Position numbers and translations under genes: made by a program. Below are positions 1-64,000 of a DNA stretch of 64,000 nt, one piece after another. The first letter of the stretch is position 1, and the number at the start of each line of letters is the position of its first letter. A model generated the notes under the pieces. The model saw nothing but the letters and a program-made list of their open reading frames with translations. It was not told where the DNA came from and searched no databases. Location: contig NZ_CP076443.1 in assembly GCF_018866345.1 (NCBI RefSeq), positions 457,501-521,500 of the forward strand, given 5' to 3'. Source of the stretch: Gemella sp. zg-570 (GTDB lineage: Bacteria; Bacillota; Bacilli; Staphylococcales; Gemellaceae).

Positions 1-1
1 A

Positions 2-511
2 TATATATACACTGGAGGTAAATATCCAATAGCTTATTCTCCTTTTGGAGAGATAGTTTCTGGGTTTTTTATGGGAACAATGATTATTGTTATTTCCTAT
101 TATTTACAAACTAGTTTCATTAATTTAGATGTGCTGATAATATCTATACCTATGTTTATTTTAATAGGCAACATGTTGATGGCTAATAGTATTAGGGATT
201 TAGATAATGATAAAGTATCAGGCAGAAAAACTTTTGCTATTATTGTTGGTAAAAACAGAGCTATAAAAGTAATGGCTTTTTCCTACTTATTAGTGTACAT
301 ACTAAGTCTATTATTCGTTTTGATAAAATATGCTTCTTTTTATAATTTGCTTATATTTTTAACGATACCCTTAGCAATAAATATAATAGCTGGTTTGAAA
401 AATAATATAACAAAAGAAAAGATGGCTCCCTATATGATATTAAGTGCACAACTAACTATTGCTTATGGCTTACTAACAAGTCTGGCCTATATTTTAAATT
501 ATATAATTTAA
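2..511 (+). CDS. menA: MenA, 1,4-dihydroxy-2-naphthoate polyprenyltransferase (3' part)
   Basis: This is the C-terminal part of a UbiA-superfamily membrane prenyltransferase. The frame is already open at base 2, so the gene starts outside the window and the ATG at 71 is internal. The visible 169 residues open with YTGGKYPIAYSPFGE, typical of MenA. The second aspartate-rich motif follows (NSIRDLDNDKVSGRKT), which in this family binds the Mg-diphosphate of the substrate. About five hydrophobic helices are visible. MenA joins a polyprenyl chain to dihydroxynaphthoate in menaquinone synthesis at the membrane. UbiA relatives with other acceptors are possible, but the motif wording fits MenA best. 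Confidence 0.85.
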   Translation, partial: YIYTGGKYPIAYSPFGEIVSGFFMGTMIIVISYYLQTSFINLDVLIISIPMFILIGNMLMANSIRDLDNDKVSGRKTFAIIVGKNRAIKVMAFSYLLVYILSLLFVLIKYASFYNLLIFLTIPLAINIIAGLKNNITKEKMAPYMILSAQLTIAYGLLTSLAYILNYII

Positions 512-889
512 TTTATTATTATTTTTTAAAACGATGGGATCTAAACAGTTATTCAAGCTAAGCATATCTGGAATTTGAATACTATATTTGAATACTATAC
601 TGAGTAATTAATTAAAAAATTATTTTTTATTAATCTCCGCATCAAAATAGAAAACTATATTTTGTATCTAGTGGTAAAGTAATTTGCTAAATAGTGCTTA
701 GTAAAACAAAAAATTTGTCATATAATAATTTGCAATTAAGTATTTAGCTAGGGTATAATAGACTAAGACTAATTGTAGCAATCAATTATTAATAATTAAG
801 GTATTATATTTATGTAAGGGGTTATATTAATGGGTAGGAACCTAAATTTTACAAAAGATATTTTTTTGATACTGTACTTGTAAATGATG
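512..889. other. Intergenic region, no gene recognised
   Basis: This is AT-rich sequence with stops in all frames between menA and the glycosyltransferase remnant. Its only clear structure is a perfect tandem 13-bp repeat (TTTGAATACTATA at 574-586 and 587-599). A short open stretch after the ATG at 830 ends after 17 codons and has no recognisable product. Confidence 0.4.
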
Positions 890-1824
890 AAATATTAGTA
901 AAAAATTAAATTGTCAAATCATAAATATAAAATATCAATTATATTAAATTCTTGTCGTAAACAAGATAATTTAATAAATACAGATAGATAATTTATTAAA
1001 TTAAAGTTATAATGAGTTTGAGATTATTATTGTTGATTATGTAAATAATCTTGAAATTGAGAGTGTATATGAAAAATTTAAAAATTTAGAAAATATTAAT
1101 TATATAAAAAAACAGCTGAGTTCAAAATCAAGTTCTAAAAATATAGGTATAAATTGTGCAAAGCTAGACACCTTATTTTTTGCAAGAAGAAATTAATAAA
1201 ATAAAAGATAATTATTTATTAGCTATTGCAGAAGAAATTAGTAAAAATGACAGTGATATAATTTTAATAAAGGGTTCTAATAATGAGTTTAAAAATACTT
1301 AAACTAATGGAATAAAGTTTTTTTCAAAAGAAATTTTGGATAAAAAGTATTTAATAGATTACACTTTAGCAAGTTATGCTATTAAAAAACAATTTTTAAG
1401 TATTTATAATTTAGAATTTAATACAGAAATTTTTGAAAAAGATAATATATATTTTAAGATTAAAATTTTTAATGATGCTAAAGAAATTTCTTTAGTCAAG
1501 ACTACTAATTTTTATAAAAAATAAATAAATTTTAGGATAATAAAATTATTATTGAAAATAATAGTATGTGTATGTTGAAAACTATTGATAAGTATAGAAG
1601 ATTTTGCTTTGAAAAAAGAAAATTCTAGTGAATTACGATATTTATGTACCTACTTGTATTTGGATATTTTAAGTCAAGATAATAATATAGAAATAAATAA
1701 GATTGTAGAAAATATTGTTATCGATAGATATAATTATTTTAAATTTAATAGTTTTTTTAAGAGAGTTATATTAAAAATATCTCCAAAATTATTTATAAAG
1801 AAGTTTTTAGTTAAGGAGAGATAG
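890..1824 (+). pseudogene. Decayed family 2 glycosyltransferase
   Basis: Islands of family 2 glycosyltransferase (GT2) protein sequence lie here in order but in different frames with stops. KISIIL stands near 930 and FEIIIVD near 1017-1037, typical of the N-terminal nucleotide-binding strands. An island ending SSKNIGINCAK follows near 1100-1160, where an intact enzyme would continue toward the DxD motif. An acceptor-domain piece lies at 1336-1524 (YLIDYTLASYAIKK, then DNIYFKIKIFNDAKE), and a C-terminal tail at 1585-1824. An intact relative would have about 300 residues, which fits the span. The tail ends 2 bp before the next gene, so the two were probably co-transcribed in surface polysaccharide or glycolipid synthesis. 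The original substrate cannot be told. Confidence 0.7.
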
Positions 1825-1826
1825 TA

Positions 1827-3851
1827 GTGAGAAGAATATTACACAATATTTTTTCCTATACTTTTATTTGTCTGTTTTCACTTGCTCTTATTTGGATAAG
1901 TGTAGCACCCTTTGTTTATGAAAGAATATTAAATCCTCTAGCCTTGTTATTGGGAATACCACTAACTTTTATGGGAATTATTTATGTAGCAAGAAAGATA
2001 TTGTTTAGTGATGATGAAAAGTTAAAAAAATATAATAAATTTATTGTAATAGCATATTTGATATTTCAAGCCATAATTTTATCTATGGATACTTTAAATT
2101 TTTCTGACGGTGCTGAGTTAGAAAATGAAGCTCATTATATGCTAAATTATGGGCGATTTTCGGGAGAACGCTATTTTTTAGTTTATCCTAATAATATTAA
2201 TCCAACAATAATTTTATATTGGTTGTATCGTATTGCTGGTATTTTGCATATTTCAGAAGTTCTTGCCCTGCACTTATTTTGCTTTTTATCAACATCAATA
2301 GCCATGTATTTTACTTATAAAACAGCAGGAAAGTTACTGGATAAACCAAAGCAAACACTTATTTTATTGTTAATGCTGGTCTATATACCATTTCAAATGT
2401 ATAGTTTATTTTATTATTCTGATACATTTATGGTGGTATTAGTTTCTCTTATAATATATGTGCTAATTCCTTCAGATGGTAGCTTTATTTTTAAGAATAA
2501 ACACATTATAGCAGTAGCCTTAATAGTAGGGTTTGGCTGGAATTTACGCTCTAATATTATTATAATTATTCCAGCCTTGATAATATACTTATTATTTTTC
2601 AAATGGTATAAAAAATTATTATTACTATTACTTACTTTTGGGTTATCATTTTTTGTGTTCGGTAAAATTTTTGATGCTATTTGGAGCCATTACGGCTTTT
2701 TTATAGATGAGGGTTATAAATTTCCTATGATGCACTGGGTAACTATGGGAATGAGTATTCAGGGAGGTAGTTATAATTGGCAAGATTTTCAATATACCTA
2801 TCTAAGTCAAAATAAGATGACAGATGACCTAACTTTATTTTTAAATAGGGTATTTCACAGACCAATTTTCTTAAATTTATTAGTTTTTATTCTGAAAATT
2901 AGGGGGAATTGGAGTGATGGAACTATTAATTATACTAATGGAACTAGGGCATTAAGAGAGGGAGATAGTTTTCTTTGGCAATTATTTTACGGTAGTAATA
3001 ATAGTTTCTTTATCTATCTTTCTCAATTTATCTATGATGTAATTATCTTTATGATGGTTTATTACATCTATAAGCGAAGAAAAGAGTATATTACATCTGG
3101 CTTTTTATTCCAAATAATTATATTCGGTGTTTTTGTATTTCATTTGATTTGGGAAGCAAAACCCCGTTATGTTTATGCTTGGATGCCTATAATCTTTATA
3201 CTAGCAATAAAGGGAATTACTATATTTGTAGAGGAAAATTCTACAACCATATTCAGCAAGTACAGGAAAAAATTACTCCTAGCATTTGCTTTTGTATTTT
3301 CTATTCAATTAGTTAGTGATAGTTTTTTAAGACCTAGTTATTCTATGAATCTAGATTATGATTCGAGAGTAATAAATGGTATTAGTATCTATGCGACAGA
3401 TAATTATTTACGAGATGGTATAGTTAGGGTCAATAAGGATACGACTGTTGAACAGACCTTTAAGGCAACTATGGATTTTAGCTACGTTAGGGGCTATATT
3501 TCGGCTTATGATGAAAATAATAATTCTAAGTATAGGGTAGAAATTATAGACAAGGCTACAAATAAAACTGTTCGAGAAAAAATATTTATTTATCGAGAAC
3601 TTTATTGGGAATTACCTTTACAGACTTATACTTTACGTTGGTATTTTGATAAATTGCCAGTGGGTGAGTATAGTATAAAATTTTCACAAGTAGAAAATGT
3701 AAATAATGGCAGTATTGTAATTTCTAGTGTGCCAAATGAAATGTTAGATATGTATACAAGTGGTAGTATGTATATTAATGGGCTAGAGCAGGGCAAAAAA
3801 GATTTGGCATTGCAAATTGGGCGTAGATATGAAAAATTATGGTGGTATTAA
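1827..3851 (+). CDS. Polytopic membrane glycosyltransferase-like protein
   Basis: This 674-residue membrane protein has about 11-12 hydrophobic segments over residues 1-490. An extracytoplasmic C-terminal domain of about 180 residues follows, with beta-sandwich-like sequence. The build resembles GT-C fold enzymes (ArnT/PMT type), which use polyprenyl-phosphate sugars outside the membrane. An acidic pair in the first large loop (SDGAELENEAHY, near residue 92) could match their catalytic aspartate, but this is inference. The GTG start at 1827 follows the GGAGAG at 1815-1820. It sits 2 bp after the decayed GT2 gene, which suggests a shared role in cell-surface glycan assembly. The exact family is not recognised. 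Confidence 0.6.
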   Translation: MRRILHNIFSYTFICLFSLALIWISVAPFVYERILNPLALLLGIPLTFMGIIYVARKILFSDDEKLKKYNKFIVIAYLIFQAIILSMDTLNFSDGAELENEAHYMLNYGRFSGERYFLVYPNNINPTIILYWLYRIAGILHISEVLALHLFCFLSTSIAMYFTYKTAGKLLDKPKQTLILLLMLVYIPFQMYSLFYYSDTFMVVLVSLIIYVLIPSDGSFIFKNKHIIAVALIVGFGWNLRSNIIIIIPALIIYLLFFKWYKKLLLLLLTFGLSFFVFGKIFDAIWSHYGFFIDEGYKFPMMHWVTMGMSIQGGSYNWQDFQYTYLSQNKMTDDLTLFLNRVFHRPIFLNLLVFILKIRGNWSDGTINYTNGTRALREGDSFLWQLFYGSNNSFFIYLSQFIYDVIIFMMVYYIYKRRKEYITSGFLFQIIIFGVFVFHLIWEAKPRYVYAWMPIIFILAIKGITIFVEENSTTIFSKYRKKLLLAFAFVFSIQLVSDSFLRPSYSMNLDYDSRVINGISIYATDNYLRDGIVRVNKDTTVEQTFKATMDFSYVRGYISAYDENNNSKYRVEIIDKATNKTVREKIFIYRELYWELPLQTYTLRWYFDKLPVGEYSIKFSQVENVNNGSIVISSVPNEMLDMYTSGSMYINGLEQGKKDLALQIGRRYEKLWWY

Positions 3852-3936
3852 AATACTAATCTTAAAAATAAAATTTTTTATTTTAAGTATTTTACTAATT
3901 AAAATAAATTCTATATAAAATTATAAAAAAATATTT

Positions 3937-3986
3937 TTCTCCATGAGTAGCAAAACTATAAGCAAATCTACTTATGGAGAATTTTT
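3937..3986 (+). terminator. Rho-independent terminator after the membrane protein
   Basis: A 13-bp stem (3937-3949 with 3969-3981, one G-U pair) encloses a 19-nt loop and is followed by a short T-run. It lies about 85 bp after the stop codon at 3851. Confidence 0.65.
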
Positions 3987-4005
3987 ATGTAAAAAATTTG
4001 TTTAT

Positions 4006-4042
4006 AGAAAAATGACTATAAATCATAAGAAGTATAGTCATT
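4006..4042 (-). terminator. Terminator of the adc operon
   Basis: A perfect 10-bp stem (4011-4020 with 4033-4042) reads on the minus strand into a T-rich run at 4010-4006. It lies downstream of adcA, which ends at 4105. Confidence 0.7.
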
Positions 4043-4104
4043 AAATTAAAAAGTATTTTCAAATTATTTGATAGATTTTATTTTTAAATATAATCTATTT
4101 TTTA

Positions 4105-5610
4105 TTAGTCTACTATCATTTCTTGTGCTATTTCAAATGCACTAAGTTTTGCTGGATAATAAGTAGGCCAATTATCCATTTCTTCTAGTAATTTTTCTTG
4201 GCTTTGACCACCGAAGAAAATATGGAAGTGGTTAGTTTTAATAGGAGCTATGTTATGGTCGCTAAATTGTACATATTTATAATTTCCTGCATTTTCATCA
4301 GTCGCTTCAAATAAGAATCTAACCCCTCTATTTCCTTTTTTGTAAGTTAGAATTTTTTTCCCTACATATTTGTAAGTGAATTTTTTAGCTTGTCCATTTA
4401 CAAAAAATTCCATAGTATTATCTTTAATTACTATTTTTTCTACGTCTGTTTTATATCCTGTATTGTAATATTTTTTATATTCTTCAGCAGTCATTGTTTG
4501 AGATTTTTTAGCCTTATAGTCAAATACTTGGTCTAGATCACCATTTACTAGATATGGATAAACAGATTGCCATTCTCCGTAATAGTCAGATAAGTCTCTG
4601 TCTTTAACGTCACTGTTATTAAAGTAACCATTATGAACAGTTTTTTCAGTTTCTGCTTCACTATTTTCTGGTAAAATTTCTTTTCCGCTTTGGCTAGTAG
4701 TTTTTTCAAGATTTGCCAAATTTTCTTTCATAATAGATATGTAGTCTTTACCAGCATCAACCTGCTCTTTTGTTAAACTTTCTAGTGGATTAAGAACAGA
4801 TAGTTGAACATTAGTTTCTTTTGCTAGGGTTTCAGCAATAGATTTTTTGGCGTTTTCTTCAAAGTAGATATATTTAATTTCATTTTCTTTTATGTATTTA
4901 GTTAATTCTTCTAATCTTGCTATTGATGGTTCTTTGTCTGCTGATATTCCTGTAATACCTACTTGCTTTAATCCGTAATCAAGTGCCAGATATGAAAAAG
5001 CAGTATGTTGCGTTACAAAATATTTTTGTTTTGCTTGAGATAGTTTTTCTGTATATTCTTTGTCTAGGGCTTTTAATTTTTCTAAATAAGTATTTGCATT
5101 TTTTTCAAATACTGATTTTTTGTCGGGATAATTTTTTATTAAGCCTGCTTTGATATTTTCTACTAATTTTATAGCACGATAAGGAGATAGCCACAAGTGA
5201 GGGTCAAATTCGTGATGATGTCCTTCTTCTGAGTGATGATGTTCGTGTTCTTCTTCCTCTACAGGTAATAATACTAGATCTTTAGTTGCTTTAATTATTT
5301 GATTTTCATCTTTATTAAGAGATTTTATTACTTTTTCGACCCAAGTTTCCATATTATCATCTTCATAAATAAAAGCGGATGCTTCTTTAATTTTTACCAT
5401 ATCCTGTGTTGATGGTTCAAAATCGTGAACTTCTGTTCCTGCTGGTATAAGTAATTCAACATTTGCTTCATCTCCAACTATTTGTTTTGTAAATTCATAA
5501 ATAGGATAGAAGGTAGTAACAATATTTGTTTTGTTATTTTCTTTTGCATTGCCACAGGCAGTCAGTAAGATAGTAAATATTGATATAATAGTTAATAATA
5601 ATTTTTTCAT
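4105..5610 (-). CDS. adcA: AdcA, zinc-binding lipoprotein with ZinT domain
   Basis: This is the surface zinc receptor of the Adc ABC importer. It has 501 residues, the size of streptococcal AdcA, a ZnuA-type domain fused to a ZinT domain. The signal peptide ends in an LTAC lipobox (Cys19). The ZnuA part carries the expected metal ligands: His62, a His/Glu-rich loop at residues 118-133, and His138. The ZinT domain starts near residue 330 (HNGYF...YYGEWQSVYPY) and ends with the TNHFHIFFGG histidine motif. The ZinT part is known to help recruit zinc. The gene is last in the operon; its ATG meets the end of adcB with a 1-base overlap. Confidence 0.95.
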   Translation of the reverse strand: MKKLLLTIISIFTILLTACGNAKENNKTNIVTTFYPIYEFTKQIVGDEANVELLIPAGTEVHDFEPSTQDMVKIKEASAFIYEDDNMETWVEKVIKSLNKDENQIIKATKDLVLLPVEEEEHEHHHSEEGHHHEFDPHLWLSPYRAIKLVENIKAGLIKNYPDKKSVFEKNANTYLEKLKALDKEYTEKLSQAKQKYFVTQHTAFSYLALDYGLKQVGITGISADKEPSIARLEELTKYIKENEIKYIYFEENAKKSIAETLAKETNVQLSVLNPLESLTKEQVDAGKDYISIMKENLANLEKTTSQSGKEILPENSEAETEKTVHNGYFNNSDVKDRDLSDYYGEWQSVYPYLVNGDLDQVFDYKAKKSQTMTAEEYKKYYNTGYKTDVEKIVIKDNTMEFFVNGQAKKFTYKYVGKKILTYKKGNRGVRFLFEATDENAGNYKYVQFSDHNIAPIKTNHFHIFFGGQSQEKLLEEMDNWPTYYPAKLSAFEIAQEMIVD

Positions 5611-6425
5611 TAGATAACTCCTTTGTGTTTTATTTTATTTGTTAAATTAATTGCTATGAATATTGTTATAAATATTAATGTTATGGTTGCACTTGCTGGG
5701 GTTTCTGCATAATAAGATATAAATATTCCTGCTATCATACCAAGAAGGCATATTATAATACCACTAAATATAACACTTTTAAAATTTTTGCTAATTGTTA
5801 GGGAGATACTTGCTGGTAGGATTATTATTGTTGAAACTAATAAGGCACCAACTGCAGGTATCATTAAGGAAATAGCGACACCAGTAAGAATATTAAATAG
5901 TGTAGATGTTAATTTAATATTAAGTCCTTCAGAAAAAGATATGTGTTCATCAAAGGTCATAATATACAGAGGTCTAAAAAATAATATTGTAAGAAATATG
6001 ATAATTAGAGCAATAAGAAATAATGAAATAACTTGATTTATATTAATTGTAATTATAGAACCGAATAAATATTGCTCTAAACTTAGGCTACTTGATGATG
6101 TTTTGCTCATAACAACCATAGCTATTGCAAGTCCTGTTGACATTAAAATAGCTGTTCCAAGTTCCATAAAATTTTTATAAATAGTTCGCAGATATTCTAA
6201 GAAAATGGCAGCAATTATTACCACTGTAATTGTTGCATAGGTAGGAGAAAATCCTATTAAAACACCTAGTGCAACTCCTGCTAAAGATACATGACTGAGT
6301 GTATCACTTAATAAACTTTGCCGTCTAAGTATTAAAAATGTTCCTAAGATAGGAGCAAAGATACTCATTGCAATTACAGCTAGTAAAGCTTGTTGTATAA
6401 ATTCATACTTTAATATACTTAACAT
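5610..6425 (-). CDS. adcB: AdcB, zinc ABC transporter permease
   Basis: This 271-residue integral membrane protein of the ABC-3 (ZnuB/AdcB/MntB) family has about eight hydrophobic helices. It begins with family-typical sequence (FIQQALLAV, then GTFLILRRQSLLSDTLSHVSLAG). It forms the membrane channel that takes zinc from AdcA, driven by AdcC. It lies 12 bp after adcC and touches adcA, as in other adcRCBA operons. Confidence 0.95.
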   Translation of the reverse strand: MLSILKYEFIQQALLAVIAMSIFAPILGTFLILRRQSLLSDTLSHVSLAGVALGVLIGFSPTYATITVVIIAAIFLEYLRTIYKNFMELGTAILMSTGLAIAMVVMSKTSSSSLSLEQYLFGSIITININQVISLFLIALIIIFLTILFFRPLYIMTFDEHISFSEGLNIKLTSTLFNILTGVAISLMIPAVGALLVSTIIILPASISLTISKNFKSVIFSGIIICLLGMIAGIFISYYAETPASATITLIFITIFIAINLTNKIKHKGVI

Positions 6426-6437
6426 AGAGTCTCCTAT

Positions 6438-7121
6438 TTAATTTTTTATATGAAGTTTACAGCACCAAGAATTTGTATCGGTTTTGCAAAGATGAATATT
6501 TTTTGTTGCAAATCTATCGACAACATCGTTATCGTGAGTAATCATTATGATAGTTTTTTTGTCTTGATTTACTTTATCACTTAGCATATTGTAAAAATCA
6601 TTTCTAGTTTTTTCGTCCATACCTGTTGTTGGCTCGTCTAATATAAGAATATCGGCATCACTCATCAGCATTCTTGCAATAATTATTCTTTGTTTTTGCC
6701 CACCACTCAAATTACCAATTTTCTCATCTTTTTTATTCCACATTCCAACCAAGTCCAAATTTTTTTGGATATTTTCTTTTTCTTTACTAGTAAATTTTTT
6801 GAACCAACTATTTTTTCTGTAAAGACCTGACTTTACAAATTCATAAACGGTAGAAGGAAAACCAGAATTAAAACTTGCTATTTGTTGGGGAAGATATGAT
6901 ATGGTCAGTTCTTCATTATTAATATTTTTTTTAGCAATATTGATAATGCCATTTTTTATTTTTAAAATCCCGATTAAAATTTTTACAAGAGTAGTTTTGG
7001 CTGCACCATTTTCTCCAGTAATTGTTACAAATTCTCCACTGTTGATATGAAAATTTACATTTTCTAATACTGGGTCTTTGTCGTAGTTAAAAGATAAATT
7101 TTTTACTGAAATATATTCCAT
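6438..7121 (-). CDS. adcC: AdcC, zinc ABC transporter ATPase
   Basis: This 227-residue ABC ATPase energises AdcB. Its Walker A is GENGAAKTT, with alanine in place of the usual third glycine. From memory, streptococcal AdcC has the same variant, so it is a subfamily trait and not damage. Other motifs: Q-loop LPQQIA, signature LSGGQKQR, Walker B ILILDEPTTGMD, switch His in MITHD. The sequence PSTVYEFVKSG also marks the AdcC/ZnuC group. It lies 3 bp after adcR. Confidence 0.95.
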   Translation of the reverse strand: MEYISVKNLSFNYDKDPVLENVNFHINSGEFVTITGENGAAKTTLVKILIGILKIKNGIINIAKKNINNEELTISYLPQQIASFNSGFPSTVYEFVKSGLYRKNSWFKKFTSKEKENIQKNLDLVGMWNKKDEKIGNLSGGQKQRIIIARMLMSDADILILDEPTTGMDEKTRNDFYNMLSDKVNQDKKTIIMITHDNDVVDRFATKNIHLCKTDTNSWCCKLHIKN

Positions 7122-7124
7122 ATT

Positions 7125-7568
7125 TTAACCCCTAATATTTTTAATAAGATCAGCAAGAAATTTGCTAATAATTTCTTTTTCACTCGTATTATAATTTTCT
7201 AATATTTGCTTGTAAGAATTAATAGTTCTTTGATGGTGATTTTCGTGTTCTGTTGCAACATCAAGAGCTTCTTTAGAAAGTTTATAGCGTAAAATTCTGC
7301 CATCTTTATTATCTTTTTCTGCTATTAACATATTTTCTTCGAGTAATAATTTTATGGCTTTAGTAACGGCAGCCTGACTTATATTTAATTTTTTAGCTAA
7401 GTCCTTATTATTTGTATTTTCATTCTTTAAAATCATCAATATATGTTTTTGTGTATTTGTATAATTGTGGTTGCAAAAACATTCGCCTACTAAGAGTTCA
7501 TTTTGATTTCCTGAATGAATTATTATTTCATTAAGTGTGTTTTCAATTTTATGTGCAATGTCTTCCAT
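7125..7568 (-). CDS. adcR: AdcR, zinc-responsive MarR-family repressor
   Basis: This 147-residue MarR-type winged-helix regulator heads the zinc operon. The N-terminal CFCNH segment and the EHENHHQR segment supply Cys and His residues where AdcR binds zinc. The HTH is around KKLNISQAAVTKAIKLL, followed by the wing (EKDNKDGRILRYKL). With zinc bound, AdcR represses zinc-uptake genes. An exact AdcR operator on its own promoter supports autoregulation. The ATG at 7568 has a GGAGGT ribosome site 5 bp upstream. Confidence 0.93.
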   Translation of the reverse strand: MEDIAHKIENTLNEIIIHSGNQNELLVGECFCNHNYTNTQKHILMILKNENTNNKDLAKKLNISQAAVTKAIKLLLEENMLIAEKDNKDGRILRYKLSKEALDVATEHENHHQRTINSYKQILENYNTSEKEIISKFLADLIKNIRG

Positions 7569-7590
7569 ACATAACCTCCAAAATAATTAA

Positions 7591-7630
7591 TTAACTGGTT
7601 AATTATATCATTGTTTTTTTAAAATTTCAA
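7591..7630 (-). promoter_or_regulatory. adcR promoter and AdcR operator
   Basis: On the minus strand, TTGAAA (7630-7625) and TATAAT (7607-7602) are spaced by 17 bp. The palindrome TTAACTGGTTAA (7591-7602) starts on the last base of the -10 and matches the known AdcR consensus TTAACYRGTTAA exactly. A repressor there would block RNA polymerase directly. Confidence 0.88.
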
Positions 7631-7661
7631 TACATTTATTTCAAGATAAATATAAATTAGC

Positions 7662-7690
7662 TTTACTTGAAAGATATTATCAATTATAAT
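7662..7690 (+). promoter_or_regulatory. Flavodoxin promoter with degenerate Fur-like site
   Basis: TTTACT (7662-7667) and TATAAT (7685-7690) are 17 bp apart. The spacer holds TGAAAGATATTATCA (7668-7682), which matches 11 of 14 fixed bases of the Fur 7-1-7 motif, with a perfect right half. Iron control is plausible but unproven. Confidence 0.5.
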
Positions 7691-7724
7691 AATATTTATT
7701 AGAAAATTTTTGGGGGATAAATTA

Positions 7725-8171
7725 ATGAATATAAACTTAGTTTATGCTAGTTTAACAGGAAATACAGAAGCCTTAAGTGAATTAATTGTTGGAAAATTTA
7801 AAGAAGAGAAAAATTTAGATATTCAAATGTACTTTGTAGAAGATATGGACGATTTTTCTATTTTAGAAGAATCTGACGCATTTATTATTGCTACATACAC
7901 TTACGGAGAAGGTGATTTGCCTGATGAAATGGAAGAATTGTTTGAAGGCATTTTAGATTTAAATTTAAAAGGAAAAATATTTGGAGTTATTGGAACGGGA
8001 GATACAATTTATGATGAATATTGTGTTTGTGTTGACCAATTTGATGAACAAATTAAAAAAACTGGTGCGATAAACCCTACAAAAAATTTAAAAATTGAAA
8101 TAGAAGCAGACTGCGACGAAGATTTTGAAAATATTGATAAATTTATCGAAGATTTTTCAGCCGCTTTATAA
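7725..8171 (+). CDS. Flavodoxin
   Basis: This 148-residue short-chain flavodoxin is a soluble FMN electron carrier. The phosphate-binding loop SLTGNTEAL is near residue 10, YTYGEGDLP follows, and GTGDTIYDEYC marks the second FMN loop. Flavodoxins often replace ferredoxins when iron is scarce, which fits the siderophore importer just downstream. The start is the ATG at 7725, after GGGGGA. A TTG at 7710 is in frame but would place the ribosome site inside the gene. Confidence 0.92.
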   Translation: MNINLVYASLTGNTEALSELIVGKFKEEKNLDIQMYFVEDMDDFSILEESDAFIIATYTYGEGDLPDEMEELFEGILDLNLKGKIFGVIGTGDTIYDEYCVCVDQFDEQIKKTGAINPTKNLKIEIEADCDEDFENIDKFIEDFSAAL

Positions 8172-8177
8172 AATTAA

Positions 8178-8206
8178 GAACAGAATATTTTATTCTGTCT
8201 TTTTTA
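8178..8206 (+). terminator. Terminator of the flavodoxin gene
   Basis: A stem of at least 7 bp (8180-8186 with 8192-8198, extended by flanking A-T pairs) is followed by a T-run, 9 bp after the flavodoxin stop. It separates this gene from the Fur-controlled importer. Confidence 0.75.
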
Positions 8207-8231
8207 TTTTAATTACTAATTTAAAAAGTAG

Positions 8232-8281
8232 TTTACTTTTTTTAGAATATGGTATAATATTTTTAATGATAATGATTATCA
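8232..8281 (+). promoter_or_regulatory. Iron-uptake promoter with perfect Fur 7-1-7 box
   Basis: TATAAT lies at 8253-8258, with a weak -35 candidate TTTACT at 8232-8237 (15 bp spacing). Just downstream, TGATAATGATTATCA (8267-8281) matches the Fur 7-1-7 consensus TGATAATNATTATCA at every fixed base. It covers the expected transcription start, so iron-loaded Fur should repress the importer operon. Confidence 0.85.
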
Positions 8282-8298
8282 ATTTATTTTGGGAGTTG

Positions 8299-9264
8299 AT
8301 GCGTATTTATAAAAAAAGAAGTTTTTGGATAATTTTATTTTTTCTTATTTCAATTTTTTCTTTAACGATAGGGGTTGAAGATTTTAGTTTTATAAATCTT
8401 CTAAAAGGTCAAAGTGATGATATACAAATATTATTACTAAGTCGTATTCCTAGATTAATGAGTATTATAGTTACTGCTAGTATTTTGAGTATAAATGGTC
8501 TAGTAATGCAAACTATGGCAAATAATAAATTTGTATCGCCATCAACAACAGGAGTAATGGATTGGTGTAAATTAGGAGTTTTAGTAGTTTTATTATTTTT
8601 TCATGATGCTGGTAGTCTTCTAAAAATATCAGTCGCCTTGATTTTTGGTATGTTTGGAAGTTTCTTTTTTATGAAATTAATAAGAATAATAAAAACACGA
8701 GATAATTTATTAGTTCCTTTAATAGGAATAATGCTTGGGGGAGTAGTAGGTAGTATCTCATCATTTTTTGCCTTTAAATTTGATTTAATTCAAAATATTT
8801 CTTCCTGGTTGCAGGGAAATTTTTCTCTAATTTCAAAAGGAAATTATGAAATACTTTATCTAGGTCTGCCCTTATTAATTTTAGTATATATTTATGCCAA
8901 TTTATTTACCATATCTGGTTTAGGAGAAAAAGTTACAACTTCTTTAGGTTTAAATCAGAATAAAATTTTGAGTTTGGGTATGATGATAATTTCTGCTACT
9001 ACTGCAATAGTTGTTGTAATGATAGGGAGCATACCTTTTATAGGTTTGATAGTTCCCAATATAGTTAGTATGCTCAAGGGTGATAACATAAAATCAACAA
9101 TTTTTGATACGGCTCTAGTAGGTTCTTATTTTTTACTATTGTGTGATATGCTAGGAAGAGTGATATATATGCCTTATGAAGTACCAATAAGTGTAGTTGT
9201 AGGAGTTTTGGGAAGTTTTATCTTCTTATTTATATTATTAAGGAGAAAAAATTATGCAGGATAA
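8299..9264 (+). CDS. FecCD-family siderophore permease (YclN-like)
   Basis: This 321-residue permease of an iron-siderophore ABC importer has about nine hydrophobic helices. Family-typical segments are LSRIPRLMSIIV, GLVMQTMANNKFVSPSTTG and the coupling-region stretch IGSIPFIGLIVPNIV. The gene order permease-permease-ATPase-receptor matches yclNOPQ, the petrobactin importer of Bacillus subtilis. The frame is open further upstream into the flavodoxin gene. The ATG at 8299 is preferred because it follows the promoter and Fur box and a GGGAG ribosome site, although that site is only 3 bp away. Confidence 0.88.
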   Translation: MRIYKKRSFWIILFFLISIFSLTIGVEDFSFINLLKGQSDDIQILLLSRIPRLMSIIVTASILSINGLVMQTMANNKFVSPSTTGVMDWCKLGVLVVLLFFHDAGSLLKISVALIFGMFGSFFFMKLIRIIKTRDNLLVPLIGIMLGGVVGSISSFFAFKFDLIQNISSWLQGNFSLISKGNYEILYLGLPLLILVYIYANLFTISGLGEKVTTSLGLNQNKILSLGMMIISATTAIVVVMIGSIPFIGLIVPNIVSMLKGDNIKSTIFDTALVGSYFLLLCDMLGRVIYMPYEVPISVVVGVLGSFIFLFILLRRKNYAG

Positions 9265-10216
9265 ACAAATAATTAAAAAATTATTAATACTGGGTTTTAT
9301 AGCTATATTTCTCATTTCTTTTTATATTTTTTTTGATTTAAAATCAGAATATATATTTAATCTAAGATTAAAAAAAATGCTAGCAATAGTTTTAGTTTGT
9401 TACGCTACTGGTTATTCAACAGTAGCATTTCAAACCGTAACAAATAATAATATATTGACACCAAGTATTATGGGTTTAGAAAGTGTATATATATTTTTAC
9501 AAACTTTAGTAATTTTTTTTATAGGTTCGCACTCCTTAAAAAAAATGTCTACAATGGCAGAATTTTTTTCTTCTTTACTTTTAATGATAATTTTTTCAGT
9601 AATAGTTTATGTACTACTATTTGAAAAATTATCAGCAAATGTTAATATGGTAGTTCTATGTGGTATGATACTCGGAGGATTTTTTTCGTCCCTGTCTAAT
9701 TTTATGCAGGTACTTTTAGACCCGAATGAATTTTTAATTTTACAGGGTAAAATTTTTGCAAGTTTTAATACCATAGGCTATGTGTACTTAAATATTTCTG
9801 CTGTCCTTATATTAATAGTAATAATTTTTTCCTTATTTTTTATGAAAAAGTTAGATGTTATCTCACTTGGGAAAAAGACATCTATATCTTTAGGACTTAA
9901 TCATTCTTTATTGGTTAAGATTATTTTTTCATTAATAGCAGTTCTTATAAGTATATCTACAGTTTTAGTAGGCCCTATGACTTTTTTAGGAATAATTATT
10001 GTGAGTATAACTAGACATTTTTTACCTACCTATAAGCATATTTACAAAACTATATGTGCTAGTCTAATAGGTGTAATATTGGTAGTTTCTGCAATGCTTA
10101 TTATGGAAAAAATATTAGCCTACGATACAGCAGTATCTATAATAATTAATTTTGTTGGAGGAATATATTTTATATACTTAGTCATTAAGGAGAATAGAAA
10201 AAATGCTAGAGGTTAG
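9254..10216 (+). CDS. FecCD-family siderophore permease (YclO-like)
   Basis: This 320-residue second permease pairs with the upstream one to form the membrane channel. It has about nine hydrophobic helices. Family segments include FQTVTNNNILTPSIMGLES and GPMTFLGIIIVSITRH. Its ATG overlaps the end of the previous gene by 11 bp and follows AAGGAG, so the two are translationally linked. Confidence 0.88.
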   Translation: MQDKQIIKKLLILGFIAIFLISFYIFFDLKSEYIFNLRLKKMLAIVLVCYATGYSTVAFQTVTNNNILTPSIMGLESVYIFLQTLVIFFIGSHSLKKMSTMAEFFSSLLLMIIFSVIVYVLLFEKLSANVNMVVLCGMILGGFFSSLSNFMQVLLDPNEFLILQGKIFASFNTIGYVYLNISAVLILIVIIFSLFFMKKLDVISLGKKTSISLGLNHSLLVKIIFSLIAVLISISTVLVGPMTFLGIIIVSITRHFLPTYKHIYKTICASLIGVILVVSAMLIMEKILAYDTAVSIIINFVGGIYFIYLVIKENRKNARG

Positions 10217-10961
10217 AAATATTAATAAGACTTATGGAAAAACAAGAGTATTAGCTGACGTAACTTGTAAAATAGAAAAAAATAAATTTACCGCCTTTAT
10301 AGGAAGTAACGGTGCAGGAAAAAGCACCTTAATAAATATAATAGCAAGAACATTAAAATCTGATAAGGGTCAAGTTATCATAGACGGTATGCAACTTGCA
10401 GAATGGAAAACAGAAGAATTAGCAAAAAAAATTGCCATACTTAGTCAATTTAATCATATAAATATAAGACTAACAGTTAGGGAATTGGTATCTTTTGGTC
10501 GCTATCCACATTCTAAAGGAAAAATAACAGATGCGGATAAAGAAAAAATAGATGAAGCATTAGAATATTTGAATATAAAACATTTAGAAAATAAATTTCT
10601 TGATGAATTAAGTGGTGGTCAAGTTCAAATGGCATATATAGCTATGGTAATAGCACAAGACACAGACTATATACTTTTAGATGAACCCTTAAACAATTTA
10701 GATATGAACCATTCAGTAAAAATAATGAAAGTTCTAAGAAAGTTAGTTAGGGAAAAAGGAAAAACAGTAATAGTTGTAATTCATGATATAAATTTTGTAT
10801 CAGTTTACGCTGATAATGTCATAGCCCTAAAAAATGGCAGCATAATTACGCAAGGGCTTAATGAAGAAGTAATAACTAGAGAAACATTAAAAGATATATA
10901 TTCATTAGACATGGATATTCATACCGTAAATAATTGCAGAATATGTATGTATTATAAATAA
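10203..10961 (+). CDS. Siderophore ABC transporter ATPase (YclP-like)
   Basis: This 252-residue FecE/FhuC-type ATPase drives iron-siderophore import. Walker A is GSNGAGKST, Q-loop LSQFNH, signature LSGGQ, Walker B YILLDEPLNNLD, and the switch His is in VVIHD. The start overlaps the upstream permease by 14 bp. It belongs to the Fur-box operon. Confidence 0.92.
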   Translation: MLEVRNINKTYGKTRVLADVTCKIEKNKFTAFIGSNGAGKSTLINIIARTLKSDKGQVIIDGMQLAEWKTEELAKKIAILSQFNHINIRLTVRELVSFGRYPHSKGKITDADKEKIDEALEYLNIKHLENKFLDELSGGQVQMAYIAMVIAQDTDYILLDEPLNNLDMNHSVKIMKVLRKLVREKGKTVIVVIHDINFVSVYADNVIALKNGSIITQGLNEEVITRETLKDIYSLDMDIHTVNNCRICMYYK

Positions 10962-11066
10962 ATTATTTAATACTAGAAAAATAATTTATAATTTCAAGAA
11001 AATAATTTTATTTGATAAAACAAAAATTATAAAAAATATTATTAATTTATAAGGAGATTTTTAAAA

Positions 11067-12020
11067 GTGAAAAAATTCAAGAAAATATTAGTACCATTTG
11101 CTGCTCTTACAGTAGCTTTATCATTAACTGCTTGTTCAACAAGTTCATCAAATTCATCTTCTTCAAGTCAAGAAGCAACAAAAGTTAAAATTATGACAAG
11201 TAACGGAGAGGTTGAAGTAGCAAAAAATCCTAAGAATGTTGCAGTATTTGATGTTGCAGTATTAGATTTTATTCAAAGATACAATATAAAAATAGAAAAT
11301 TTAGCAACAGCAAAAATATCAGTACCTTATTTAGATGATGTGATTAAGGGCAAAGATACTTTGGGAAGTTTAAAAGACCCAAATTATGAAGCAACAAGTA
11401 CAGTAAAAGCAGATATAATTTTCACAGCAGGACGTCAAAAAGAATTTTTAGAAGAACTAAAAAAATTAGGAACAGTTGCTTACTTTGAGGCACAATCTGA
11501 AAATGCTTTTGAAACAATGTTTAAACACAATGGAGAGTTTGCAAAAATATTTGGTGTTGAAGATAAGGTTGCAGCTGATAAAGTAAAATTTGAAAAGAAA
11601 ATAAAAGAAGTATCAGAAAAAGCAAAAGCATCTGGGAAAAAAGCATTGATAATTATGACTAACGAAGGAAAAATTACTGCTTTTGGTCCGAAAAGTAGAT
11701 TTGGATTTGTTCACAACTTGTTAGGTTTTGAAGCAGCTGATGCTAATATTGAGGCAAGTACACACGGAGCAGAAATCAATTACGAATATATTTCAAAAGT
11801 AAATCCAGATATTATATTCTATGTTGATAGAAATACTGTTGTAAAAAGTAAAACAAATGCAAATGCAAAAACAACTTTAGATAATGAATTAGTTAAAGCA
11901 ACAACGGCTGGTAAAAACGGAGCAATCTATGAATTAGAAGCTCAATATGCTTATTTGGCACCGGACGGCTTAACTTCATTTGAAAGAATGATAGAAATTG
12001 TAGAAAAAGCAGTTAAATAA
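11067..12020 (+). CDS. Siderophore-binding lipoprotein (YclQ-like)
   Basis: This 317-residue receptor of the importer has a signal peptide ending in an LTAC lipobox, then a serine-rich linker and a periplasmic-binding-protein fold of the FepB/FhuD type. Sequence such as NVAVFDVAVLDF, ADIIFTAGRQKE and a late NPDIIFYVDR fits the CeuE/YclQ branch. The start is GTG at 11067, after AAGGAG. A 105-bp AT-rich gap separates it from the ATPase gene and holds a weak inverted repeat (10959-10968 with 10978-10988). It may tune receptor level. I saw no second Fur box. Confidence 0.88.
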   Translation: MKKFKKILVPFAALTVALSLTACSTSSSNSSSSSQEATKVKIMTSNGEVEVAKNPKNVAVFDVAVLDFIQRYNIKIENLATAKISVPYLDDVIKGKDTLGSLKDPNYEATSTVKADIIFTAGRQKEFLEELKKLGTVAYFEAQSENAFETMFKHNGEFAKIFGVEDKVAADKVKFEKKIKEVSEKAKASGKKALIIMTNEGKITAFGPKSRFGFVHNLLGFEAADANIEASTHGAEINYEYISKVNPDIIFYVDRNTVVKSKTNANAKTTLDNELVKATTAGKNGAIYELEAQYAYLAPDGLTSFERMIEIVEKAVK

Positions 12021-12044
12021 TGTTTTAGGTTATAGATAAAAAAT

Positions 12045-12057
12045 AAAAAAGACAACC
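12045..12057 (+). terminator. Left arm of an IS-split terminator
   Basis: AAAAAAGACAACC, 25 bp after the receptor gene, pairs with GGCTGTCTTTTTT at 13644-13656 with one mismatch. The two arms are the halves of an ordinary terminator, now separated by the insertion sequence. Confidence 0.7.
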
Positions 12058-12116
12058 TTTTGAACTGACCCCCAAAAGTTAGACCTAAAAACTAACTAAA
12101 GGAGGTCAGTTTTTTA

Positions 12117-12560
12117 ATGGCAAAATATAGTACAGAATTTAAAATGAAAGTAGTAAAAGAATATTTAGAAACAAACATCTCATATAAAAATTTAACATAT
12201 AAATACTCAATACCAAATAAAAGCATAATAATAACAAGGGTAAATGCATACAAGACACAAGGATATGAAGGACTAAAAGTAAAAAGGAAAAATACACAAT
12301 ACACTTTGGAATTTAAGTTAAATGTAGTAAACTTGTATTTAAGGGGAGAAATGTCCTATCAAAGCCTAGCAAATGAACTAAAAATAAACAATCCATCAAT
12401 AATAGTAAGATGGGTAAATGCCTTTAGAGAAAAAGACATAGAAGGACTAAAACCTAAAAAAGAGGAAGTCTTCAAAAATGCCAAAGTTCGTAAAAATTTA
12501 AAAGATACTAAAGTAGAGAGAAACTCATTAACACAAGCACAGTTAAAGAAAAGATAAAGC
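12117..12560 (+). pseudogene. IS150-type transposase OrfA, 3' region damaged
   Basis: This 146-residue frame holds two tandem helix-turn-helix modules (residues about 1-60 and 60-120), each starting YS.EFK/YTLEFKL and ending in a W/R-V-NAF/Y motif, as in IS150 OrfA. It follows AAAGGAGG at 12099-12106. The normal C-terminal leucine-zipper part is cut short by a frame change near 12557, so an OrfAB fusion is unlikely. Confidence 0.75.
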
Positions 12561-12599
12561 AATTAGAAGAAAAAAACTATTGCTTCAACTAGAAAATGA

Positions 12600-13540
12600 T
12601 GTAATAAAAAAAAGATAGAATTGTCTCAAATGACAGATGCAGAAATAAAACAATTGCTCAAACAATCGAGGTCCTAAGAGACAAATACAAACTAAAAGAC
12701 TTGTTAAAAATACTTTCATCTTGCCAAATCAACATATATGTATTGGCAAAAACGTTTAAATAGACCGAATAAAATATAGAAATAGAAAACAAAATAAAAA
12801 AAAAAACTCAACAAAAAATGAAAATCCAAACTATGGCTACAGAAGAATAACAGCCATGTTAAAAAAATCAGGACTGATAATAAACAAAAAGAAAGTACAA
12901 CGATTAGTTCAAAAGCTAAAACTTCAAGTAAAAAGTTATTCAAGAAAATCCAGAAAGTACTCATCCTACAAAGGAAGAGTTGGAAAAATATCAGACAACA
13001 AAAATAAGAAGAAATTTCAAAGTAAAAAACCATACACAAAAATAACAACAGACACAACAGAATTTAAGTATTTAGAAAAAGATAAAACAGGAACCTATCA
13101 AATAAAGAAACTCTATTTAAACCCATACTTAGATATGTACAACAGTGAAATACTAAGCTATGAAATATCAAAACAACCAACAATAGAACCAATCCTAAAA
13201 GCCTTAGATAGCGCAATAGAAATAACAAACAAAATCAAAGAGAAAGAATATTTCATTCATATCAAGGCTGGGCATACCAAATAAAACAATACACATCAAA
13301 ACTAAAACTAATGGTATCATCCAATCTATGTCCCGAAAAGGCGACTGCTTAGACAACTCACCAATGGAAAACTTCTTTGGAATATTAAAACAAGAAATAT
13401 ATTACGGACACAAATTCTATTCATATAAGCAATTAAAGCAAACTATTAAAGATTTTATAAAATATTATAACGATGAAAGGATAAAAGAAAAATTAGGATA
13501 CTTATCACCAGTAGAATATAGAAAGAAGAATACAGCATAA
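12600..13540 (+). pseudogene. IS150-type transposase OrfB, multiply frameshifted
   Basis: Fragments of the rve-type DDE integrase lie in different frames. A piece lies at 12856-13284 with TTDTTEFKYLEKD (first D) and PYLDMYN (second D). Another lies at 13328-13540 with SRKGDCLDNSPMENFFGILK (catalytic E) and the closing YNDERIKEKLGYLSPVEY. Between them, the region normally reading DQGWQYQ (near 13262-13285) is shifted. The transposase cannot be functional. Confidence 0.85.
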
Positions 13541-13643
13541 AAATTTCCTATCTTTAGGGTAGGAAAGATATAAAGAAATACCAGACTTAGCATTAATGCT
13601 TACTCTGGTATTAGGTACAACTTTATGGGGTCACCTTAGTTTA

Positions 13644-13658
13644 GGCTGTCTTTTTTTT
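13644..13658 (+). terminator. Right arm and T-run of the IS-split terminator
   Basis: GGCTGTC followed by eight T residues pairs with the arm at 12045-12057. It is now useless to the upstream operon unless the pairing forms across 1.58 kb. Confidence 0.7.
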
Positions 13659-13704
13659 ATATGACATTATATAATATTTATATTTTTTTAAATATTGAGT
13701 ATTT

Positions 13705-14664
13705 TTATTGTTTCCATTTGCAATCTATTGGAATAATAGTTGTGGGCATACCTATAATTTGTATATCAAATTTCAAACTAGGCTCAACTTTAGTTGAAGC
13801 GTTGTGTATTCTAAAACTAAATTGCCATCCAGCATCAAGGTATAGTTCTAAAGTGTTTTTACTATTAGGTTTAAAATCTAAACTTACAATTCTTGTAGGT
13901 AATATTGATATTGGTATTTCAATATTTTTCTTTCTTTCATTGCCTGGTTTATTTAATGTTCCTCTTAAATTATAACTTTGTATTTGAGTTATTTTTTTAT
14001 TATCAATTCCAATAATTTTATAAAAATCAAACTTACCTAGTAAATATTCAACTATTAACTTTGGAATTTCTTTTTTATTCAAAGTATTTTGTCTTTCCAA
14101 CTCTTTTTTAAATGCTTTTAGCAAAGGTACATATACATCATCTTCTTTGTTAGGTAAATCACTCCATTTTGAAGATTTTTTCTTTTCGTTATCGAGATAT
14201 TCAAAAATAGGTTTAATATCTCTCCAATATAGTTCTGAGCAATTTTTACCATACCATTTTTCACCAAAATCTAATTTTTTTGATAGTCTGCTATGTTTTA
14301 CAGCAAAATGATTATGTTTTATACTAAGACCAATTTCCCATTCAATACCTTGTCTTATAATTAAAATATCTCTAACATCTCCTAATTTCCCTTTATCATC
14401 TGCTTGAATTTCTATCTCTAATTCATCATTACTATCGTCTAAAATTAATGGTTCAAGGTCGAAAATAGTGTTAATTCCAGCTAAAGCACTAACTTTATAT
14501 AAATTTTTATTATCATCCGTTAATGTATTCCATGCTTTTTCAGCAGAAAAATAACTACTGTTTTTATTTATAATTACAGGTCTGATTTTAGAAATTTCTT
14601 TATATAAAATTATTAAATATGAAAATTCATAAGCTCTACCTTGATTATTACTTTTTTTACTCAT
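13705..14664 (-). CDS. HaeIII-type restriction endonuclease (predicted GGCC)
   Basis: This 319-residue protein fits the HaeIII endonuclease family in length and in its opening (SKKSNNQGRAYEFSYLI). The middle holds a plausible nuclease core with D/E and K residues (DVRDILIIRQG, WEIGLSIKHNH). It lies 26 bp after a methyltransferase very close to M.HaeIII, so the pair should cut and protect GGCC. That specificity is inferred. The ATG at 14664 has GGAGGAG just upstream; an in-frame TTG at 14676 would remove that site. Confidence 0.85.
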   Translation of the reverse strand: MSKKSNNQGRAYEFSYLIILYKEISKIRPVIINKNSSYFSAEKAWNTLTDDNKNLYKVSALAGINTIFDLEPLILDDSNDELEIEIQADDKGKLGDVRDILIIRQGIEWEIGLSIKHNHFAVKHSRLSKKLDFGEKWYGKNCSELYWRDIKPIFEYLDNEKKKSSKWSDLPNKEDDVYVPLLKAFKKELERQNTLNKKEIPKLIVEYLLGKFDFYKIIGIDNKKITQIQSYNLRGTLNKPGNERKKNIEIPISILPTRIVSLDFKPNSKNTLELYLDAGWQFSFRIHNASTKVEPSLKFDIQIIGMPTTIIPIDCKWKQ

Positions 14665-14690
14665 AAACTCCTCCAATTAAAAATTTATAT

Positions 14691-15677
14691 TTAATTATTC
14701 TTTATTGCTGAAATAATTGCTTTTGCCATTTCGTATGCAAGATTTACAGGAACAGCATTGCCAATCATTTTATATCCGTCATTTAAATTTGTATAATAAA
14801 ATTTAAAATTATCTGGGAAACCTTGAATTCTCGCACATTCTCTTACCGATAATCTTCTGTACAAATATTCTTTACCATTTTTGAATACATGTTTATTTTT
14901 TTCTATTTTAGGCATTACAGGAGCTTGTGGATGCAACTGACATTGTCTACCAGATGCTTGTACAGTAAATGCTTGTTGTTCCCATGTTCTTACTCTATTT
15001 CTACTCATAAAAATAGGTGAGTAGTCTCCAATAAAATACTCATGATTAGAAATTTTACATTTTTCTTCATTAGTTTTATTTTTTTCTAAAGCTGGTATTG
15101 CACTATCTTTCAAATCAAAAATTGCATCTTTAAATGTTAATTTAAAATTATATGATTTTGGTGGTTCATTAAATTTAATATTTAAATCTTTTCTAAATCC
15201 AACATAAAATACTCTTTTTCTATCTTGAGGAACACCATAATCGCTTGCGTTTAATAAATGAATAAAAACGTCATAACCAGCTTTTTCAAATTGAGAAACA
15301 ATATTTTTAACTGCTATATTGTGTCTTTTGGCCATCATTCCCTTTACATTTTCAGCAAGAAAAAATTTTGGTTGTTTATCTTTTAATACTCGTATATATT
15401 CATAAAACAACTGACCTCTAGGGTCATCAATTCCCTTTAAAGAACCTGCTTCACTCCAAGATTGACAAGGAGGACCTCCTATAATACCATCGCATTCAGG
15501 GAACATACTTGATGGTATATTACATATATCGCCTTTTATAAGTGCTGTATTATGATTTTTTTCATATGTTTTCCAAATAGTTTTATCATATTCGTTTGCT
15601 ACTACTATTTTAAATCCAGCTTTTTTAAAACCTAAATCTAATCCACCCGCACCTGAAAATAAACTTATTATATTCAT
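14691..15677 (-). CDS. M.HaeIII-like DNA cytosine-5 methyltransferase
   Basis: This 328-residue C5-cytosine methyltransferase has all family motifs: I ([13 protein letters not shown]), IV with the catalytic Cys ([10 protein letters not shown]), VI (ENVKGM), VIII (QDRKRVFY) and X ([15 protein letters not shown]). Its recognition region (MSRNRVR, then [20 protein letters not shown]) is nearly word-for-word what I recall of M.HaeIII, so methylation within GGCC is likely. The ATG at 15677 is chosen because AGGAG lies about 9 bp upstream. The ATG three codons earlier is too close to it. Confidence 0.93.
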
Positions 15678-15770
15678 ATTAAGCATTCTCCTTTTTAATA
15701 TCTATAATTTTAACCACTCTTTTAACTTTAAAATCTGGAGCTATATAGATTTTTATTATATTAATTTAAC

Positions 15771-16724
15771 CTAAATATATTCAATAAAACTTATTTTTCC
15801 ATATAATTCTTCTAAATTTTTTGAATTTGTTAGTATCATCAAATATTTAATTTCTCTTTGCCATTTTTTAATTTCTTCAATTAAAATTTCTTTTCCTTCA
15901 TTTAATAAAATATCTAAAAAAGTTCGAGATATACCCACAGCTTTTGCTCCGAGTGCTAGACATTTAATTACGTCTAAAGGATTTCTAATTCCACCACTAG
16001 CTATAATATCAATTTCATTTTTATAAATTTTTGCTATTTCTAAGGATTTAGCAGTAGTGTAGCCTATTTCTTCTAAATATAAAGAGGGGAAAGAAGTTCG
16101 TTTATTTTCTATACGAGCAAAGTTGGTGCCATCTTTACCACTAATATCAATAGCATTTATTCCTAAATTGATTGCCATTTTAATAGTGTTTTCGTTCATT
16201 CCAAATCCTGTTTCTTTTAAAATTATCGGAATAGGAGATTTTTTACTGACTAATTCAAGGGTAGAGTACCAATTTTCAAAATTTCTATCACCCTCTGGCA
16301 TTATCATTTCTTGTAGGGGATTAGTGTGAACTTGTAAGTATTTAGCCCTTGTTTCTTGAATAGCAATTAGAATTGTTTCTGCATTTTTATCCAAACCTAA
16401 ATTTACAGAACGATTTTTCGGATAAGATTTTTTATCATCTTCATTTTTTAGGGCTGGAGAGTAAGAACCTGCAAAAAATTCTATATTACATTTTTCACAA
16501 ATTTCTTCTAGGTCTTTATTAATTTTATTACAGTATTCTCCACCAGCAGTAATAGCATTTATAAAAAAAGGCCATTGCCATTTTTTGCCACAAATAATGG
16601 TTGAAGTATCTAAGTCCTCAATTCCAAATTTTGGAACGCTATTGTATTCTATTCTATATTTATCTAAACTTGTTTTGTTTGTTTTTTCGCTAAGTGCAAT
16701 TTTAATATGGTCTTTTTTTCTCAC
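15771..16724 (-). CDS. fni: Type II isopentenyl-diphosphate isomerase
   Basis: This 317-residue FMN- and NADPH-dependent isomerase interconverts IPP and DMAPP. It starts RKKDHIKIAL as Idi-2 proteins do. It has the glycine-rich flavin sites (DISGKDGTNFARIE, ASGGIRNPLDVIK, GAKAVGISRTFL) and a TAGG segment. It is the last gene of the mevalonate operon, 10 bp after mvaK2. The GTG start follows AAAGGAGC. Confidence 0.95.
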   Translation of the reverse strand: MRKKDHIKIALSEKTNKTSLDKYRIEYNSVPKFGIEDLDTSTIICGKKWQWPFFINAITAGGEYCNKINKDLEEICEKCNIEFFAGSYSPALKNEDDKKSYPKNRSVNLGLDKNAETILIAIQETRAKYLQVHTNPLQEMIMPEGDRNFENWYSTLELVSKKSPIPIILKETGFGMNENTIKMAINLGINAIDISGKDGTNFARIENKRTSFPSLYLEEIGYTTAKSLEIAKIYKNEIDIIASGGIRNPLDVIKCLALGAKAVGISRTFLDILLNEGKEILIEEIKKWQREIKYLMILTNSKNLEELYGKISFIEYI

Positions 16725-16734
16725 GCTTGCTCCT

Positions 16735-17775
16735 TTATAGTTTTTCTAAGTCTAGGTTAATTGTAAATTTATTGGTAGTAGCTGTTCTAAATCCTAGTAC
16801 CATATCGCCACAACCAGAACCGCTTTGTTTACCACATGGGAATTTCATAATATATTTTTTCATGGCAATAGTTTCCATGGGAATATTTGATATTTGTTCT
16901 AGGTATAAAAGATTTTTTCTAATATCTTTTATAATAGGTATTATGAGTTCAGGATTATTTTGTTGTAAAAATAATTTTAATCTTAAAGTAAGTTGATTAG
17001 AACGGTCAATAAATTTTTTATATTTTCTTTTTTCTAACATACGTTTTACTTTAGTTCTAAGGTGATTAGTTTTTAAATTCATTTCTTTTTTAGTTGTAGC
17101 CCAATTTTTTACATGAATTTTTGTATCTATTACTTCGCCAGTCCATTTTGCTATCATTTCAACAGGCGCTTTAACATTTATTAATTCTATTACAAGACCT
17201 TGCCACTCTAAGTAGTCAATTATTTCTTTTGGACTCTTATTTTTTATGTAGTTATTTAATTTTTCTTGATTAAATTTTTGATAATAGATTACTCCTTCAT
17301 TACAAGAAGAAGCTACATCTCCCATAGAACCTTTTATACCGTTTAGTAGGCTAAAAGTAACAACGATTTTAAAGATTTTCATATTATCAAAAGGAATATT
17401 ATAAAATTTTAAGATTGCTTTTGTAATTGCTACTAAGACTGCTCCTGATGAACCTAAACCATATTTTTTATTTTCTGTAATAAGTTCATTATGAATAGTT
17501 AAGAAAAAATCTGTATGAATACCGGTATATTCTCTGATAAATCTTATCAACTTTTGAATATTTGTAAAATTTTTATGCTTATCATTCATACAAATTTCTG
17601 TATTGTGCATATTATCATAAATTGTTGTTTTTTCAGCCTTGCTAATAAAAGCAAATATTTGTTTTGGCACACTTGTTATAATTGCTTTTGAGTAATCTTC
17701 TAATATGGCATATTCTCCACAAAGATATAATTTTCCATATCCTATGCCATACATTTGATTATTTTTTTCGTCCAT
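16735..17775 (-). CDS. mvaK2: Phosphomevalonate kinase
   Basis: This 346-residue GHMP kinase phosphorylates phosphomevalonate. The N-terminal motif YGKLYLCGEYAIL, ATP-loop KYGLGSSGAVLVA and the late GSGCGDMVLGF motif identify the family. It overlaps the end of mvaD by 34 bp. Confidence 0.94.
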   Translation of the reverse strand: MDEKNNQMYGIGYGKLYLCGEYAILEDYSKAIITSVPKQIFAFISKAEKTTIYDNMHNTEICMNDKHKNFTNIQKLIRFIREYTGIHTDFFLTIHNELITENKKYGLGSSGAVLVAITKAILKFYNIPFDNMKIFKIVVTFSLLNGIKGSMGDVASSCNEGVIYYQKFNQEKLNNYIKNKSPKEIIDYLEWQGLVIELINVKAPVEMIAKWTGEVIDTKIHVKNWATTKKEMNLKTNHLRTKVKRMLEKRKYKKFIDRSNQLTLRLKLFLQQNNPELIIPIIKDIRKNLLYLEQISNIPMETIAMKKYIMKFPCGKQSGSGCGDMVLGFRTATTNKFTINLDLEKL

Positions 17776-18653
17776 AATTTTTTTATTTCCTTATATATGA
17801 TGTCGTGATTTTCTTTTAGATAAAGGACTTTCACATTAGGACCAGCATCCATTGTAAAATAAATTTCTAGCCCTTTATTTCTAAGTGATTTTACTATTTC
17901 CATAGCCTTGTAACTATCTTCGGTTAGGAAAGTAAAGGGGGGGGTAGCATATTTTGTAGTAGAGTGCATAGCTAGGGCATTACTTTCTGTTATTTGACCT
18001 ATTTTTGTAAAATTATTTTCTGCAATTGCTTTTTTTAACAAAACAAAATCTTTTTTTGCTTTTGCTAACCAGTCAGAAAAATTTGTTGAAGTTTTCACAC
18101 AAAGTTCCATAGCATTTCTGCTGGATATTTTTTTTCTATTTTCATCTACTACCAATACTAACATAGCTAATTTTAAATCACATTTAATTTCTTCTACGCT
18201 ACCGTCTTCTAACCAACTAGCCATTTTATAAAAGCTACGGCAAGAAGATCCTGACCCTTCTTTTGCTATTGCTACCATTTCTTGAATAGTTTTGCCGAGT
18301 TTGAAATAATCGTTACAAGCTAGGACTAAAGCCATAGTGCCACTTGAACTTGATGACAAACCAGCAGCAGTTGGCACAGTATTAAAACTTATTATTTTAA
18401 TTTTTTTTCTGTTTTTAGGAACAAACTCATTTATAAAAGAAATTATTTTTGTAACTTCTTCGGCTGATTGTTTTTCATCATTAATATAAAATTCATCTTC
18501 ACCTGATAGGCTAGCTTCTATTTTTGTTTTTGAATATAGATTGTCTAATCTCAATGAAATGTTTGGATTATAGGGTAAGACTGGATTTTTTGATTTTTTT
18601 CCCCAGTATTTAACCAAGGCAATATTAGCATATCCTATACTGAAACTATCCAT
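17742..18653 (-). CDS. mvaD: Diphosphomevalonate decarboxylase
   Basis: This 303-residue protein makes IPP from diphosphomevalonate. It starts with the MvaD signature YANIALVKYWGKK, has the serine-rich loop GLSSSSSGTMAL, the EGSGSSCRSFY segment and TMDAGPNVKVL, which includes the catalytic Asp region. It overlaps mvaK1 by 19 bp. Confidence 0.95.
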   Translation of the reverse strand: MDSFSIGYANIALVKYWGKKSKNPVLPYNPNISLRLDNLYSKTKIEASLSGEDEFYINDEKQSAEEVTKIISFINEFVPKNRKKIKIISFNTVPTAAGLSSSSSGTMALVLACNDYFKLGKTIQEMVAIAKEGSGSSCRSFYKMASWLEDGSVEEIKCDLKLAMLVLVVDENRKKISSRNAMELCVKTSTNFSDWLAKAKKDFVLLKKAIAENNFTKIGQITESNALAMHSTTKYATPPFTFLTEDSYKAMEIVKSLRNKGLEIYFTMDAGPNVKVLYLKENHDIIYKEIKKLWTKKIIKCMA

Positions 18654-19441
18654 GATAAATATCCTCTTTCTTTCAGTTTATCTTGTATAATTTTTGCTTT
18701 TTCAAAATTTTCGCTTAGGGCTATACAGCAACCACCATCACCGCCACCAGTAATTTTAGCACCGATAGCACCGCTATTTTTACAAATTTTTACAACATCA
18801 TCATTTTTTTCATGACTAACACCAATTTTTCTTAAAAGTTCGTGAGCCTTATCCATAAAAAATCCTATTTTTCTTAAATCTTTTTTTAATAAATAGGGCA
18901 AAACTTTTTCTGTAATTTCACCTAATTCTTCAATATAAATTTTATTAAATTCATAATTTTCTTTTACTCTTTTTACTGCGTCTTTAGTAATTCCAATAAG
19001 GCCTGTATCTATGACAAGTAAAAAAGCATTAAGATTAAAATTTAAAGGCTTAGCTCCATCTTTTTTTGAAAAAATTAAAGGTTTTTCGCTTAAAACTTGG
19101 TTTACATCTATACCACTGGGGTTGCCATGGATAAATTTTTCGCAATCATCAGCAATTTCTTTTATATTAGGGCACTTATTTGCTCTTGCAATAGCAACAG
19201 ATAAAGCAGCAGAAGAACCAAGTCCACGACCAACAGGAATTGAACTTTTAATTATTATTTGCGTAGTGTCTGCAACATTACATTTTTTAGCAATGTAGGT
19301 TAGTATTTTATCTCTTTTTTGAATGTGATTATTTTTATTTAATTCAGCAGTAACTTTCATTTCTGGCAGGGGTATAGTAATACCTTTTTTGCCATAAACA
19401 ACAGAATGTTCTCCGAAAAAAATAGCTTTAGCATGTGTCAT
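18635..19441 (-). CDS. mvaK1: Mevalonate kinase
   Basis: This 268-residue GHMP kinase carries out the first step of the lower mevalonate pathway. Motifs: HAKAIFFGEHSVVYG, ATP loop GRGLGSSAALSVA, KITGGGDGGCC. It is somewhat short for the family (often 290-310). It is the first gene of mvaK1-mvaD-mvaK2-fni, the same order as in streptococci. GAGGT lies 4 bp before the ATG. Confidence 0.93.
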   Translation of the reverse strand: MTHAKAIFFGEHSVVYGKKGITIPLPEMKVTAELNKNNHIQKRDKILTYIAKKCNVADTTQIIIKSSIPVGRGLGSSAALSVAIARANKCPNIKEIADDCEKFIHGNPSGIDVNQVLSEKPLIFSKKDGAKPLNFNLNAFLLVIDTGLIGITKDAVKRVKENYEFNKIYIEELGEITEKVLPYLLKKDLRKIGFFMDKAHELLRKIGVSHEKNDDVVKICKNSGAIGAKITGGGDGGCCIALSENFEKAKIIQDKLKERGYLSWIVSV

Positions 19442-19666
19442 ATAAACCTCAATATATTTTTGTATAAATATGGTATACTAATTATAATAAAAAACTTGTA
19501 TAAAGTAAATTAATTTTTAATTTATGCTAATATATAAACTATAAAATTTATAATAGATTTTATATGTAATAAAAAAGTAATTAAAAAGTAATTTAAAACT
19601 TTGATGAAGAATTTGTTAAAATATGATATAATAAAATAAATTTATATTAAGGAAATGATTTATATA

Positions 19667-20650
19667 ATGAAAGTAGGAAAAAGTAAGGCTAAGAAAAATA
19701 TAAAAATTATTTTTGAAATATTTATAAGTGGAGTAATTATTTTTTCTGTTTTCTATTCAAGAAATGTTTATGGACACCTATTTTTGAATGAAGTTAAAAA
19801 TGTTGAAAATACAGAAAGTAAAGAAAGTAATCAAAACAAACAACAAGATAATCCTTTACAAGTAAATGAAACTCAAACAAAAGAAAATAAATTATCTATC
19901 GAACAATTAAATTCTGAAATAAAAAAAATAATAAGTCAATATGAAAATAAAAATAAAAAGAACAAAATAGGTTTAGTATATAATGACTTGAATAGTGGTT
20001 ACAGATTTGCTCATAACGAAAATGAATATTTTTCAATGGCAAGCACCACAAAAGTTGTTTATGCAATGCACGTTTATAATAGAATTGCTCTAGGTCAAAT
20101 CAGTGAGAATGAACAAATTTCTTATAAATCTAGCTATTTACAAGCAGGCAATGGAGAAATAACTAATAATCCTAAAAAAGAAAGTTATGACCTAGATTAT
20201 GTTATAATGAACATGTTGACATATTCTGATAATACAGCAACTAATATGATACTAAGAAGTGATGCTAATGCTTTACAACTTCTAAAAAAGTTTTTCTCTA
20301 ACTTTAATATAAATATGCCAGACCTAATGTTAAAAAATAATAAATTAACGCCAGCAAGTATGGAAACTGCATGGATATATTTATATAAAAATCAAGATAA
20401 ATATCCAAAAGTAATAGAGTATCTGAAAAAATCTAAGTCTAGTGAGTGGATAAAAGAGGGAGTAAAAAATAAAGAGATAGCTAGTAAATATGGTCAGATT
20501 AAGGGAGTAGCAAACGATACAGCAATAGTTTATGACAAAACCAAAGGGGACTATATTATACTTATATATACTGCAAATATAACAAATGCAGATAAGGTTA
20601 TAGCTGAAATAGCAAATAAAATAAATAAATTACATGATAATAATGCTTAA
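19667..20650 (+). CDS. Class A beta-lactamase-like serine hydrolase
   Basis: This 327-residue exported protein has an N-terminal hydrophobic anchor, a polar linker (residues about 45-90) and a penicillin-recognising domain. It has SxxK as STTK (SMASTTKVVY) and SDN (YSDNTATN). A classical KTG triad is not obvious; the aligned region reads KYGQIKGVAND. It may be a beta-lactamase or a cell-wall hydrolase of the same fold. The ATG at 19667 suits the AAGGAA site better than the in-frame ATG at 19655. Confidence 0.8.
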   Translation: MKVGKSKAKKNIKIIFEIFISGVIIFSVFYSRNVYGHLFLNEVKNVENTESKESNQNKQQDNPLQVNETQTKENKLSIEQLNSEIKKIISQYENKNKKNKIGLVYNDLNSGYRFAHNENEYFSMASTTKVVYAMHVYNRIALGQISENEQISYKSSYLQAGNGEITNNPKKESYDLDYVIMNMLTYSDNTATNMILRSDANALQLLKKFFSNFNINMPDLMLKNNKLTPASMETAWIYLYKNQDKYPKVIEYLKKSKSSEWIKEGVKNKEIASKYGQIKGVANDTAIVYDKTKGDYIILIYTANITNADKVIAEIANKINKLHDNNA

Positions 20651-20654
20651 AATG

Positions 20655-20676
20655 CCACAAATATTGTGGAATTTTT
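20655..20676 (+). terminator. Terminator after the beta-lactamase-like gene
   Basis: CCACAA and TTGTGG (20655-20660 and 20664-20669) form a tight hairpin with a 3-nt loop, followed by AATTTTT, 5 bp after the stop. Confidence 0.65.
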
Positions 20677-20885
20677 ATTATTGAAAAAATTATTTAATTA
20701 TGCTAGTGTAAAAAATTAATAATAAGTTTTTGATAATAAAAGAATGCTTAGTTATAATATAAAAAAGTTTTTAAAGGATCGGTATTTTATACTTCAGTTT
20801 ATTCTGAATTAAAATTTTTAGAAAATATTTTAATAGCTATTAGAGAAAATATATTTTTAAGTAAAAAATATATTATCAAAAACAA

Positions 20886-20922
20886 AAAAGACTAATAATT
20901 TAATTATTAGTCTTTTCTTAAT
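20886..20922. terminator. Bidirectional terminator
   Basis: A 15-bp perfect stem (20886-20900 with 20902-20916) carries A-runs and T-runs on its two sides. It ends the minus-strand PBP gene and could also stop plus-strand read-through. Confidence 0.8.
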
Positions 20923-20935
20923 TTAATTTTTAAAA

Positions 20936-23257
20936 TTAAACATCTTCTTCTGTATCATCATTGTCACCATTATTATGATTGTTTTTTGATTGATAAGAAG
21001 ATGTATTTGTTTCTATATTTTTATCTTCTTTTTCTTTATCTTTCTTTTTATTTTCTTTTTCTTCTTCTTCTTTTTCCTCATTAATTTCTTTTATAGTTTT
21101 TTGAGTATTTTTATCAATAAGGGACCCAAATTTTTTATACATTTTCTCATCAGATAATTTTGTAAAACCACTAGGTACTAAGTCTAAAGTTGAACCAGTG
21201 TCATTATTTATTTGATTAATGCCTATATACCTAACTGTATGAGGTTGTTCAAATTTTTTATCAGCATCAACAAGTTCTGGATTATATTCATTTATAACGT
21301 TCATAAAATATGACCACTGATTATGTGCGTGCGTGAATCCAGCAATTTCTTGTGGTTGGTCATAGCCAGTCCATAAACCAAAAGTAATATTTGTAGTTCC
21401 TCCGACAGTCCATAAGTCGTGATTATATTCTGATGTACCTGTTTTTACAAAAAGGTTGTCAGAGTTAAATTTTAATCTAGCCGCTATGTCTGGAGCAATT
21501 CCTATATTAGTAATAACATCATGTAACATGTTTACTATTAGATAACTTGTTTCTTTAGAATATACTTGGACACTATTTTTTTCATGTTTATAAATAATAT
21601 TTTCACTATTGTCTTCTATTTCTTCTATAATATATGCCTTATTAAATTCTCCTGAATTAGCAAGTGCGGCGAAGGCACTAGTATTCTGTGCTACGGTAAA
21701 ACCATAATCTAATCCACCTATGGCAGCTGATAAAGTTGTTTCATCAGATTTAGTAAGCCCCTCAAAATCCATTTTTTTCAAATACTCGTCCATTGGATTT
21801 TCGTTAACGAAAGCAGAATATAACCTTATTGTAGATAAGTTAAGTGATTGAGCAAGAGCCTTTCTTGCAGTTAATAAATTAAATTCTCTTTTAGCATAAT
21901 TTTCTGGTTTCCAACCATTCAAATCAAATTTTTTATCCAATAATAAAGAGTTAGGAGTTATATAACCTTTTTCGATAGCTGGTCCATAAACAAGTAAAGG
22001 TTTAATTGTTGAACCTGGTGATCTATAAGTTCTAGTAGCATGATTTAATTGTTGGTTATCAAAATCTCTACCGCCAATAAAAGCCAATATTTTACCTGAT
22101 TTATTTTCTATTACAGTAGCTCCAAGTTGAATGTTTTGACCATTCTGGGTAATAAAACTAGGATAATTGTCACGAGCTTCTTGTAATTTATCGTGTAAAT
22201 TTTTATCAATAGTAGTTTTAACCTTATAACCACCTGTAGTAAATTTTACTTTAGCTTTTTCTAATATTGTATTTCGATAATCGTTATTATTTTTAAACTC
22301 ATTTAGTTTTCCTTCTTCTTCAGCCATTTTTTTTGCGAATATTTTTGTTACTTCTGTAATAACTTCATTTGTGATGTAAGGATAATTGTCAGTTTCATTT
22401 TTTAAATCGGTAATAAAAGATGATTTAATGTCAAAGTTTAAAGCCTCATTATATTCATCTTTAGTAATAAATTTTTCGCTTAGCATTCTATCTAAAACAT
22501 ATACTTGTCTTTGGAATCCAGCGTTTAATTCTTCATCACTTCTTAAATTACCGCTTGAATCAAAAGGTGTGTACCTAAAAGGTGATTGAACAAATCCTGC
22601 TAAATATGCAGCTTGTGCTATGTTTAAATCTTTAGAATGCATTCCGAAAACTCCAAGAGATGCTGTTTCTATACCGTTAATATTTTGCCCTAATTTATTT
22701 TTACCAAAAGGCACCATGTTTAGATAGGTTTCTAATATTTCTTCTTTAGTAAAATATTTATTTGCCCTTATTGACATTAAAATTTCTTTAGCTTTTCTTT
22801 CATAAGAGCGTGAATTATCTAAAAGCTGATTTTTTATTAATTGCTGAGTTATTGTACTGCCACCAGATATAGAACGATGTGTTAATTCATTATATGTTGC
22901 TCTTAATACAGCAAATGGCTCTACTCCCATGTTGTTGTAGAAATTTGCATCTTCACTTGCAATAATAGCATTTTTAATATTAATTCCCATATCAGATAGG
23001 GGAATAGTTTTTCTTATCAGTTCAGAATTAATAGTAGCTACTTTTTCTCCATTTGTAAAATATATATCACTGTTTATACTTATATCATTTAATTTTTCTT
23101 TCATTTCACTATAAGACAAAACAGGTTGATTTTTTACTAAGTTTCCAAAAAAACCTAAAACTATACCAAAAGATAAAGAAAATATTATTAATAATGTAGC
23201 TATAAAATATTTTTTTGAAAGATATTTTTTTAAATTTTTGTAATTGTGTTTTTTCAT
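20936..23257 (-). CDS. Class A penicillin-binding protein
   Basis: This 773-residue bifunctional peptidoglycan synthase has a cytoplasmic tail, one membrane segment near residues 15-37, then a GT51 glycosyltransferase domain (EDANFYNNMG, GGSTITQQLIKNQ). The transpeptidase domain has SxxK as STIK (SPGSTIKP), SxN as SLN and KTG as KTGTS. The C-terminus is a charged, repetitive tail (Lys/Glu-rich, then Asn/Asp-rich). It is a second class A PBP beside the recU-linked one. Confidence 0.93.
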   Translation of the reverse strand: MKKHNYKNLKKYLSKKYFIATLLIIFSLSFGIVLGFFGNLVKNQPVLSYSEMKEKLNDISINSDIYFTNGEKVATINSELIRKTIPLSDMGINIKNAIIASEDANFYNNMGVEPFAVLRATYNELTHRSISGGSTITQQLIKNQLLDNSRSYERKAKEILMSIRANKYFTKEEILETYLNMVPFGKNKLGQNINGIETASLGVFGMHSKDLNIAQAAYLAGFVQSPFRYTPFDSSGNLRSDEELNAGFQRQVYVLDRMLSEKFITKDEYNEALNFDIKSSFITDLKNETDNYPYITNEVITEVTKIFAKKMAEEEGKLNEFKNNNDYRNTILEKAKVKFTTGGYKVKTTIDKNLHDKLQEARDNYPSFITQNGQNIQLGATVIENKSGKILAFIGGRDFDNQQLNHATRTYRSPGSTIKPLLVYGPAIEKGYITPNSLLLDKKFDLNGWKPENYAKREFNLLTARKALAQSLNLSTIRLYSAFVNENPMDEYLKKMDFEGLTKSDETTLSAAIGGLDYGFTVAQNTSAFAALANSGEFNKAYIIEEIEDNSENIIYKHEKNSVQVYSKETSYLIVNMLHDVITNIGIAPDIAARLKFNSDNLFVKTGTSEYNHDLWTVGGTTNITFGLWTGYDQPQEIAGFTHAHNQWSYFMNVINEYNPELVDADKKFEQPHTVRYIGINQINNDTGSTLDLVPSGFTKLSDEKMYKKFGSLIDKNTQKTIKEINEEKEEEEKENKKKDKEKEDKNIETNTSSYQSKNNHNNGDNDDTEEDV

Positions 23258-23329
23258 ATTTATAACCTTTCAATTTTATTATAGATATTATACCATAAGT
23301 TTAATTATTTACATAACAATATTTAATTA

Positions 23330-23370
23330 AAATAAAAGTCTACTCAACTATAAATGTTGAATAGACTTTT
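23330..23370 (-). terminator. Terminator of the recU-PBP operon
   Basis: A 15-bp stem with one mismatch (23334-23348 with 23356-23370) reads on the minus strand into a T-rich run. It lies 4 bp below the PBP stop. Confidence 0.8.
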
Positions 23371-23374
23371 TAAT

Positions 23375-25531
23375 TTAATTATTATTTTTTTTGGTGTTAG
23401 CAGAAGAGGTTGAATTTGAGTTTTTTGTTTTGTCATCTTCTTCAGTTGGCAATATTTTTTTTATATTTGCTAATAAAGATGAATTATTTCTTTCTGTTCT
23501 AACTTTTTCAGATAATTTGTATTGATAAACAGAATCTAAATTTGTCCCCACATACATATTATCAGTTTCGGTGCTTCTGTCTGTTGCAAAGTAAATTTTA
23601 TTTTCTTGTTTTACACTGCTAGGAACTTTAAATTTTGCAGGAATTTTATCTTTATGAGCTAATTTCATAATTCTTGCAAAAATAAGTTGTGTTGATTCTG
23701 CCTGATTTATATTTAAGGCTTTTTCTTTAGAGTCTATATTATCTGGACCTTGCCAAATTGCAACAGTATGTTCGGTTGTATATCCGACCATCCAGCTATC
23801 TTTAGTAGATCTGACAGCATCTATTCCTAAAGAATTAGCTAAATTTTCATCAAAGGTACTTGAACCAGATTTTGCCGCCATATCAAATCCCACAATTCTT
23901 CCGCCAGGTGATGTCCCAGCGCCTGATATAACATCTTTTAAAATATCTGTCATTATAAATGCTGTTGATTCATTCATTGCTCTCTTAGCTTCTTCTTTTA
24001 TACCTTGTATTTCATTTCCATCTTTATCTAATATTTTTATTAAAGCAGACGGCTTATTATACATCCCCTTATTTCCAAAAGCTGCAAAAGCTCCAGCCAT
24101 TTGTATAGGAGAAACTGTTTCGCTACTTCCACCTATGGCAGTAGTAACAGATTTTGATAAAATATTAATTCCTAATTTGCTAGCAAAGTATTTACTTCTT
24201 TCAAAGCCTAGTGCTTCAAATGCTCTTATTGCAGGTATGTTATAAGATTGAGCTACTGATTTACGCATAGTAACATTACCATGATAACGCCTATCCCAGT
24301 TTTGAACATAGTGATTTGTTCCTGCTATTAGATAGGCAGTATCAGAAAAAATAGTAGCAGAATCCCAACCGTAATATTCAATACCAGGAGCATAATCTAA
24401 TATTGGTTTTATGGATGAACCAGGTTGTAATTTTGAATCTGTTGCGAAATTAAAATCTCCATAAGTATAATTTTTCCCACCACCAATAGCTTCTACCAAT
24501 CCACTTTTAGTATCTAGGACAGTTATTGCTGCTTGAGCAGCTGATTTAATCATAGGTGAACTCTCTGTATCTAGCATTCCTTGTACAGAACTTTGTAAAT
24601 CTTTATCTAAGTTTGTATAAATATTTAACCCCAAAGAAAATGGGTCTTTGTCTTCTGGAAATAAATTTAAATTTTTTATTTCTTTAACAACAAAATCTAT
24701 GTAGGCAGCATATTGAGGATTTGATATTCCCTGTATCATTCTTTCTGATTTAGTTTTTTCTACAAGACCATCTGTTATCGGAACTTCAATATATTTTTCA
24801 TAGTCTTCTTTAGATAATTTATTATTACTGTACATAGCATATAAGACTGTATCTCTTCTTGATTTTGCTCCTTCAGGATTGTCATAAGGATTATATGCAA
24901 TAGGTTGCTGTGGAATACCAGCCAGTAAAGCAATTTGTGGTATTGTTAATTCATCTAATTCTTTTCCATAAAAATATTTAGAGGCAGTTAATATTCCATA
25001 TCTATTATCCGAATAAAATATTTTGTTTAAATACATTTCTAAAATATCATTTTTATCATATTTTTTTTCTAGTTCTAAAGATAAAAATGCTTCTTGTAAT
25101 TTTCTTTCGTAACTTTTTGTTGATGTTAAAAGAGATTGTTTAACAACTTGTTGGGTTATTGTACTACCACCTTCAAGAGCTTCACCAGAAATAGCATTAA
25201 CAAATAAGGCTTTGATTATTCTCTTTGGGTCAATACCAGTGTGTTCATAAAATCTAGTATCTTCGATAGAGAGAACAGCTTCTTTTAAAGTGTCAGGTAC
25301 TTTTTCTACTTCAATAAATTCTCTTCTTTCATTTCCCAGTATGGCTATAACATTATTATCTCTATCATAAATAGTTGTGCTTAATTTACTTGTAAGTTTA
25401 TCTTTTGATATTTCTGGTAATTTGTAAAATTCTACAAGTAAAAATATAGAAATCAAAAAAGTAAGTATAGTAGTTATAAAGAATACAACAGAGCAAATAT
25501 TTTTTAATATGTTTAATAAATTTTTATTCAT
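23375..25531 (-). CDS. ponA: Class A penicillin-binding protein 1 (PonA/PBP1a)
   Basis: This 718-residue glycosyltransferase-transpeptidase has an N-terminal membrane anchor (about residues 12-34), a GT51 domain (EDTRFYEHTGID, GGSTITQQVVKQS) and transpeptidase motifs SSIK (QPGSSIKP), SYN and KSGSS. The tail is polar and Asn/Thr/Lys-rich. It follows recU by 2 bp, the pairing long known in Bacillales and streptococci, so this is the PonA/PBP1a ortholog. Confidence 0.94.
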   Translation of the reverse strand: MNKNLLNILKNICSVVFFITTILTFLISIFLLVEFYKLPEISKDKLTSKLSTTIYDRDNNVIAILGNERREFIEVEKVPDTLKEAVLSIEDTRFYEHTGIDPKRIIKALFVNAISGEALEGGSTITQQVVKQSLLTSTKSYERKLQEAFLSLELEKKYDKNDILEMYLNKIFYSDNRYGILTASKYFYGKELDELTIPQIALLAGIPQQPIAYNPYDNPEGAKSRRDTVLYAMYSNNKLSKEDYEKYIEVPITDGLVEKTKSERMIQGISNPQYAAYIDFVVKEIKNLNLFPEDKDPFSLGLNIYTNLDKDLQSSVQGMLDTESSPMIKSAAQAAITVLDTKSGLVEAIGGGKNYTYGDFNFATDSKLQPGSSIKPILDYAPGIEYYGWDSATIFSDTAYLIAGTNHYVQNWDRRYHGNVTMRKSVAQSYNIPAIRAFEALGFERSKYFASKLGINILSKSVTTAIGGSSETVSPIQMAGAFAAFGNKGMYNKPSALIKILDKDGNEIQGIKEEAKRAMNESTAFIMTDILKDVISGAGTSPGGRIVGFDMAAKSGSSTFDENLANSLGIDAVRSTKDSWMVGYTTEHTVAIWQGPDNIDSKEKALNINQAESTQLIFARIMKLAHKDKIPAKFKVPSSVKQENKIYFATDRSTETDNMYVGTNLDSVYQYKLSEKVRTERNNSSLLANIKKILPTEEDDKTKNSNSTSSANTKKNNN

Positions 25532-25533
25532 AA

Positions 25534-26112
25534 TTACATAAACTCACTCTCATAATCTTTTATTATTTTAATATAATCTAGTCTAATTTTGTAATTAAAA
25601 TCAAGTTCAAAACTATTTTCTACAAACTCACTAAGTTTTATAGATTTTCTACCACCCTTTATTGAACGTTCATAAAAATTAATTAATTTTTTAAATGGCA
25701 TGATAAAAGTTCTATTAATTTTTTTAAATCTCACTATGATAAAAGCTATACCTCCATGCCTAGTTATACTAGCCATGTGTTCAATCTGATGTTTATGAAT
25801 ATTATTAAGTGAAAAAGATGTTGTAGAATTAGTTTCTTTAGCTTCAAAGTCAATATATTTTCCCTTATAAATTCCATTATAGTCAGTAGTTGACGGAACC
25901 TTATAGAAGGCTTTTTTTATCATAGCATTATTTCTACTTGGATAATCTACTTTTACTATTTGTATGGGGATTGGTTTTTTGTGAATTACAGCAGTATCAT
26001 TTTTTAAATAAAATTTATTTGCAAAATTAATATCATCTTCGAGGTGCATTCCACGATTAGAATATGTAATTTTTTGTGAAAATTTATTATTCCCATTAGG
26101 ATAGTTTACCAT
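25534..26112 (-). CDS. recU: RecU, Holliday junction resolvase
   Basis: This 192-residue RecU resolves four-way junctions in recombination and chromosome segregation. Typical segments are NRGMHLEDDIN, then the nuclease core around VPSTTDYNGIYKG and YIDFEAKET with catalytic Asp, Glu and Lys, and HQIEHM. The ATG at 26112 follows GGAG. An in-frame TTG at 26124 would overlap that site. Confidence 0.93.
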   Translation of the reverse strand: MVNYPNGNNKFSQKITYSNRGMHLEDDINFANKFYLKNDTAVIHKKPIPIQIVKVDYPSRNNAMIKKAFYKVPSTTDYNGIYKGKYIDFEAKETNSTTSFSLNNIHKHQIEHMASITRHGGIAFIIVRFKKINRTFIMPFKKLINFYERSIKGGRKSIKLSEFVENSFELDFNYKIRLDYIKIIKDYESEFM

Positions 26113-26296
26113 ATATTGCTCCAAAATCTTTTCTATACATTATACTACATTATAAAAATAAAATAAATTATTATCTTCTATTCAAGTAATTTACTTATTT
26201 TAATTGTAATGCAAACTATAAATTTTTAAAATATTATTGTATAATTATATGGTTAAATATTAAAATTAAACTTAAAAGAGATTTGAGGAAATTATT

Positions 26297-27406
26297 TTGG
26301 AATTGGTTGAATTAAAAAAAGAATTAGAAGATATAGAAAAAAGTATTGCTGATTTTAAAATTTCATTAAATTTAGATTCAAAAATTCAAAGAGTAGCCGA
26401 ATTAGATAATTTTATGCTGGAAATTAATTTTTGGAATGACAGCGAAAAAGCTACGAGCATGGTTGCGGAATCTAAATTGTTAAAAAAAGAATTGGCAGAG
26501 TTTGAAGAATTAAATTTACTCTTAGAACATAATATAGAAATATTAGAATATCTTAAATTAGAAGAAGATATGGATATGTATGAAGAATTATTACGTAGTC
26601 AAAAAGATTTAAGAGAAAAGATGGATAGTTTTACACTTAGATTATTGCTATCAGAAAAATATGATAATAATGTTGCAATTTTTGAAATTCATGCAGGGGC
26701 TGGCGGAAGTGATGCAACAGATTGTGCAGAAATATTATTAAAAATGTATGAAAGATTTTTTCAAAAACAAGGTTTAAGTTGTAAATATTTTAATTATCAA
26801 TCTGGTGATATATGTGGAGTTAAGTCAGTAACGCTTCGTGTAGATGGAGATTATGCTTACGGCTTGTTAAAAGGAGAAAAAGGCGTGCATAGATTTATTA
26901 GAATTTCACCATTTGACCCGTCAGGGAAAAGACACACTTCTTTTTGTTCTGTTGACGTAATTCCAGAGTTTACAGATTCAGAAATTTCTCTTGATTTGTC
27001 AGCAGAAGATTTAAGAATAGATACATACAGGGCAGGGGGAGCAGGTGGTCAACATATCAATACTACAGATTCAGCAGTTAGAATAACACATATTCCCACT
27101 GGCTTAGTAGTTCAATCACAGGCAGAACGTAGTCAAATTATGAATAGGGATATAGCTATGAAAGAATTAAAATCTCGTTTATACCAAAGAGAGTTAGAAG
27201 AAAAGGAAAAAGAATTAAATCAAATAAGAGGAGAACAAAAGTCTATTGCTTGGGGTTCTCAAATAAAATCTTATGTCTTTACTCCCTATACTATGGTAAA
27301 AGACCATAGAACTAACTATGAAGTTAATAATATAGATAAGGTGATGAATGGAGAAATTTTTGATTTTATTGACGCTTATCTTCATTATAATATGAACAAC
27401 AAATAA
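26297..27406 (+). CDS. prfB: Peptide chain release factor 2, no frameshift site
   Basis: This 369-residue RF2 ends translation at UGA and UAA. It has the SPF recognition tripeptide (RISPFDPSGKRH) and the GGQ motif (AGGAGGQHINTTDSAV). Most bacterial prfB genes need a +1 frameshift at an in-frame UGA near codon 25. Here codons 20-30 read straight through (DFKISLNLDSK) with no UGA and no upstream SD-like stimulator. The start is TTG at 26297, with GAGGA 7 bp upstream. Confidence 0.95.
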   Translation: MELVELKKELEDIEKSIADFKISLNLDSKIQRVAELDNFMLEINFWNDSEKATSMVAESKLLKKELAEFEELNLLLEHNIEILEYLKLEEDMDMYEELLRSQKDLREKMDSFTLRLLLSEKYDNNVAIFEIHAGAGGSDATDCAEILLKMYERFFQKQGLSCKYFNYQSGDICGVKSVTLRVDGDYAYGLLKGEKGVHRFIRISPFDPSGKRHTSFCSVDVIPEFTDSEISLDLSAEDLRIDTYRAGGAGGQHINTTDSAVRITHIPTGLVVQSQAERSQIMNRDIAMKELKSRLYQRELEEKEKELNQIRGEQKSIAWGSQIKSYVFTPYTMVKDHRTNYEVNNIDKVMNGEIFDFIDAYLHYNMNNK

Positions 27407-27650
27407 AATAATTTTATAGATTGAATTGTAATAATAAAGATAAAAATTTTATTTATGAAATAATCTATAAAAAATATTCTATGAATTTTTAAAAATAAAA
27501 TTTTGAAAAATTTAAAATGTATATAGTAGCACATTAAAATAATTTATGAAACATACTGTATTTAATAATTTATATAGCATATTTTGAATAAAGTAATAAA
27601 CTATGTTATTATATTACTTGTAATAATATATAAGAGAGGTCTGTACAACT

Positions 27651-29345
27651 ATGAAATTTGATAACTATGAGTATAAAAGACCTGATGTAGAGGAAACAAA
27701 AACAAAATTAGAAAATTATAAAAAACTTTTATCGCAAGCAAATAACTATAATGAATTTATCAAAGTTTTTAAAGAATATAATAAATTTTTAGAAAAAATT
27801 GCCACACAATCAACATTAGTGTCAATCAGAAATAGCCTAGATACTACTGATAAATTTTATGAAGACGAACAAGAATTTTGGAATGAATTTTCACCAGAGA
27901 TAACTGCTTATGAATCTAATATTTCAAAAATAATTTATAATTCTCAATTTAAGGAAGAATTAAAAAATGAAATAGGAGAACATTACTTTAATCTTATTGA
28001 ATGTGATTTAAAAATTTTTAAAGATGAAATTTTAGAAGATTTAAAAGAAGAAAATAAACTTCAAACAGAATATGTTAAATTAACTTCAAGTGCTAAAATT
28101 TCTTTTGATGGCCAAGAACATAATTTAAGTGGTATGGCAAAATATACACAAGCTGATGATAGAGAGATTAGAACTAAAGCTAATAATGTATCAACCAAAT
28201 TCTTTGAAGACAATTTAGAAAAATATGATGATATTTACGACCGTATGATAAAAGTTCGTACAAGAATTGCTAAAAAATTAGGTTTTGAAAATTTTGTAGA
28301 CTTAGCTTATTTACGTTTGAGAAGAACAGACTACACTTCTAAAGAAGCGGCAGGATATAGAAAACAGATTTTAGAAAATGTAGTACCTCTTGTAGAGAAA
28401 ATTAAAAAAGACCAAGTAGCACGCTTAGGACTTGATAAACTGAATTTTCAAGATGAAGCGATAATGTTTAAAACTGGCAACCCAAAACCTAAGGGGGACA
28501 GAGAATTTTTAGTAAATAATGCTATAACAATGTACCGTGAATTATCAGAAGAAACTGCAGAATTTTTTGATTTTATGGTAGATAAAAATTTATTAGATTT
28601 AGATACTAAAGAAGGAAAAGCTGGTGGTGGATACTGTACCTATATTCCAGATTATCGTTCGCCATTTATTTTTGCTAATTTCAACGGCACACCTCATGAC
28701 GTAGAGGTTCTTACTCATGAAGCTGGCCATGCTTTTCAAGTATTTAGAAGCCGTGATGTAAAAGTTCCTAGCTACATTTGGCCGACATACGAGGCTTGTG
28801 AAAATCACTCAATGAGCATGGAATTTTTAACTTGGTCATGGATGGATTTATTTTTCGAAGAAGATACAGAAAAATTTAAGTATTATCATATAGCATCTTC
28901 ATTAAAATTTTTACCGTATGGAGTTACGGTAGATGAGTTTCAACATTTTGTTTATGAAAATCCAAAATTAAGTCCTAAAGAACGACGTGATAAGTGGCTT
29001 GAAATAGAGAAAAAATATTTACCAAGTCGTTCTTATGAAGATGTACCATCACTAAACAACGGAATGTTTTTCTATCGACAAGCTCATTTATTTACTTCTC
29101 CTTTCTATTATATTGATTATACTCTAGCCCAAGTTTGTGCTTTCCAATTTTGGAAAAAAGCTAATCAAGATACAAAAGTAGCTTGGAAAGAATATTTACA
29201 TCTTTGTGATTTAGGAGGAACAAAACCATTCTTAGAATTAGTAAAAGAAGCTAATTTAGAAAATCCTTTTGTTGATGGAACAATTAGTAATATCACACCA
29301 GAGTTAGAAAAATATTTAAACTCAGTAGATACAAGTAAGTTTTAA
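27651..29345 (+). CDS. pepF: Oligoendopeptidase F, M3 family
   Basis: This 564-residue cytosolic zinc metallopeptidase cleaves short peptides. The zinc motif HEAGH is in LTHEAGHAFQ, with the downstream Glu ligand in TYEACENHSMSMEF. It is somewhat shorter than classical PepF (about 600) and resembles the M3 oligoendopeptidase subgroup. AGAGAGGT lies upstream of the ATG. It stands alone, with a terminator 5 bp after it. Confidence 0.9.
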   Translation: MKFDNYEYKRPDVEETKTKLENYKKLLSQANNYNEFIKVFKEYNKFLEKIATQSTLVSIRNSLDTTDKFYEDEQEFWNEFSPEITAYESNISKIIYNSQFKEELKNEIGEHYFNLIECDLKIFKDEILEDLKEENKLQTEYVKLTSSAKISFDGQEHNLSGMAKYTQADDREIRTKANNVSTKFFEDNLEKYDDIYDRMIKVRTRIAKKLGFENFVDLAYLRLRRTDYTSKEAAGYRKQILENVVPLVEKIKKDQVARLGLDKLNFQDEAIMFKTGNPKPKGDREFLVNNAITMYRELSEETAEFFDFMVDKNLLDLDTKEGKAGGGYCTYIPDYRSPFIFANFNGTPHDVEVLTHEAGHAFQVFRSRDVKVPSYIWPTYEACENHSMSMEFLTWSWMDLFFEEDTEKFKYYHIASSLKFLPYGVTVDEFQHFVYENPKLSPKERRDKWLEIEKKYLPSRSYEDVPSLNNGMFFYRQAHLFTSPFYYIDYTLAQVCAFQFWKKANQDTKVAWKEYLHLCDLGGTKPFLELVKEANLENPFVDGTISNITPELEKYLNSVDTSKF

Positions 29346-29350
29346 AAATA

Positions 29351-29388
29351 AGCAGTAGGTTTTTTTACAAACCTGCTGCTTAAATTTT
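29351..29388 (+). terminator. Terminator after pepF
   Basis: A 12-bp perfect stem (29351-29362 with 29369-29380) is followed by a T-rich stretch. Confidence 0.8.
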
Positions 29389-29468
29389 TAATTTTAACAA
29401 TATATATTTGCTTAATAACAAGGTTTATAGTAGAATTATATAGAAAATATACAAAAGTGAGGAAAAAA

Positions 29469-30248
29469 ATGATAAAGAAAAGATTATTTCAAATCTGTGT
29501 TGAATTGACTAACGGAAAATATTCTTCCAAAGCATTACAAAAATTAACAAAATCAAATGTGAGTAGATTATTAATTCAACCCTTTATAAAAACTTATAAA
29601 ATTAATACTTATGAGATTTTAAAAGATGTGGCAGATTTTAAAAATCTAAATGAATTTTTTATTAGACAAGTACATCCAAGTTTGCGACCAATAGCAGAAG
29701 GAAAAAATGTAGTAGTAAGTCCAACAGACGGAGTAATATCAGAAGTTGGGACAATAGAAGATGATGCTACATTTATTGTAAAAGGACAAGAATATAGAGT
29801 TAAAACTTTACTAGCTGATAAGGACAGGGCAAAAGAATTAGCAGGAGGAACTTACATGGTTATCTATCTTAGCCCTAAAAATTATCACAGAATACATTTC
29901 CCAACTGCTGGCGAAATTGTTGGAAGTTACACTCTAGGTAAATATTCATATCCTGTTAATAATGCCGGCTTAAAATTAGGAGATACAGTTTTAAGCTATA
30001 ATTATAGAAGAGTATTGACTATAAAAAATGAAAATATAAAATATAATTTGATACCTGTAGGAGCTCAAAATGTAAATTCAATTATAGAAACTTATGAGGA
30101 TAATTTTGTAGAAAAAGGTGATGAGTTAGGATATTTTGAATTTGGCTCTACGGTAGTTTTATTATTTGAAAAAGATACTTTTGAAATTAATAATTTAGAA
30201 TTGCCACAAGAAATAAAAATGGGACAAATAATTGGAGAAATAAAATAA
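29469..30248 (+). CDS. psd: Phosphatidylserine decarboxylase
   Basis: This 259-residue enzyme converts phosphatidylserine to phosphatidylethanolamine. It has SPTDGVI (Asp of the self-cleavage machinery), YHRIHFPTAG and the pyruvoyl-forming motif FGST near the C-terminus (normally LGST). It cleaves itself before the Ser. The ATG at 29469 follows GAGGA. The GTG at 29457 is in frame but lies before that site. I saw no pssA in the window. Confidence 0.92.
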   Translation: MIKKRLFQICVELTNGKYSSKALQKLTKSNVSRLLIQPFIKTYKINTYEILKDVADFKNLNEFFIRQVHPSLRPIAEGKNVVVSPTDGVISEVGTIEDDATFIVKGQEYRVKTLLADKDRAKELAGGTYMVIYLSPKNYHRIHFPTAGEIVGSYTLGKYSYPVNNAGLKLGDTVLSYNYRRVLTIKNENIKYNLIPVGAQNVNSIIETYEDNFVEKGDELGYFEFGSTVVLLFEKDTFEINNLELPQEIKMGQIIGEIK

Positions 30249-30260
30249 TTAGAGGTTAGT

Positions 30261-30812
30261 ATGGTATTAAAAAAATTTTTTTCACCAGATGATTTTGTTG
30301 AAGAATATGAATTTATAGATGTAGAATATATGAATATGCATAACAAGAAGGTAATAATATCAGACCTAGATAATACGCTAATATCGTGGGATAGTAAAAA
30401 AAATACTAAGAAACTAACTAAGTGGCTAACGAAAATGCGTAAAGCTGGTTTTGATATAATTGTAGTTTCTAACAACTCAGAAGAAAGAGTAAGAGATTTT
30501 TGTAAAAAATTAAATTTAGAATATGTAGCAGAAGCTAAAAAACCATTGACAAACGGTTTTAAAAAAGCCCTAAAAAAACTTAATCGAAAACCAGAAGAAG
30601 CAATAATTTTAGGAGACCAAGTACTTACAGATATTTTTGGAGCAAAAAATTTAGGTGGGGCTATGAGTGTTTTAGTAAAACCAATTTCAAGAACAGATGC
30701 CTTTAAAACTAGAATAAATAGATATTTTGAAAGCAAAATAGTTACTAATTTAAAAGAAAAAAAACAATTTCCTGTAATGAAATTACGTAAAAATAAAATA
30801 AAAAAAGTATAA
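30261..30812 (+). CDS. yqeG: YqeG, HAD-superfamily phosphatase
   Basis: This 183-residue HAD IIIA phosphatase has motif I DLDNTLISW, motif II VVSNN and motif III GDQVLTDIFGA. It starts the yqeG-yqeH-yhbY-nadD-yqeK-rsfS-yqeM cluster, widely kept in Firmicutes and tied to ribosome assembly and NAD synthesis. It lies 12 bp after psd. The precise substrate in this family is unknown to me. Confidence 0.9.
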   Translation: MVLKKFFSPDDFVEEYEFIDVEYMNMHNKKVIISDLDNTLISWDSKKNTKKLTKWLTKMRKAGFDIIVVSNNSEERVRDFCKKLNLEYVAEAKKPLTNGFKKALKKLNRKPEEAIILGDQVLTDIFGAKNLGGAMSVLVKPISRTDAFKTRINRYFESKIVTNLKEKKQFPVMKLRKNKIKKV

Positions 30813-30835
30813 TTTATTATATAAGGAGATAAATA

Positions 30836-31954
30836 TTGTTAGAAAAAATAACTTGTATAGGCTGTGGAAGTCAGATACAAACAGAAGATAGTAAAAAGCA
30901 AGGTTATCTACCAAAAAATGTTTTAGAAAAAAGTATCGATAATGAGATAATATGTAAAAGATGTTTTAGACTAAAACATCATAACGAGGTTACTGATGTT
31001 GAACTTGGAGCAGAAGATTTTTATGAATTAATAAAAACATTAGCAAAAAAAGATGCTTTAATAGTAAAGGTAGTAGATATATTTGATTTTTCTGGTTCAT
31101 GGATAGAAGACGTTACAGAAATAGTTGGTAAAGATAAAGATATAGTTTTAGTTGCCAACAAAATGGACTTATTGCCAAAATCAGTCAAAGAAAATAAGAT
31201 AAAGCAGTGGCTTTTTAAAATGATGAAGCAAAAAGGAATAAAAGTAAAAGATATTATCCTAATAAGTGCTATAAAAAATAATGGTATAGAAGAACTGGCC
31301 AGTAAATTAGATATATTACGCAATAAGAAAGATATTTATATAGTTGGAGCAACAAATGTAGGAAAATCAACTTTAATAAATAAACTTATTGAACTAACAT
31401 CAGGCGATAAAAATATCATAACGACATCACATTTTCCAGGTACAACTCTAGGTATGATAGAAATACCTCTAGACAAGGAAACTAGTATTTACGATACGCC
31501 AGGAATTATTTTAGATTATGACATTGCACATTATTTAGATGAGAAAACATTAAAATTAGTAATTCCTAAAAAAGAAGTTAAGCCCAGAGTATTCCAACTT
31601 AATTCAAAGCAAACTATCTATTTTGCTGGTTTGTGTAGAATAGATTTTACAAAGGGAGATAGACAAAGTTTTACTATATATGCATCTAATCAGATAGACT
31701 TACACAGAACTAAATTAGAAAACGCAGATAACTTATTTGAAAAACACTTAGGAGAAATGCTAGCTCCACCATTCAAAGATAATTTATCAATTTTTTCTGA
31801 AACTATAAAAAAATCATTTAAAATACAAAATAAAAAAACGGATATTGTAATATCTGGTTTGGGTTGGATAACTGTTAATAGCGACCTTGGTTGCGAAATA
31901 GATATAGTATTACCTAAAGAAATAGAAGTATTTACAAGAGATTCAATAATTTAA
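30836..31954 (+). CDS. yqeH: YqeH, circularly permuted ribosome-assembly GTPase
   Basis: This 372-residue GTPase acts in 30S subunit assembly. An N-terminal zinc finger (CIGCG...CKRC) precedes the permuted G domain: G4 (NKMD) and G5 come before G1 (GATNVGKST) and G3 (DTPG). The start is TTG at 30836, with AAGGAG 7 bp upstream. In B. subtilis aroE follows yqeH; here it is absent. Confidence 0.94.
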   Translation: MLEKITCIGCGSQIQTEDSKKQGYLPKNVLEKSIDNEIICKRCFRLKHHNEVTDVELGAEDFYELIKTLAKKDALIVKVVDIFDFSGSWIEDVTEIVGKDKDIVLVANKMDLLPKSVKENKIKQWLFKMMKQKGIKVKDIILISAIKNNGIEELASKLDILRNKKDIYIVGATNVGKSTLINKLIELTSGDKNIITTSHFPGTTLGMIEIPLDKETSIYDTPGIILDYDIAHYLDEKTLKLVIPKKEVKPRVFQLNSKQTIYFAGLCRIDFTKGDRQSFTIYASNQIDLHRTKLENADNLFEKHLGEMLAPPFKDNLSIFSETIKKSFKIQNKKTDIVISGLGWITVNSDLGCEIDIVLPKEIEVFTRDSII

Positions 31955-32016
31955 AATATTAATAATAAATTTTTAAAACAAGAATTTAGTATTAATTTAT
32001 TACAATAGGAGAATAA

Positions 32017-32316
32017 ATGTTAATAGGAAAACAAAAAAGACAATTAAGAGCCTTGGCTCATAACTTAAATCCAATTTTCCAAATAGGTAAATTAGGAGTA
32101 AATCCAGATATGATAAAAGGAATATCTGATGCACTAGAAAAAAGAGAATTAATAAAAATAACTATATTACAAAATTGTTCAGAAGATAAAGAATATGTTG
32201 CCGACTTAGTATCAAGTAGAACTGGTTCAGAGTTAGTTCAAATTATTGGTAATATAATAGTTTTATACAGACAATCATCAAAAGAAAAGTATAGGAAAAT
32301 AGAGTTGGTGAAATAA
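32017..32316 (+). CDS. yhbY: YhbY-type CRM-domain RNA-binding protein
   Basis: This 99-residue single-domain CRM protein binds pre-50S ribosomes in other bacteria. It starts LIGKQKRQLRALAHNL and has the GKLGVN loop (GNxG-type) of the family. The stop overlaps the nadD start by one base (TAATG). Confidence 0.93.
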   Translation: MLIGKQKRQLRALAHNLNPIFQIGKLGVNPDMIKGISDALEKRELIKITILQNCSEDKEYVADLVSSRTGSELVQIIGNIIVLYRQSSKEKYRKIELVK

Positions 32317-32912
32317 TGAAAAAAATTGCACTTTATGGTGGGTCTTTTGACCCAGTCCATATAGGTCACCTTATAACTGCTAGTAATGTTGTAGAAGATT
32401 TAGCAATGGATAAATTAATATTTATCCCTTCTAATAAAACACCACTAAAAAATGAAAATTTAAAAGCTAGCAACAAAGATAGATACAATATGCTTGTAAA
32501 AAGTATAAGTAAGAATAAAAAATTTTCTGTTAGTAGTTATGAAATAGATAAAAACGATATTAGCTATACCTACTACACTATAAAATATTTTAAAGAAATA
32601 TATACTGATGCTAGTTTGTATTTTATAATAGGAACAGATAGGGTTAAAGATTTAAAAAAGTGGCACAGAATTTCTGAACTTAGTAAAATGGTTACCTTTA
32701 TATTTGTTGCTCGTAATGAAGAAAAATTAGAAGAAATAATTTCAAAAGATACTTTTTATAAAGAGATAAATTATGTTATACTAAAATCGCCAGTTATAGA
32801 GATTAGTTCTACTGATATTCGCAATAAATTAAAAAATAAAAAAAATATATCTTATTTAGTTGATAAGGATTGTGCCAATTATATAGAGGAGTTGAGTTTA
32901 TATGAATTTTAA
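32316..32912 (+). CDS. nadD: Nicotinate-nucleotide adenylyltransferase
   Basis: This 198-residue enzyme makes deamido-NAD. It has GGSFDPVHIGHL (nucleotidyltransferase HxGH), FIPSNKTPLK, GTDRVKDLKKW and the late ISSTDIRNKL. It overlaps yqeK by 11 bp. Confidence 0.95.
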   Translation: MKKIALYGGSFDPVHIGHLITASNVVEDLAMDKLIFIPSNKTPLKNENLKASNKDRYNMLVKSISKNKKFSVSSYEIDKNDISYTYYTIKYFKEIYTDASLYFIIGTDRVKDLKKWHRISELSKMVTFIFVARNEEKLEEIISKDTFYKEINYVILKSPVIEISSTDIRNKLKNKKNISYLVDKDCANYIEELSLYEF

Positions 32913-33774
32913 TGAAATTAAAGAAAAAGTAAAAGGAATATTACCCGAAAAAAGATATGAACATACATTAAGAGTTGTAGATACAGCTGTTATGTTGGCT
33001 GAAAGATTTGGAGCTAATGTAGAAAAAGCTCGTCTTGCAGCCTTGCTACATGATATATGCAAGCCTATGGACGAAGTATTAATGAAAAAATATGTAGTTA
33101 AGTATAATCTTGATATAAAGTTACTTGACTATCCAACAGAAGTTTTACACGGACCAGTTGCTAGTGTTTATATAGAAAAAGAATTTGATGTTCAAGACGA
33201 AGAAATAAAAATGGCAATATTTAGTCATACATTTGGCCGTAAACATATGTCCCTATTAGAAAAAATTATTTTTATCGCTGACTATATTGAACCACAAAGA
33301 AAACATCCTCACTTAAAAGAGGTTACAGAAGTAGCAGAGTACGACCTTGATGAAGCAGTACGTCTTGCAGCAAAATATACCTTGGTATACTTAATTGATA
33401 ACGATGAAAGAATTTATCCTCCATTGTTAAAATGTTATAATTATTATAATATAAAAAATTATCAGGTAGGATTTAAAGAAAAAAATAAAGAGAAAATATT
33501 ATCTGGTGAAAAAATTATTACAATAAGAAATAAGAGTGAGGCACACTTTAAAAAAGGTGATGTTTTAGAAGCTATAACTTATGATGACAGAACAAAAACA
33601 GTTTTTGCAACATTAGAAGTTGAACTTGTAAAAGCAGTAACAAGAGATACACTAAATGACAGATATGCAAAATATTATGGAGTTAGCAGAGAAGAATTAA
33701 TAGAAAAATTAGCAGCTAGATATCCTGAAGATGATGAATTATATGTTATCATGTTCCGTTTGATTAAAAAATAA
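32902..33774 (+). CDS. yqeK: YqeK HD hydrolase fused to an ASCH domain
   Basis: Residues 1-190 are YqeK, an HD-domain enzyme that in other species splits diadenosine tetraphosphate (Ap4A). The metal motif is LLHDICKP, with His residues in EVLHGP and FSHTFG. The protein then continues for about 100 residues (total 290; usual YqeK is about 190). The extension looks like an ASCH domain: ILSGEKIITIRNKSEAHFKKGDVLEA near residues 205-232, a GxKxxTxR-type signature followed by a GD turn. ASCH domains are thought to bind RNA or nucleotides. The fusion has one continuous frame with no internal ribosome site that I can see. Confidence 0.88.
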   Translation: MNFNEIKEKVKGILPEKRYEHTLRVVDTAVMLAERFGANVEKARLAALLHDICKPMDEVLMKKYVVKYNLDIKLLDYPTEVLHGPVASVYIEKEFDVQDEEIKMAIFSHTFGRKHMSLLEKIIFIADYIEPQRKHPHLKEVTEVAEYDLDEAVRLAAKYTLVYLIDNDERIYPPLLKCYNYYNIKNYQVGFKEKNKEKILSGEKIITIRNKSEAHFKKGDVLEAITYDDRTKTVFATLEVELVKAVTRDTLNDRYAKYYGVSREELIEKLAARYPEDDELYVIMFRLIKK

Positions 33775-33788
33775 GAAAGAGAGAAAAA

Positions 33789-34127
33789 ATGACAGTAGAA
33801 AAATTATTACAAGTAGTAGTAGATGCCTGTGATGAAAAAAGTGGTTATGATATAGTAGCCTATGATTTAACAAGTGCAGGATTTTTATATGATTATTCAG
33901 TTGTTTGTCATGCTCCTACTAATAGACAAGTAGAAGCTATCGCTTCTGAAGTAAAAGAAAAAGTTCAAGAAAATGGCGGTAAAATTCTTAATATAGAAGG
34001 TTGGCGTGAAGCAAAATGGGTTCTTTTAGATTTAGGAGATATTATTGTTAATATAATGACAAGAGATGACAGAGAGTATTACGCATTAGACAACCTATTT
34101 GAAAAATATCCTCTTAAAGAGGTTTAA
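33789..34127 (+). CDS. rsfS: RsfS, ribosome silencing factor
   Basis: This 112-residue RsfS/YbeB binds L14 on the 50S subunit and blocks joining to 30S in starvation. Typical sequence: YDLTSAGFLYDYSVVCHAPTN (18 residues of the core), then EGWREAKWVLLDLGDIIVNIM. It lies 14 bp after yqeK. Confidence 0.95.
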   Translation: MTVEKLLQVVVDACDEKSGYDIVAYDLTSAGFLYDYSVVCHAPTNRQVEAIASEVKEKVQENGGKILNIEGWREAKWVLLDLGDIIVNIMTRDDREYYALDNLFEKYPLKEV

Positions 34128-34128
34128 T

Positions 34129-34848
34129 ATGTATCAAAATTTAAGTATTGTATATGATAGGATAATGGACGTTGATTACGATAAGTATAAGAATATAATT
34201 AAACAAGAATTAATGGATAGTAATAATCTGTTAATTCTTGATTTAGGTTGTGGCAGTGGAGCTTTAACAGAATATTTAGCTACTTATGGTCAAGTTTTTG
34301 CCGTAGATAAAAGCGAAGAGATGTTAGCACTCGCCAGTAATAAATTTTCCAAAGCTAATTATATAGCCCTTGATTTATTAGAAATTCAAGCATTAAATAA
34401 AAAATTTGATTTTATTATTAGTGCTTTTGATGTTTTTAATTATCTGGAAAATTTTGAAGAATTTACACTAGCTTTAGAAAATGTTTATGCAGTTTTAAAA
34501 AAGGGTGGGAAATTTATTTTTGATATACATACACCATCAAAAATAGATGAATTATTAAATGAGCAACCTTTTGCATATGAAGATGAAGAAATAAGTTATC
34601 TATGGTTTACATATCCTACAGAAAATAAATTAGAAGTAGAAAGTGAAATAACATTTTTTGTTAAAGAAAAAGATAATCTATACAAAAAAATATATGAATA
34701 TCAAAAACAGCGTACATATAATATAGATAAAATAATAGAAAAAATCTTAGAAATAGGTTTTAAAATAAAGACTTATTTTTGCGATTTTGAATTTGCTAAT
34801 AAGGACTATCAAAATTCAAAACGTCTAATTTTTGTTTTAGAAAAATAG
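34129..34848 (+). CDS. yqeM: YqeM-like SAM-dependent methyltransferase
   Basis: This 239-residue class I methyltransferase closes the yqe cluster. The SAM loop is LDLGCGSGALTEYL, with AVDKSEEML after it. The substrate is unknown. The ATG at 34129 lies 1 bp after the rsfS stop, with AAAGAGGT inside the rsfS end. The frame is open further upstream but only over rsfS. Confidence 0.88.
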   Translation: MYQNLSIVYDRIMDVDYDKYKNIIKQELMDSNNLLILDLGCGSGALTEYLATYGQVFAVDKSEEMLALASNKFSKANYIALDLLEIQALNKKFDFIISAFDVFNYLENFEEFTLALENVYAVLKKGGKFIFDIHTPSKIDELLNEQPFAYEDEEISYLWFTYPTENKLEVESEITFFVKEKDNLYKKIYEYQKQRTYNIDKIIEKILEIGFKIKTYFCDFEFANKDYQNSKRLIFVLEK

Positions 34849-34880
34849 CAGTGCATAGGAAATTATGCACTGCTATTTTA
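34844..34880. terminator. Bidirectional terminator between yqeM and yutD
   Basis: A 14-bp perfect stem (34844-34857 with 34864-34877) with a 6-nt loop. It overlaps the yqeM stop and touches the converging yutD gene. Confidence 0.8.
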
Positions 34881-35165
34881 TATTCTTTTTAATACAAAAA
34901 ACGGACAAGCTAGATTACAAAATTCTAATAAATATTCTTCTAGGTTCCTAATGTTTTTTGGGTGGTTCTTATCTTTATTATTGAAAAATCCAGATAATCT
35001 TAATTTTTCATAAGCTATGTCGCCAACTATAAAGGGTTTATCATCTAAAATATCAATATATTTATCTAAAAATAATTCCTTATCAAAGGCATTTTTGTAA
35101 TTAAAGATTAATTCAAACTTGCCATATTCAGTTTCTAAAACTAAATTTTCTTGAGTTAATTGCAT
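34878..35165 (-). CDS. yutD: YutD-family protein
   Basis: This 95-residue small protein is recognised by the family core: a PFIVGDIAYEKLRLSGFF segment, then LEEYLLEFCNLACPFFVLKR, close to the YutD pattern (VGDWGYxQLRLKGF, YCNFGCxYFVL). Function is unknown. It starts 4 bp after the carboxypeptidase-like gene with AAGGAGG, so the two are co-transcribed. Confidence 0.85.
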   Translation of the reverse strand: MQLTQENLVLETEYGKFELIFNYKNAFDKELFLDKYIDILDDKPFIVGDIAYEKLRLSGFFNNKDKNHPKNIRNLEEYLLEFCNLACPFFVLKRI

Positions 35166-35169
35166 TTTA

Positions 35170-36381
35170 TTAGTCCTCCTTTTTAGAAAAAGTTCCCTGC
35201 AATAGATATATTAAAATAAAAATAGCAACATATACTAGCAGAACAAATGCAAAGAAATATTGGCTTCTGTTGACAATAATATCAAGTTTTTCTCTTTTGT
35301 TGCGTTCTTTAAATTTATTATCTTGAATAAATGTATTTTTTAATTTAGTTAAACTTGAATTGTCTGTGTTAGACTTGTAAGAAGAAAATACAGTTCCATT
35401 ATTGGCAGATAGATAATCGTAATCTTGGAATAATAATATTTTCCCATTCATTAAAAAATATTTTTTATTTGTTTGTTCATGGTCCTTGTAAAAAAAGTCG
35501 TATATATCTTCTTCAATAGTAATATTTTCATTATTTATATCATAAGTTCCAGCCTTTAGGGCAAGTTTATAATTATAATTTGCAAATAGGTAATTATATA
35601 ATTCTTGGATAGTATCAAAGAAATCATCTTTTTCTTGAGCTATATCCATAATAGATACTATAAATTTAGTATTTCCACTATAAGCAATAAAAGTAGCATT
35701 TTTTCCGTCATAGTTTAGACCTAAGGCTCTAAGTATATCAGAAGGAATAAATTTAACATCATTTTCTACTTTTTCACCACTAAGAAATTCATATTCAGGA
35801 TTTTTAGTGATATCTGTTATTATAGGATAATTTTTCAGAGTAACTTCAGTTAAATAAGCTAAATTTTTAACACTTGTTTTATTTTCATCACTAATTTCAA
35901 ATTTATTTAATTCCGTATCTCTTAAAGTCAATTTATCCAAAATTAATTGAGCTTGAGAGATACTTATATTAAATTTTTTAAAGATTGTTAAAGCTAGGCT
36001 AGGACTATCCTCTTGTTCTAAAATAAAGATGGCGTCCTTAACACTTATAGTATTTTCAATTTTATACTTATCTAAAATTTCATCAGAAGTAACTTCTATT
36101 TTCGTTTCTAAGTTTATTTTTTCATCTCTAAGTTCCTCAGACAAAACAAATACTGCAATATGGTTTATTAAATTTTTGTAGGCTACTTGTTTATTGCCAT
36201 CTTTTTCAGAAACTATTTTTCCTGTATTGTAGTCAGAAACAACAATTTTCATATTAGAATTATTTCTAAGTAATTGGTTAATTGCGTTATTATCTATAAA
36301 TTTTTCATCTGCAATAGCAAAGTTACCTTGTAAAAGTAAAAAGCTAACTATTACAGAAGTAAATATTTTTTTAATTTTCAT
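35170..36381 (-). CDS. D-Ala-D-Ala carboxypeptidase-like protein, catalytic motifs lost
   Basis: This 403-residue exported protein has a signal peptide (ends near residue 24), a domain arranged like S11 carboxypeptidases (DacA/PBP5), and a C-terminal membrane helix (about residues 373-396). The opening MKIVVSDYNTGKIVSEKDGNKQ matches the DacA start. However, the SxxK site reads AYKNLIN, the SxN region EDSPSLAL, and no KTG is seen. An SLTK occurs only near residue 337, in the stalk. It is likely a non-catalytic relative with a binding or regulatory role. Confidence 0.72.
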   Translation of the reverse strand: MKIKKIFTSVIVSFLLLQGNFAIADEKFIDNNAINQLLRNNSNMKIVVSDYNTGKIVSEKDGNKQVAYKNLINHIAVFVLSEELRDEKINLETKIEVTSDEILDKYKIENTISVKDAIFILEQEDSPSLALTIFKKFNISISQAQLILDKLTLRDTELNKFEISDENKTSVKNLAYLTEVTLKNYPIITDITKNPEYEFLSGEKVENDVKFIPSDILRALGLNYDGKNATFIAYSGNTKFIVSIMDIAQEKDDFFDTIQELYNYLFANYNYKLALKAGTYDINNENITIEEDIYDFFYKDHEQTNKKYFLMNGKILLFQDYDYLSANNGTVFSSYKSNTDNSSLTKLKNTFIQDNKFKERNKREKLDIIVNRSQYFFAFVLLVYVAIFILIYLLQGTFSKKED

Positions 36382-36474
36382 TTTAATTTCCTTTGTAACA
36401 TAGTTAGTAATTAGTATATTACAAAAACAAAAAAAATTCCATAGTTAAGTGCGAGATAATAAATTTATAATTTT

Positions 36475-37140
36475 TTTATTAATATGGTTACTTAATGGTC
36501 TTTGTATGTCTTTCCACTACTTTTAATATATCTTGATAACTTTTTAATCATTGTATCTATATTTGTTCCTAATTTTTCTTTTAGATTTTGGTATTGTTTG
36601 GTGTTTAAATTGATATTTTGGAATTCTCCGTAAAAGTTTGTGGATAGTGGCTCATTTCCCCTCCTCTTATCTATATTATCCTTTACTAATCTATCCTTAT
36701 CTTATACTAAGCTGCGTATCCAATTTGTATACATTCTGTATATATTAAGTTGTTTTTAGTTAATAAATGTTATTATCTCCTAATTGTAATAATGATTTTT
36801 CATACTGATAAACCCTTTCTTTCTACCTGTCTTTTTGTATATAGTTGTTTATCTTCCAGTGCGTAATAACTATAATTCCACTTTCAAAAGATATAATAAA
36901 TCTTTTTGCTGGTAGCATTTTAAAATCATTTTCACTTGCTTCTATAATTCTTTGTATTCTTCTAGGATAGTTTACAAAGCCGTCATCATCTGCAAGTATC
37001 GTAAAGTGAATATACAGTGCTTGAGATGATAAGGGCATATCTAAAAATAAATCACTAGAAATAAGTGTTTTTGATAGCATTCTTCTTTCTGCCATTTTAG
37101 CATACCTTTCTAAATTCATATCTTTACTTGCTTGTTTCAC
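36475..37140 (-). pseudogene. Mobile-element replication initiator (replisome organizer), broken
   Basis: The first 105 residues are intact and typical of phage/plasmid replisome organizers: MAERRMLSKTLISSDLFLDM, then ADDDGFVNYPRRIQRIIEAS and THWKINNYIQKDR. A TAG at 36823-36825 then stands where relatives have Tyr (KDRY). Homologous sequence goes on in shifted frames: YEKSLLQLGDNNIY, and near 36490-36650 LKEKLGTNIDTMIKKLSRYI with KSSGKTYKDH. The last part is the usual C-terminal domain. Replication of the element is therefore probably lost. Confidence 0.75.
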
Positions 37141-37148
37141 CTTTTCAT

Positions 37149-37598
37149 TTACATTGATTTTTTATTAGTGTTATCTAATGCTTTTTCTTTTTGATTATTT
37201 AGCTTATTCGCTAATTCTTTAAAGTGTTTTATTAAGGCCATAGTGATTGGTTTTTCAATGGTTTTGTATAAGTCTTTGTTCGCTTTGTAAAGTTTGATAT
37301 AGAGTAATTTTTTATCTAGGTTTTATATTTCTTATTGTCTTGCTAGTTGGGTGTTATTTGCTTTTTCGTTTAACTCAACTGAGTTTCATAAATAACTTCT
37401 ATTTTTAAATTCTCTTGCTATGTTTTGAGCTAGTAATATATCCTTGTGTAATACTCTTTCTTTTCTTGTATAGTCGTGGGTTATTCCGTCCCATTATTTT
37501 TTTATTTTCTCTCCACTAATATATGCAGCACTTGCGACTGCACTTTTTCCTTTTCCCCTTGAAATAATCTCTATTGAAAAATGGAAACTATCTGCCAT
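37149..37598 (-). pseudogene. MobA/MobL-type relaxase remnant
   Basis: The minus strand from the ATG at 37598 reads MADSFHFSIEIISRGKGKSA, then VASAAYISGEKIKK, the unmistakable start of MobA/MobL (MobQ) relaxases. A TAA follows, then WDGITHDYTRKERVLHKDIL in the same frame, a TGA where Trp is expected (SYL*NSVE), and NEKANNTQLARQ. After an internal deletion, a short C-terminal piece (LYKANKDLYKTIEK) runs to the stop at 37149. Most of the catalytic domain is gone. AAGGAGAT precedes the ATG. It shows the element was once mobilizable. Confidence 0.85.
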
Positions 37599-37620
37599 TT
37601 TAAAATCTCCTTTCTTACAA

Positions 37621-37654
37621 GTAAAAAAGACGACTAGATTTTTATCTAATCGTC
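37621..37654 (-). terminator. Terminator of the Eco47II-type restriction operon
   Basis: An 11-bp stem with a G-U pair (37629-37639 with 37644-37654) reads on the minus strand into TTTTTT, 8 bp below the endonuclease stop. Confidence 0.85.
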
Positions 37655-37661
37655 CAATATT

Positions 37662-38423
37662 CTACCAGTTAAAACCCTCATAAGTACTAAATGCTAATTT
37701 ATATAAGGCTAACAATGTATCATTATTAATATTTTCTAATTCCTCAAATACTGTATCTTTTTGCACCTTAAGTTCTTTATTATTGGAAATGATTTTTTCA
37801 ATTGTTATTGGTAACTGCTCGCATATCAAACTAAAAGCATTCTTATCTCCAGTTACTATCTCATAGAATTTATCTATTGAAATTCTTCTTAATTTTTCAT
37901 TTGAAGATTGCTTTGCTTTATCGAGAGTTATTATCCAAGGTATATTTTGAGATTTTTTAGCAATAACCTCTACTAAGGCACAAATACTTTTTTCTTTATC
38001 CTCAGCATTTAATAAATGATTTTGCATTTTCATAAAAGTTTTACTAGATGATGAACTATTCATTGTATTGTGTTTATTCTTCATTTCAACATAATATGTT
38101 ATATCATCATTTCTAAATATTATATCCCACTCCTCATTTGGAACTTCACATTTTTTTATACTTTTAAATAAATTTTGATGAAAATATCCAATTATATTAC
38201 TATTAATTTTATCCCTTTGTCTGTGTATTTCTAATTTTATAATTTCTTCAAAACTTTTATCAAAAACATTTTTATCAAAAAGTAACTTAATTGGATCTAT
38301 TAAATTACTATTAAATTTTTTTAAATTTATGCTCTTTAAAGTTTCATTATACTGTTTCAAAGTATTGGTTACATGATTTTCAAAATCTTCTTTTGAAATA
38401 AAATTTAATTTATAAGTTTCCAT
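37662..38423 (-). CDS. Eco47II-type restriction endonuclease (predicted GGNCC)
   Basis: This 253-residue protein fits the Eco47II/Sau96I endonuclease family. Diagnostic pieces are FNSNLIDPIKLLFDK, SFEEIIKLEIHRQRDK, IIGYFHQNLF, and a likely nuclease core EEWDII...YYVEMKNKHNTMN followed by VEVIAKKSQNIPW. Known members cut GGNCC; that specificity is inferred here. The ATG overlaps the methyltransferase end by 14 bp, and its GGAGG lies inside that gene. Confidence 0.85.
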   Translation of the reverse strand: METYKLNFISKEDFENHVTNTLKQYNETLKSINLKKFNSNLIDPIKLLFDKNVFDKSFEEIIKLEIHRQRDKINSNIIGYFHQNLFKSIKKCEVPNEEWDIIFRNDDITYYVEMKNKHNTMNSSSSSKTFMKMQNHLLNAEDKEKSICALVEVIAKKSQNIPWIITLDKAKQSSNEKLRRISIDKFYEIVTGDKNAFSLICEQLPITIEKIISNNKELKVQKDTVFEELENINNDTLLALYKLAFSTYEGFNW

Positions 38424-39438
38424 TTTTTAATTCCTCCAACTTTTTTAATATTTTTAAACCTACCTCTTTAGCTAAATTACACGGAACAGCATTCCCAACT
38501 TGTCTATACTGAGACCCCATTGCTCCAGTAAATATCCAATCATCTGGAAAAGATTGAATCCTTGCATTTTCTCTAACTGTAAATGGTCTAACTTCCGTTG
38601 GATGACATCTATCTGTCTGTTTCATTTGAGGCGTAGTTAAAACTGTTAAAGATGGTTCATTTAAACTTAATCTTCTCAATATACCAGTTCTTCCACCAGC
38701 CATATGCCAACAAGATTTCATATAATCTTTAGCAATATCTTCTGGAATATCTCTCCAATATCCTCCTGGTGGTACTAAAGCAAAAATATTCTCTTTAGTT
38801 TTTGAATACTTAGCACCTAAACTACTAGGAACATTTTTTAAAATATCTGATAATACTGGCTTATATTGATGTTTTTCTGGATATGAAAATTCTTTATTAT
38901 TTAATAAATCTATTCTTATTCCTACAACAATTAGTCTTTCTCTTTTTTGTGCAACACCATAATCCCAAGCATTTAATACTTCATAAAATATTTTATAACC
39001 CTCTTGTTCAAAAATATTTATAATAGTTTTAAATGTTCTACCTTTATCGTGAGATAATAAACCTTTTACATTCTCAAATAATAACATTTTAGGTTGTAAC
39101 TTATTTAAAAAAACTGCGTAATGATAAAACATTGTACCTCTAACATCATCAAGTCCAAGTCTTTTGCCAGCATAACTAAAACTTTGGCAAGGAGTTCCAC
39201 CTGATAATAAGTCCAATTTTCCCTTTTTTATATTAAATTCTTTCTCCAAATCTCTTTTAGCAACAACTTCTATATCTTCACAAATAACATTCCATTTTGG
39301 TCTATTTATTTTCAATGTATTAACAGCATTTTTATCATATTCAACTAATCCAATATGATTAAAACCAGCTTGTTCTAACCCTAACGCCAAGCCACCTGCA
39401 CCTGCAAAAAGTTCAATACTTGTATATATATTATTCAT
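38410..39438 (-). CDS. DNA cytosine-5 methyltransferase of the Eco47II-type system
   Basis: This 342-residue C5 methyltransferase has motif I (ELFAGAGGLALGLEQAGF), motif IV with catalytic Cys (GGTPCQSFSYAG), VI (ENVKGL), VIII (QKRERLIV) and X (QVGNAVPCNLAKE). The target-recognition region lies around MAGGRTGILRRLSLNEPS. It should protect GGNCC. The start is the ATG at 39438 (NNIYTSIELFAG), with GGAGG upstream. It overlaps the control gene by 8 bp. Confidence 0.92.
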   Translation of the reverse strand: MNNIYTSIELFAGAGGLALGLEQAGFNHIGLVEYDKNAVNTLKINRPKWNVICEDIEVVAKRDLEKEFNIKKGKLDLLSGGTPCQSFSYAGKRLGLDDVRGTMFYHYAVFLNKLQPKMLLFENVKGLLSHDKGRTFKTIINIFEQEGYKIFYEVLNAWDYGVAQKRERLIVVGIRIDLLNNKEFSYPEKHQYKPVLSDILKNVPSSLGAKYSKTKENIFALVPPGGYWRDIPEDIAKDYMKSCWHMAGGRTGILRRLSLNEPSLTVLTTPQMKQTDRCHPTEVRPFTVRENARIQSFPDDWIFTGAMGSQYRQVGNAVPCNLAKEVGLKILKKLEELKNGNL

Positions 39439-39655
39439 TAAACGAATTTCCTCCTGATTTACAATAACAAATAATTTCGCCAATATCACATTCAAGTGCC
39501 TCACATATTTTCTCAATATTCTTTAAAGATATATACTCATTCTTACCCATATTTGCTATGCAATTTGTTGTTAAATTTGCTTTTTCTAATAAATCTTTTT
39601 TCTTCATATTTCTTGATTTTAAAATATTCCATAACGGATCATACGATATGTTCAT
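39431..39655 (-). CDS. Xre-type control protein of the restriction system
   Basis: This 74-residue helix-turn-helix protein matches the short Xre/HTH_26 type (DPLWNILKSRNMKKKDLLEKA, then KNEYISLKNIEKICEALECD). It overlaps the methyltransferase start, so control, methyltransferase and endonuclease form one transcript. It probably times endonuclease expression as C proteins do, though it is not the classical C.PvuII type. The ATG at 39655 follows AGAGGA. The longer frame (start at 39715) would run through the promoter. Confidence 0.8.
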   Translation of the reverse strand: MNISYDPLWNILKSRNMKKKDLLEKANLTTNCIANMGKNEYISLKNIEKICEALECDIGEIICYCKSGGNSFNE

Positions 39656-39686
39656 ACTATCCTCTCTTGCCTTTTTATTTTGTTTA

Positions 39687-39719
39687 ATTATAACAAAAAA
39701 CTTGAGTTTTCTCAAGTTT
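39687..39719 (-). promoter_or_regulatory. Restriction operon promoter inside a terminator hairpin
   Basis: On the minus strand TTGAGA (39715-39710) and TATAAT (39692-39687) are 17 bp apart. The -35 lies within a perfect inverted repeat, AAACTTGAG (39698-39706) and CTCAAGTTT (39711-39719), followed by a T-run. That repeat also looks like the terminator of the small gene upstream. The repeat may further serve as operator for the control protein. Confidence 0.65.
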
Positions 39720-39728
39720 CATTATCGG

Positions 39729-39917
39729 TTATATTAACATTTCATCGAACATATCATTCAAAAGATTACAAGGACTATTTAAGTATTCGTTATATATACT
39801 ATCTAACACTTTTTCATCATCTATTCCTTTTTCTATACTGATTATCGCCTTTATATAGTTTTCATAATCTTCTTTTTCTAGTTCTTCTAATTTCTCTTTA
39901 TATTCTTTCCATTTCAT
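39729..39917 (-). CDS. Small acidic protein of the mobile element, unknown
   Basis: This 62-residue frame is rich in Lys, Glu and Asp (MKWKEYKEKLEELEKEDYEN) and probably helical. Its ATG overlaps the end of the decayed coiled-coil copy upstream. It ends just before the hairpin that carries the restriction promoter. No family recognised. Confidence 0.45.
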   Translation of the reverse strand: MKWKEYKEKLEELEKEDYENYIKAIISIEKGIDDEKVLDSIYNEYLNSPCNLLNDMFDEMLI

Positions 39918-39923
39918 TTTTAT

Positions 39924-40141
39924 TTTTCTCCATTTCTTTTAGTTCTAATAATTTAATTCCACTTTGTCTTAATCTTTTTATTTTCTCTTGTTTTAACTGT
40001 TCTCTTTTTATCTTGTATCTTTCTTCATATTCTTTTTGTTTTCCGTTAGCTTTTCGTTTTAGATAGTTATTATGTAATTTTAATCTGTGCTCTTCTTTTT
40101 TCTTTTCTTCTTATGATAATATTATCTTTTCCTCTATACTT
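39924..40141 (-). repeat. Copy 1 of a diverged 218-bp duplication
   Basis: The minus strand encodes a Lys/Glu/Arg-rich helical segment: KIILS, then (after a TAA) LKLHNNYLKRKANGK and SGIKLLELKEMEK. It is preceded by AAGGAG and a would-be start mutated to ATA. The same sequence recurs at 41804-42022 (LKLKANGK, NGIKLSELKEMEK), with a TAA at the same column. Both copies look non-functional. Confidence 0.75.
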
Positions 40142-40190
40142 AATTTTAATTTTTTCTTATTTTCTGTTTGTATATTTGCTCCTTTCTTGA

Positions 40191-40224
40191 AATAAAAAAG
40201 CGACTAAGATTTTTCTCAATCGCT
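40191..40224 (-). terminator. Terminator of the secreted-protein operon
   Basis: A 12-bp stem with two G-U pairs (40197-40208 with 40213-40224) reads on the minus strand into a T-run. It lies about 110 bp below the secreted-protein gene. Confidence 0.75.
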
Positions 40225-40333
40225 TAAATATTTAATATATATTTGTTTTTATAGTATAAGAATTTTAATTTTTAACCTATGAAAGTAAATTTATTATTCT
40301 TTTCTTCTGAAAAAAATATTGAATTGTTAATAA

Positions 40334-40879
40334 TTATCCCCAAATAGCACATTTACCTGCAGATATAGCCAACTGTGCAACTATTCCTGCAACATTAGTT
40401 TTCAATCCAAATTTTACTAATTTTTTTGTTACATATTCAGCTGTTTCTCCCCACATCTTTCCTTCAATATAACCTCTTAGATTTCCAGACATCAAATCAA
40501 CAAGTTCCATCCCTGGGATCATTCCTACTAATTCTTCTCCCATGCAAGATACAAAATCCCTGTCTTCTAATTCGGCCTTTAAATTTGCTGAAAGATTCTC
40601 CTATTTATAAATCCTTTCTATTCCCATTGCTACTAAGGGTGCCTTCTCATTGCCGTATTTTTCAATTAACAAATCTTTATTTACATATAAAATTCCATTT
40701 TTATAACTTGTTGCTTCTTCAAATAAAAATATTAACTCTTTTTCTATATCATTTTTTAAAGTCTCTACTTCAGATTTATTAGAAACAACCTTGTTGTCAT
40801 ATGCATATACAGATACAGTACTTCCAAAAGTTCCCATTAAAATATTTAAGGCTAAAAATATTGATAATATCTTTTTCAT
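40334..40879 (-). pseudogene. Secreted protein of unknown family, interrupted by TAG
   Basis: One frame runs from the ATG at 40879 to the stop at 40334 except for a TAG at 40601-40603. The N-terminal part (92 codons) has a clear signal peptide (KKILSIFLALNILMG...VYAY) and a helical stretch. The remainder (ENLSANLKAELEDRDF, then a Gly- and Ala-rich hydrophobic end GIVAQLAISAGKCAIWG) stays free of stops for 88 codons. Intact it would be a 181-residue exported protein with a hydrophobic C-terminus, a build seen in some bacteriocin precursors. No family is firmly recognised. It lies 2 bp after the PH-like gene. Confidence 0.6.
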
Positions 40880-40881
40880 AA

Positions 40882-41334
40882 TTAAGTCTTCCTGAAAAAA
40901 TTATTTTCTTGTAAATAATTAAAATTTTCTTTTACAAAGCCGTAAATCCCCTGAAATTTATCTACTTCATAAGAATAAATTTTACCACCGGCTTTCCAAG
41001 AAATAATATGTTTTGTCATTTTTTTTTCAATATTGAAATCACTAATTTCATTATGTTTATATTTATTAAACGAAATTTCTCCTCTTTTTAAAAAATCTAG
41101 TACTTCTCCTGAAATTCTTGCTTCATATATTGCGTCACTAGTGAAAACTAGTAAATATTGTAAAGATGCATCTATAGCATTATAAGTACTATTAATAAGC
41201 AATTTTATTAAACCTTCTTTTATACTACGATTCTTTGTTACGATTAAGTAATTATTTTCTTCAGGTATATTATTATTTTGTAATAATTCAATAATCTTAC
41301 TTTTATCAAAATCATTAAACAATAGACTTTTCAT
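40882..41334 (-). CDS. Cytosolic protein, possibly PH-like domain
   Basis: This 150-residue protein has no signal or membrane segment. An N-terminal helical part is followed by beta-rich sequence (QYLLVFTSDAIYEARISG, ISFNKYKHNEISDFNIEKK, HIISWKAGGKIYSYEVDK) and a last helix. The pattern resembles bacterial PH-like (YokE/bPH) domains. AAGGAGGTG precedes the ATG. It may act with or protect against the secreted product just downstream; that is inference from position only. Confidence 0.5.
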   Translation of the reverse strand: MKSLLFNDFDKSKIIELLQNNNIPEENNYLIVTKNRSIKEGLIKLLINSTYNAIDASLQYLLVFTSDAIYEARISGEVLDFLKRGEISFNKYKHNEISDFNIEKKMTKHIISWKAGGKIYSYEVDKFQGIYGFVKENFNYLQENNFFRKT

Positions 41335-41381
41335 AAATATACACCTCCTTTTTATAACTATAACATACTAGAAAAACTACA

Positions 41382-41429
41382 TTAAAACTTATCTCCGTTC
41401 TTATACCTCTGAGGATTAATATTTTTCAT
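41382..41429 (-). CDS. 15-residue micro-ORF with strong ribosome site
   Basis: AGGAGGTGTTAAGT precedes an ATG at 41429. The frame encodes MKNINPQRYKNGDKF and stops at 41382. It lies between the Xre regulator and the PH-like gene, on the same strand. It could be a leader or signal peptide or chance. Confidence 0.25.
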   Translation of the reverse strand: MKNINPQRYKNGDKF

Positions 41430-41461
41430 ACTTAACACCTCCTATTTTTATTTTATATAGA

Positions 41462-41692
41462 CTACTCACAACAATAGCATTTATATTCTCCGTTTCCATC
41501 CAAATCAAATAATCTATATATACAATTATCTAATGCTTTTGAAATTTTATTGGCAAATACTAATGAAGGTACTTCTCTTTTATTAGCTTCTAAAAAACTT
41601 ATATACTGTCTTGAAACTCCTCCAATTCTTTCTGCTAATTCACTTTGTGTAATTTTCAATTCTTTTCTTCTCTCTTTTATTCTATTATTCAA
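41462..41692 (-). CDS. Xre-family transcriptional regulator
   Basis: This 76-residue one-domain HTH protein has the classical core (RIKERRKELKITQSELAERI, then SRQYISFLEANKREVPSL). The tail is Cys-rich (YKCYCCE), unusual for this type, and could bind metal. It leads a minus-strand group with the micro-ORF, the PH-like protein and the secreted protein, and probably controls them or the element. Confidence 0.8.
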   Translation of the reverse strand: MNNRIKERRKELKITQSELAERIGGVSRQYISFLEANKREVPSLVFANKISKALDNCIYRLFDLDGNGEYKCYCCE

Positions 41693-41803
41693 TCATTTCA
41701 CCCCTTTTTTTATAGCATAGCATATCTATTTAAGTTTTGCAAGCTATTAGTTGCATTTTTTATTTGTTTTTCATATTTTTTATATAAAAACTATTCTATT
41801 TTA

Positions 41804-42022
41804 TTTTCTCCATTTCTTTTAGTTCTGATAACTTAATTCCATTTTGCTTTAATTTTTTTAGTTTATCTTGTTTTAGTTGTTCTCGTTTTACCTTATAGCT
41901 TTCTTCATATTCTTTTTTGCTTACCGTTTGCTTTTAGTTTCAAGTAGTTATTGTGTAGTTTTATTCTTCTTTCTTCTCTTTTTAGTTCTTATTCTGCTAA
42001 TATTATCTTTTCTTCCTCACTT
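41804..42022 (-). repeat. Copy 2 of the 218-bp duplication, at the recombinase 3' end
   Basis: This is the counterpart of 39924-40141, overlapping the last codons of the serine recombinase. Here the helical segment (ISEEEKIILAE, stop, ELKREERRIKLHNNY) is frameshifted again near KANGK. The pair brackets the cargo genes at 40.3-41.7 kb. Confidence 0.75.
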
Positions 42023-43617
42023 ATTTTTTTCTTGTGGAGGTTTGTAACTATCTAAATAAATATCTATCCGTTGTGGTGATGTAGGAGATCCTTTTATATC
42101 TCTTTCATATACAATAATTTTTTTCGATAAATTCATTGTTCATATATGTTGTTAGTTCTTCAAATGTATTGTATTTTCCAATTAACTTTATAAATTTTTT
42201 TATTCCATCTTTTTATGTGTTATATTTTTTATCTTTTGTTCAATTCCTTTTAATTCTTCAGTAAGTTTTAGTTGTTCATCTTCATACTGTACATTTAATA
42301 CTTCATATCTTGTGCTTGGTATTTTTTCTAAAATCATATCTTCATATATTCTACACATTAGTTTTTCTAAAATTTTTATCCTATGCTTACATTCTGTTTC
42401 TCTTGCAAGATTGTATTCTATTTCCTCTTTTTCCTTTTCTTTCATTTCATCAGTTGCAGATAATATAAATTCATCTTTATCAAGTTCTATTTGCTTTTTT
42501 ATATCTTCTAGTATTTGTTTGATGAGTTCTAATACATTTTCTGCCTTTATTCTGTGTGCCGTTTTGCACTGACTTCCACAAGGTGTCTTTGTATATGAAC
42601 TACAAGTATAGTAAGGGATATTTTTGTAATTGTATGTTATGTGAACATACATTATGCTTCCACAATCACTACAATATAAAAGTCCACTTAGTGAGTGAAA
42701 TTCGCCCCAACCATTTGGGTATCTTTTTACATTTCCTCTTATTCTTTGAACATTATTAAATGTTTCTTGGTCTATGATTGGCTCGTGTGTATTTTCGAAT
42801 ACCAACCACTTATCTTCTGATACATACTTACTTTTTTTGTCTTTAAAGTGTTTTCTTGTTTTAAAGTTTACTGTATGCCCTAAATATTCTTGTCTTTTTA
42901 AGATATTTGCTATGGTTGAACTACACCAACGATATGGATAATTTAATTGAGTTGTTTTATATAATCCCACTTTTAGTCTTTGTTGATGTACTGCAGGTAT
43001 TGGTACTTGTTCATCTTCTAATATTCTTGCGATACGATAAGGTCCTGCTCCTTTCATTGTTAAATCAAATATTCTTTTTATTGTTTTTGCTGCTACTTTA
43101 TCGACTATCCATTTATTGCTATCTATCTGTAAGGTGCTGTATTAGCCGTTGGCTTTTCGCTTTCACCTTTCACTTTAAAAGTTGACTTTATTTTCCTTGA
43201 TGCACCCCTTGCATACCATTCGTTCATAATATTTCTAAAAGGGCTGAAATCATCTTCTTTGTAAAAACTATCTACATTATTATTTATGGCAATTAACCTA
43301 ACTCCTTTTTGTCTTATTAATTCCATAAATTGACCAACTTTTAAATAATCACGCCCTATACAGCTCATATCTTTTACAATAACTGTTCCAATATTTCCTA
43401 TATTGACTTGTTCCATCATTAATGTAAAACCAAGTCTATCAAATCTTTTTCCACTTATACCATCATCTGTAAAGTGAATGATATTATCTAAATCATTTTT
43501 GCTTGCATATTCTTCAAGTATTTTCTTTTGGTTAGAAATACTATTACTTTCTCCTTGAAATTCATCATCACGACTTAATCTCTCATAAAGTACTGTTATC
43601 TTTTTAAAATTTCTCAA
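42017..43617 (-). pseudogene. Large serine recombinase, frameshifted (TnpX-like)
   Basis: The N-terminal resolvase domain (43617-43123) keeps the catalytic Ser (LYERLSRDDE) and the GISGKRFDRLGF motif with Arg. A frame change near 43130 follows; DSNKWIVDKVAAKTIKRIFD reads in another frame. Then comes the recombinase and zinc-ribbon region (42200-43057: GPYRIARILED, LSGLLYCSDCGS) with a coiled coil. After a second shift near 42200 the DUF4368-type end appears (FEELTTYMNNEFIEKIIVYE). Such enzymes integrate and excise mobile elements and sit at one end. This one should be inactive. Confidence 0.88.
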
Positions 43618-43730
43618 TGTTTAACCTTCTTTCTATCAATCTCTCTAATAAAAAAGAATTAAGCTAAACATTTTTCACTAAAACAGTGATTAAGTGTTCT
43701 TCTTAATTTTATTACTCCCTTTGTTAAATT

Positions 43731-45146
43731 AAATTATGATAAAAATTATAAACTAGCAAAAGAATGGATAGAGGGTGAAGATAAACAAAAACAATTTGCT
43801 TTAGAAAGAACAAAGAAAGATATTTATGACGCAATGAAGAGTTTAGAATATGAAATAAATACTTTGTATTAATTACAAGGGCAAACGCCTTTTACATCTT
43901 CAGGTTTCGACCTTGGAGAAGATTTTTTCATTCGTGAAGTTCAAAAAGCTATCTTAAAAGTAAGAATTAATAGTTTAGGAATAGAAAAAAGAACTGCCAT
44001 ATTTACAAAAATTATATTTACACTGAAAGATGGATTGAATTTGAAAGAAACAGATCCTAATTATGACATAAAAAAATTAGCTTTGGAATGTTCTATTAAG
44101 AGAATGTATCCTGATGTTATCATGTATTAGACACTAGTAAAAATTACTGGTTCTTGCAAAACAGCTATGTCTTACCGTTCATTTTTTCCAGCTTGGCAAG
44201 ATGAAAATGGGAATAATATTGAAAGTGGTAGAATGAATTTGGGAGTAGTAACACTTAAATTAATACGCATAGCTATTGAATCAAATGGCAATAAAGAAAA
44301 ATTTTGGAAAATATTACAAGAAAGATTGCATATCTGTAGAGATGCTTTAGTTTATCGTGCCAAAAGATGTGGGGAGGCAAAACTAGAAAATGCAGTAATT
44401 TTATATATGCATGGAGCTTTTGGAAAAAGGTTAGAAGCCAGTGAAAATGTTAGCAAATTATTTAAAAATAAATGTTAAACTCTATCTTTAGGATACATAG
44501 TACTTTATGAAGTTGCTGGTGTATTTTATGGAGGCGATTTGGAATAAAATAAAGAAGCAAAAGATTTTACCCTAGAAATAATGAAAGAGTTAAAACGTAA
44601 TGTTGATGGATGGGCTGCCAAATATGACTAATGGTTTAGTATCTATTCTACACCCTCAGAAAGTTTAAAATATAGATTTTACCGAATATATTAAAGAAAA
44701 ATACGGAAGTTTAGAAAATATTAATGACAAAGATTATTATAAAAATTCATATCACTATGATGTTAGTAAAAATCCTACTCCACTTGAGAAATTATATTTT
44801 GAAAAAGATTATCCAGATTATGCAAGTGTTGGTTTTATTCACTACTGCGATTACCCAGTTCTACGTTAAAATCCTAAAGCTCTAGAAGCTGTTTGGAATT
44901 ACGCCTATGACAAGATTGGATATTTAGGAACTAATACGACCATAGAAAAATGTTATGAATGTGGTTGTTAAGGAGATTTTGAACCAAACTAAAAAAAGAT
45001 TCAAATGCCCATAATGTAGCAACAGAAATACAAAAACTTGTGATATTGTTAAGAGAACGTGTGGTTACTTGGGTAATCCACAAGCACGACCAATGATTAA
45101 GGGATGGGGCAAAGAAATAGTTTTTCGTGTTAAACACATGAAATAA
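43731..45146 (+). pseudogene. nrdD: Anaerobic ribonucleoside-triphosphate reductase NrdD, 5'-truncated and broken
   Basis: Class III ribonucleotide reductase sequence starts abruptly (NYDKNYKLAKEWIEGEDK) at roughly residue 240 of a normal protein. It continues LQGQTPFTSSGFDLGE, LALECSIKRMYPDVIM, SGRMNLGVVTL, CRDALVYRAKRCGEA and near the end CDYPVLR, ECG and RTCGYLGNPQARP (the glycyl-radical region). At least six stops or shifts interrupt it (e.g. TAA after INTLY, TAG after PDVIMY, TAA after FKNKC). The missing 5' part is not elsewhere in the window, and no nrdG follows. The enzyme makes dNTPs without oxygen; here it is dead. Confidence 0.9.
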
Positions 45147-45152
45147 GCAAAC

Positions 45153-45184
45153 AAGAATAGATTTGAAAAATCTATTCTTTTAAT
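45153..45184 (+). terminator. Terminator of the nrdD remnant
   Basis: A 12-bp perfect stem (45153-45164 with 45168-45179) with a 3-nt loop is followed by TTTTAATT, 6 bp after the old nrdD stop. Confidence 0.75.
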
Positions 45185-45264
45185 TTATAATAATTTTTAT
45201 TTAAACTTAATTTTAATTTTTCAATTTAAAATAAAACTGTAATTAAGTTATTGTGGAGGAATGT

Positions 45265-45942
45265 ATGAGGTTATTATTAGCAGAAGATGAAAAAGATTTG
45301 GCAGAAGCCCTAGAAGCTATGCTAAAACATAATAATTATTCAATAGATGTTGTACATAATGGTCAAGATGCTCTAGACTATCTTTTATTAGATGATTATG
45401 ACGGAGCTATACTTGATGTAATGATGCCAAAAATGGACGGAATAACCGTTGTAAAAAAAATTAGAGAAGAAAAAAAAAACACACCAATTTTAATACTAAC
45501 TGCAAAATCAGAAATAGAAGATAAGGTAATGGGTTTAGATAGCGGTGCAGATGATTATTTAACAAAACCTTTTGCATCAAAAGAATTGTTGGCTCGTGTC
45601 CGTTCTATGACACGCAGACAGGCAACTTTTACAAGTAATGAATTAAAATTTGGCAATGTAAAATTAAATAAATTAACATTTGAATTATCAACTAACAAAG
45701 ATAGTTACAGACTATCGAACAAAGAATTTCAAATTATGGAAATGCTAATGAGAAATCCTTGGAATGTTATTCCCACAGAAAACTTTTTAGAAAAAATTTG
45801 GGGATATGACAGCGAATCAGAAATAAATGTAGTTTGGGTGAATATATCCTATTTAAGAAGAAAGCTAAAATCTCTTGGAGCAAATATTCAAATAAAAGCT
45901 ACAAGAAATGTTGGCTACACTCTGGAGGAATTAAATGATTAA
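45265..45942 (+). CDS. OmpR-family response regulator
   Basis: This 225-residue regulator has a receiver domain (acid pocket EDEK, phospho-Asp in AILDVMMPKMDG near residue 51, Lys in LTKPF) and a winged-helix DNA-binding domain (KEFQIMEMLMRNP, NVVWVNISYLRRKL). The ATG at 45265 has GGAGGA just upstream; the frame is open four codons further. It overlaps the kinase gene by 8 bp. Target genes are unknown. Confidence 0.92.
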   Translation: MRLLLAEDEKDLAEALEAMLKHNNYSIDVVHNGQDALDYLLLDDYDGAILDVMMPKMDGITVVKKIREEKKNTPILILTAKSEIEDKVMGLDSGADDYLTKPFASKELLARVRSMTRRQATFTSNELKFGNVKLNKLTFELSTNKDSYRLSNKEFQIMEMLMRNPWNVIPTENFLEKIWGYDSESEINVVWVNISYLRRKLKSLGANIQIKATRNVGYTLEELND

Positions 45943-47155
45943 TACCTTACGCAGAAAATTTATTTTAGTTTCTGTTTCTACTGTTACTTTTGTAATATCG
46001 GCAGTATTTATTATTATAAATTTTTTAAATTACAATAATATTTCATCAAGAAGTGATGAAGTAATAAACAAATTTAAAAATGAACCCATACTTCTTAGAG
46101 AAATTATCGAAAATGGGACAGAAAATGGAAGTAGGGGAATAGTTTCTTCGGACAAAAATTTTTATAATGGTTTCTTTATTGCTCAAATAACAGACTACAA
46201 TCAAATTATTAATATTTATAACAGAGATAACAGTGTTGGAATAGTTAAGGCGAAAGAAATTATCCAAGAAGCACTTGATGAAAATAATGACGGAGGATAT
46301 ATCGACTATTACAAATACGGTTATGTTGATTATGGAATAGAAAAATATATAGTATGTGCCAATGTAGAAAGAGAGCTAGGAATATTTTACCAATTTCTTA
46401 CAAATAGCATCATAGTGGCTCTAGTTATAATAATAGTAATTTCAATTATTCTCGTAATAAGTTCAAAAAAAATAGTTGAACCAATAGAAATAAATTATGA
46501 AAAACAAAAACAATTTGTTACCGATGCTAGTCATGAATTAAAAACACCTCTCACAATAATAATTTCTAATGCAGATGTTTTAGAAATGGAAGTAGGCAAG
46601 TCAAAATGGTTAGACAATATTCATAATCAAATTGAGAGATTAACACACTTAATAAATAGTTTGGTAGCATTCAGCAGGGCAGAAGAAAGGGAAAATTTAA
46701 TTAAAAATAATTTTTCTATGACAAATTTAGTTAAGTCAAGATTAGAAGACTTTCAAGAACTTGCTAATTTTAAAGATAAGGAAATTGTAGCCGATATTGC
46801 TGAAAATATTTTTTATAGTGGCGATAAGCAAACAATTATGCAGGTAATAGATATTTTACTTGATAATGCAATAAAATATGCTGATGATAATAGTATTATT
46901 AATGTTAATCTAACTAGCAACAAGAAAAGTATAAATCTAGTTGTTAGAAATAAAACAGAGGGAATAAAAGAGGGAGATTTAAGTAAAGTCTTTGATAGAT
47001 TTTATCGACTTGATGAATCAAGAAATAGTAAAACTAAGGGATATGGAATAGGTTTATCTTTAGCAAAACTTATAATAGATAGGCATAAATCACAAATCAA
47101 GGCTTATGCTCCCAAAGATGATGAATTTATTATAGATATAAAATTTTTATTATAA
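45935..47155 (+). CDS. Sensor histidine kinase
   Basis: This 406-residue kinase has two membrane helices (about residues 10-31 and 152-175) around an extracellular sensor of about 120 residues. The H-box is DASHELKTPLTII. The ATPase domain has the N-box (DNAIKYADDN), an F-box-like DRFYRLDESR and the G-box (GYGIGLSLAKLI). It pairs with the upstream regulator. The sensor domain family is not recognised. Confidence 0.9.
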   Translation: MINTLRRKFILVSVSTVTFVISAVFIIINFLNYNNISSRSDEVINKFKNEPILLREIIENGTENGSRGIVSSDKNFYNGFFIAQITDYNQIINIYNRDNSVGIVKAKEIIQEALDENNDGGYIDYYKYGYVDYGIEKYIVCANVERELGIFYQFLTNSIIVALVIIIVISIILVISSKKIVEPIEINYEKQKQFVTDASHELKTPLTIIISNADVLEMEVGKSKWLDNIHNQIERLTHLINSLVAFSRAEERENLIKNNFSMTNLVKSRLEDFQELANFKDKEIVADIAENIFYSGDKQTIMQVIDILLDNAIKYADDNSIINVNLTSNKKSINLVVRNKTEGIKEGDLSKVFDRFYRLDESRNSKTKGYGIGLSLAKLIIDRHKSQIKAYAPKDDEFIIDIKFLL

Positions 47156-47156
47156 A

Positions 47157-47214
47157 GAAAAAAGCTAGCATATTGATAATTTTTAAAATTAATTACCAAT
47201 ATGCTAGCTTTTTA
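47157..47214. terminator. Bidirectional terminator
   Basis: AAAAAGCTAGCATATTG pairs with CAATATGCTAGCTTTTT over 17 bp around a 20-nt AT-rich loop. It serves the kinase gene and the converging permease gene. Confidence 0.8.
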
Positions 47215-47216
47215 TA

Positions 47217-48512
47217 TTATTCTTCTTTTCTCGGCAAAACTAAGTTTAAAATAAAAGCAATTATTGTTGCGATTATTATAGGTGAACTACCTATAAATGT
47301 TTAGAAAGCTAAAGGTGTTTTTGCTAGCGTTGCTGGGACAGTTGTTAGTCCTAGTCCAAATGCTAGAGATATACCAAGAATACCTGCATTTCTATTTTTC
47401 ATTTTTTCTCTACTTATCAATTTTATACCGTTGATAGTAATTATTGAAAATACTGATAGAGTAGCTCCTCCTAAAACAGGATATGGAATAGTTGTCATAA
47501 TAGAAGAAAATTTAGGGAAAAATCCTAGTGCTAAGATAATAATACCAGCAATAGTAACTACTTTTTTACTAACAACTTTAGTAATACTAATAATTCCAAT
47601 ATTTTGTGCAAAAGATGAAGAAGGTAAACCACCTAAAATAGCAGTTAGAAAACCACTAAGCTCTTTACTCATTAAGGCTCCTGATACTTCATTTTTACTA
47701 GCTTCCCTGTTAATTGCACCTACTGTAAGAGATGACACGTCCCCAATAACTTGTATAGATGTTACTAGATACATAACTATCATAGTAATAATTGCTCCAG
47801 TGTGAAACTCTATACCTAATGGTAAAACTTTAGGATATGATAGGTAAGGTGCAGAAGAAACTGCAGAAAAATCAACCAAACCAAAAGCAAAAGATAATAA
47901 ATATCCAACAACTATTCCTATAAGAATACTAAGTATTTTTATATATCCTTTTCCAAAATGGTCGATAGCTAAGACTACTACTAAGGTTATAATAGCAACA
48001 GCCCAGTTAGTAAGATTTCCATATTCTTGTGTGTTTGATACTCCAGCCATATAAGAAATAGCTACGGGATAAAGTGAAATTCCCATAGAAAGAACTGTTG
48101 TACCTGTAACTATTGGAGGGAAATATTTTATAATTTTTTCTATAAATAATCCAAAGAAAACTAAGAAAATACTTCCTACTAAGCAGGCACCAAAGACTGA
48201 AGAAAATCCATAGTTAGAGTTTATAGTAATAATGACAGGAACGAATGCAAAGTTAGTACCCATAACTATTGGAAGTCTAGCACCAAATTTCCAAATACCA
48301 TATATTTGTAATATTGTTGCAAGTCCAGCACAAATCATAGAGGACTGCACCATCTCTGTAATTTGTGCTGGTTTCAACCCAATACTCTGAGCAATTATAA
48401 TAGCTGGTGCTATATTACCAATTATCATTGCAAGGACGTGTTGAATAGATATGGGTAGAGATTTACTAAAACTAGGATTACCATCCAACTTGAATAGTTC
48501 GGAATTAGACAT
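47217..48512 (-). pseudogene. NCS2 purine/xanthine permease cut by a stop codon
   Basis: This nucleobase:cation symporter has about 12-13 helices. Family features include PISIQHVLAMIIGNIAPAI, the GTNFAFVPVI segment, and GGLPSSSFAQNIGIISIT. A TAA at 47303-47301 ends the frame after KTPLAF. Read past it, the same frame goes on for 27 residues (TFIGSSPIIIATIIAFILNL, then VLPRKEE) to a natural stop at 47217. So one CAA or similar codon has become TAA, and the last helix is lost. The 403-residue product might still fold. Uracil is a less likely substrate than purines. Confidence 0.82.
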
Positions 48513-48640
48513 AAAAGATTACTCCTTTTTAATTTTTATTTTGTATTCATATATATTAATATAAAAAATAATTTATTTCAAGTAATAAAAAATATTTTTT
48601 AACGAACTTTAAATATAAAAACAAGTGTAAACTTTTTATG

Positions 48641-48669
48641 TTGACATAAATATAATTATAAGTTATAAT
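48641..48669 (+). promoter_or_regulatory. yceD-rpmF promoter
   Basis: A consensus TTGACA (48641-48646) and TATAAT (48664-48669) are spaced by 17 bp, ahead of the DUF177 gene. Strong promoters are usual for ribosomal protein operons. Confidence 0.85.
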
Positions 48670-48697
48670 GATGATTGTGTTTATGAGGTGATATTTA

Positions 48698-49201
48698 ATG
48701 AAATGGTTAAGATCTTCTTTATTCAAAGATAATAGTGATAAATTTATTTTTGAAGAAGAATTAGATATCAATATTGAAAATTTTACTCCCGCTATAAGTA
48801 GTATAGATAATATAAAAATTAGTGGAGTTCTCACAAGAAACGGTCAAGATAAAATTTTTGTCGATTTGCTTATCACAGGAACTTATAATGTTTATTCTAG
48901 TAGGACTATGAATATAATTTCTGTTCCTTTTGATATAGAAGAAAGAGAGGAATTTATTGATAAGTCATTTCTATATGGTGATGAAGATTATGATGTTAAT
49001 GTTATGGATAGATTTATTGATATAAGTCATCTTGTTACTGAACTAATAATTTTGAACGCCCCGCTAAATTATTATTTAGAAAATGAAGAAATAGAATATA
49101 GTAGTGGTAAAGATTGGAAATTAATATCTGATGATTATATTGAAGAAAAGAAAAAGGAAAATCCTTTTTCTGCTTTAAGTGATATGTTTAAAGAAAGCTA
49201 A
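48698..49201 (+). CDS. yceD: YceD (DUF177) protein
   Basis: This 167-residue DUF177 protein is found next to rpmF in most bacteria and is linked to rRNA and 50S maturation in some. Here the two usual cysteines are not evident. Core segments include FIFEEELDIN and FDIEEREEFID. GAGGTGAT precedes the ATG. rpmF starts 34 bp after it. Confidence 0.85.
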   Translation: MKWLRSSLFKDNSDKFIFEEELDINIENFTPAISSIDNIKISGVLTRNGQDKIFVDLLITGTYNVYSSRTMNIISVPFDIEEREEFIDKSFLYGDEDYDVNVMDRFIDISHLVTELIILNAPLNYYLENEEIEYSSGKDWKLISDDYIEEKKKENPFSALSDMFKES

Positions 49202-49235
49202 TTCTCAGAATTAAATTATATGGAGGAAGTTAACT

Positions 49236-49412
49236 ATGGCAGTTCCTTTTAGAAGAACATCGAAAACAGCTAAAAGAAAAAGAAGAACACATAAAAAATT
49301 ATCTTCACCAGCTATTACTTTAGATGCTCAAAGTGGTAACTATGTAATGGGTCATCGTATTGATAGAAAAACTGGTATGTATAAAGGTAAACAAGTTCTA
49401 GACGTAAAATAA
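49236..49412 (+). CDS. rpmF: Ribosomal protein L32, cysteine-free form
   Basis: This 58-residue L32 starts AVPFRRTSKTAKRKRRTHKK and ends with YKGKQVLDVK. The middle, where zinc-binding L32 has two CxxC pairs, reads SGNYVMGHRIDRKTGMY, with no cysteine. It therefore needs no zinc. GGAGG lies 8 bp before the ATG. Confidence 0.95.
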   Translation: MAVPFRRTSKTAKRKRRTHKKLSSPAITLDAQSGNYVMGHRIDRKTGMYKGKQVLDVK

Positions 49413-49426
49413 TTAGATATTACCTA

Positions 49427-49453
49427 AGCAACTCTTTTGAGTTGCTTTTTTTA
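49427..49453 (+). terminator. Terminator after rpmF
   Basis: AGCAACTC and GAGTTGCT (49427-49434, 49439-49446) enclose TTTT and lead into seven T residues. Confidence 0.9.
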
Positions 49454-50057
49454 ATACTAAAACAAAAAATATGACTACAACTTAAAGTAAACTAAGTTCG
49501 CCTATAAATATATAAAATGAAGTTTGATAGTTTAGATATTTTCTAAGTCTATTGTTAATTTCCATTAAATTGTTTATTAATTTTTCTTACCTCAATGCTG
49601 ATTTATATTTTTTGTTTTTCTCTGCTTTTATATCTTCATAACTTGGTTTATATATCCTAAATATTGTAAAATGCTGAAGTCTTAAAATTTCTGCTATTAT
49701 TCTAGTGGAAATTCGTAATTTCTTAATAATTCTATATTCTTTCTATTATTTAATTTAATAATTTATAACTCACATTTATCTTTGTGTGTTTTTACCGTTA
49801 TTAACATTTTTCACTAAGTTATTATGTTTTTGTAATGTTTGTCACGTTTTATTTTATGAGCTAAGAATTATAATAAGTATTTTTATATTTATACAAGAAA
49901 AAATATTTTTTGTAATCTTTTTTAGTCAACGTATTTGCCAAAGAAGCATTAATTTTATACTAATTTTATTTTTATAGCGAATAAATTTTTTAAAATTTTT
50001 CTTACGAAAAAAATTCATTTATGCTATAATGATTATTTATAAGTTGGAGGTGATATT
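49454..50057. other. 600-bp intergenic region, nothing firm
   Basis: This AT-rich stretch has no supported gene. On the minus strand at about 49590-49760 there are protein-like scraps in changing frames, including NIELLRNYEFPLE and IYKPSYEDIKAEKNKKYKS. They may be a worn transposase or other gene, but I cannot name it. A TATAAT at 50025-50030 probably serves the next gene. Confidence 0.35.
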
Positions 50058-50780
50058 TTGATAGGAATTGGAACGCTAGTAAATACTTTAGCAATTATTA
50101 CAGGAGGAGTATTAGGTTTATTTTTAAAAAATGGGATACCAGATAGAATAAAAAATTCTATACTAAAAATAATGGGACTGTCTGTTTTGTTAATGGGTCT
50201 TATTGGATTTTTAGAAAATATATTTTTTATTGATAATAGTATTATTAAATCAAAGAGTACAATGGTTATAACTATTGCGTTAGTGCTTGGTGTAATTGTT
50301 GGAGAAGTAATTGATATAGAAAAATATTTTGAAAAGTTTGGTTTTTATTTAAAATCAAAAGTAAGTAGTAAGGGCGATAATAATTTTGTTGAAGGATTTG
50401 TAACAACTTCTTTAATATTTTGTATAGGAGCTATGGGGATTTTAGGTTCTATTGCTGATGGAATAAATCATGACCCGAGTATTCTTTACAATAAAGCAAT
50501 GCTCGATGGTATTACTTCTATGATTTTTGCATCTATGTTAGGTTTTGGTGTAATATTTTCTGCTCTTGCAGTTTTCTGCTATCAAGGGACAATAACATTA
50601 TTATCATTTTTTATTGCCGACTATTTCACACAAGATATTATGGTTGGAATTTCAACTCTAGGTTCTATAATGATTTTTTGTTTGGGAAGTAATATGCTCT
50701 TTAAAACTAATGTAAAAGTTGGAAATATGTTACCAGCCTTATTAGTTGCCATTTTGTTTAAAATTTTTCATTTATTTTAA
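50058..50780 (+). CDS. DUF554 membrane protein
   Basis: This 240-residue polytopic membrane protein has about six or seven helices. It starts GIGTLVNTLAIITGGVLG and has MGLSVLLMGLIGF, CIGAMGILGSI and a DGI segment, all typical of DUF554 (YdfK/YqgA). Function is unknown; a transporter is possible. The start is TTG at 50058, with GGAGGTG 7 bp upstream. Confidence 0.88.
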   Translation: MIGIGTLVNTLAIITGGVLGLFLKNGIPDRIKNSILKIMGLSVLLMGLIGFLENIFFIDNSIIKSKSTMVITIALVLGVIVGEVIDIEKYFEKFGFYLKSKVSSKGDNNFVEGFVTTSLIFCIGAMGILGSIADGINHDPSILYNKAMLDGITSMIFASMLGFGVIFSALAVFCYQGTITLLSFFIADYFTQDIMVGISTLGSIMIFCLGSNMLFKTNVKVGNMLPALLVAILFKIFHLF

Positions 50781-50936
50781 AAAGTTTTATTTTGTTTGCT
50801 AAATTCAAAAATTATATTTTTTATTTTGAAATAGGTAGACAGAAATAGAACTTTTTATTATTAAAATATTAGAATTAGCATTTACTTATAGTTTATAGTA
50901 TAATGGTATGGATATATTTATTAAGGAGTAATATTT

Positions 50937-51632
50937 ATGTTTTTTGCAGTAGCTATTGACGGTCCTGCTGGTTCTGGTAAAAGTACAATAACAAAAAGAG
51001 TAGCCAAGGAATTAGCATTTAATTATGTTGACACAGGAGCCTTATACCGTTCATTAACCTATAATTTTTTAATTCAAGGTTTAAAAGAATTAAATGAAGA
51101 AAAAATTAAAAAAATTTTAGATAATACAAAAATAAAAGTTTACTTTGATGATTTTGTTCAGAAGCAAGAAATAAATGAACAAGATGTTACAGATAAAATT
51201 AGAACGTCAGAAGTATCTACTTACACATCATTATTTGCTAAAAGTAAGAATGTTAGAGATTTTCTTATAAATGTTCAAAGAGGTTTGGCTAATAGTTGTA
51301 ATGTTATAATGGATGGCAGGGACATAGGATCGGTAGTCTTACCCAATGCCAATGTAAAAATCTATCTTACAGCTTCAGTAGAAGAAAGAGCTAATAGAAG
51401 ATATAAGGAAATGCTAAAATCTGGTAATTGTAGCGATATAAGTATAGAAGAAATACAAAAACAAATTTCCCAGCGTGATTATCAAGATGAAAATCGTGAT
51501 ATAGCTCCCTTAATTATGGTAGAAGATGCAATAAAAATAGATACAACTGAATTTACCATAGATGAGGTAGTAGATAAAATAAAAAATATTATTTTAAAAA
51601 AATACGAGGTAACAAAGTGTATAAGTTTGTAA
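50937..51632 (+). CDS. cmk: Cytidylate kinase
   Basis: This 231-residue enzyme phosphorylates CMP and dCMP. The P-loop is AIDGPAGSGKST, followed by YVDTGALYR and MDGRDIGSVVLP, and a lid with SQRDYQDENRD. AAGGAG precedes the ATG. TATAAT lies at 50899-50904. The 3' end overlaps plsC by 16 bp. Confidence 0.95.
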   Translation: MFFAVAIDGPAGSGKSTITKRVAKELAFNYVDTGALYRSLTYNFLIQGLKELNEEKIKKILDNTKIKVYFDDFVQKQEINEQDVTDKIRTSEVSTYTSLFAKSKNVRDFLINVQRGLANSCNVIMDGRDIGSVVLPNANVKIYLTASVEERANRRYKEMLKSGNCSDISIEEIQKQISQRDYQDENRDIAPLIMVEDAIKIDTTEFTIDEVVDKIKNIILKKYEVTKCISL

Positions 51633-52225
51633 AATTTTCTCTAACTCTTTATTATAAAATTTTTTATAAAGTAGAAGTTGTCAATAAGGGAAAACTAGAA
51701 AATTCCAAAGGAATGGTAATATCTGGTAATCATTTAAGTAATCACGACCCCTTGCTATTTGTTCCCTTTTTTGAAAATAAAATTCGCTTTATTGCAAAAG
51801 AAGAATTATTTAGGGTACCCTTATTAAAAAACTTTCTACAATCTACAAATGCTATTCCTGTAAAAAGGGGAACTTTTGACAGAGCTTGTATAACAGAAGC
51901 AATATCAGCCTTAAAAAATGGAGATAATATTGGTATTTTTCCAGAAGGTACTCGCTCTTACGCAAAAGATTTAAAATTAGGCAAGGCTCATAATGGTGTA
52001 TCTTTAATATCGACAAGAGCAGAAGCTAAAGTTTTAACTTTTGCTATTATCCCCGAGAAAAATTTTAGAATTTTTTCAAAGATTAAGATAGTAATTGGTG
52101 ATGTGATAGATACAGCCGATTTAAAAAAACATGGCTATAAACATGACGACATAACTAATGAAATAATGAAATCAATTCAAAATATTATAGACAAGGAGAA
52201 TCAAAAATGTACGAAAAAACTATAA
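51617..52225 (+). CDS. plsC: 1-acylglycerol-3-phosphate acyltransferase
   Basis: This 202-residue PlsC-type acyltransferase makes phosphatidic acid. The catalytic HX4D is NHLSNHDP, and FPEGTRSY is the glycerol-phosphate site. The start is GTG at 51617, with GAGGT upstream. The cmk-plsC pairing is common in Firmicutes. Confidence 0.92.
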   Translation: MYKFVKFSLTLYYKIFYKVEVVNKGKLENSKGMVISGNHLSNHDPLLFVPFFENKIRFIAKEELFRVPLLKNFLQSTNAIPVKRGTFDRACITEAISALKNGDNIGIFPEGTRSYAKDLKLGKAHNGVSLISTRAEAKVLTFAIIPEKNFRIFSKIKIVIGDVIDTADLKKHGYKHDDITNEIMKSIQNIIDKENQKCTKKL

Positions 52226-52632
52226 AATTCAAACTAGAGAAAAAATTTTTTAATAAATACGATTATTTAGATAATAAATATATTTATGAATGGCTAACAC
52301 TAGCAAGAAAATATTTTTTAAATAGTTTGGGAATAGATATTGATTCTTTAGGAAATTATGGTTTCTACTATACGGATATTGAAATAAGAATATACATAAA
52401 AAATAATATAAAATTACAAAATAAGGACTTATTTATCAAGACAACATTAGCTAAGCATAATGGTATAAAATCAATATTTAATTATGAAGCCTATATTGAT
52501 GGTCAGTTGCTACTAACTGCATCTAGCACACATAATGTATTGCGTTCAGATAGTGATAGAGCTGTTAGAATGGATAGATATTTACCAAAATGGGACCAAA
52601 TATTAAAAGATGTGGTAAATAATGAATTGTAA
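52207..52632 (+). CDS. Acyl-CoA thioesterase-like hotdog protein
   Basis: This 141-residue 4HBT/YbgC-type protein has YDYLDNKYIYEWLTLARKYF (a helix with the usual Asp and the Asn/Asp-x-Y site) and beta strands after it. It may hydrolyse short acyl thioesters. It overlaps plsC by 19 bp and ends the operon. Confidence 0.72.
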   Translation: MYEKTIKFKLEKKFFNKYDYLDNKYIYEWLTLARKYFLNSLGIDIDSLGNYGFYYTDIEIRIYIKNNIKLQNKDLFIKTTLAKHNGIKSIFNYEAYIDGQLLLTASSTHNVLRSDSDRAVRMDRYLPKWDQILKDVVNNEL

Positions 52633-52640
52633 TATTTTAA

Positions 52641-52680
52641 AAGTATCTTAAGAATAGTCATGCTATCTTTTAAGATACTT
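52641..52680 (+). terminator. Hairpin after the thioesterase gene
   Basis: AAGTATCTTA (52641-52650) pairs with TAAGATACTT (52671-52680), with further pairing inside (GAATAG with CTAT). TATTTT follows. Confidence 0.6.
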
Positions 52681-52707
52681 ATATTTTGAATAAAGGAGAA
52701 TAAAGTT

Positions 52708-53856
52708 TTGATATATTTGGATAATGCGTCTACTACAAAACCCTTTAAAGAAGTATTAGAAACATTTATAGAAGTCAATAAAAATTATTATGGTAACACT
52801 GCAAGTATAAATAGTTATGGCAAAACAAATGCTAAGCTATTAGAAGCTAGTAGAAATCAAATAGCAGATATTCTTAAAATAAAAAGTAACAATATTTATT
52901 TTACTTCTGGAGCAACAGAAAGTAATAATATAGCCATACTAGGTGTTGCTCTGCATAAAAAAGATTTTGGCAAACACATTATAACTTCTAAAATAGAACA
53001 TCCGTCAGTATTAGAAACCTTTCGTTCTTTAGAAAATCAAGGTTTTAAATTAGATTATATAAAAATTCTTCCAAATGGAAAAATAGATTTAGAACATCTA
53101 AAAAAATTACTTAGTAAGGATACAGTTTTACTTAGCGTAATGCAGGTTAATAATGTTTTTGGAGCTATACAACCAATTTCAGAAATAATAGAAATTTTAA
53201 AAGATTATCCCAAAGTACATTTTCATGTAGACGGTGTACAAGGTGTGATTAAGGATAAAATTAATCTTGATGAAATAGACAGTTATTCAATTTCTGCCCA
53301 TAAATTTCATGGTTTAAAAGGAATTGGTTTACTCTATATAAAATCTAGGAGAGCCATTCAAAATATTAATTTTGGTGGGGGTCAAGAAGATAATTTACGA
53401 AACGGTACAGTGAATTTACCTAGTATAGTCGCCATGGCTAAGGCTATGCGTCTGTATGCAGAACAAATAGAAACAATAAAAAATAATCATAAAAATTTTA
53501 AAAAATATCTAGTAGAAGAATTATCAAAACTAGAATATGTCGAGATAAATTCTCCCTTAGCTGATACTTATGTTGATTCGATAGTAAATATAAGTCTACC
53601 AAAAATAAAAGGCGAAGCTATAATCAATGCTTTAAATGATGAGGGAATAATGATTTCGACAACCAGTGCTTGCTCATCTAAAAAATTTAATGTAAATGAA
53701 GCTTTAAATGCCCGTGGATTAGATGAAGATAATATCAAGGGAAGTATCAGAATAAGTTTTTCATATTTTACAAATATGCAAGAAATAGAAAAATTTGTTG
53801 AATTATTTAAAGAAAAATATAAGCAATTTAAAGAGGTAATAGAAAGTGGAATATAG
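52708..53856 (+). CDS. Cysteine desulfurase (NifS/IscS family)
   Basis: This 382-residue PLP enzyme draws sulfur from cysteine. It has YLDNASTT, SGATESNN, HVDGVQG, the PLP lysine in SAHKFHGLKG, and the catalytic Cys in TSACSS. It overlaps thiI by 11 bp, so it is the NifZ-type partner that feeds sulfur to ThiI for tRNA s4U. The start is TTG at 52708, after AAGGAG. Confidence 0.92.
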   Translation: MIYLDNASTTKPFKEVLETFIEVNKNYYGNTASINSYGKTNAKLLEASRNQIADILKIKSNNIYFTSGATESNNIAILGVALHKKDFGKHIITSKIEHPSVLETFRSLENQGFKLDYIKILPNGKIDLEHLKKLLSKDTVLLSVMQVNNVFGAIQPISEIIEILKDYPKVHFHVDGVQGVIKDKINLDEIDSYSISAHKFHGLKGIGLLYIKSRRAIQNINFGGGQEDNLRNGTVNLPSIVAMAKAMRLYAEQIETIKNNHKNFKKYLVEELSKLEYVEINSPLADTYVDSIVNISLPKIKGEAIINALNDEGIMISTTSACSSKKFNVNEALNARGLDEDNIKGSIRISFSYFTNMQEIEKFVELFKEKYKQFKEVIESGI

Positions 53857-55090
53857 TCATATTATAGTTAGGTATGGAGAATTAACTCTAAAATCAGGAA
53901 ATAGAAATGAATTTTTAAAAAAACTAACAAAAAATATAAAATTAAATTTTAAAGAATTTAAGGGTTATCATATTCAGACAAAAAGAGATAGAATGTATAT
54001 TCACTTAGATAATAATGAATATTTATCTGGAATGTTAGCTGTATTTAAAAAAATACCAGGTATTCACACATTTTCTCCTGTTATTAAATCACCTTTAGAA
54101 ATAGATGAAGCCGAGAAAAAAATAGATATATTATTACAAAGTAAACTTGATAAAGAATATAAGTTTAAAATACAAACAAAACGTCCGAATAAAAATTTTC
54201 ATAAGAATACAAATGAACTAAATAATATTTTTGGTAGCCATGTTTTAACAAATTATAGTAATTTAAAAGTAGATGTAAAAAATCCTGATTTTGTAATAAA
54301 TGTCGAAGTAAGAAGTGAGGGTATATTTATTTTTACAGATTTTCTAAAAGGCTTGGGTGGTTTTCCTGCGAATACATCTTCTAAAGCTTTGTTGTTATTA
54401 TCTGGAGGGATAGATTCCCCAGTTGCAGCCCACATGTTACAGGTTAAGGGAGTAGAAGTAGATATGATTCATTTTCAATCACCACCATTTACGTCTAATG
54501 AAGCCCTTGAAAAAATATTTAGTTTATCAAAAAAACTTAGTCAAACGGTAGGTACGGTAAAAGTACATGTAGTTAATTTTACAAAACTTCAAACTGAAAT
54601 AGTAAAAAGAATACCCTCGAATTACACTATGACTTCTACAAGACGTTTTATGCTTAGAATATCAGAACTAATTGCAAAAAAAGAAGGGTGCTTAGCTCTT
54701 GCCACAGGAGAGTCTTTAGGACAAGTGGCTAGTCAAACATTAGAATCTATGAATTGTATTAACAGTGTAACTAATTTACCTGTACTAAGACCCCTACTTA
54801 CAATGGACAAAATTGATATTATTAAGATAGCTACTGATATAGAAACTTATGAAATTTCTAATTTGCCTTTTGAAGATTGCTGTACAATATTTACACCTAA
54901 ATCACCAAAAACAAAACCAAAATTAGAAAAAATCGAAGAATATGAAAGTCGAGATGATTATTCAGACTTAATAGACTTAACACTTGAAAGTGTGAAAACA
55001 TATTTAGTGAATAAAAGTTCGGTTACTTTATTTGAAGATGAACAAGAAGTAATTGATAGGGAAAAAGAAAAATTTTCAAACTTATTATAA
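53846..55090 (+). CDS. thiI: ThiI, tRNA 4-thiouridine synthase
   Basis: This 414-residue protein has an N-terminal ferredoxin-like/THUMP region (about 1-170) and a PP-loop pyrophosphatase domain ([13 protein letters not shown]). There is no C-terminal rhodanese domain, as usual in Firmicutes that pair ThiI with a dedicated desulfurase. It makes 4-thiouridine at position 8 of tRNA. The start is GTG at 53846, after GAGGT. Confidence 0.94.
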
Positions 55091-55109
55091 AGTAGAAAGA
55101 GAGAAAATT

Positions 55110-56414
55110 ATGGAAAAAATAATAGTAATAGGAGCAGGTTTAGCTGGAAGTGAAGCAGCTTGGCAAATAGCAGAAAGAGGTATTAAGGTTGAACTTTATG
55201 AAATGCGATCTAAAAAAATGACACCAGCCCACAAAACAAATAATTTTGCAGAATTAGTATGTTCTAATTCTCTTAGGGCAAATGGACTGACAAACGGAGT
55301 AGGATTATTAAAAGAAGAAATGCGTCGCATAAATTCATTAATTATTTCTTGTGCCGATGCTACACAAGTTCCAGCTGGAGGTGCTTTAGCAGTAGATAGG
55401 AAAAAATTTTCTGAAATGATAACAGAGAAAATAAAAAATCATTCTAACATCACAGTAATAGAAAAAGAAATTACTGAAATACCTAAGACAGACACTCCAG
55501 TAATTATAGCAACTGGTCCTTTAACATCCGATGCTTTAGCAGAAGAAATAAAAAAATATACAAAACAAACAGGACTTTATTTTTATGATGCGGCGGCACC
55601 TATTGTAGAAAAAGATTCGATAGATATGAATAAAGTTTACTTGAAATCTCGTTATGATAAAGGAGAGGCAGCCTATCTTAACTGCCCCATGACAAAAGAA
55701 GAATTTGAAGTATTTTATAATGAATTAATCAAGGCAGAAGTAGCCCCTTTAAAAGAATTTGAAAAAGAAATATATTTTGAAGGCTGTATGCCTTTTGAAG
55801 AAATGGCAAAGCGTGGAGAAAAAACTTTATTATTTGGACCTATGAAACCGGTAGGGTTAGAAGACCCAACTGGCAAAAGACCCTATGCAGTAGTTCAACT
55901 TCGTCAAGATAATTCTGAAGGAACACTTTATAATATAGTGGGTTTTCAAACTCATTTAAAATGGGGAGAACAAAAAAGAATAATAAATCTTATTCCAGGT
56001 TTAGAAAATGCAAATATTGTTCGTTATGGTGTTATGCACAGAAATACTTATTTAAACTCGCCAACACTTTTAAAAAGAACTTATCAATTAAGAGGGCAAG
56101 AAAATATTTATTTTGCAGGGCAAATGACAGGAGTAGAAGGTTATGTTGAAAGTGCCGCATCTGGTATTGTAGCAGCATTGAATGCCGTTAATAATTCTAA
56201 AGGTAAAGAAATAATTTTTCCAACTGAAACAATGATTGGAGCAATGGCAAATTATATCGTTGATAATACGAGTAAAAATTTTCAACCCATTAATGCAAAT
56301 TTCGGAATAATAAAACCTTTAGAAGAAAGAATAAAGGATAAAAAAGAAAAATATTCTAAGTATGCAGAACGTTCATTAGAAATTTTAAGTAAATTTTTAG
56401 AAAATATAGAATAA
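55110..56414 (+). CDS. trmFO: TrmFO, folate-dependent tRNA m5U54 methyltransferase
   Basis: This 434-residue flavoenzyme methylates U54 of tRNA using methylene-THF. The FAD site is [32 protein letters not shown] and [13 protein letters not shown] follow, with the reactive Cys. [18 protein letters not shown] is near the end. The ATG at 55110 follows AAGAGAG. The frame extends upstream only into thiI. Confidence 0.95.
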
Positions 56415-56429
56415 ATATTTTAAAAATTA

Positions 56430-56458
56430 TTTACATTTTATATAAATAACTGTATAAT
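56430..56458 (+). promoter_or_regulatory. codY promoter
   Basis: TTTACA (56430-56435) and TATAAT (56453-56458) are spaced by 17 bp, upstream of codY. Confidence 0.75.
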
Positions 56459-56491
56459 CTTAGGGGAGTAAATTAATTATAGGAGGAGAAA

Positions 56492-57280
56492 ATGGCAAGT
56501 CTATTACAAAAAACTAGAAAAATAAGTGCTATTTTGCAAGAAGGAAGACATTCAAAAGTTGATTTTGAAGCAATGGCTATGAGACTTAGCGCAATTCTTG
56601 ACTCTGTTGTATATATTTTAGATAATGATGGAAAAATATTAGGTTATGATTCTAGTATTGATTACTCAAATGAGCGTCTTGATGATATGATAAAAACTGG
56701 ACGTGTAACAAATGATTATATCAATGCGGCTCTTAAAGTTTATTCTACTAAAGTTGACATACCTTTTAGACATGAACTTTCTATTTTTCCAATAGAAGAG
56801 GAAGAAAGATTTGACGGAAGAAGTTATACTGTAATTTTACCTGTTAGGGGTGCTGGCGAAAGACTTGGAACTCTTGTTATCGGTAAACTTGGAGAAAATT
56901 TTGAAGAAGATGATCTTGTTCTTGCTGAATATGCTTCAACGGTAGTAGGAATTGAAATATTACACGAAAATCAGGATAGAGAAAAAAATATTGCACGCGA
57001 TAAAGATTTAGTAGTTATGTCTATGAACTCACTATCTTATTCTGAAAAAGAAGCGGTTGAACATATTTTTAAAGAATTAGATGGTAAAGAAGGTTTATTA
57101 ATAGCTAGTAAGATAGCTGACAGAGTAGGGATTACTCGTTCAGTAATAGTAAACGCACTTAGAAAATTAGAAAGTGCTGGAATTATTGAATCGAAATCAC
57201 TGGGTATGAAAGGAACTTTTATAAAAGTGCAAAAAGATTATTTCCTAGAATACATACTCAGTGGAGAAGAATTAAAATAA
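56492..57280 (+). CDS. codY: CodY, GTP- and BCAA-sensing repressor
   Basis: This 262-residue global regulator of amino-acid and nutrient genes has an N-terminal GAF domain that senses branched-chain amino acids (SLLQKTRKISAILQ..., YINAALKVYSTKVDI) and a C-terminal winged helix: ASKIADRVGITRSVIVNALR and LESAGIIESKSLGMKGTFIK. GGAGGAG precedes the ATG. Here it is a single-gene unit, not part of the Bacillus codVWX operon. Confidence 0.96.
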   Translation: MASLLQKTRKISAILQEGRHSKVDFEAMAMRLSAILDSVVYILDNDGKILGYDSSIDYSNERLDDMIKTGRVTNDYINAALKVYSTKVDIPFRHELSIFPIEEEERFDGRSYTVILPVRGAGERLGTLVIGKLGENFEEDDLVLAEYASTVVGIEILHENQDREKNIARDKDLVVMSMNSLSYSEKEAVEHIFKELDGKEGLLIASKIADRVGITRSVIVNALRKLESAGIIESKSLGMKGTFIKVQKDYFLEYILSGEELK

Positions 57281-57290
57281 TAAAATAAAA

Positions 57291-57535
57291 GCGTAGACTA
57301 AGAGGTTATATATTAAAGTTTTTACAGGAAATAATTCTATAACTGAGAGAATTATAAAACTAGATATGTATTTTTAACTTATGAGTAATTGTATAAGCGC
57401 CGGTGAGTACAATCGTTTGATTTGCGTTAAAAATCAATTAAGGAGAGTTAAAAATTACTCTTGAACTTGGGTGGTACCACGAACTTATTCGTCCCTGTAA
57501 CAAATATTTGTTGCGGGGATTTTTATATTATAGAA
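57291..57535 (+). promoter_or_regulatory. T-box riboswitch of pheST
   Basis: A T-box leader lies between codY and pheS. The conserved T-box GGGTGGTACCACG is at 57469-57481. It is followed by a terminator hairpin (GTCCCTG... with ...CGGGGAT, 57491-57520) and a T-run. The UGGU would pair with an ACCA tRNA end, which fits tRNA-Phe. Uncharged tRNA would open the terminator. I did not fix the specifier codon with confidence. Confidence 0.92.
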
Positions 57536-57574
57536 AATAAATTAAAAAAAGAAATTTAAGAAGGAGAAATTTTA

Positions 57575-58597
57575 ATGAATTTAGAACAATTAAAAGAGGA
57601 ATATCAAAATTTAGTAAAAGAGATAAAAGATGAAAAATCACTTTATGATTTAAAAGTTAAGTTTTTAGGTAAAAAAGGTGCTTTGACTGAAATTATGAAA
57701 GGAGCAAAAAAATTATCTCCTGAAGAACGACCAGCTTTTGGTAAGGCTGTAAATGAAATTAAAGAATATATAAATAATAGTTTGGAAGAAACAAAAGAAT
57801 ATTTAATAAATAAAGCTACGGAAATGAAATTAGCAAGTGAAGAAATAGACGTAACCCTACCTTCTCGAAAAATAAATAGGGGAGGAATGAATCCTCTAAA
57901 CAAAGTTATTGAAGAAATAGAGGAATTATTTATATCTATGGGTTATTCTGTTGCTGAAGGACCAGAGGTAGAAACAGACCATTTTAATTTTGAAATGTTA
58001 AATTTACCTAAAAATCATCCAGCAAGAGATATGCAAGATTCATTTTATATAACTAATGAACTTTTAATGAGAACTCAAACATCTCCTGTACAAGCAAGAG
58101 AAATGTTAAAGGCAAAAGGTAAGGGACCAGTAAAAATTATTTGTCCAGGTAAAGTATTTAGACGTGATAATGACGATGCTACTCACTCACATCAATTTAC
58201 ACAAATAGAGGGATTAGTAGTTGATAAGAATATAAGTTTTTCTGACTTGAAAGGAACTTTAGAATATTTAATAAAATCAATTTTTGGAGAAAATAAAAAA
58301 ATTCGTTTGCGTCCTAGCTTTTTCCCATTTACTGAACCATCTGTTGAAGTAGATATTTCTTGGGGTAATGAAGATGATGAAGAAAACATAAAATGGTTAG
58401 AAATTTTAGGTGCAGGTATGGTACACCCCAACGTTTTAAAAATGGCAGGTTTTGATCCGGAAGTTTATTCAGGTTTTGCATTTGGAATGGGACCAGAACG
58501 TATCGCTATGTTGAAATATGGAATTTCTGATATAAGAAGTTTTTATACAAATGACGTAAGATTTTTAGAACAATTTGTTAGTAAAAGAAATGATTAA
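57575..58597 (+). CDS. pheS: Phenylalanyl-tRNA synthetase alpha subunit
   Basis: This 340-residue class II synthetase subunit has the coiled-coil N-terminus, [11 protein letters not shown], motif 2 ([22 protein letters not shown]) in its usual place, and motif 3 ([14 protein letters not shown]). It charges tRNA-Phe together with PheT. AAGGAGA precedes the ATG. Confidence 0.97.
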
Positions 58598-58610
58598 TTA
58601 GGAGGATAAT

Positions 58611-61001
58611 ATGTTACTTAGTTATAACTGGTTAAAAGAATTAATTGATATAGATGACAGTGTAGAAAAATTAGCTGATAAAATTACTCGTGGTGGTTTA
58701 GAAGTAGAAGAATTAATTAAATTAGATAAAGACCTATCAGGTTTAGTAGTAGGTTATGTAAAAGAAAAAGAAAAACATCCAGATGCAGAAAAATTAAATA
58801 TTTGTAGCGTAGATGTAGGTGATGAAGTATTACAAATAGTATGTGGAGCAGCCAACGTATCAAAAGGTCAATATGTTATAGTAGCAAAAGTAGGAGCAAA
58901 ACTACCAGGTTTAAAAATAAAAAAAGCTAAACTTCGTGGCGTTGAATCACAAGGTATGATATGTTCTTTAAAAGAATTAGGTTTATCTAACTCAGTAGTT
59001 CCTAAAAATTCTCAAGAAGGAATATATGTTTTTAATAAGCCTATTCAAGTTGGTAGTGATGTTATAGAATTATTAGGTTTAAATGATACAATAATTGATA
59101 TTTCTATCACACCAAATAGGGCAGATGCTTTGAGTATACGTGGAATTGTTTATGAAGTTGCTACACTCTATAATAAAAAATCAAATTTCAAAGAAATTTT
59201 AAATAATGAAAATTATCCTGCAACAAACTTAAATATAGAAATAGAAAGTGAAAATTGTTTATCTTATTGTGGGCAAATAGTAAATAATATAAAAATAGAA
59301 GAATCTCCACTTTGGTTGCAATCAAAATTAATGAGAGCAGGCATAAGACCTATTAATAATATTGTTGATATTACTAATTATGTTTTATTAGAATATGGTC
59401 AACCTATGCACGCTTTTGACAAAAATCTTTTAGGTGAAAAAATTTTAGTTCGTAATGCTAAAGAAAATGAAAAAATAATCACTCTAGATGGAGAAGAAAG
59501 AGAACTACTAGCAACAGACTTAGTTATTACAGACGGTACTCTTCCAGTAGCCTTAGCAGGAGTAATGGGCGGAGCAGATACAGAAATATCAGAAAAAACA
59601 ACAAGTATTGTGCTAGAGTCTGCATATTTTTCTCCATTATCTGTAAGAAAAACTTCAGCATATCATAATTTAAGAAGCGAATCTTCAACACGTTTTGAAA
59701 AAGGAATAGATACAAAATTACAATTACTAGCACTGGGAAGAGCAGTGGAGTTAATAAAAGAATTATGCCCTGAGGCAAGTCCAGAAAAAATTGTAGCACT
59801 AGAAAAAGAAAATAAAGAAAATGAAATAGTAGTAACTACTGCATACATAAATAATTATATAGGTATAAAACTTACAACAAAAGAAATAGCAGATATACTT
59901 TTATTACTAAATTTTGTTGTGAAAATAAATGAAGAAGAATTAATAATTACAGTTCCGACAAGAAGACCTGATATAACAATCAAGCAAGATATAGCAGAAG
60001 AAGTTGCTAGATTATACGGCTATGATAATATACCTTCAAGCCTACCAAAATTTTCTAATTCAACTAAGGGTGGTTTAACATACAAACAAAATTTAGTGCG
60101 TGAGATAAGAAAATTATATGTGAATTTAGGATTTTCAGACACAATAAATTACTCTTTAGTATCAGATAAAGAAGCCAGTCAATTTACATTGGCAAAAAAA
60201 GAAAAAGTTTCTCTACTAATGCCAATGTCAGAAAATCACTCAACGCTTCGTCAAACTTTGTTATCAGGATTATTAAATACGGTAGTTTATAACAAGGCAC
60301 GTCGTAATGAAAATTTAAAATTACTTGAAATAGGTAAGGTATTTTTTGGCAGTGGTGATGACAATGTTCAACCACAAGAAGAACTATATATAGCTGGTGC
60401 TATAACTGGTAAAGAACAAGTAACTAAGTGGCTAAAAGAAGAAAGAAAAATAGATTTTTATGACCTTAAATCCTATTTAGAATTATTATTTGTAAAATTA
60501 GGATTGCAAGAAAATATTTCCTACCAAAAAGCAAATATAGATTTAATGCATCCAGGTCGAACAGCAAAAGTTTTTTATAATGATGAAGAAATAGGGTTTA
60601 TTGGAGAAATACATCCTACTTATGCTAGAGATTTAGACTTAGAAGAAACTTATGTTTTTGAAATTAATTTGGATAAGATACTATCTAACGATAAAGTTAA
60701 ACCAACTTATTTTGAAATTTCTAAATATCCTCGTGTAAGTCGTGATATTGCCATGTTGATTGATGAAAAAGATGAATTTAAAAATATTGAAAACTTAATT
60801 AAAAATATTCCTAATAAATTAATTACGAATATAGAACTATTTGATATTTATCAAGGAATAGGTTTACCAAGTGGGAAAAAATCTATAGCTATAACAGTAT
60901 TTTATAATGATAAAGAAAAAACTTTAACAGAAGAAGAAATAACAAAAGTTCATAGCCAAGTAATAGATGAATTAGTAAAATATGGTGTAACAATAAGATA
61001 A
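58611..61001 (+). CDS. pheT: Phenylalanyl-tRNA synthetase beta subunit
   Basis: This 796-residue subunit has an EMAP-like tRNA-binding domain (residues about 40-150), B3/B4 editing domains (about 205-370: RAGIRPINNIVDITNYVLLE), the B5 domain, the pseudo-catalytic core and a C-terminal anticodon-binding FDX domain (SKYPRVSRDIAMLID). It lies 13 bp after pheS with AGGAGGAT. Confidence 0.97.
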   Translation: MLLSYNWLKELIDIDDSVEKLADKITRGGLEVEELIKLDKDLSGLVVGYVKEKEKHPDAEKLNICSVDVGDEVLQIVCGAANVSKGQYVIVAKVGAKLPGLKIKKAKLRGVESQGMICSLKELGLSNSVVPKNSQEGIYVFNKPIQVGSDVIELLGLNDTIIDISITPNRADALSIRGIVYEVATLYNKKSNFKEILNNENYPATNLNIEIESENCLSYCGQIVNNIKIEESPLWLQSKLMRAGIRPINNIVDITNYVLLEYGQPMHAFDKNLLGEKILVRNAKENEKIITLDGEERELLATDLVITDGTLPVALAGVMGGADTEISEKTTSIVLESAYFSPLSVRKTSAYHNLRSESSTRFEKGIDTKLQLLALGRAVELIKELCPEASPEKIVALEKENKENEIVVTTAYINNYIGIKLTTKEIADILLLLNFVVKINEEELIITVPTRRPDITIKQDIAEEVARLYGYDNIPSSLPKFSNSTKGGLTYKQNLVREIRKLYVNLGFSDTINYSLVSDKEASQFTLAKKEKVSLLMPMSENHSTLRQTLLSGLLNTVVYNKARRNENLKLLEIGKVFFGSGDDNVQPQEELYIAGAITGKEQVTKWLKEERKIDFYDLKSYLELLFVKLGLQENISYQKANIDLMHPGRTAKVFYNDEEIGFIGEIHPTYARDLDLEETYVFEINLDKILSNDKVKPTYFEISKYPRVSRDIAMLIDEKDEFKNIENLIKNIPNKLITNIELFDIYQGIGLPSGKKSIAITVFYNDKEKTLTEEEITKVHSQVIDELVKYGVTIR

Positions 61002-61013
61002 GAGGAAAAGTAT

Positions 61014-61607
61014 ATGACGATATTTTTATTACTCTTATTATCATACTTGCTTGGTTCTATACCATTTGCTTTGATAATAGGAAAAATATTTTTTAACAAA
61101 GATATTAGAAATATGGGTAGTGGAAATTTAGGTACAACCAATATGATAAGAAATCTTGGTAAAAAAGCAGGACTTGCAGTTTTTTTCTTAGATTTTTTAA
61201 AGGGCATTCTTAGTTTAATTATTGCCAATAAAATTTTAGGAGACGTAACCTATCTAACCTTATTTGGAGCTTTTGCGATGATAGGTCATATTTTTCCTAT
61301 ATTTGCTAACTTCAAAGGTGGCAAGGCTGTTGCGACAGGTTCATCTGTATTCGTGTATCTTTATCCTTATCTAGCCTTAGCCCTAATAATAATATTTTTT
61401 ATAAATTTATTTATAACGGGCTATGTATCTCTTGGAAGTATTATAATTTCTTTTTTAGGAGCCTTATATATAGGAATATTTGGTGTAGGACTTGATAGAT
61501 ACATAATGGTATTTATGTGTATGTTCATAATATATATGCACAAGGATAATGTTATTAGAATAATTAAGGGAACAGAAAATATTTCAAAATTAAAAATAAA
61601 AAAATAA
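61014..61607 (+). CDS. plsY: PlsY, acyl-phosphate glycerol-3-phosphate acyltransferase
   Basis: This 197-residue membrane enzyme makes lysophosphatidic acid. The three motifs are SYLLGSIPFALI, MGSGNLGTTNMIRNLG and FKGGKAVATGSSV. About six helices. It starts 12 bp after pheT and may share its transcript. Confidence 0.95.
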   Translation: MTIFLLLLLSYLLGSIPFALIIGKIFFNKDIRNMGSGNLGTTNMIRNLGKKAGLAVFFLDFLKGILSLIIANKILGDVTYLTLFGAFAMIGHIFPIFANFKGGKAVATGSSVFVYLYPYLALALIIIFFINLFITGYVSLGSIIISFLGALYIGIFGVGLDRYIMVFMCMFIIYMHKDNVIRIIKGTENISKLKIKK

Positions 61608-61651
61608 ATTTTATTATAAATATTTGATTATAAAAATATTAAGGAGATGTA

Positions 61652-62503
61652 ATGACTTATATAATTGACGGAAAAAAAATAGCAAGTGAAATAAGAAATG
61701 AAATAAAAAATCAAACACAGATTTTACTTGATAGGGGAATAGTACCAACTTTAGCAGTAATATTAGTAGGAGATAATAGAGCCTCAAGAAGTTATGTAAA
61801 TTCTAAGCACAGAGCATGCTTAGAAAATAAAATAAATTCTGTGAAAATAGAACTTGCAGAAAATATTTCTGAGGAAAATCTTTTGCAAGAAATAGAAAAA
61901 TTAAATAATGATAATTCTGTGCATGGTATTTTAGTTCAGTTACCCCTACCTAAACATATTAATTCAGAAAAAATATTAGAAGCTATAACCATAGAAAAAG
62001 ATGTTGATGGTTTTAATCCTATAAACGTAGGAAAATTAACGCTAGGCACTGCAGAACTTATTCCATGTACGCCGTTAGGAATAATGAGTTTAATAGAAAG
62101 TGTAGAAGAAAATATAGAAGGGAAAAATGCTTTAGTTATAGGTAGAAGTAATATTGTTGGCAAACCAGTTGCTAGTTTGTTACTTCAAAAAAATGCAACA
62201 GTAACGATAGCACACTCAAAAACTAAAAATTTATCAGAATTAATAGCAAGGGCAGATATTATTGTATCTTGCGTGGGGATAGCACATTTCTTAACAGATG
62301 AATATAATTATAAAAACACAGCAACTGTTATAGATGTAGGAAATAATTATAAAGATGATAAATTAGTAGGCGATGTTGATTTTGAAAAAGTTAAAGAAAA
62401 AGTAAAACATATATCTCCTGTTCCTGGTGGTGTCGGACCAATGACGATAACTATGTTAATGTATAATACTATACTGGCACAGAAAGTTCAGAATAATAAA
62501 TAA
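61652..62503 (+). CDS. folD: FolD, methylenetetrahydrofolate dehydrogenase/cyclohydrolase
   Basis: This 283-residue bifunctional enzyme of one-carbon metabolism has SRSYVNSKHRAC (catalytic Lys), VHGILVQLPLPKH, the NADP site VIGRSNIVGKPVA and the final PVPGGVGPMTITML. AAGGAGATG precedes the ATG. Confidence 0.96.
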   Translation: MTYIIDGKKIASEIRNEIKNQTQILLDRGIVPTLAVILVGDNRASRSYVNSKHRACLENKINSVKIELAENISEENLLQEIEKLNNDNSVHGILVQLPLPKHINSEKILEAITIEKDVDGFNPINVGKLTLGTAELIPCTPLGIMSLIESVEENIEGKNALVIGRSNIVGKPVASLLLQKNATVTIAHSKTKNLSELIARADIIVSCVGIAHFLTDEYNYKNTATVIDVGNNYKDDKLVGDVDFEKVKEKVKHISPVPGGVGPMTITMLMYNTILAQKVQNNK

Positions 62504-62511
62504 AAATTAAT

Positions 62512-62541
62512 CGGCAGAAACCCATATATGTACTTCTGTCG
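62512..62541. other. Near-perfect palindrome after folD
   Basis: CGGCAGAA (62512-62519) faces TTCTGTCG (62534-62541) with one wobble, around a second palindrome CATATATG. No T-run follows. It may be a weak transcription stop or a regulator site. Confidence 0.4.
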
Positions 62542-62649
62542 TACGTAAAATATAGAAACAAACTATTGAAATTTTAAAATTTTTATGATATTATACATCA
62601 GTAGGATAAAAAAAGAAATGATAAGTGCTAGGTTAGAACATAAGGCAAA

Positions 62650-62844
62650 ATGTACAATAAAAAATTAATTTCATTTTTAGCGGTTGCAGGATTAGTTGTT
62701 ACAGGATGTTATAGTCAAAGTAGCAATCAAAAAACAACTACACTAGTAAAAGAAGTAAAAACAATTACTTCAGAAGATTTTACAAAAGCATTAACTGATA
62801 TGAGCTATCAACTTGTTGACACTTTATTTTATATTAAAATATAA
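62650..62844 (+). CDS. Small lipoprotein, possibly a truncated rhodanese
   Basis: This 64-residue lipoprotein has a signal peptide with a VTGC lipobox (Cys20). After a short linker, KTITSEDFTKALTDMSYQLVDT resembles the first strand and helix of rhodanese domains (normally followed by VDVR and the Cys loop). It then stops, so it may be the 5' fragment of a rhodanese lipoprotein. The ribosome site is weak (AAGG about 6 bp upstream). Confidence 0.45.
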   Translation: MYNKKLISFLAVAGLVVTGCYSQSSNQKTTTLVKEVKTITSEDFTKALTDMSYQLVDTLFYIKI

Positions 62845-62949
62845 TGTTAAAATTGAATTTATATATTATTATGTAATTATTTATATTATTTTATTAAACA
62901 CTTTGCAATTTTTAAAATTATTTACTATTAAGAAAATTAAATAATAGTA

Positions 62950-62978
62950 TTGACAATAAATATATATAGTGATATACT
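62950..62978 (+). promoter_or_regulatory. Promoter of the metN leader
   Basis: TTGACA (62950-62955) and TATACT (62973-62978) are spaced by 17 bp and lie just before the T-box leader. Confidence 0.8.
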
Positions 62979-62994
62979 TTTCATTAATATTAGA

Positions 62995-63235
62995 CAGAAG
63001 CATTGATGAGTAGCATATAGAATATTTAAAGAGAGCATACGTTTGCTGAGAGTATGTAATATGAAATTTGTGAATATGGTCTATGTTTGTCAATAGAGTA
63101 AGCAATTAAAATTAGTGAACTTTATTCGTTGTGCCACGTTATAGGCAAAGGCTATGTTAGTAGCTGAAGTAAAAATCAAGGTGGTACCGCGTTTTGACGC
63201 CCTTATTGTATATGCAATAAGGGTGTTTTTATTTT
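62995..63235 (+). promoter_or_regulatory. T-box riboswitch of the methionine transporter
   Basis: This leader has the T-box AAGGTGGTACCGCG (63178-63191) and a terminator hairpin (63197-63208 with 63215-63226) with a T-run. UGGU would pair with an ACCA tRNA end. An ATG that could be the methionine specifier lies near 63059-63063 (GTAATATGAAA). The gene behind it is metN, which fits tRNA-Met sensing. Confidence 0.9.
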
Positions 63236-63260
63236 TATAATATTGAAAAGGAGAAATACA

Positions 63261-64000
63261 ATGACAAAAAAATCAATTATAGAGTTAAAAAATGTAAATA
63301 AAATCTATAAAAATAATGTTCATGCAATTAAAAATATAGACTTGAATGTCGAAAAAGGAGATATTTATGGAATAATAGGTTACTCAGGTGCAGGAAAATC
63401 TACATTAATCAGATTATTAAATGGTCTTGAAACTGCAACAGACGGTCAAGTTATTGTTTTGGGAGAAGATTTTGGAAAAATCAGTAATGAGAAACGTCGT
63501 CTAAAAAGACAAAATATTGGAATGATTTTTCAACATTTCAATTTACTTTGGAGCAGAACTGTTGCAGAAAATATTGAATTTCCTTTAGAAATTTTAGGAG
63601 TTGCTAAAGATGAAAGAAAAAAAAGAGTTGATGAACTTGTAAAACTTGTAGGTTTAGAAGATAGAAAAGATAATTATCCATCTCAATTATCTGGAGGACA
63701 AAAACAACGCGTTGGTATAGCGAGAGCCTTGGCAGGTAATCCTAAAATTTTACTTTGTGATGAAGCAACAAGTGCATTAGACCCTGAAACAACAGCTGAT
63801 GTATTAGAATTAATTAATGAAATTCATAAAAAAATAAATATTACAGTTGTTTTAATAACGCATGAAATGAATGTAGTAAAAACTATCTGCACTAAAGTTG
63901 CAGTAATAGACAATGGTGAAATTGTAGAATCTGGTTTAGTGTATGATGTATTTTATAAACCGCAACAAGAAGTTACAAAACGCTTCTTAAAACAAACAGC
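63261..64000 (+). CDS. metN: MetN, methionine ABC transporter ATPase (5' part)
   Basis: The first 246 codons of a methionine importer ATPase; the gene runs past the window end (family length about 340). Walker A is GYSGAGKST, Q-loop FQHFNLLWSRTV, signature LSGGQKQRVGIARAL, Walker B ILLCDEATSALDPETT, switch His LITHEM. The wording NLLWSRTVAENI is typical of MetN. AAGGAG precedes the ATG. MetI and MetQ should follow outside the window. Confidence 0.93.
   Translation, partial: MTKKSIIELKNVNKIYKNNVHAIKNIDLNVEKGDIYGIIGYSGAGKSTLIRLLNGLETATDGQVIVLGEDFGKISNEKRRLKRQNIGMIFQHFNLLWSRTVAENIEFPLEILGVAKDERKKRVDELVKLVGLEDRKDNYPSQLSGGQKQRVGIARALAGNPKILLCDEATSALDPETTADVLELINEIHKKINITVVLITHEMNVVKTICTKVAVIDNGEIVESGLVYDVFYKPQQEVTKRFLKQT

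What the first reader, a model, noticed from the sequence alone, without database searches (positions are those of the whole stretch)
40334..41692. Unrecognised cargo group: Xre regulator, micro-ORF, PH-like protein, secreted protein
Four minus-strand units lie together, bounded by a terminator, inside the mobile element: an Xre regulator with a Cys-rich tail, a 15-codon frame with a strong ribosome site, a cytosolic protein with PH-like pattern, and an exported protein with a hydrophobic Gly/Ala-rich end. The last two are 2 bp apart. This layout could be a secreted toxin or bacteriocin with a self-protection protein, or a small signalling system.
Basis: inference. Interest (0 to 1): 0.5.

Follow-up and report, generated by a model that had tools for sequence, protein, structure and literature searches.

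The report
Broken bacteriocin gene with intact partner
On a mobile piece of DNA, a bacterium carries a damaged gene for a secreted antibacterial protein next to an intact gene that probably protects against it, and both sit behind a small regulator-plus-tiny-peptide switch that seems to be reused in front of other secreted proteins.

Summary
In detail: an Xre gene, a 15-codon frame, a 150-aa protein and an exported protein lie at the stated places, before a terminator. The exported gene has an in-frame TAG (40601-40603). Its two halves match, in order, the EntV / streptococcin A-M57 bacteriocin family (NF058576, below the equivalog cut-off), with the family's two C-terminal cysteines. The same pair exists in mitis-group streptococci: intact in Streptococcus sp. 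M334 (toxin C-half 71%, partner 24% identical), toxin-broken in S. mitis 1001175st1_H6. In 22 of 24 named streptococcal loci the partner stands alone, under purifying selection (median dN/dS 0.215). I read it as a new kind of immunity protein for this family (inferred; models weakly PH-like). Unexpectedly, the Xre's Cys-rich tail and the micro-ORF recur: a micropeptide with core NPQRY[K/R]NGD precedes other secreted-protein genes in three viral contigs, twice behind an Xre with such a tail. This looks like a portable front end with exchangeable secreted cargo; its mechanism is unknown.

The parts
41462..41692 (-). Xre regulator, 76 aa, TTG start; C-terminal tail CIYRLFDLDGNGEYKCYCCE shared with other Xre proteins of mobile DNA
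   Evidence: HTH_3 E=3.9e-13; 45% identical to the L089 Xre with aligned cysteines; tail relatives L112, L123, L124
41382..41429 (-). Micro-ORF MKNINPQRYKNGDKF (15 codons) with ribosome site AGGAGGTG; conserved core NPQRYKNGD
   Evidence: Sequence; core found in L088, L089 and as NPQRYRNGD in L112; 0 matches in 100 shuffles of the window
40882..41334 (-). Partner protein, 150 aa, intact, no signal peptide (by eye) and no transmembrane-like stretch; probable immunity protein, weakly PH-like
   Evidence: 0 Pfam and NCBIfam families, only weak PHROG matches; convincing relatives only in mitis-group Streptococcus; max 19-residue hydropathy 0.89; models
40601..40879 (-). N-terminal piece of the EntV-family bacteriocin gene: Sec-type signal peptide (by eye, ...VYA|Y) and pro-region; ends at the in-frame TAG 40601-40603
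   Evidence: NF058576 profile 1-69/162, E=3.2e-4; 48% identical to the M334 homologue
40334..40600 (-). C-terminal piece in the same frame (88 codons + stop): mature bacteriocin domain with the two conserved cysteines
   Evidence: NF058576 profile 87-162/162, E=1e-10; 71% identical to the M334 homologue; only PDB hit is EntV 7roa, E=1.3
40198..40225 (-). Intrinsic terminator after the pair
   Evidence: 12-bp stem plus T-run; 2 sites found in 39700-42300, 0.2 expected
39919..40147 (.). Direct repeat copy on the low-coordinate side of the cargo
   Evidence: D1 and D2, 87% and 77% identical to 41799-42028, spacing about 1880
41799..42028 (.). Direct repeat copy on the high-coordinate side of the cargo

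Best explanation
The cargo is a bacteriocin unit. The last gene encodes a Sec-exported precursor related to EntV, streptococcin A-M57 and dysgalacticin: signal peptide, pro-region, and a C-terminal domain closed by one disulfide that acts on competing bacteria after proteolytic release. The preceding gene, close enough for translational coupling, encodes a cytosolic PH-like protein that most likely gives immunity, perhaps by shielding the membrane target (for dysgalacticin the glucose/mannose PTS). In the window the toxin gene is inactivated by a nonsense codon while the partner is intact, as expected if immunity still pays when rivals make the toxin. Transcription or translation is probably controlled by the Xre protein and micropeptide upstream, a front end also found before other secreted cargo. 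Shown here: homology, gene order, the stop codon, recurrence of the pair and of the front end, conservation of the solitary partner. Inferred: toxicity, immunity, target, regulation.
For: EntV_fam matches both halves in order and the whole frame across the stop (65.6 bits). Two cysteines aligned with intact relatives. M334 carries the partner and an intact toxin with 8 nt between partner stop and toxin ATG; toxin C-half 71%, N-half 48%, partner 24% identical to the window's. Partner alone in 22 of 24 named loci, no toxin remnant detected there, frame open in 21 of those 22, median dN/dS 0.215 over 210 pairs of these 21, none above 1. A small hydrophobic ORF with ribosome site lies next to 9 of 20 other family loci, 8 of 96 control ORFs and 0 of 3 loci of this type. 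DysI, a membrane-associated immunity protein, is encoded beside dysA (PMC8308785, passages).
Against: No activity or immunity test exists. The score is below the equivalog cut-off (130 bits), also for the intact M334 homologue (62.3). The pair is rare: 2 of 24 named partner loci; 1 of 245 sampled Streptococcaceae genomes has a close toxin copy, and that one has a stop. The partner diverges far more than the toxin (24% against 71%), which is odd for a tightly matched immunity protein. Solitary partners could have a housekeeping role. The lack of the small membrane neighbour is a weak contrast: by the same strict rule 11 of 20 other family loci also lack it.
Confidence: 0.62

Rival explanations
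1. The partner is not immunity but helps make the bacteriocin: it escorts or exports the precursor, as PH-domain proteins DdE and DdF do for the leaderless bacteriocin EntDD14.
For: PH-domain proteins DdE/DdF are reported to transport EntDD14 (PMC9865063 and PMC13262744, passages); the partner precedes the toxin with tight spacing; weak PH-like models.
Against: The precursor carries a Sec-type signal peptide (by eye) and should need no dedicated exporter; the partner is kept without any detected toxin in 22 of 24 named loci; it has no membrane-like segment.
Confidence: 0.12
2. The partner is a cellular protein of mitis-group streptococci with its own function; its place beside the toxin is a by-product of shared transfer.
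For: Solitary copies at one conserved chromosomal site under purifying selection; both named genomes with the pair also have the solitary copy (M334: L068 and L072; 1001175st1_H6: L058 and L073).
Against: The same two genes stand in the same order in two unrelated settings (window mobile element; next to an acetate-kinase-like gene in Streptococcus), and the partner is the gene left intact in both damaged copies.
Confidence: 0.2
3. The micro-ORF is a cis-acting leader or attenuator, or a remnant of the N-terminus of a larger phage protein (INPQHYRNGEIECIDAL type), and no signalling is involved.
For: Ten of 17 relaxed-pattern hits are N-terminal parts of longer frames (76 to 140 codons) reading NPQHY[RK]NG[DE]; the L089 micro-ORF continues similarly (NPQRYKNGDIDCSI). 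The base differences among the cores are mostly synonymous, but the search pattern allowed little else, so this does not separate a kept peptide from a kept RNA.
Against: The four micro-ORFs have R at position 4 (the pattern allowed other residues there), stop 0 to 5 codons after the core, have a purine-rich ribosome site and lie 46 to 61 nt before a gene led by AGGAGG. No Rfam family matches.
Confidence: 0.37
4. All of it is decaying cargo with no present function; the TAG marks a dead operon.
For: Nonsense codon in the toxin; recombinase gene in two pieces.
Against: No frameshift in 88 codons after the stop, 71% identity retained; Xre, micro-ORF and partner have open frames, so decay, if any, is recent.
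Confidence: 0.25

Closest known systems
EntV / EF1097 (enterococcin V583) of Enterococcus faecalis
   Same: Signal peptide, pro-region, C-terminal domain with two cysteines near its ends; profile NF058576; only PDB match of the C-terminal piece is EntV 7roa (weak, E=1.3)
   Different: Window frame broken by TAG; score below the equivalog cut-off; EntV is Fsr-regulated and matured by GelE (PMC3667150 and PMC6606811, passages); no PH-like partner is mentioned in the passages I read
Streptococcin A-M57 (plasmid pDN571, link recalled) and dysgalacticin
   Same: Same bacteriocin family; pDN571 protein scores 209 bits on NF058576; plasmid or mobile location; immunity gene next to dysA
   Different: A 59-codon hydrophobic frame overlaps the end of the pDN571 gene (by eye; it failed the strict rule), and DysI is membrane-associated; here the partner is a soluble 150-aa protein
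PH-domain proteins DdE/DdF of the leaderless bacteriocin EntDD14
   Same: PH-type proteins encoded with a bacteriocin
   Different: Reported role is transport of a leaderless peptide; I did not compare sequences; the PH fold of our partner is only weakly supported
Xre plus peptide or repressor control of mobile-element cargo
   Same: Short Xre protein upstream of secreted cargo
   Different: CIYxxFDLDGxGxYKCxxC-type tail plus NPQRY[K/R]NGD micro-ORF; I know of no described system with both (recall), and no paper in the searched library holds the NPQRYKNGD or NPQRYRNGD string

Membership tests
EntV family bacteriocin (NF058576, equivalog) | Score at or above the curated cut-off of 130 bits | tested here: not met
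   65.6 bits across the stop; intact M334 homologue 62.3 bits. Filed as a relative, not as an EntV equivalog
EntV family bacteriocin (NF058576, equivalog) | Collinear match over the profile length | tested here: met
   N piece 1-69, C piece 87-162 of 162; 1-162 as one frame
EntV family bacteriocin (NF058576, equivalog) | Two cysteines bracketing the C-terminal domain | tested here: met
   Alignment of 13 rows; required for EntV activity per PMC6606811 (passages). The L020 row lacks the second cysteine
EntV family bacteriocin (NF058576, equivalog) | Sec signal peptide | tested here: inconclusive
   By eye only (MKK, hydrophobic stretch, VYA|Y); no predictor available
EntV family bacteriocin (NF058576, equivalog) | Intact reading frame in this genome | tested here: not met
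   In-frame TAG 40601-40603
EntV family bacteriocin (NF058576, equivalog) | Proteolytic maturation and antibacterial activity | not testable with these tools
   -
DysI-type small membrane immunity protein | Small membrane protein beside the toxin gene | tested here: not met
   0 of 3 loci of this type, against 9 of 20 other family loci and 8 of 96 control ORFs; P0001 max hydropathy 0.89. DysI itself was not compared
Bacterial PH-domain protein | Sequence match to a PH family | tested here: not met
   0 Pfam families for P0001; no PH family for the L054 and L072 partners
Bacterial PH-domain protein | PH fold | tested here: inconclusive
   Eight and seven strands plus C-terminal helix in two low-confidence models; bacterial PH protein 3b77 Z 6.0 and 5.8, values that the tool says may mean only a common arrangement
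Lactococcin 972 family (cargo of L112) | TIGR01653 cut-off 32.1 bits | tested here: not met
   14.3 bits, E=0.038

The most novel reading that the evidence does not exclude
A portable control cassette of mobile DNA: a short Xre protein with a conserved cysteine tail, plus a micropeptide with core NPQRY[K/R]NGD, is placed in front of changing secreted weapons (an EntV-type bacteriocin with a PH-like immunity protein here; a possibly lactococcin-972-like protein, a 478-aa secreted protein and a 241-aa secreted protein in viral contigs). The micropeptide would be the conserved signal, antirepressor or translation sensor that decides when the cargo is made.
Probability: 0.37. Interest if true: 0.68.

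Novelty: new variant of a known kind. Interest (0 to 1): 0.5.

Why it matters
EntV-type bacteriocins are studied as antifungals and antibacterials. This locus and its streptococcal relatives point to a second, soluble kind of partner for the family, kept alone by a number of mitis-group streptococci, which would predict resistance to such bacteriocins. The recurring Xre-plus-micropeptide front end, if functional, would be a small, testable regulatory device shared by unrelated secreted cargo on mobile DNA, of a size that gene finders overlook.

Tried and rejected
Direct searches with the partner found nothing at first: 0 of 52 candidate stretches in genome contigs, 0 of 8 in viral contigs, only chance-level hits in plasmids (E=5) and phages (E=0.4), and only the own genome among 15 of the family. 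A distant Streptococcus relative (E=2.3e-5) opened the path; the other six non-self matches of that call (E 0.003 to 0.043) were dropped as weak. A sequence search of the PDB with the partner gave mainly ubiquitin chains, all on one stretch of about 22 residues, which I take as chance. With the profile A3, which contains the window protein, three other genomes of 157 gave weak matches (E 0.003 to 0.036), none convincing.

A possibly PH-like protein near another streptococcal family member (L079, 195 aa) was compared and is not detectably related. I guessed from recall that the solitary partner is SP_1526 of pneumococcus; the paper found maps SP1526-27 to lmrA/aliB (passage), so the guess was dropped. 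The paper on DysI is not held. Rfam gave no match over the cargo. Fifteen other loci brought in by Xre searches with plasmids, phages and viral contigs show neither the micro-ORF nor a CxCC tail; one (L100) has a CPNC pair near its end, and some are longer or different frames. The micro-ORF patterns were absent from the other 188 and 189 genomes sampled, so the front end is rare. L124 has the Xre tail but leads to a methyltransferase-like gene, and the second Xre of the L112 contig (L123) to a multi-pass membrane protein with no convincing NCBIfam match; neither has the micro-ORF. One dN/dS figure (N-half) was misaligned and is discarded; the repeat gave dN 0.22 with dS not computable; the C-half gave dN 0.19 with saturated dS. 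In one search the strict rule misses some small hydrophobic neighbours that are visible by eye; rows left out before that count: L004, L080 and L082 (duplicates or near-duplicates), L010 and L011 (fragments with stops), and L001, L012, L053 and L078 (further copies of the window and L073 loci). The dN/dS count left out L071 (internal stop).

Full report
Setting. The window is G000:C1:457501-521500 of an unnamed, single-contig genome of 1.56 Mb; I did not identify the species. The four units lie on the minus strand between 41692 and 40334. Next to them are a serine recombinase in two pieces, an Eco47II-type endonuclease and a C5 methylase. Two copies of a roughly 230-base repeat, 87% and 77% identical in its two parts, flank the cargo at 39919-40147 and 41799-42028. 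A terminator closes the group at 40198-40225.

The exported protein is a broken EntV-family bacteriocin. The frame 40334-40879 has an in-frame TAG at 40601-40603. Searched apart, the first piece matches positions 1-69 and the second positions 87-162 of the 162-position EntV family model (E=3.2e-4 and 1e-10); PHROG 21353 also matches both. Read across the stop by the search tool the match is 1-162, 65.6 bits. The curated cut-off is 130 bits, so it is a relative and not an EntV equivalog; the pDN571 plasmid protein of S. pyogenes scores 209 bits (that it is streptococcin A-M57 is recalled). The second piece carries the two cysteines that align with those of intact relatives (one row, L020, lacks the second); in EntV this disulfide is needed for activity (PMC6606811, passages). 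The only PDB sequence hit is EntV 7roa, at a weak E of 1.3. The family rings in 10 of 157 genomes of the order and 9 of 398 sampled from the class, the own genome counted in both. The own genome has a second, uninterrupted relative at C1:1491880-1492374.

The pair recurs in Streptococcus. The partner has no Pfam or NCBIfam match. A search of 398 genomes of the class found a Streptococcus relative (E=2.3e-5, 25% identity); with that as query 24 named mitis-group loci were found and 24 of 245 sampled Streptococcaceae genomes rang. In Streptococcus sp. M334 (L072) the partner homologue is followed, after 8 nt, by an intact EntV-family gene; S. mitis 1001175st1_H6 (L073) has the same pair with a toxin stopped early. 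The C-terminal half of the window toxin is 71% identical to the M334 protein, the N-terminal half 48%, the partner 24%. In the other 22 named loci the partner stands alone, followed by a cystathionine-synthase-like gene and, in 21 of them, preceded by a peptide-binding-protein-like gene (functions by eye; in L061 that upstream frame was not found whole). No toxin remnant was detected there. One of the 22 (L071) has an internal stop. Among the other 21 solitary copies the median dN/dS is 0.215 over 210 pairs and none exceeds 1. Both named genomes with the pair also have a solitary copy.

Why immunity. In this family the gene next to dysA encodes DysI, a membrane-associated immunity protein (PMC8308785, passages). 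A strict rule (small hydrophobic ORF with ribosome site within 250 bp) finds such a neighbour for 9 of 20 other family loci, for 8 of 96 control ORFs and for 0 of 3 loci of the present type; with three loci that last figure alone proves little. The present type has the soluble partner instead. The partner is retained alone by relatives of the producer and is the intact member in both damaged pairs. This is a usual pattern of immunity genes, but protection has not been tested. Against it: the partner diverges much more than the toxin, and solitary copies could serve the cell otherwise.

Fold of the partner. Two AlphaFold models (pLDDT 59.5 for the window protein, 65.7 for the M334 homologue) show eight and seven strands and a C-terminal helix. 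Many of the best rows of the second-look aligner are PH, PTB or related domains in both, among them the bacterial PH proteins 3b77 (Z 6.0, rmsd 3.3, 93 aligned; Z 5.8, rmsd 4.0, 91 aligned) and 3dcx; the tool warns that Z under 8 may mean only a common arrangement. PH-domain proteins with a bacteriocin role exist: DdE and DdF transport the leaderless EntDD14 (PMC9865063, PMC13262744, passages).

The unexpected part: the front end. The micro-ORF core NPQRYKNGD, searched as degenerate DNA in the viral collection (2.9 million contigs), gave two hits, L088 and L089. Both are tiny frames shortly before a ribosome site and a signal-peptide-like gene. L089 also has a short Xre just upstream, 45% identical to the window's, with aligned tail cysteines. 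A relaxed pattern gave 17 hits: the two above, a third micro-ORF (L112, MSNYMNPQRYRNGD), ten N-terminal parts of longer frames reading NPQHY, and four unrelated frames. L112 again has an Xre with the tail VCIYQVFDLDGTGRYKCLNCNCDNN, then the micro-ORF, then a secreted protein with a sub-threshold lactococcin 972 match. The four micro-ORFs lie 46 to 61 nt before the next gene, which is led by AGGAGG in each case; in the window that next gene is the partner, and the exported gene follows it. Of nine base differences between the window core and the other three, seven are synonymous and two make one K-to-R change. This fits a conserved peptide, but the patterns allowed little else, so it is not independent proof. 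The Xre tail occurs in two further places without the micro-ORF: L123, on the same contig as L112, before a multi-pass membrane protein, and L124, before a methyltransferase-like gene. Conversely L088 has the micro-ORF without an adjacent Xre. The patterns were absent from the other 188 and 189 genomes sampled, and no paper of the searched library holds the NPQRYKNGD or NPQRYRNGD string.

Reading. I take the locus as a mobile bacteriocin unit with a newly noticed kind of partner, its toxin silenced by a nonsense codon, behind a small front end that is reused before other secreted cargo. Whether the micropeptide acts as a signal, an antirepressor or a translation sensor cannot be told from sequence.

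Noticed in passing
G000:C1:1490380-1493874 (L002): A second, uninterrupted EntV-family gene in the own genome, followed by an 89-aa hydrophobic ORF and then another exported protein of 214 aa with two cysteines in its C-terminal part: possibly a second bacteriocin cluster.
   Followed up: partly
39919-40147 and 41799-42028: Direct repeat of about 230 bases flanks the cargo, as if it entered by duplication or recombination within the element.
   Followed up: no
44167-44478: Fragment of an anaerobic ribonucleotide reductase gene (NRDD) beside the broken serine recombinase; may mark a disrupted gene or the element's edge.
   Followed up: no
37662-39516: Eco47II-type endonuclease next to a C5 methylase, with a second short Xre gene at 39431-39715 that could be its controller.
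   Followed up: no
L079, L080: Another EntV-family type in Streptococcus with a 65-aa or 54-aa hydrophobic ORF and, in L079, a 294-aa helix-turn-helix (Rgg-like by eye) gene plus a short hydrophobic ORF upstream: possibly peptide-regulated. L080 has a 287-aa helix-turn-helix gene nearby.
   Followed up: no
L095 2832-5098: The L089 cargo is a 478-aa secreted protein (caspase-like by eye, no NCBIfam match) followed by a 274-aa lipoprotein-like protein, in a prophage-like contig.
   Followed up: partly
plasmid hits: EntV-family relatives sit on plasmids of Staphylococcus (180 of 184 records with a match); the S. aureus rows listed are plasmids of about 3 kb, annotated as hypothetical proteins or not at all.
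   Followed up: no
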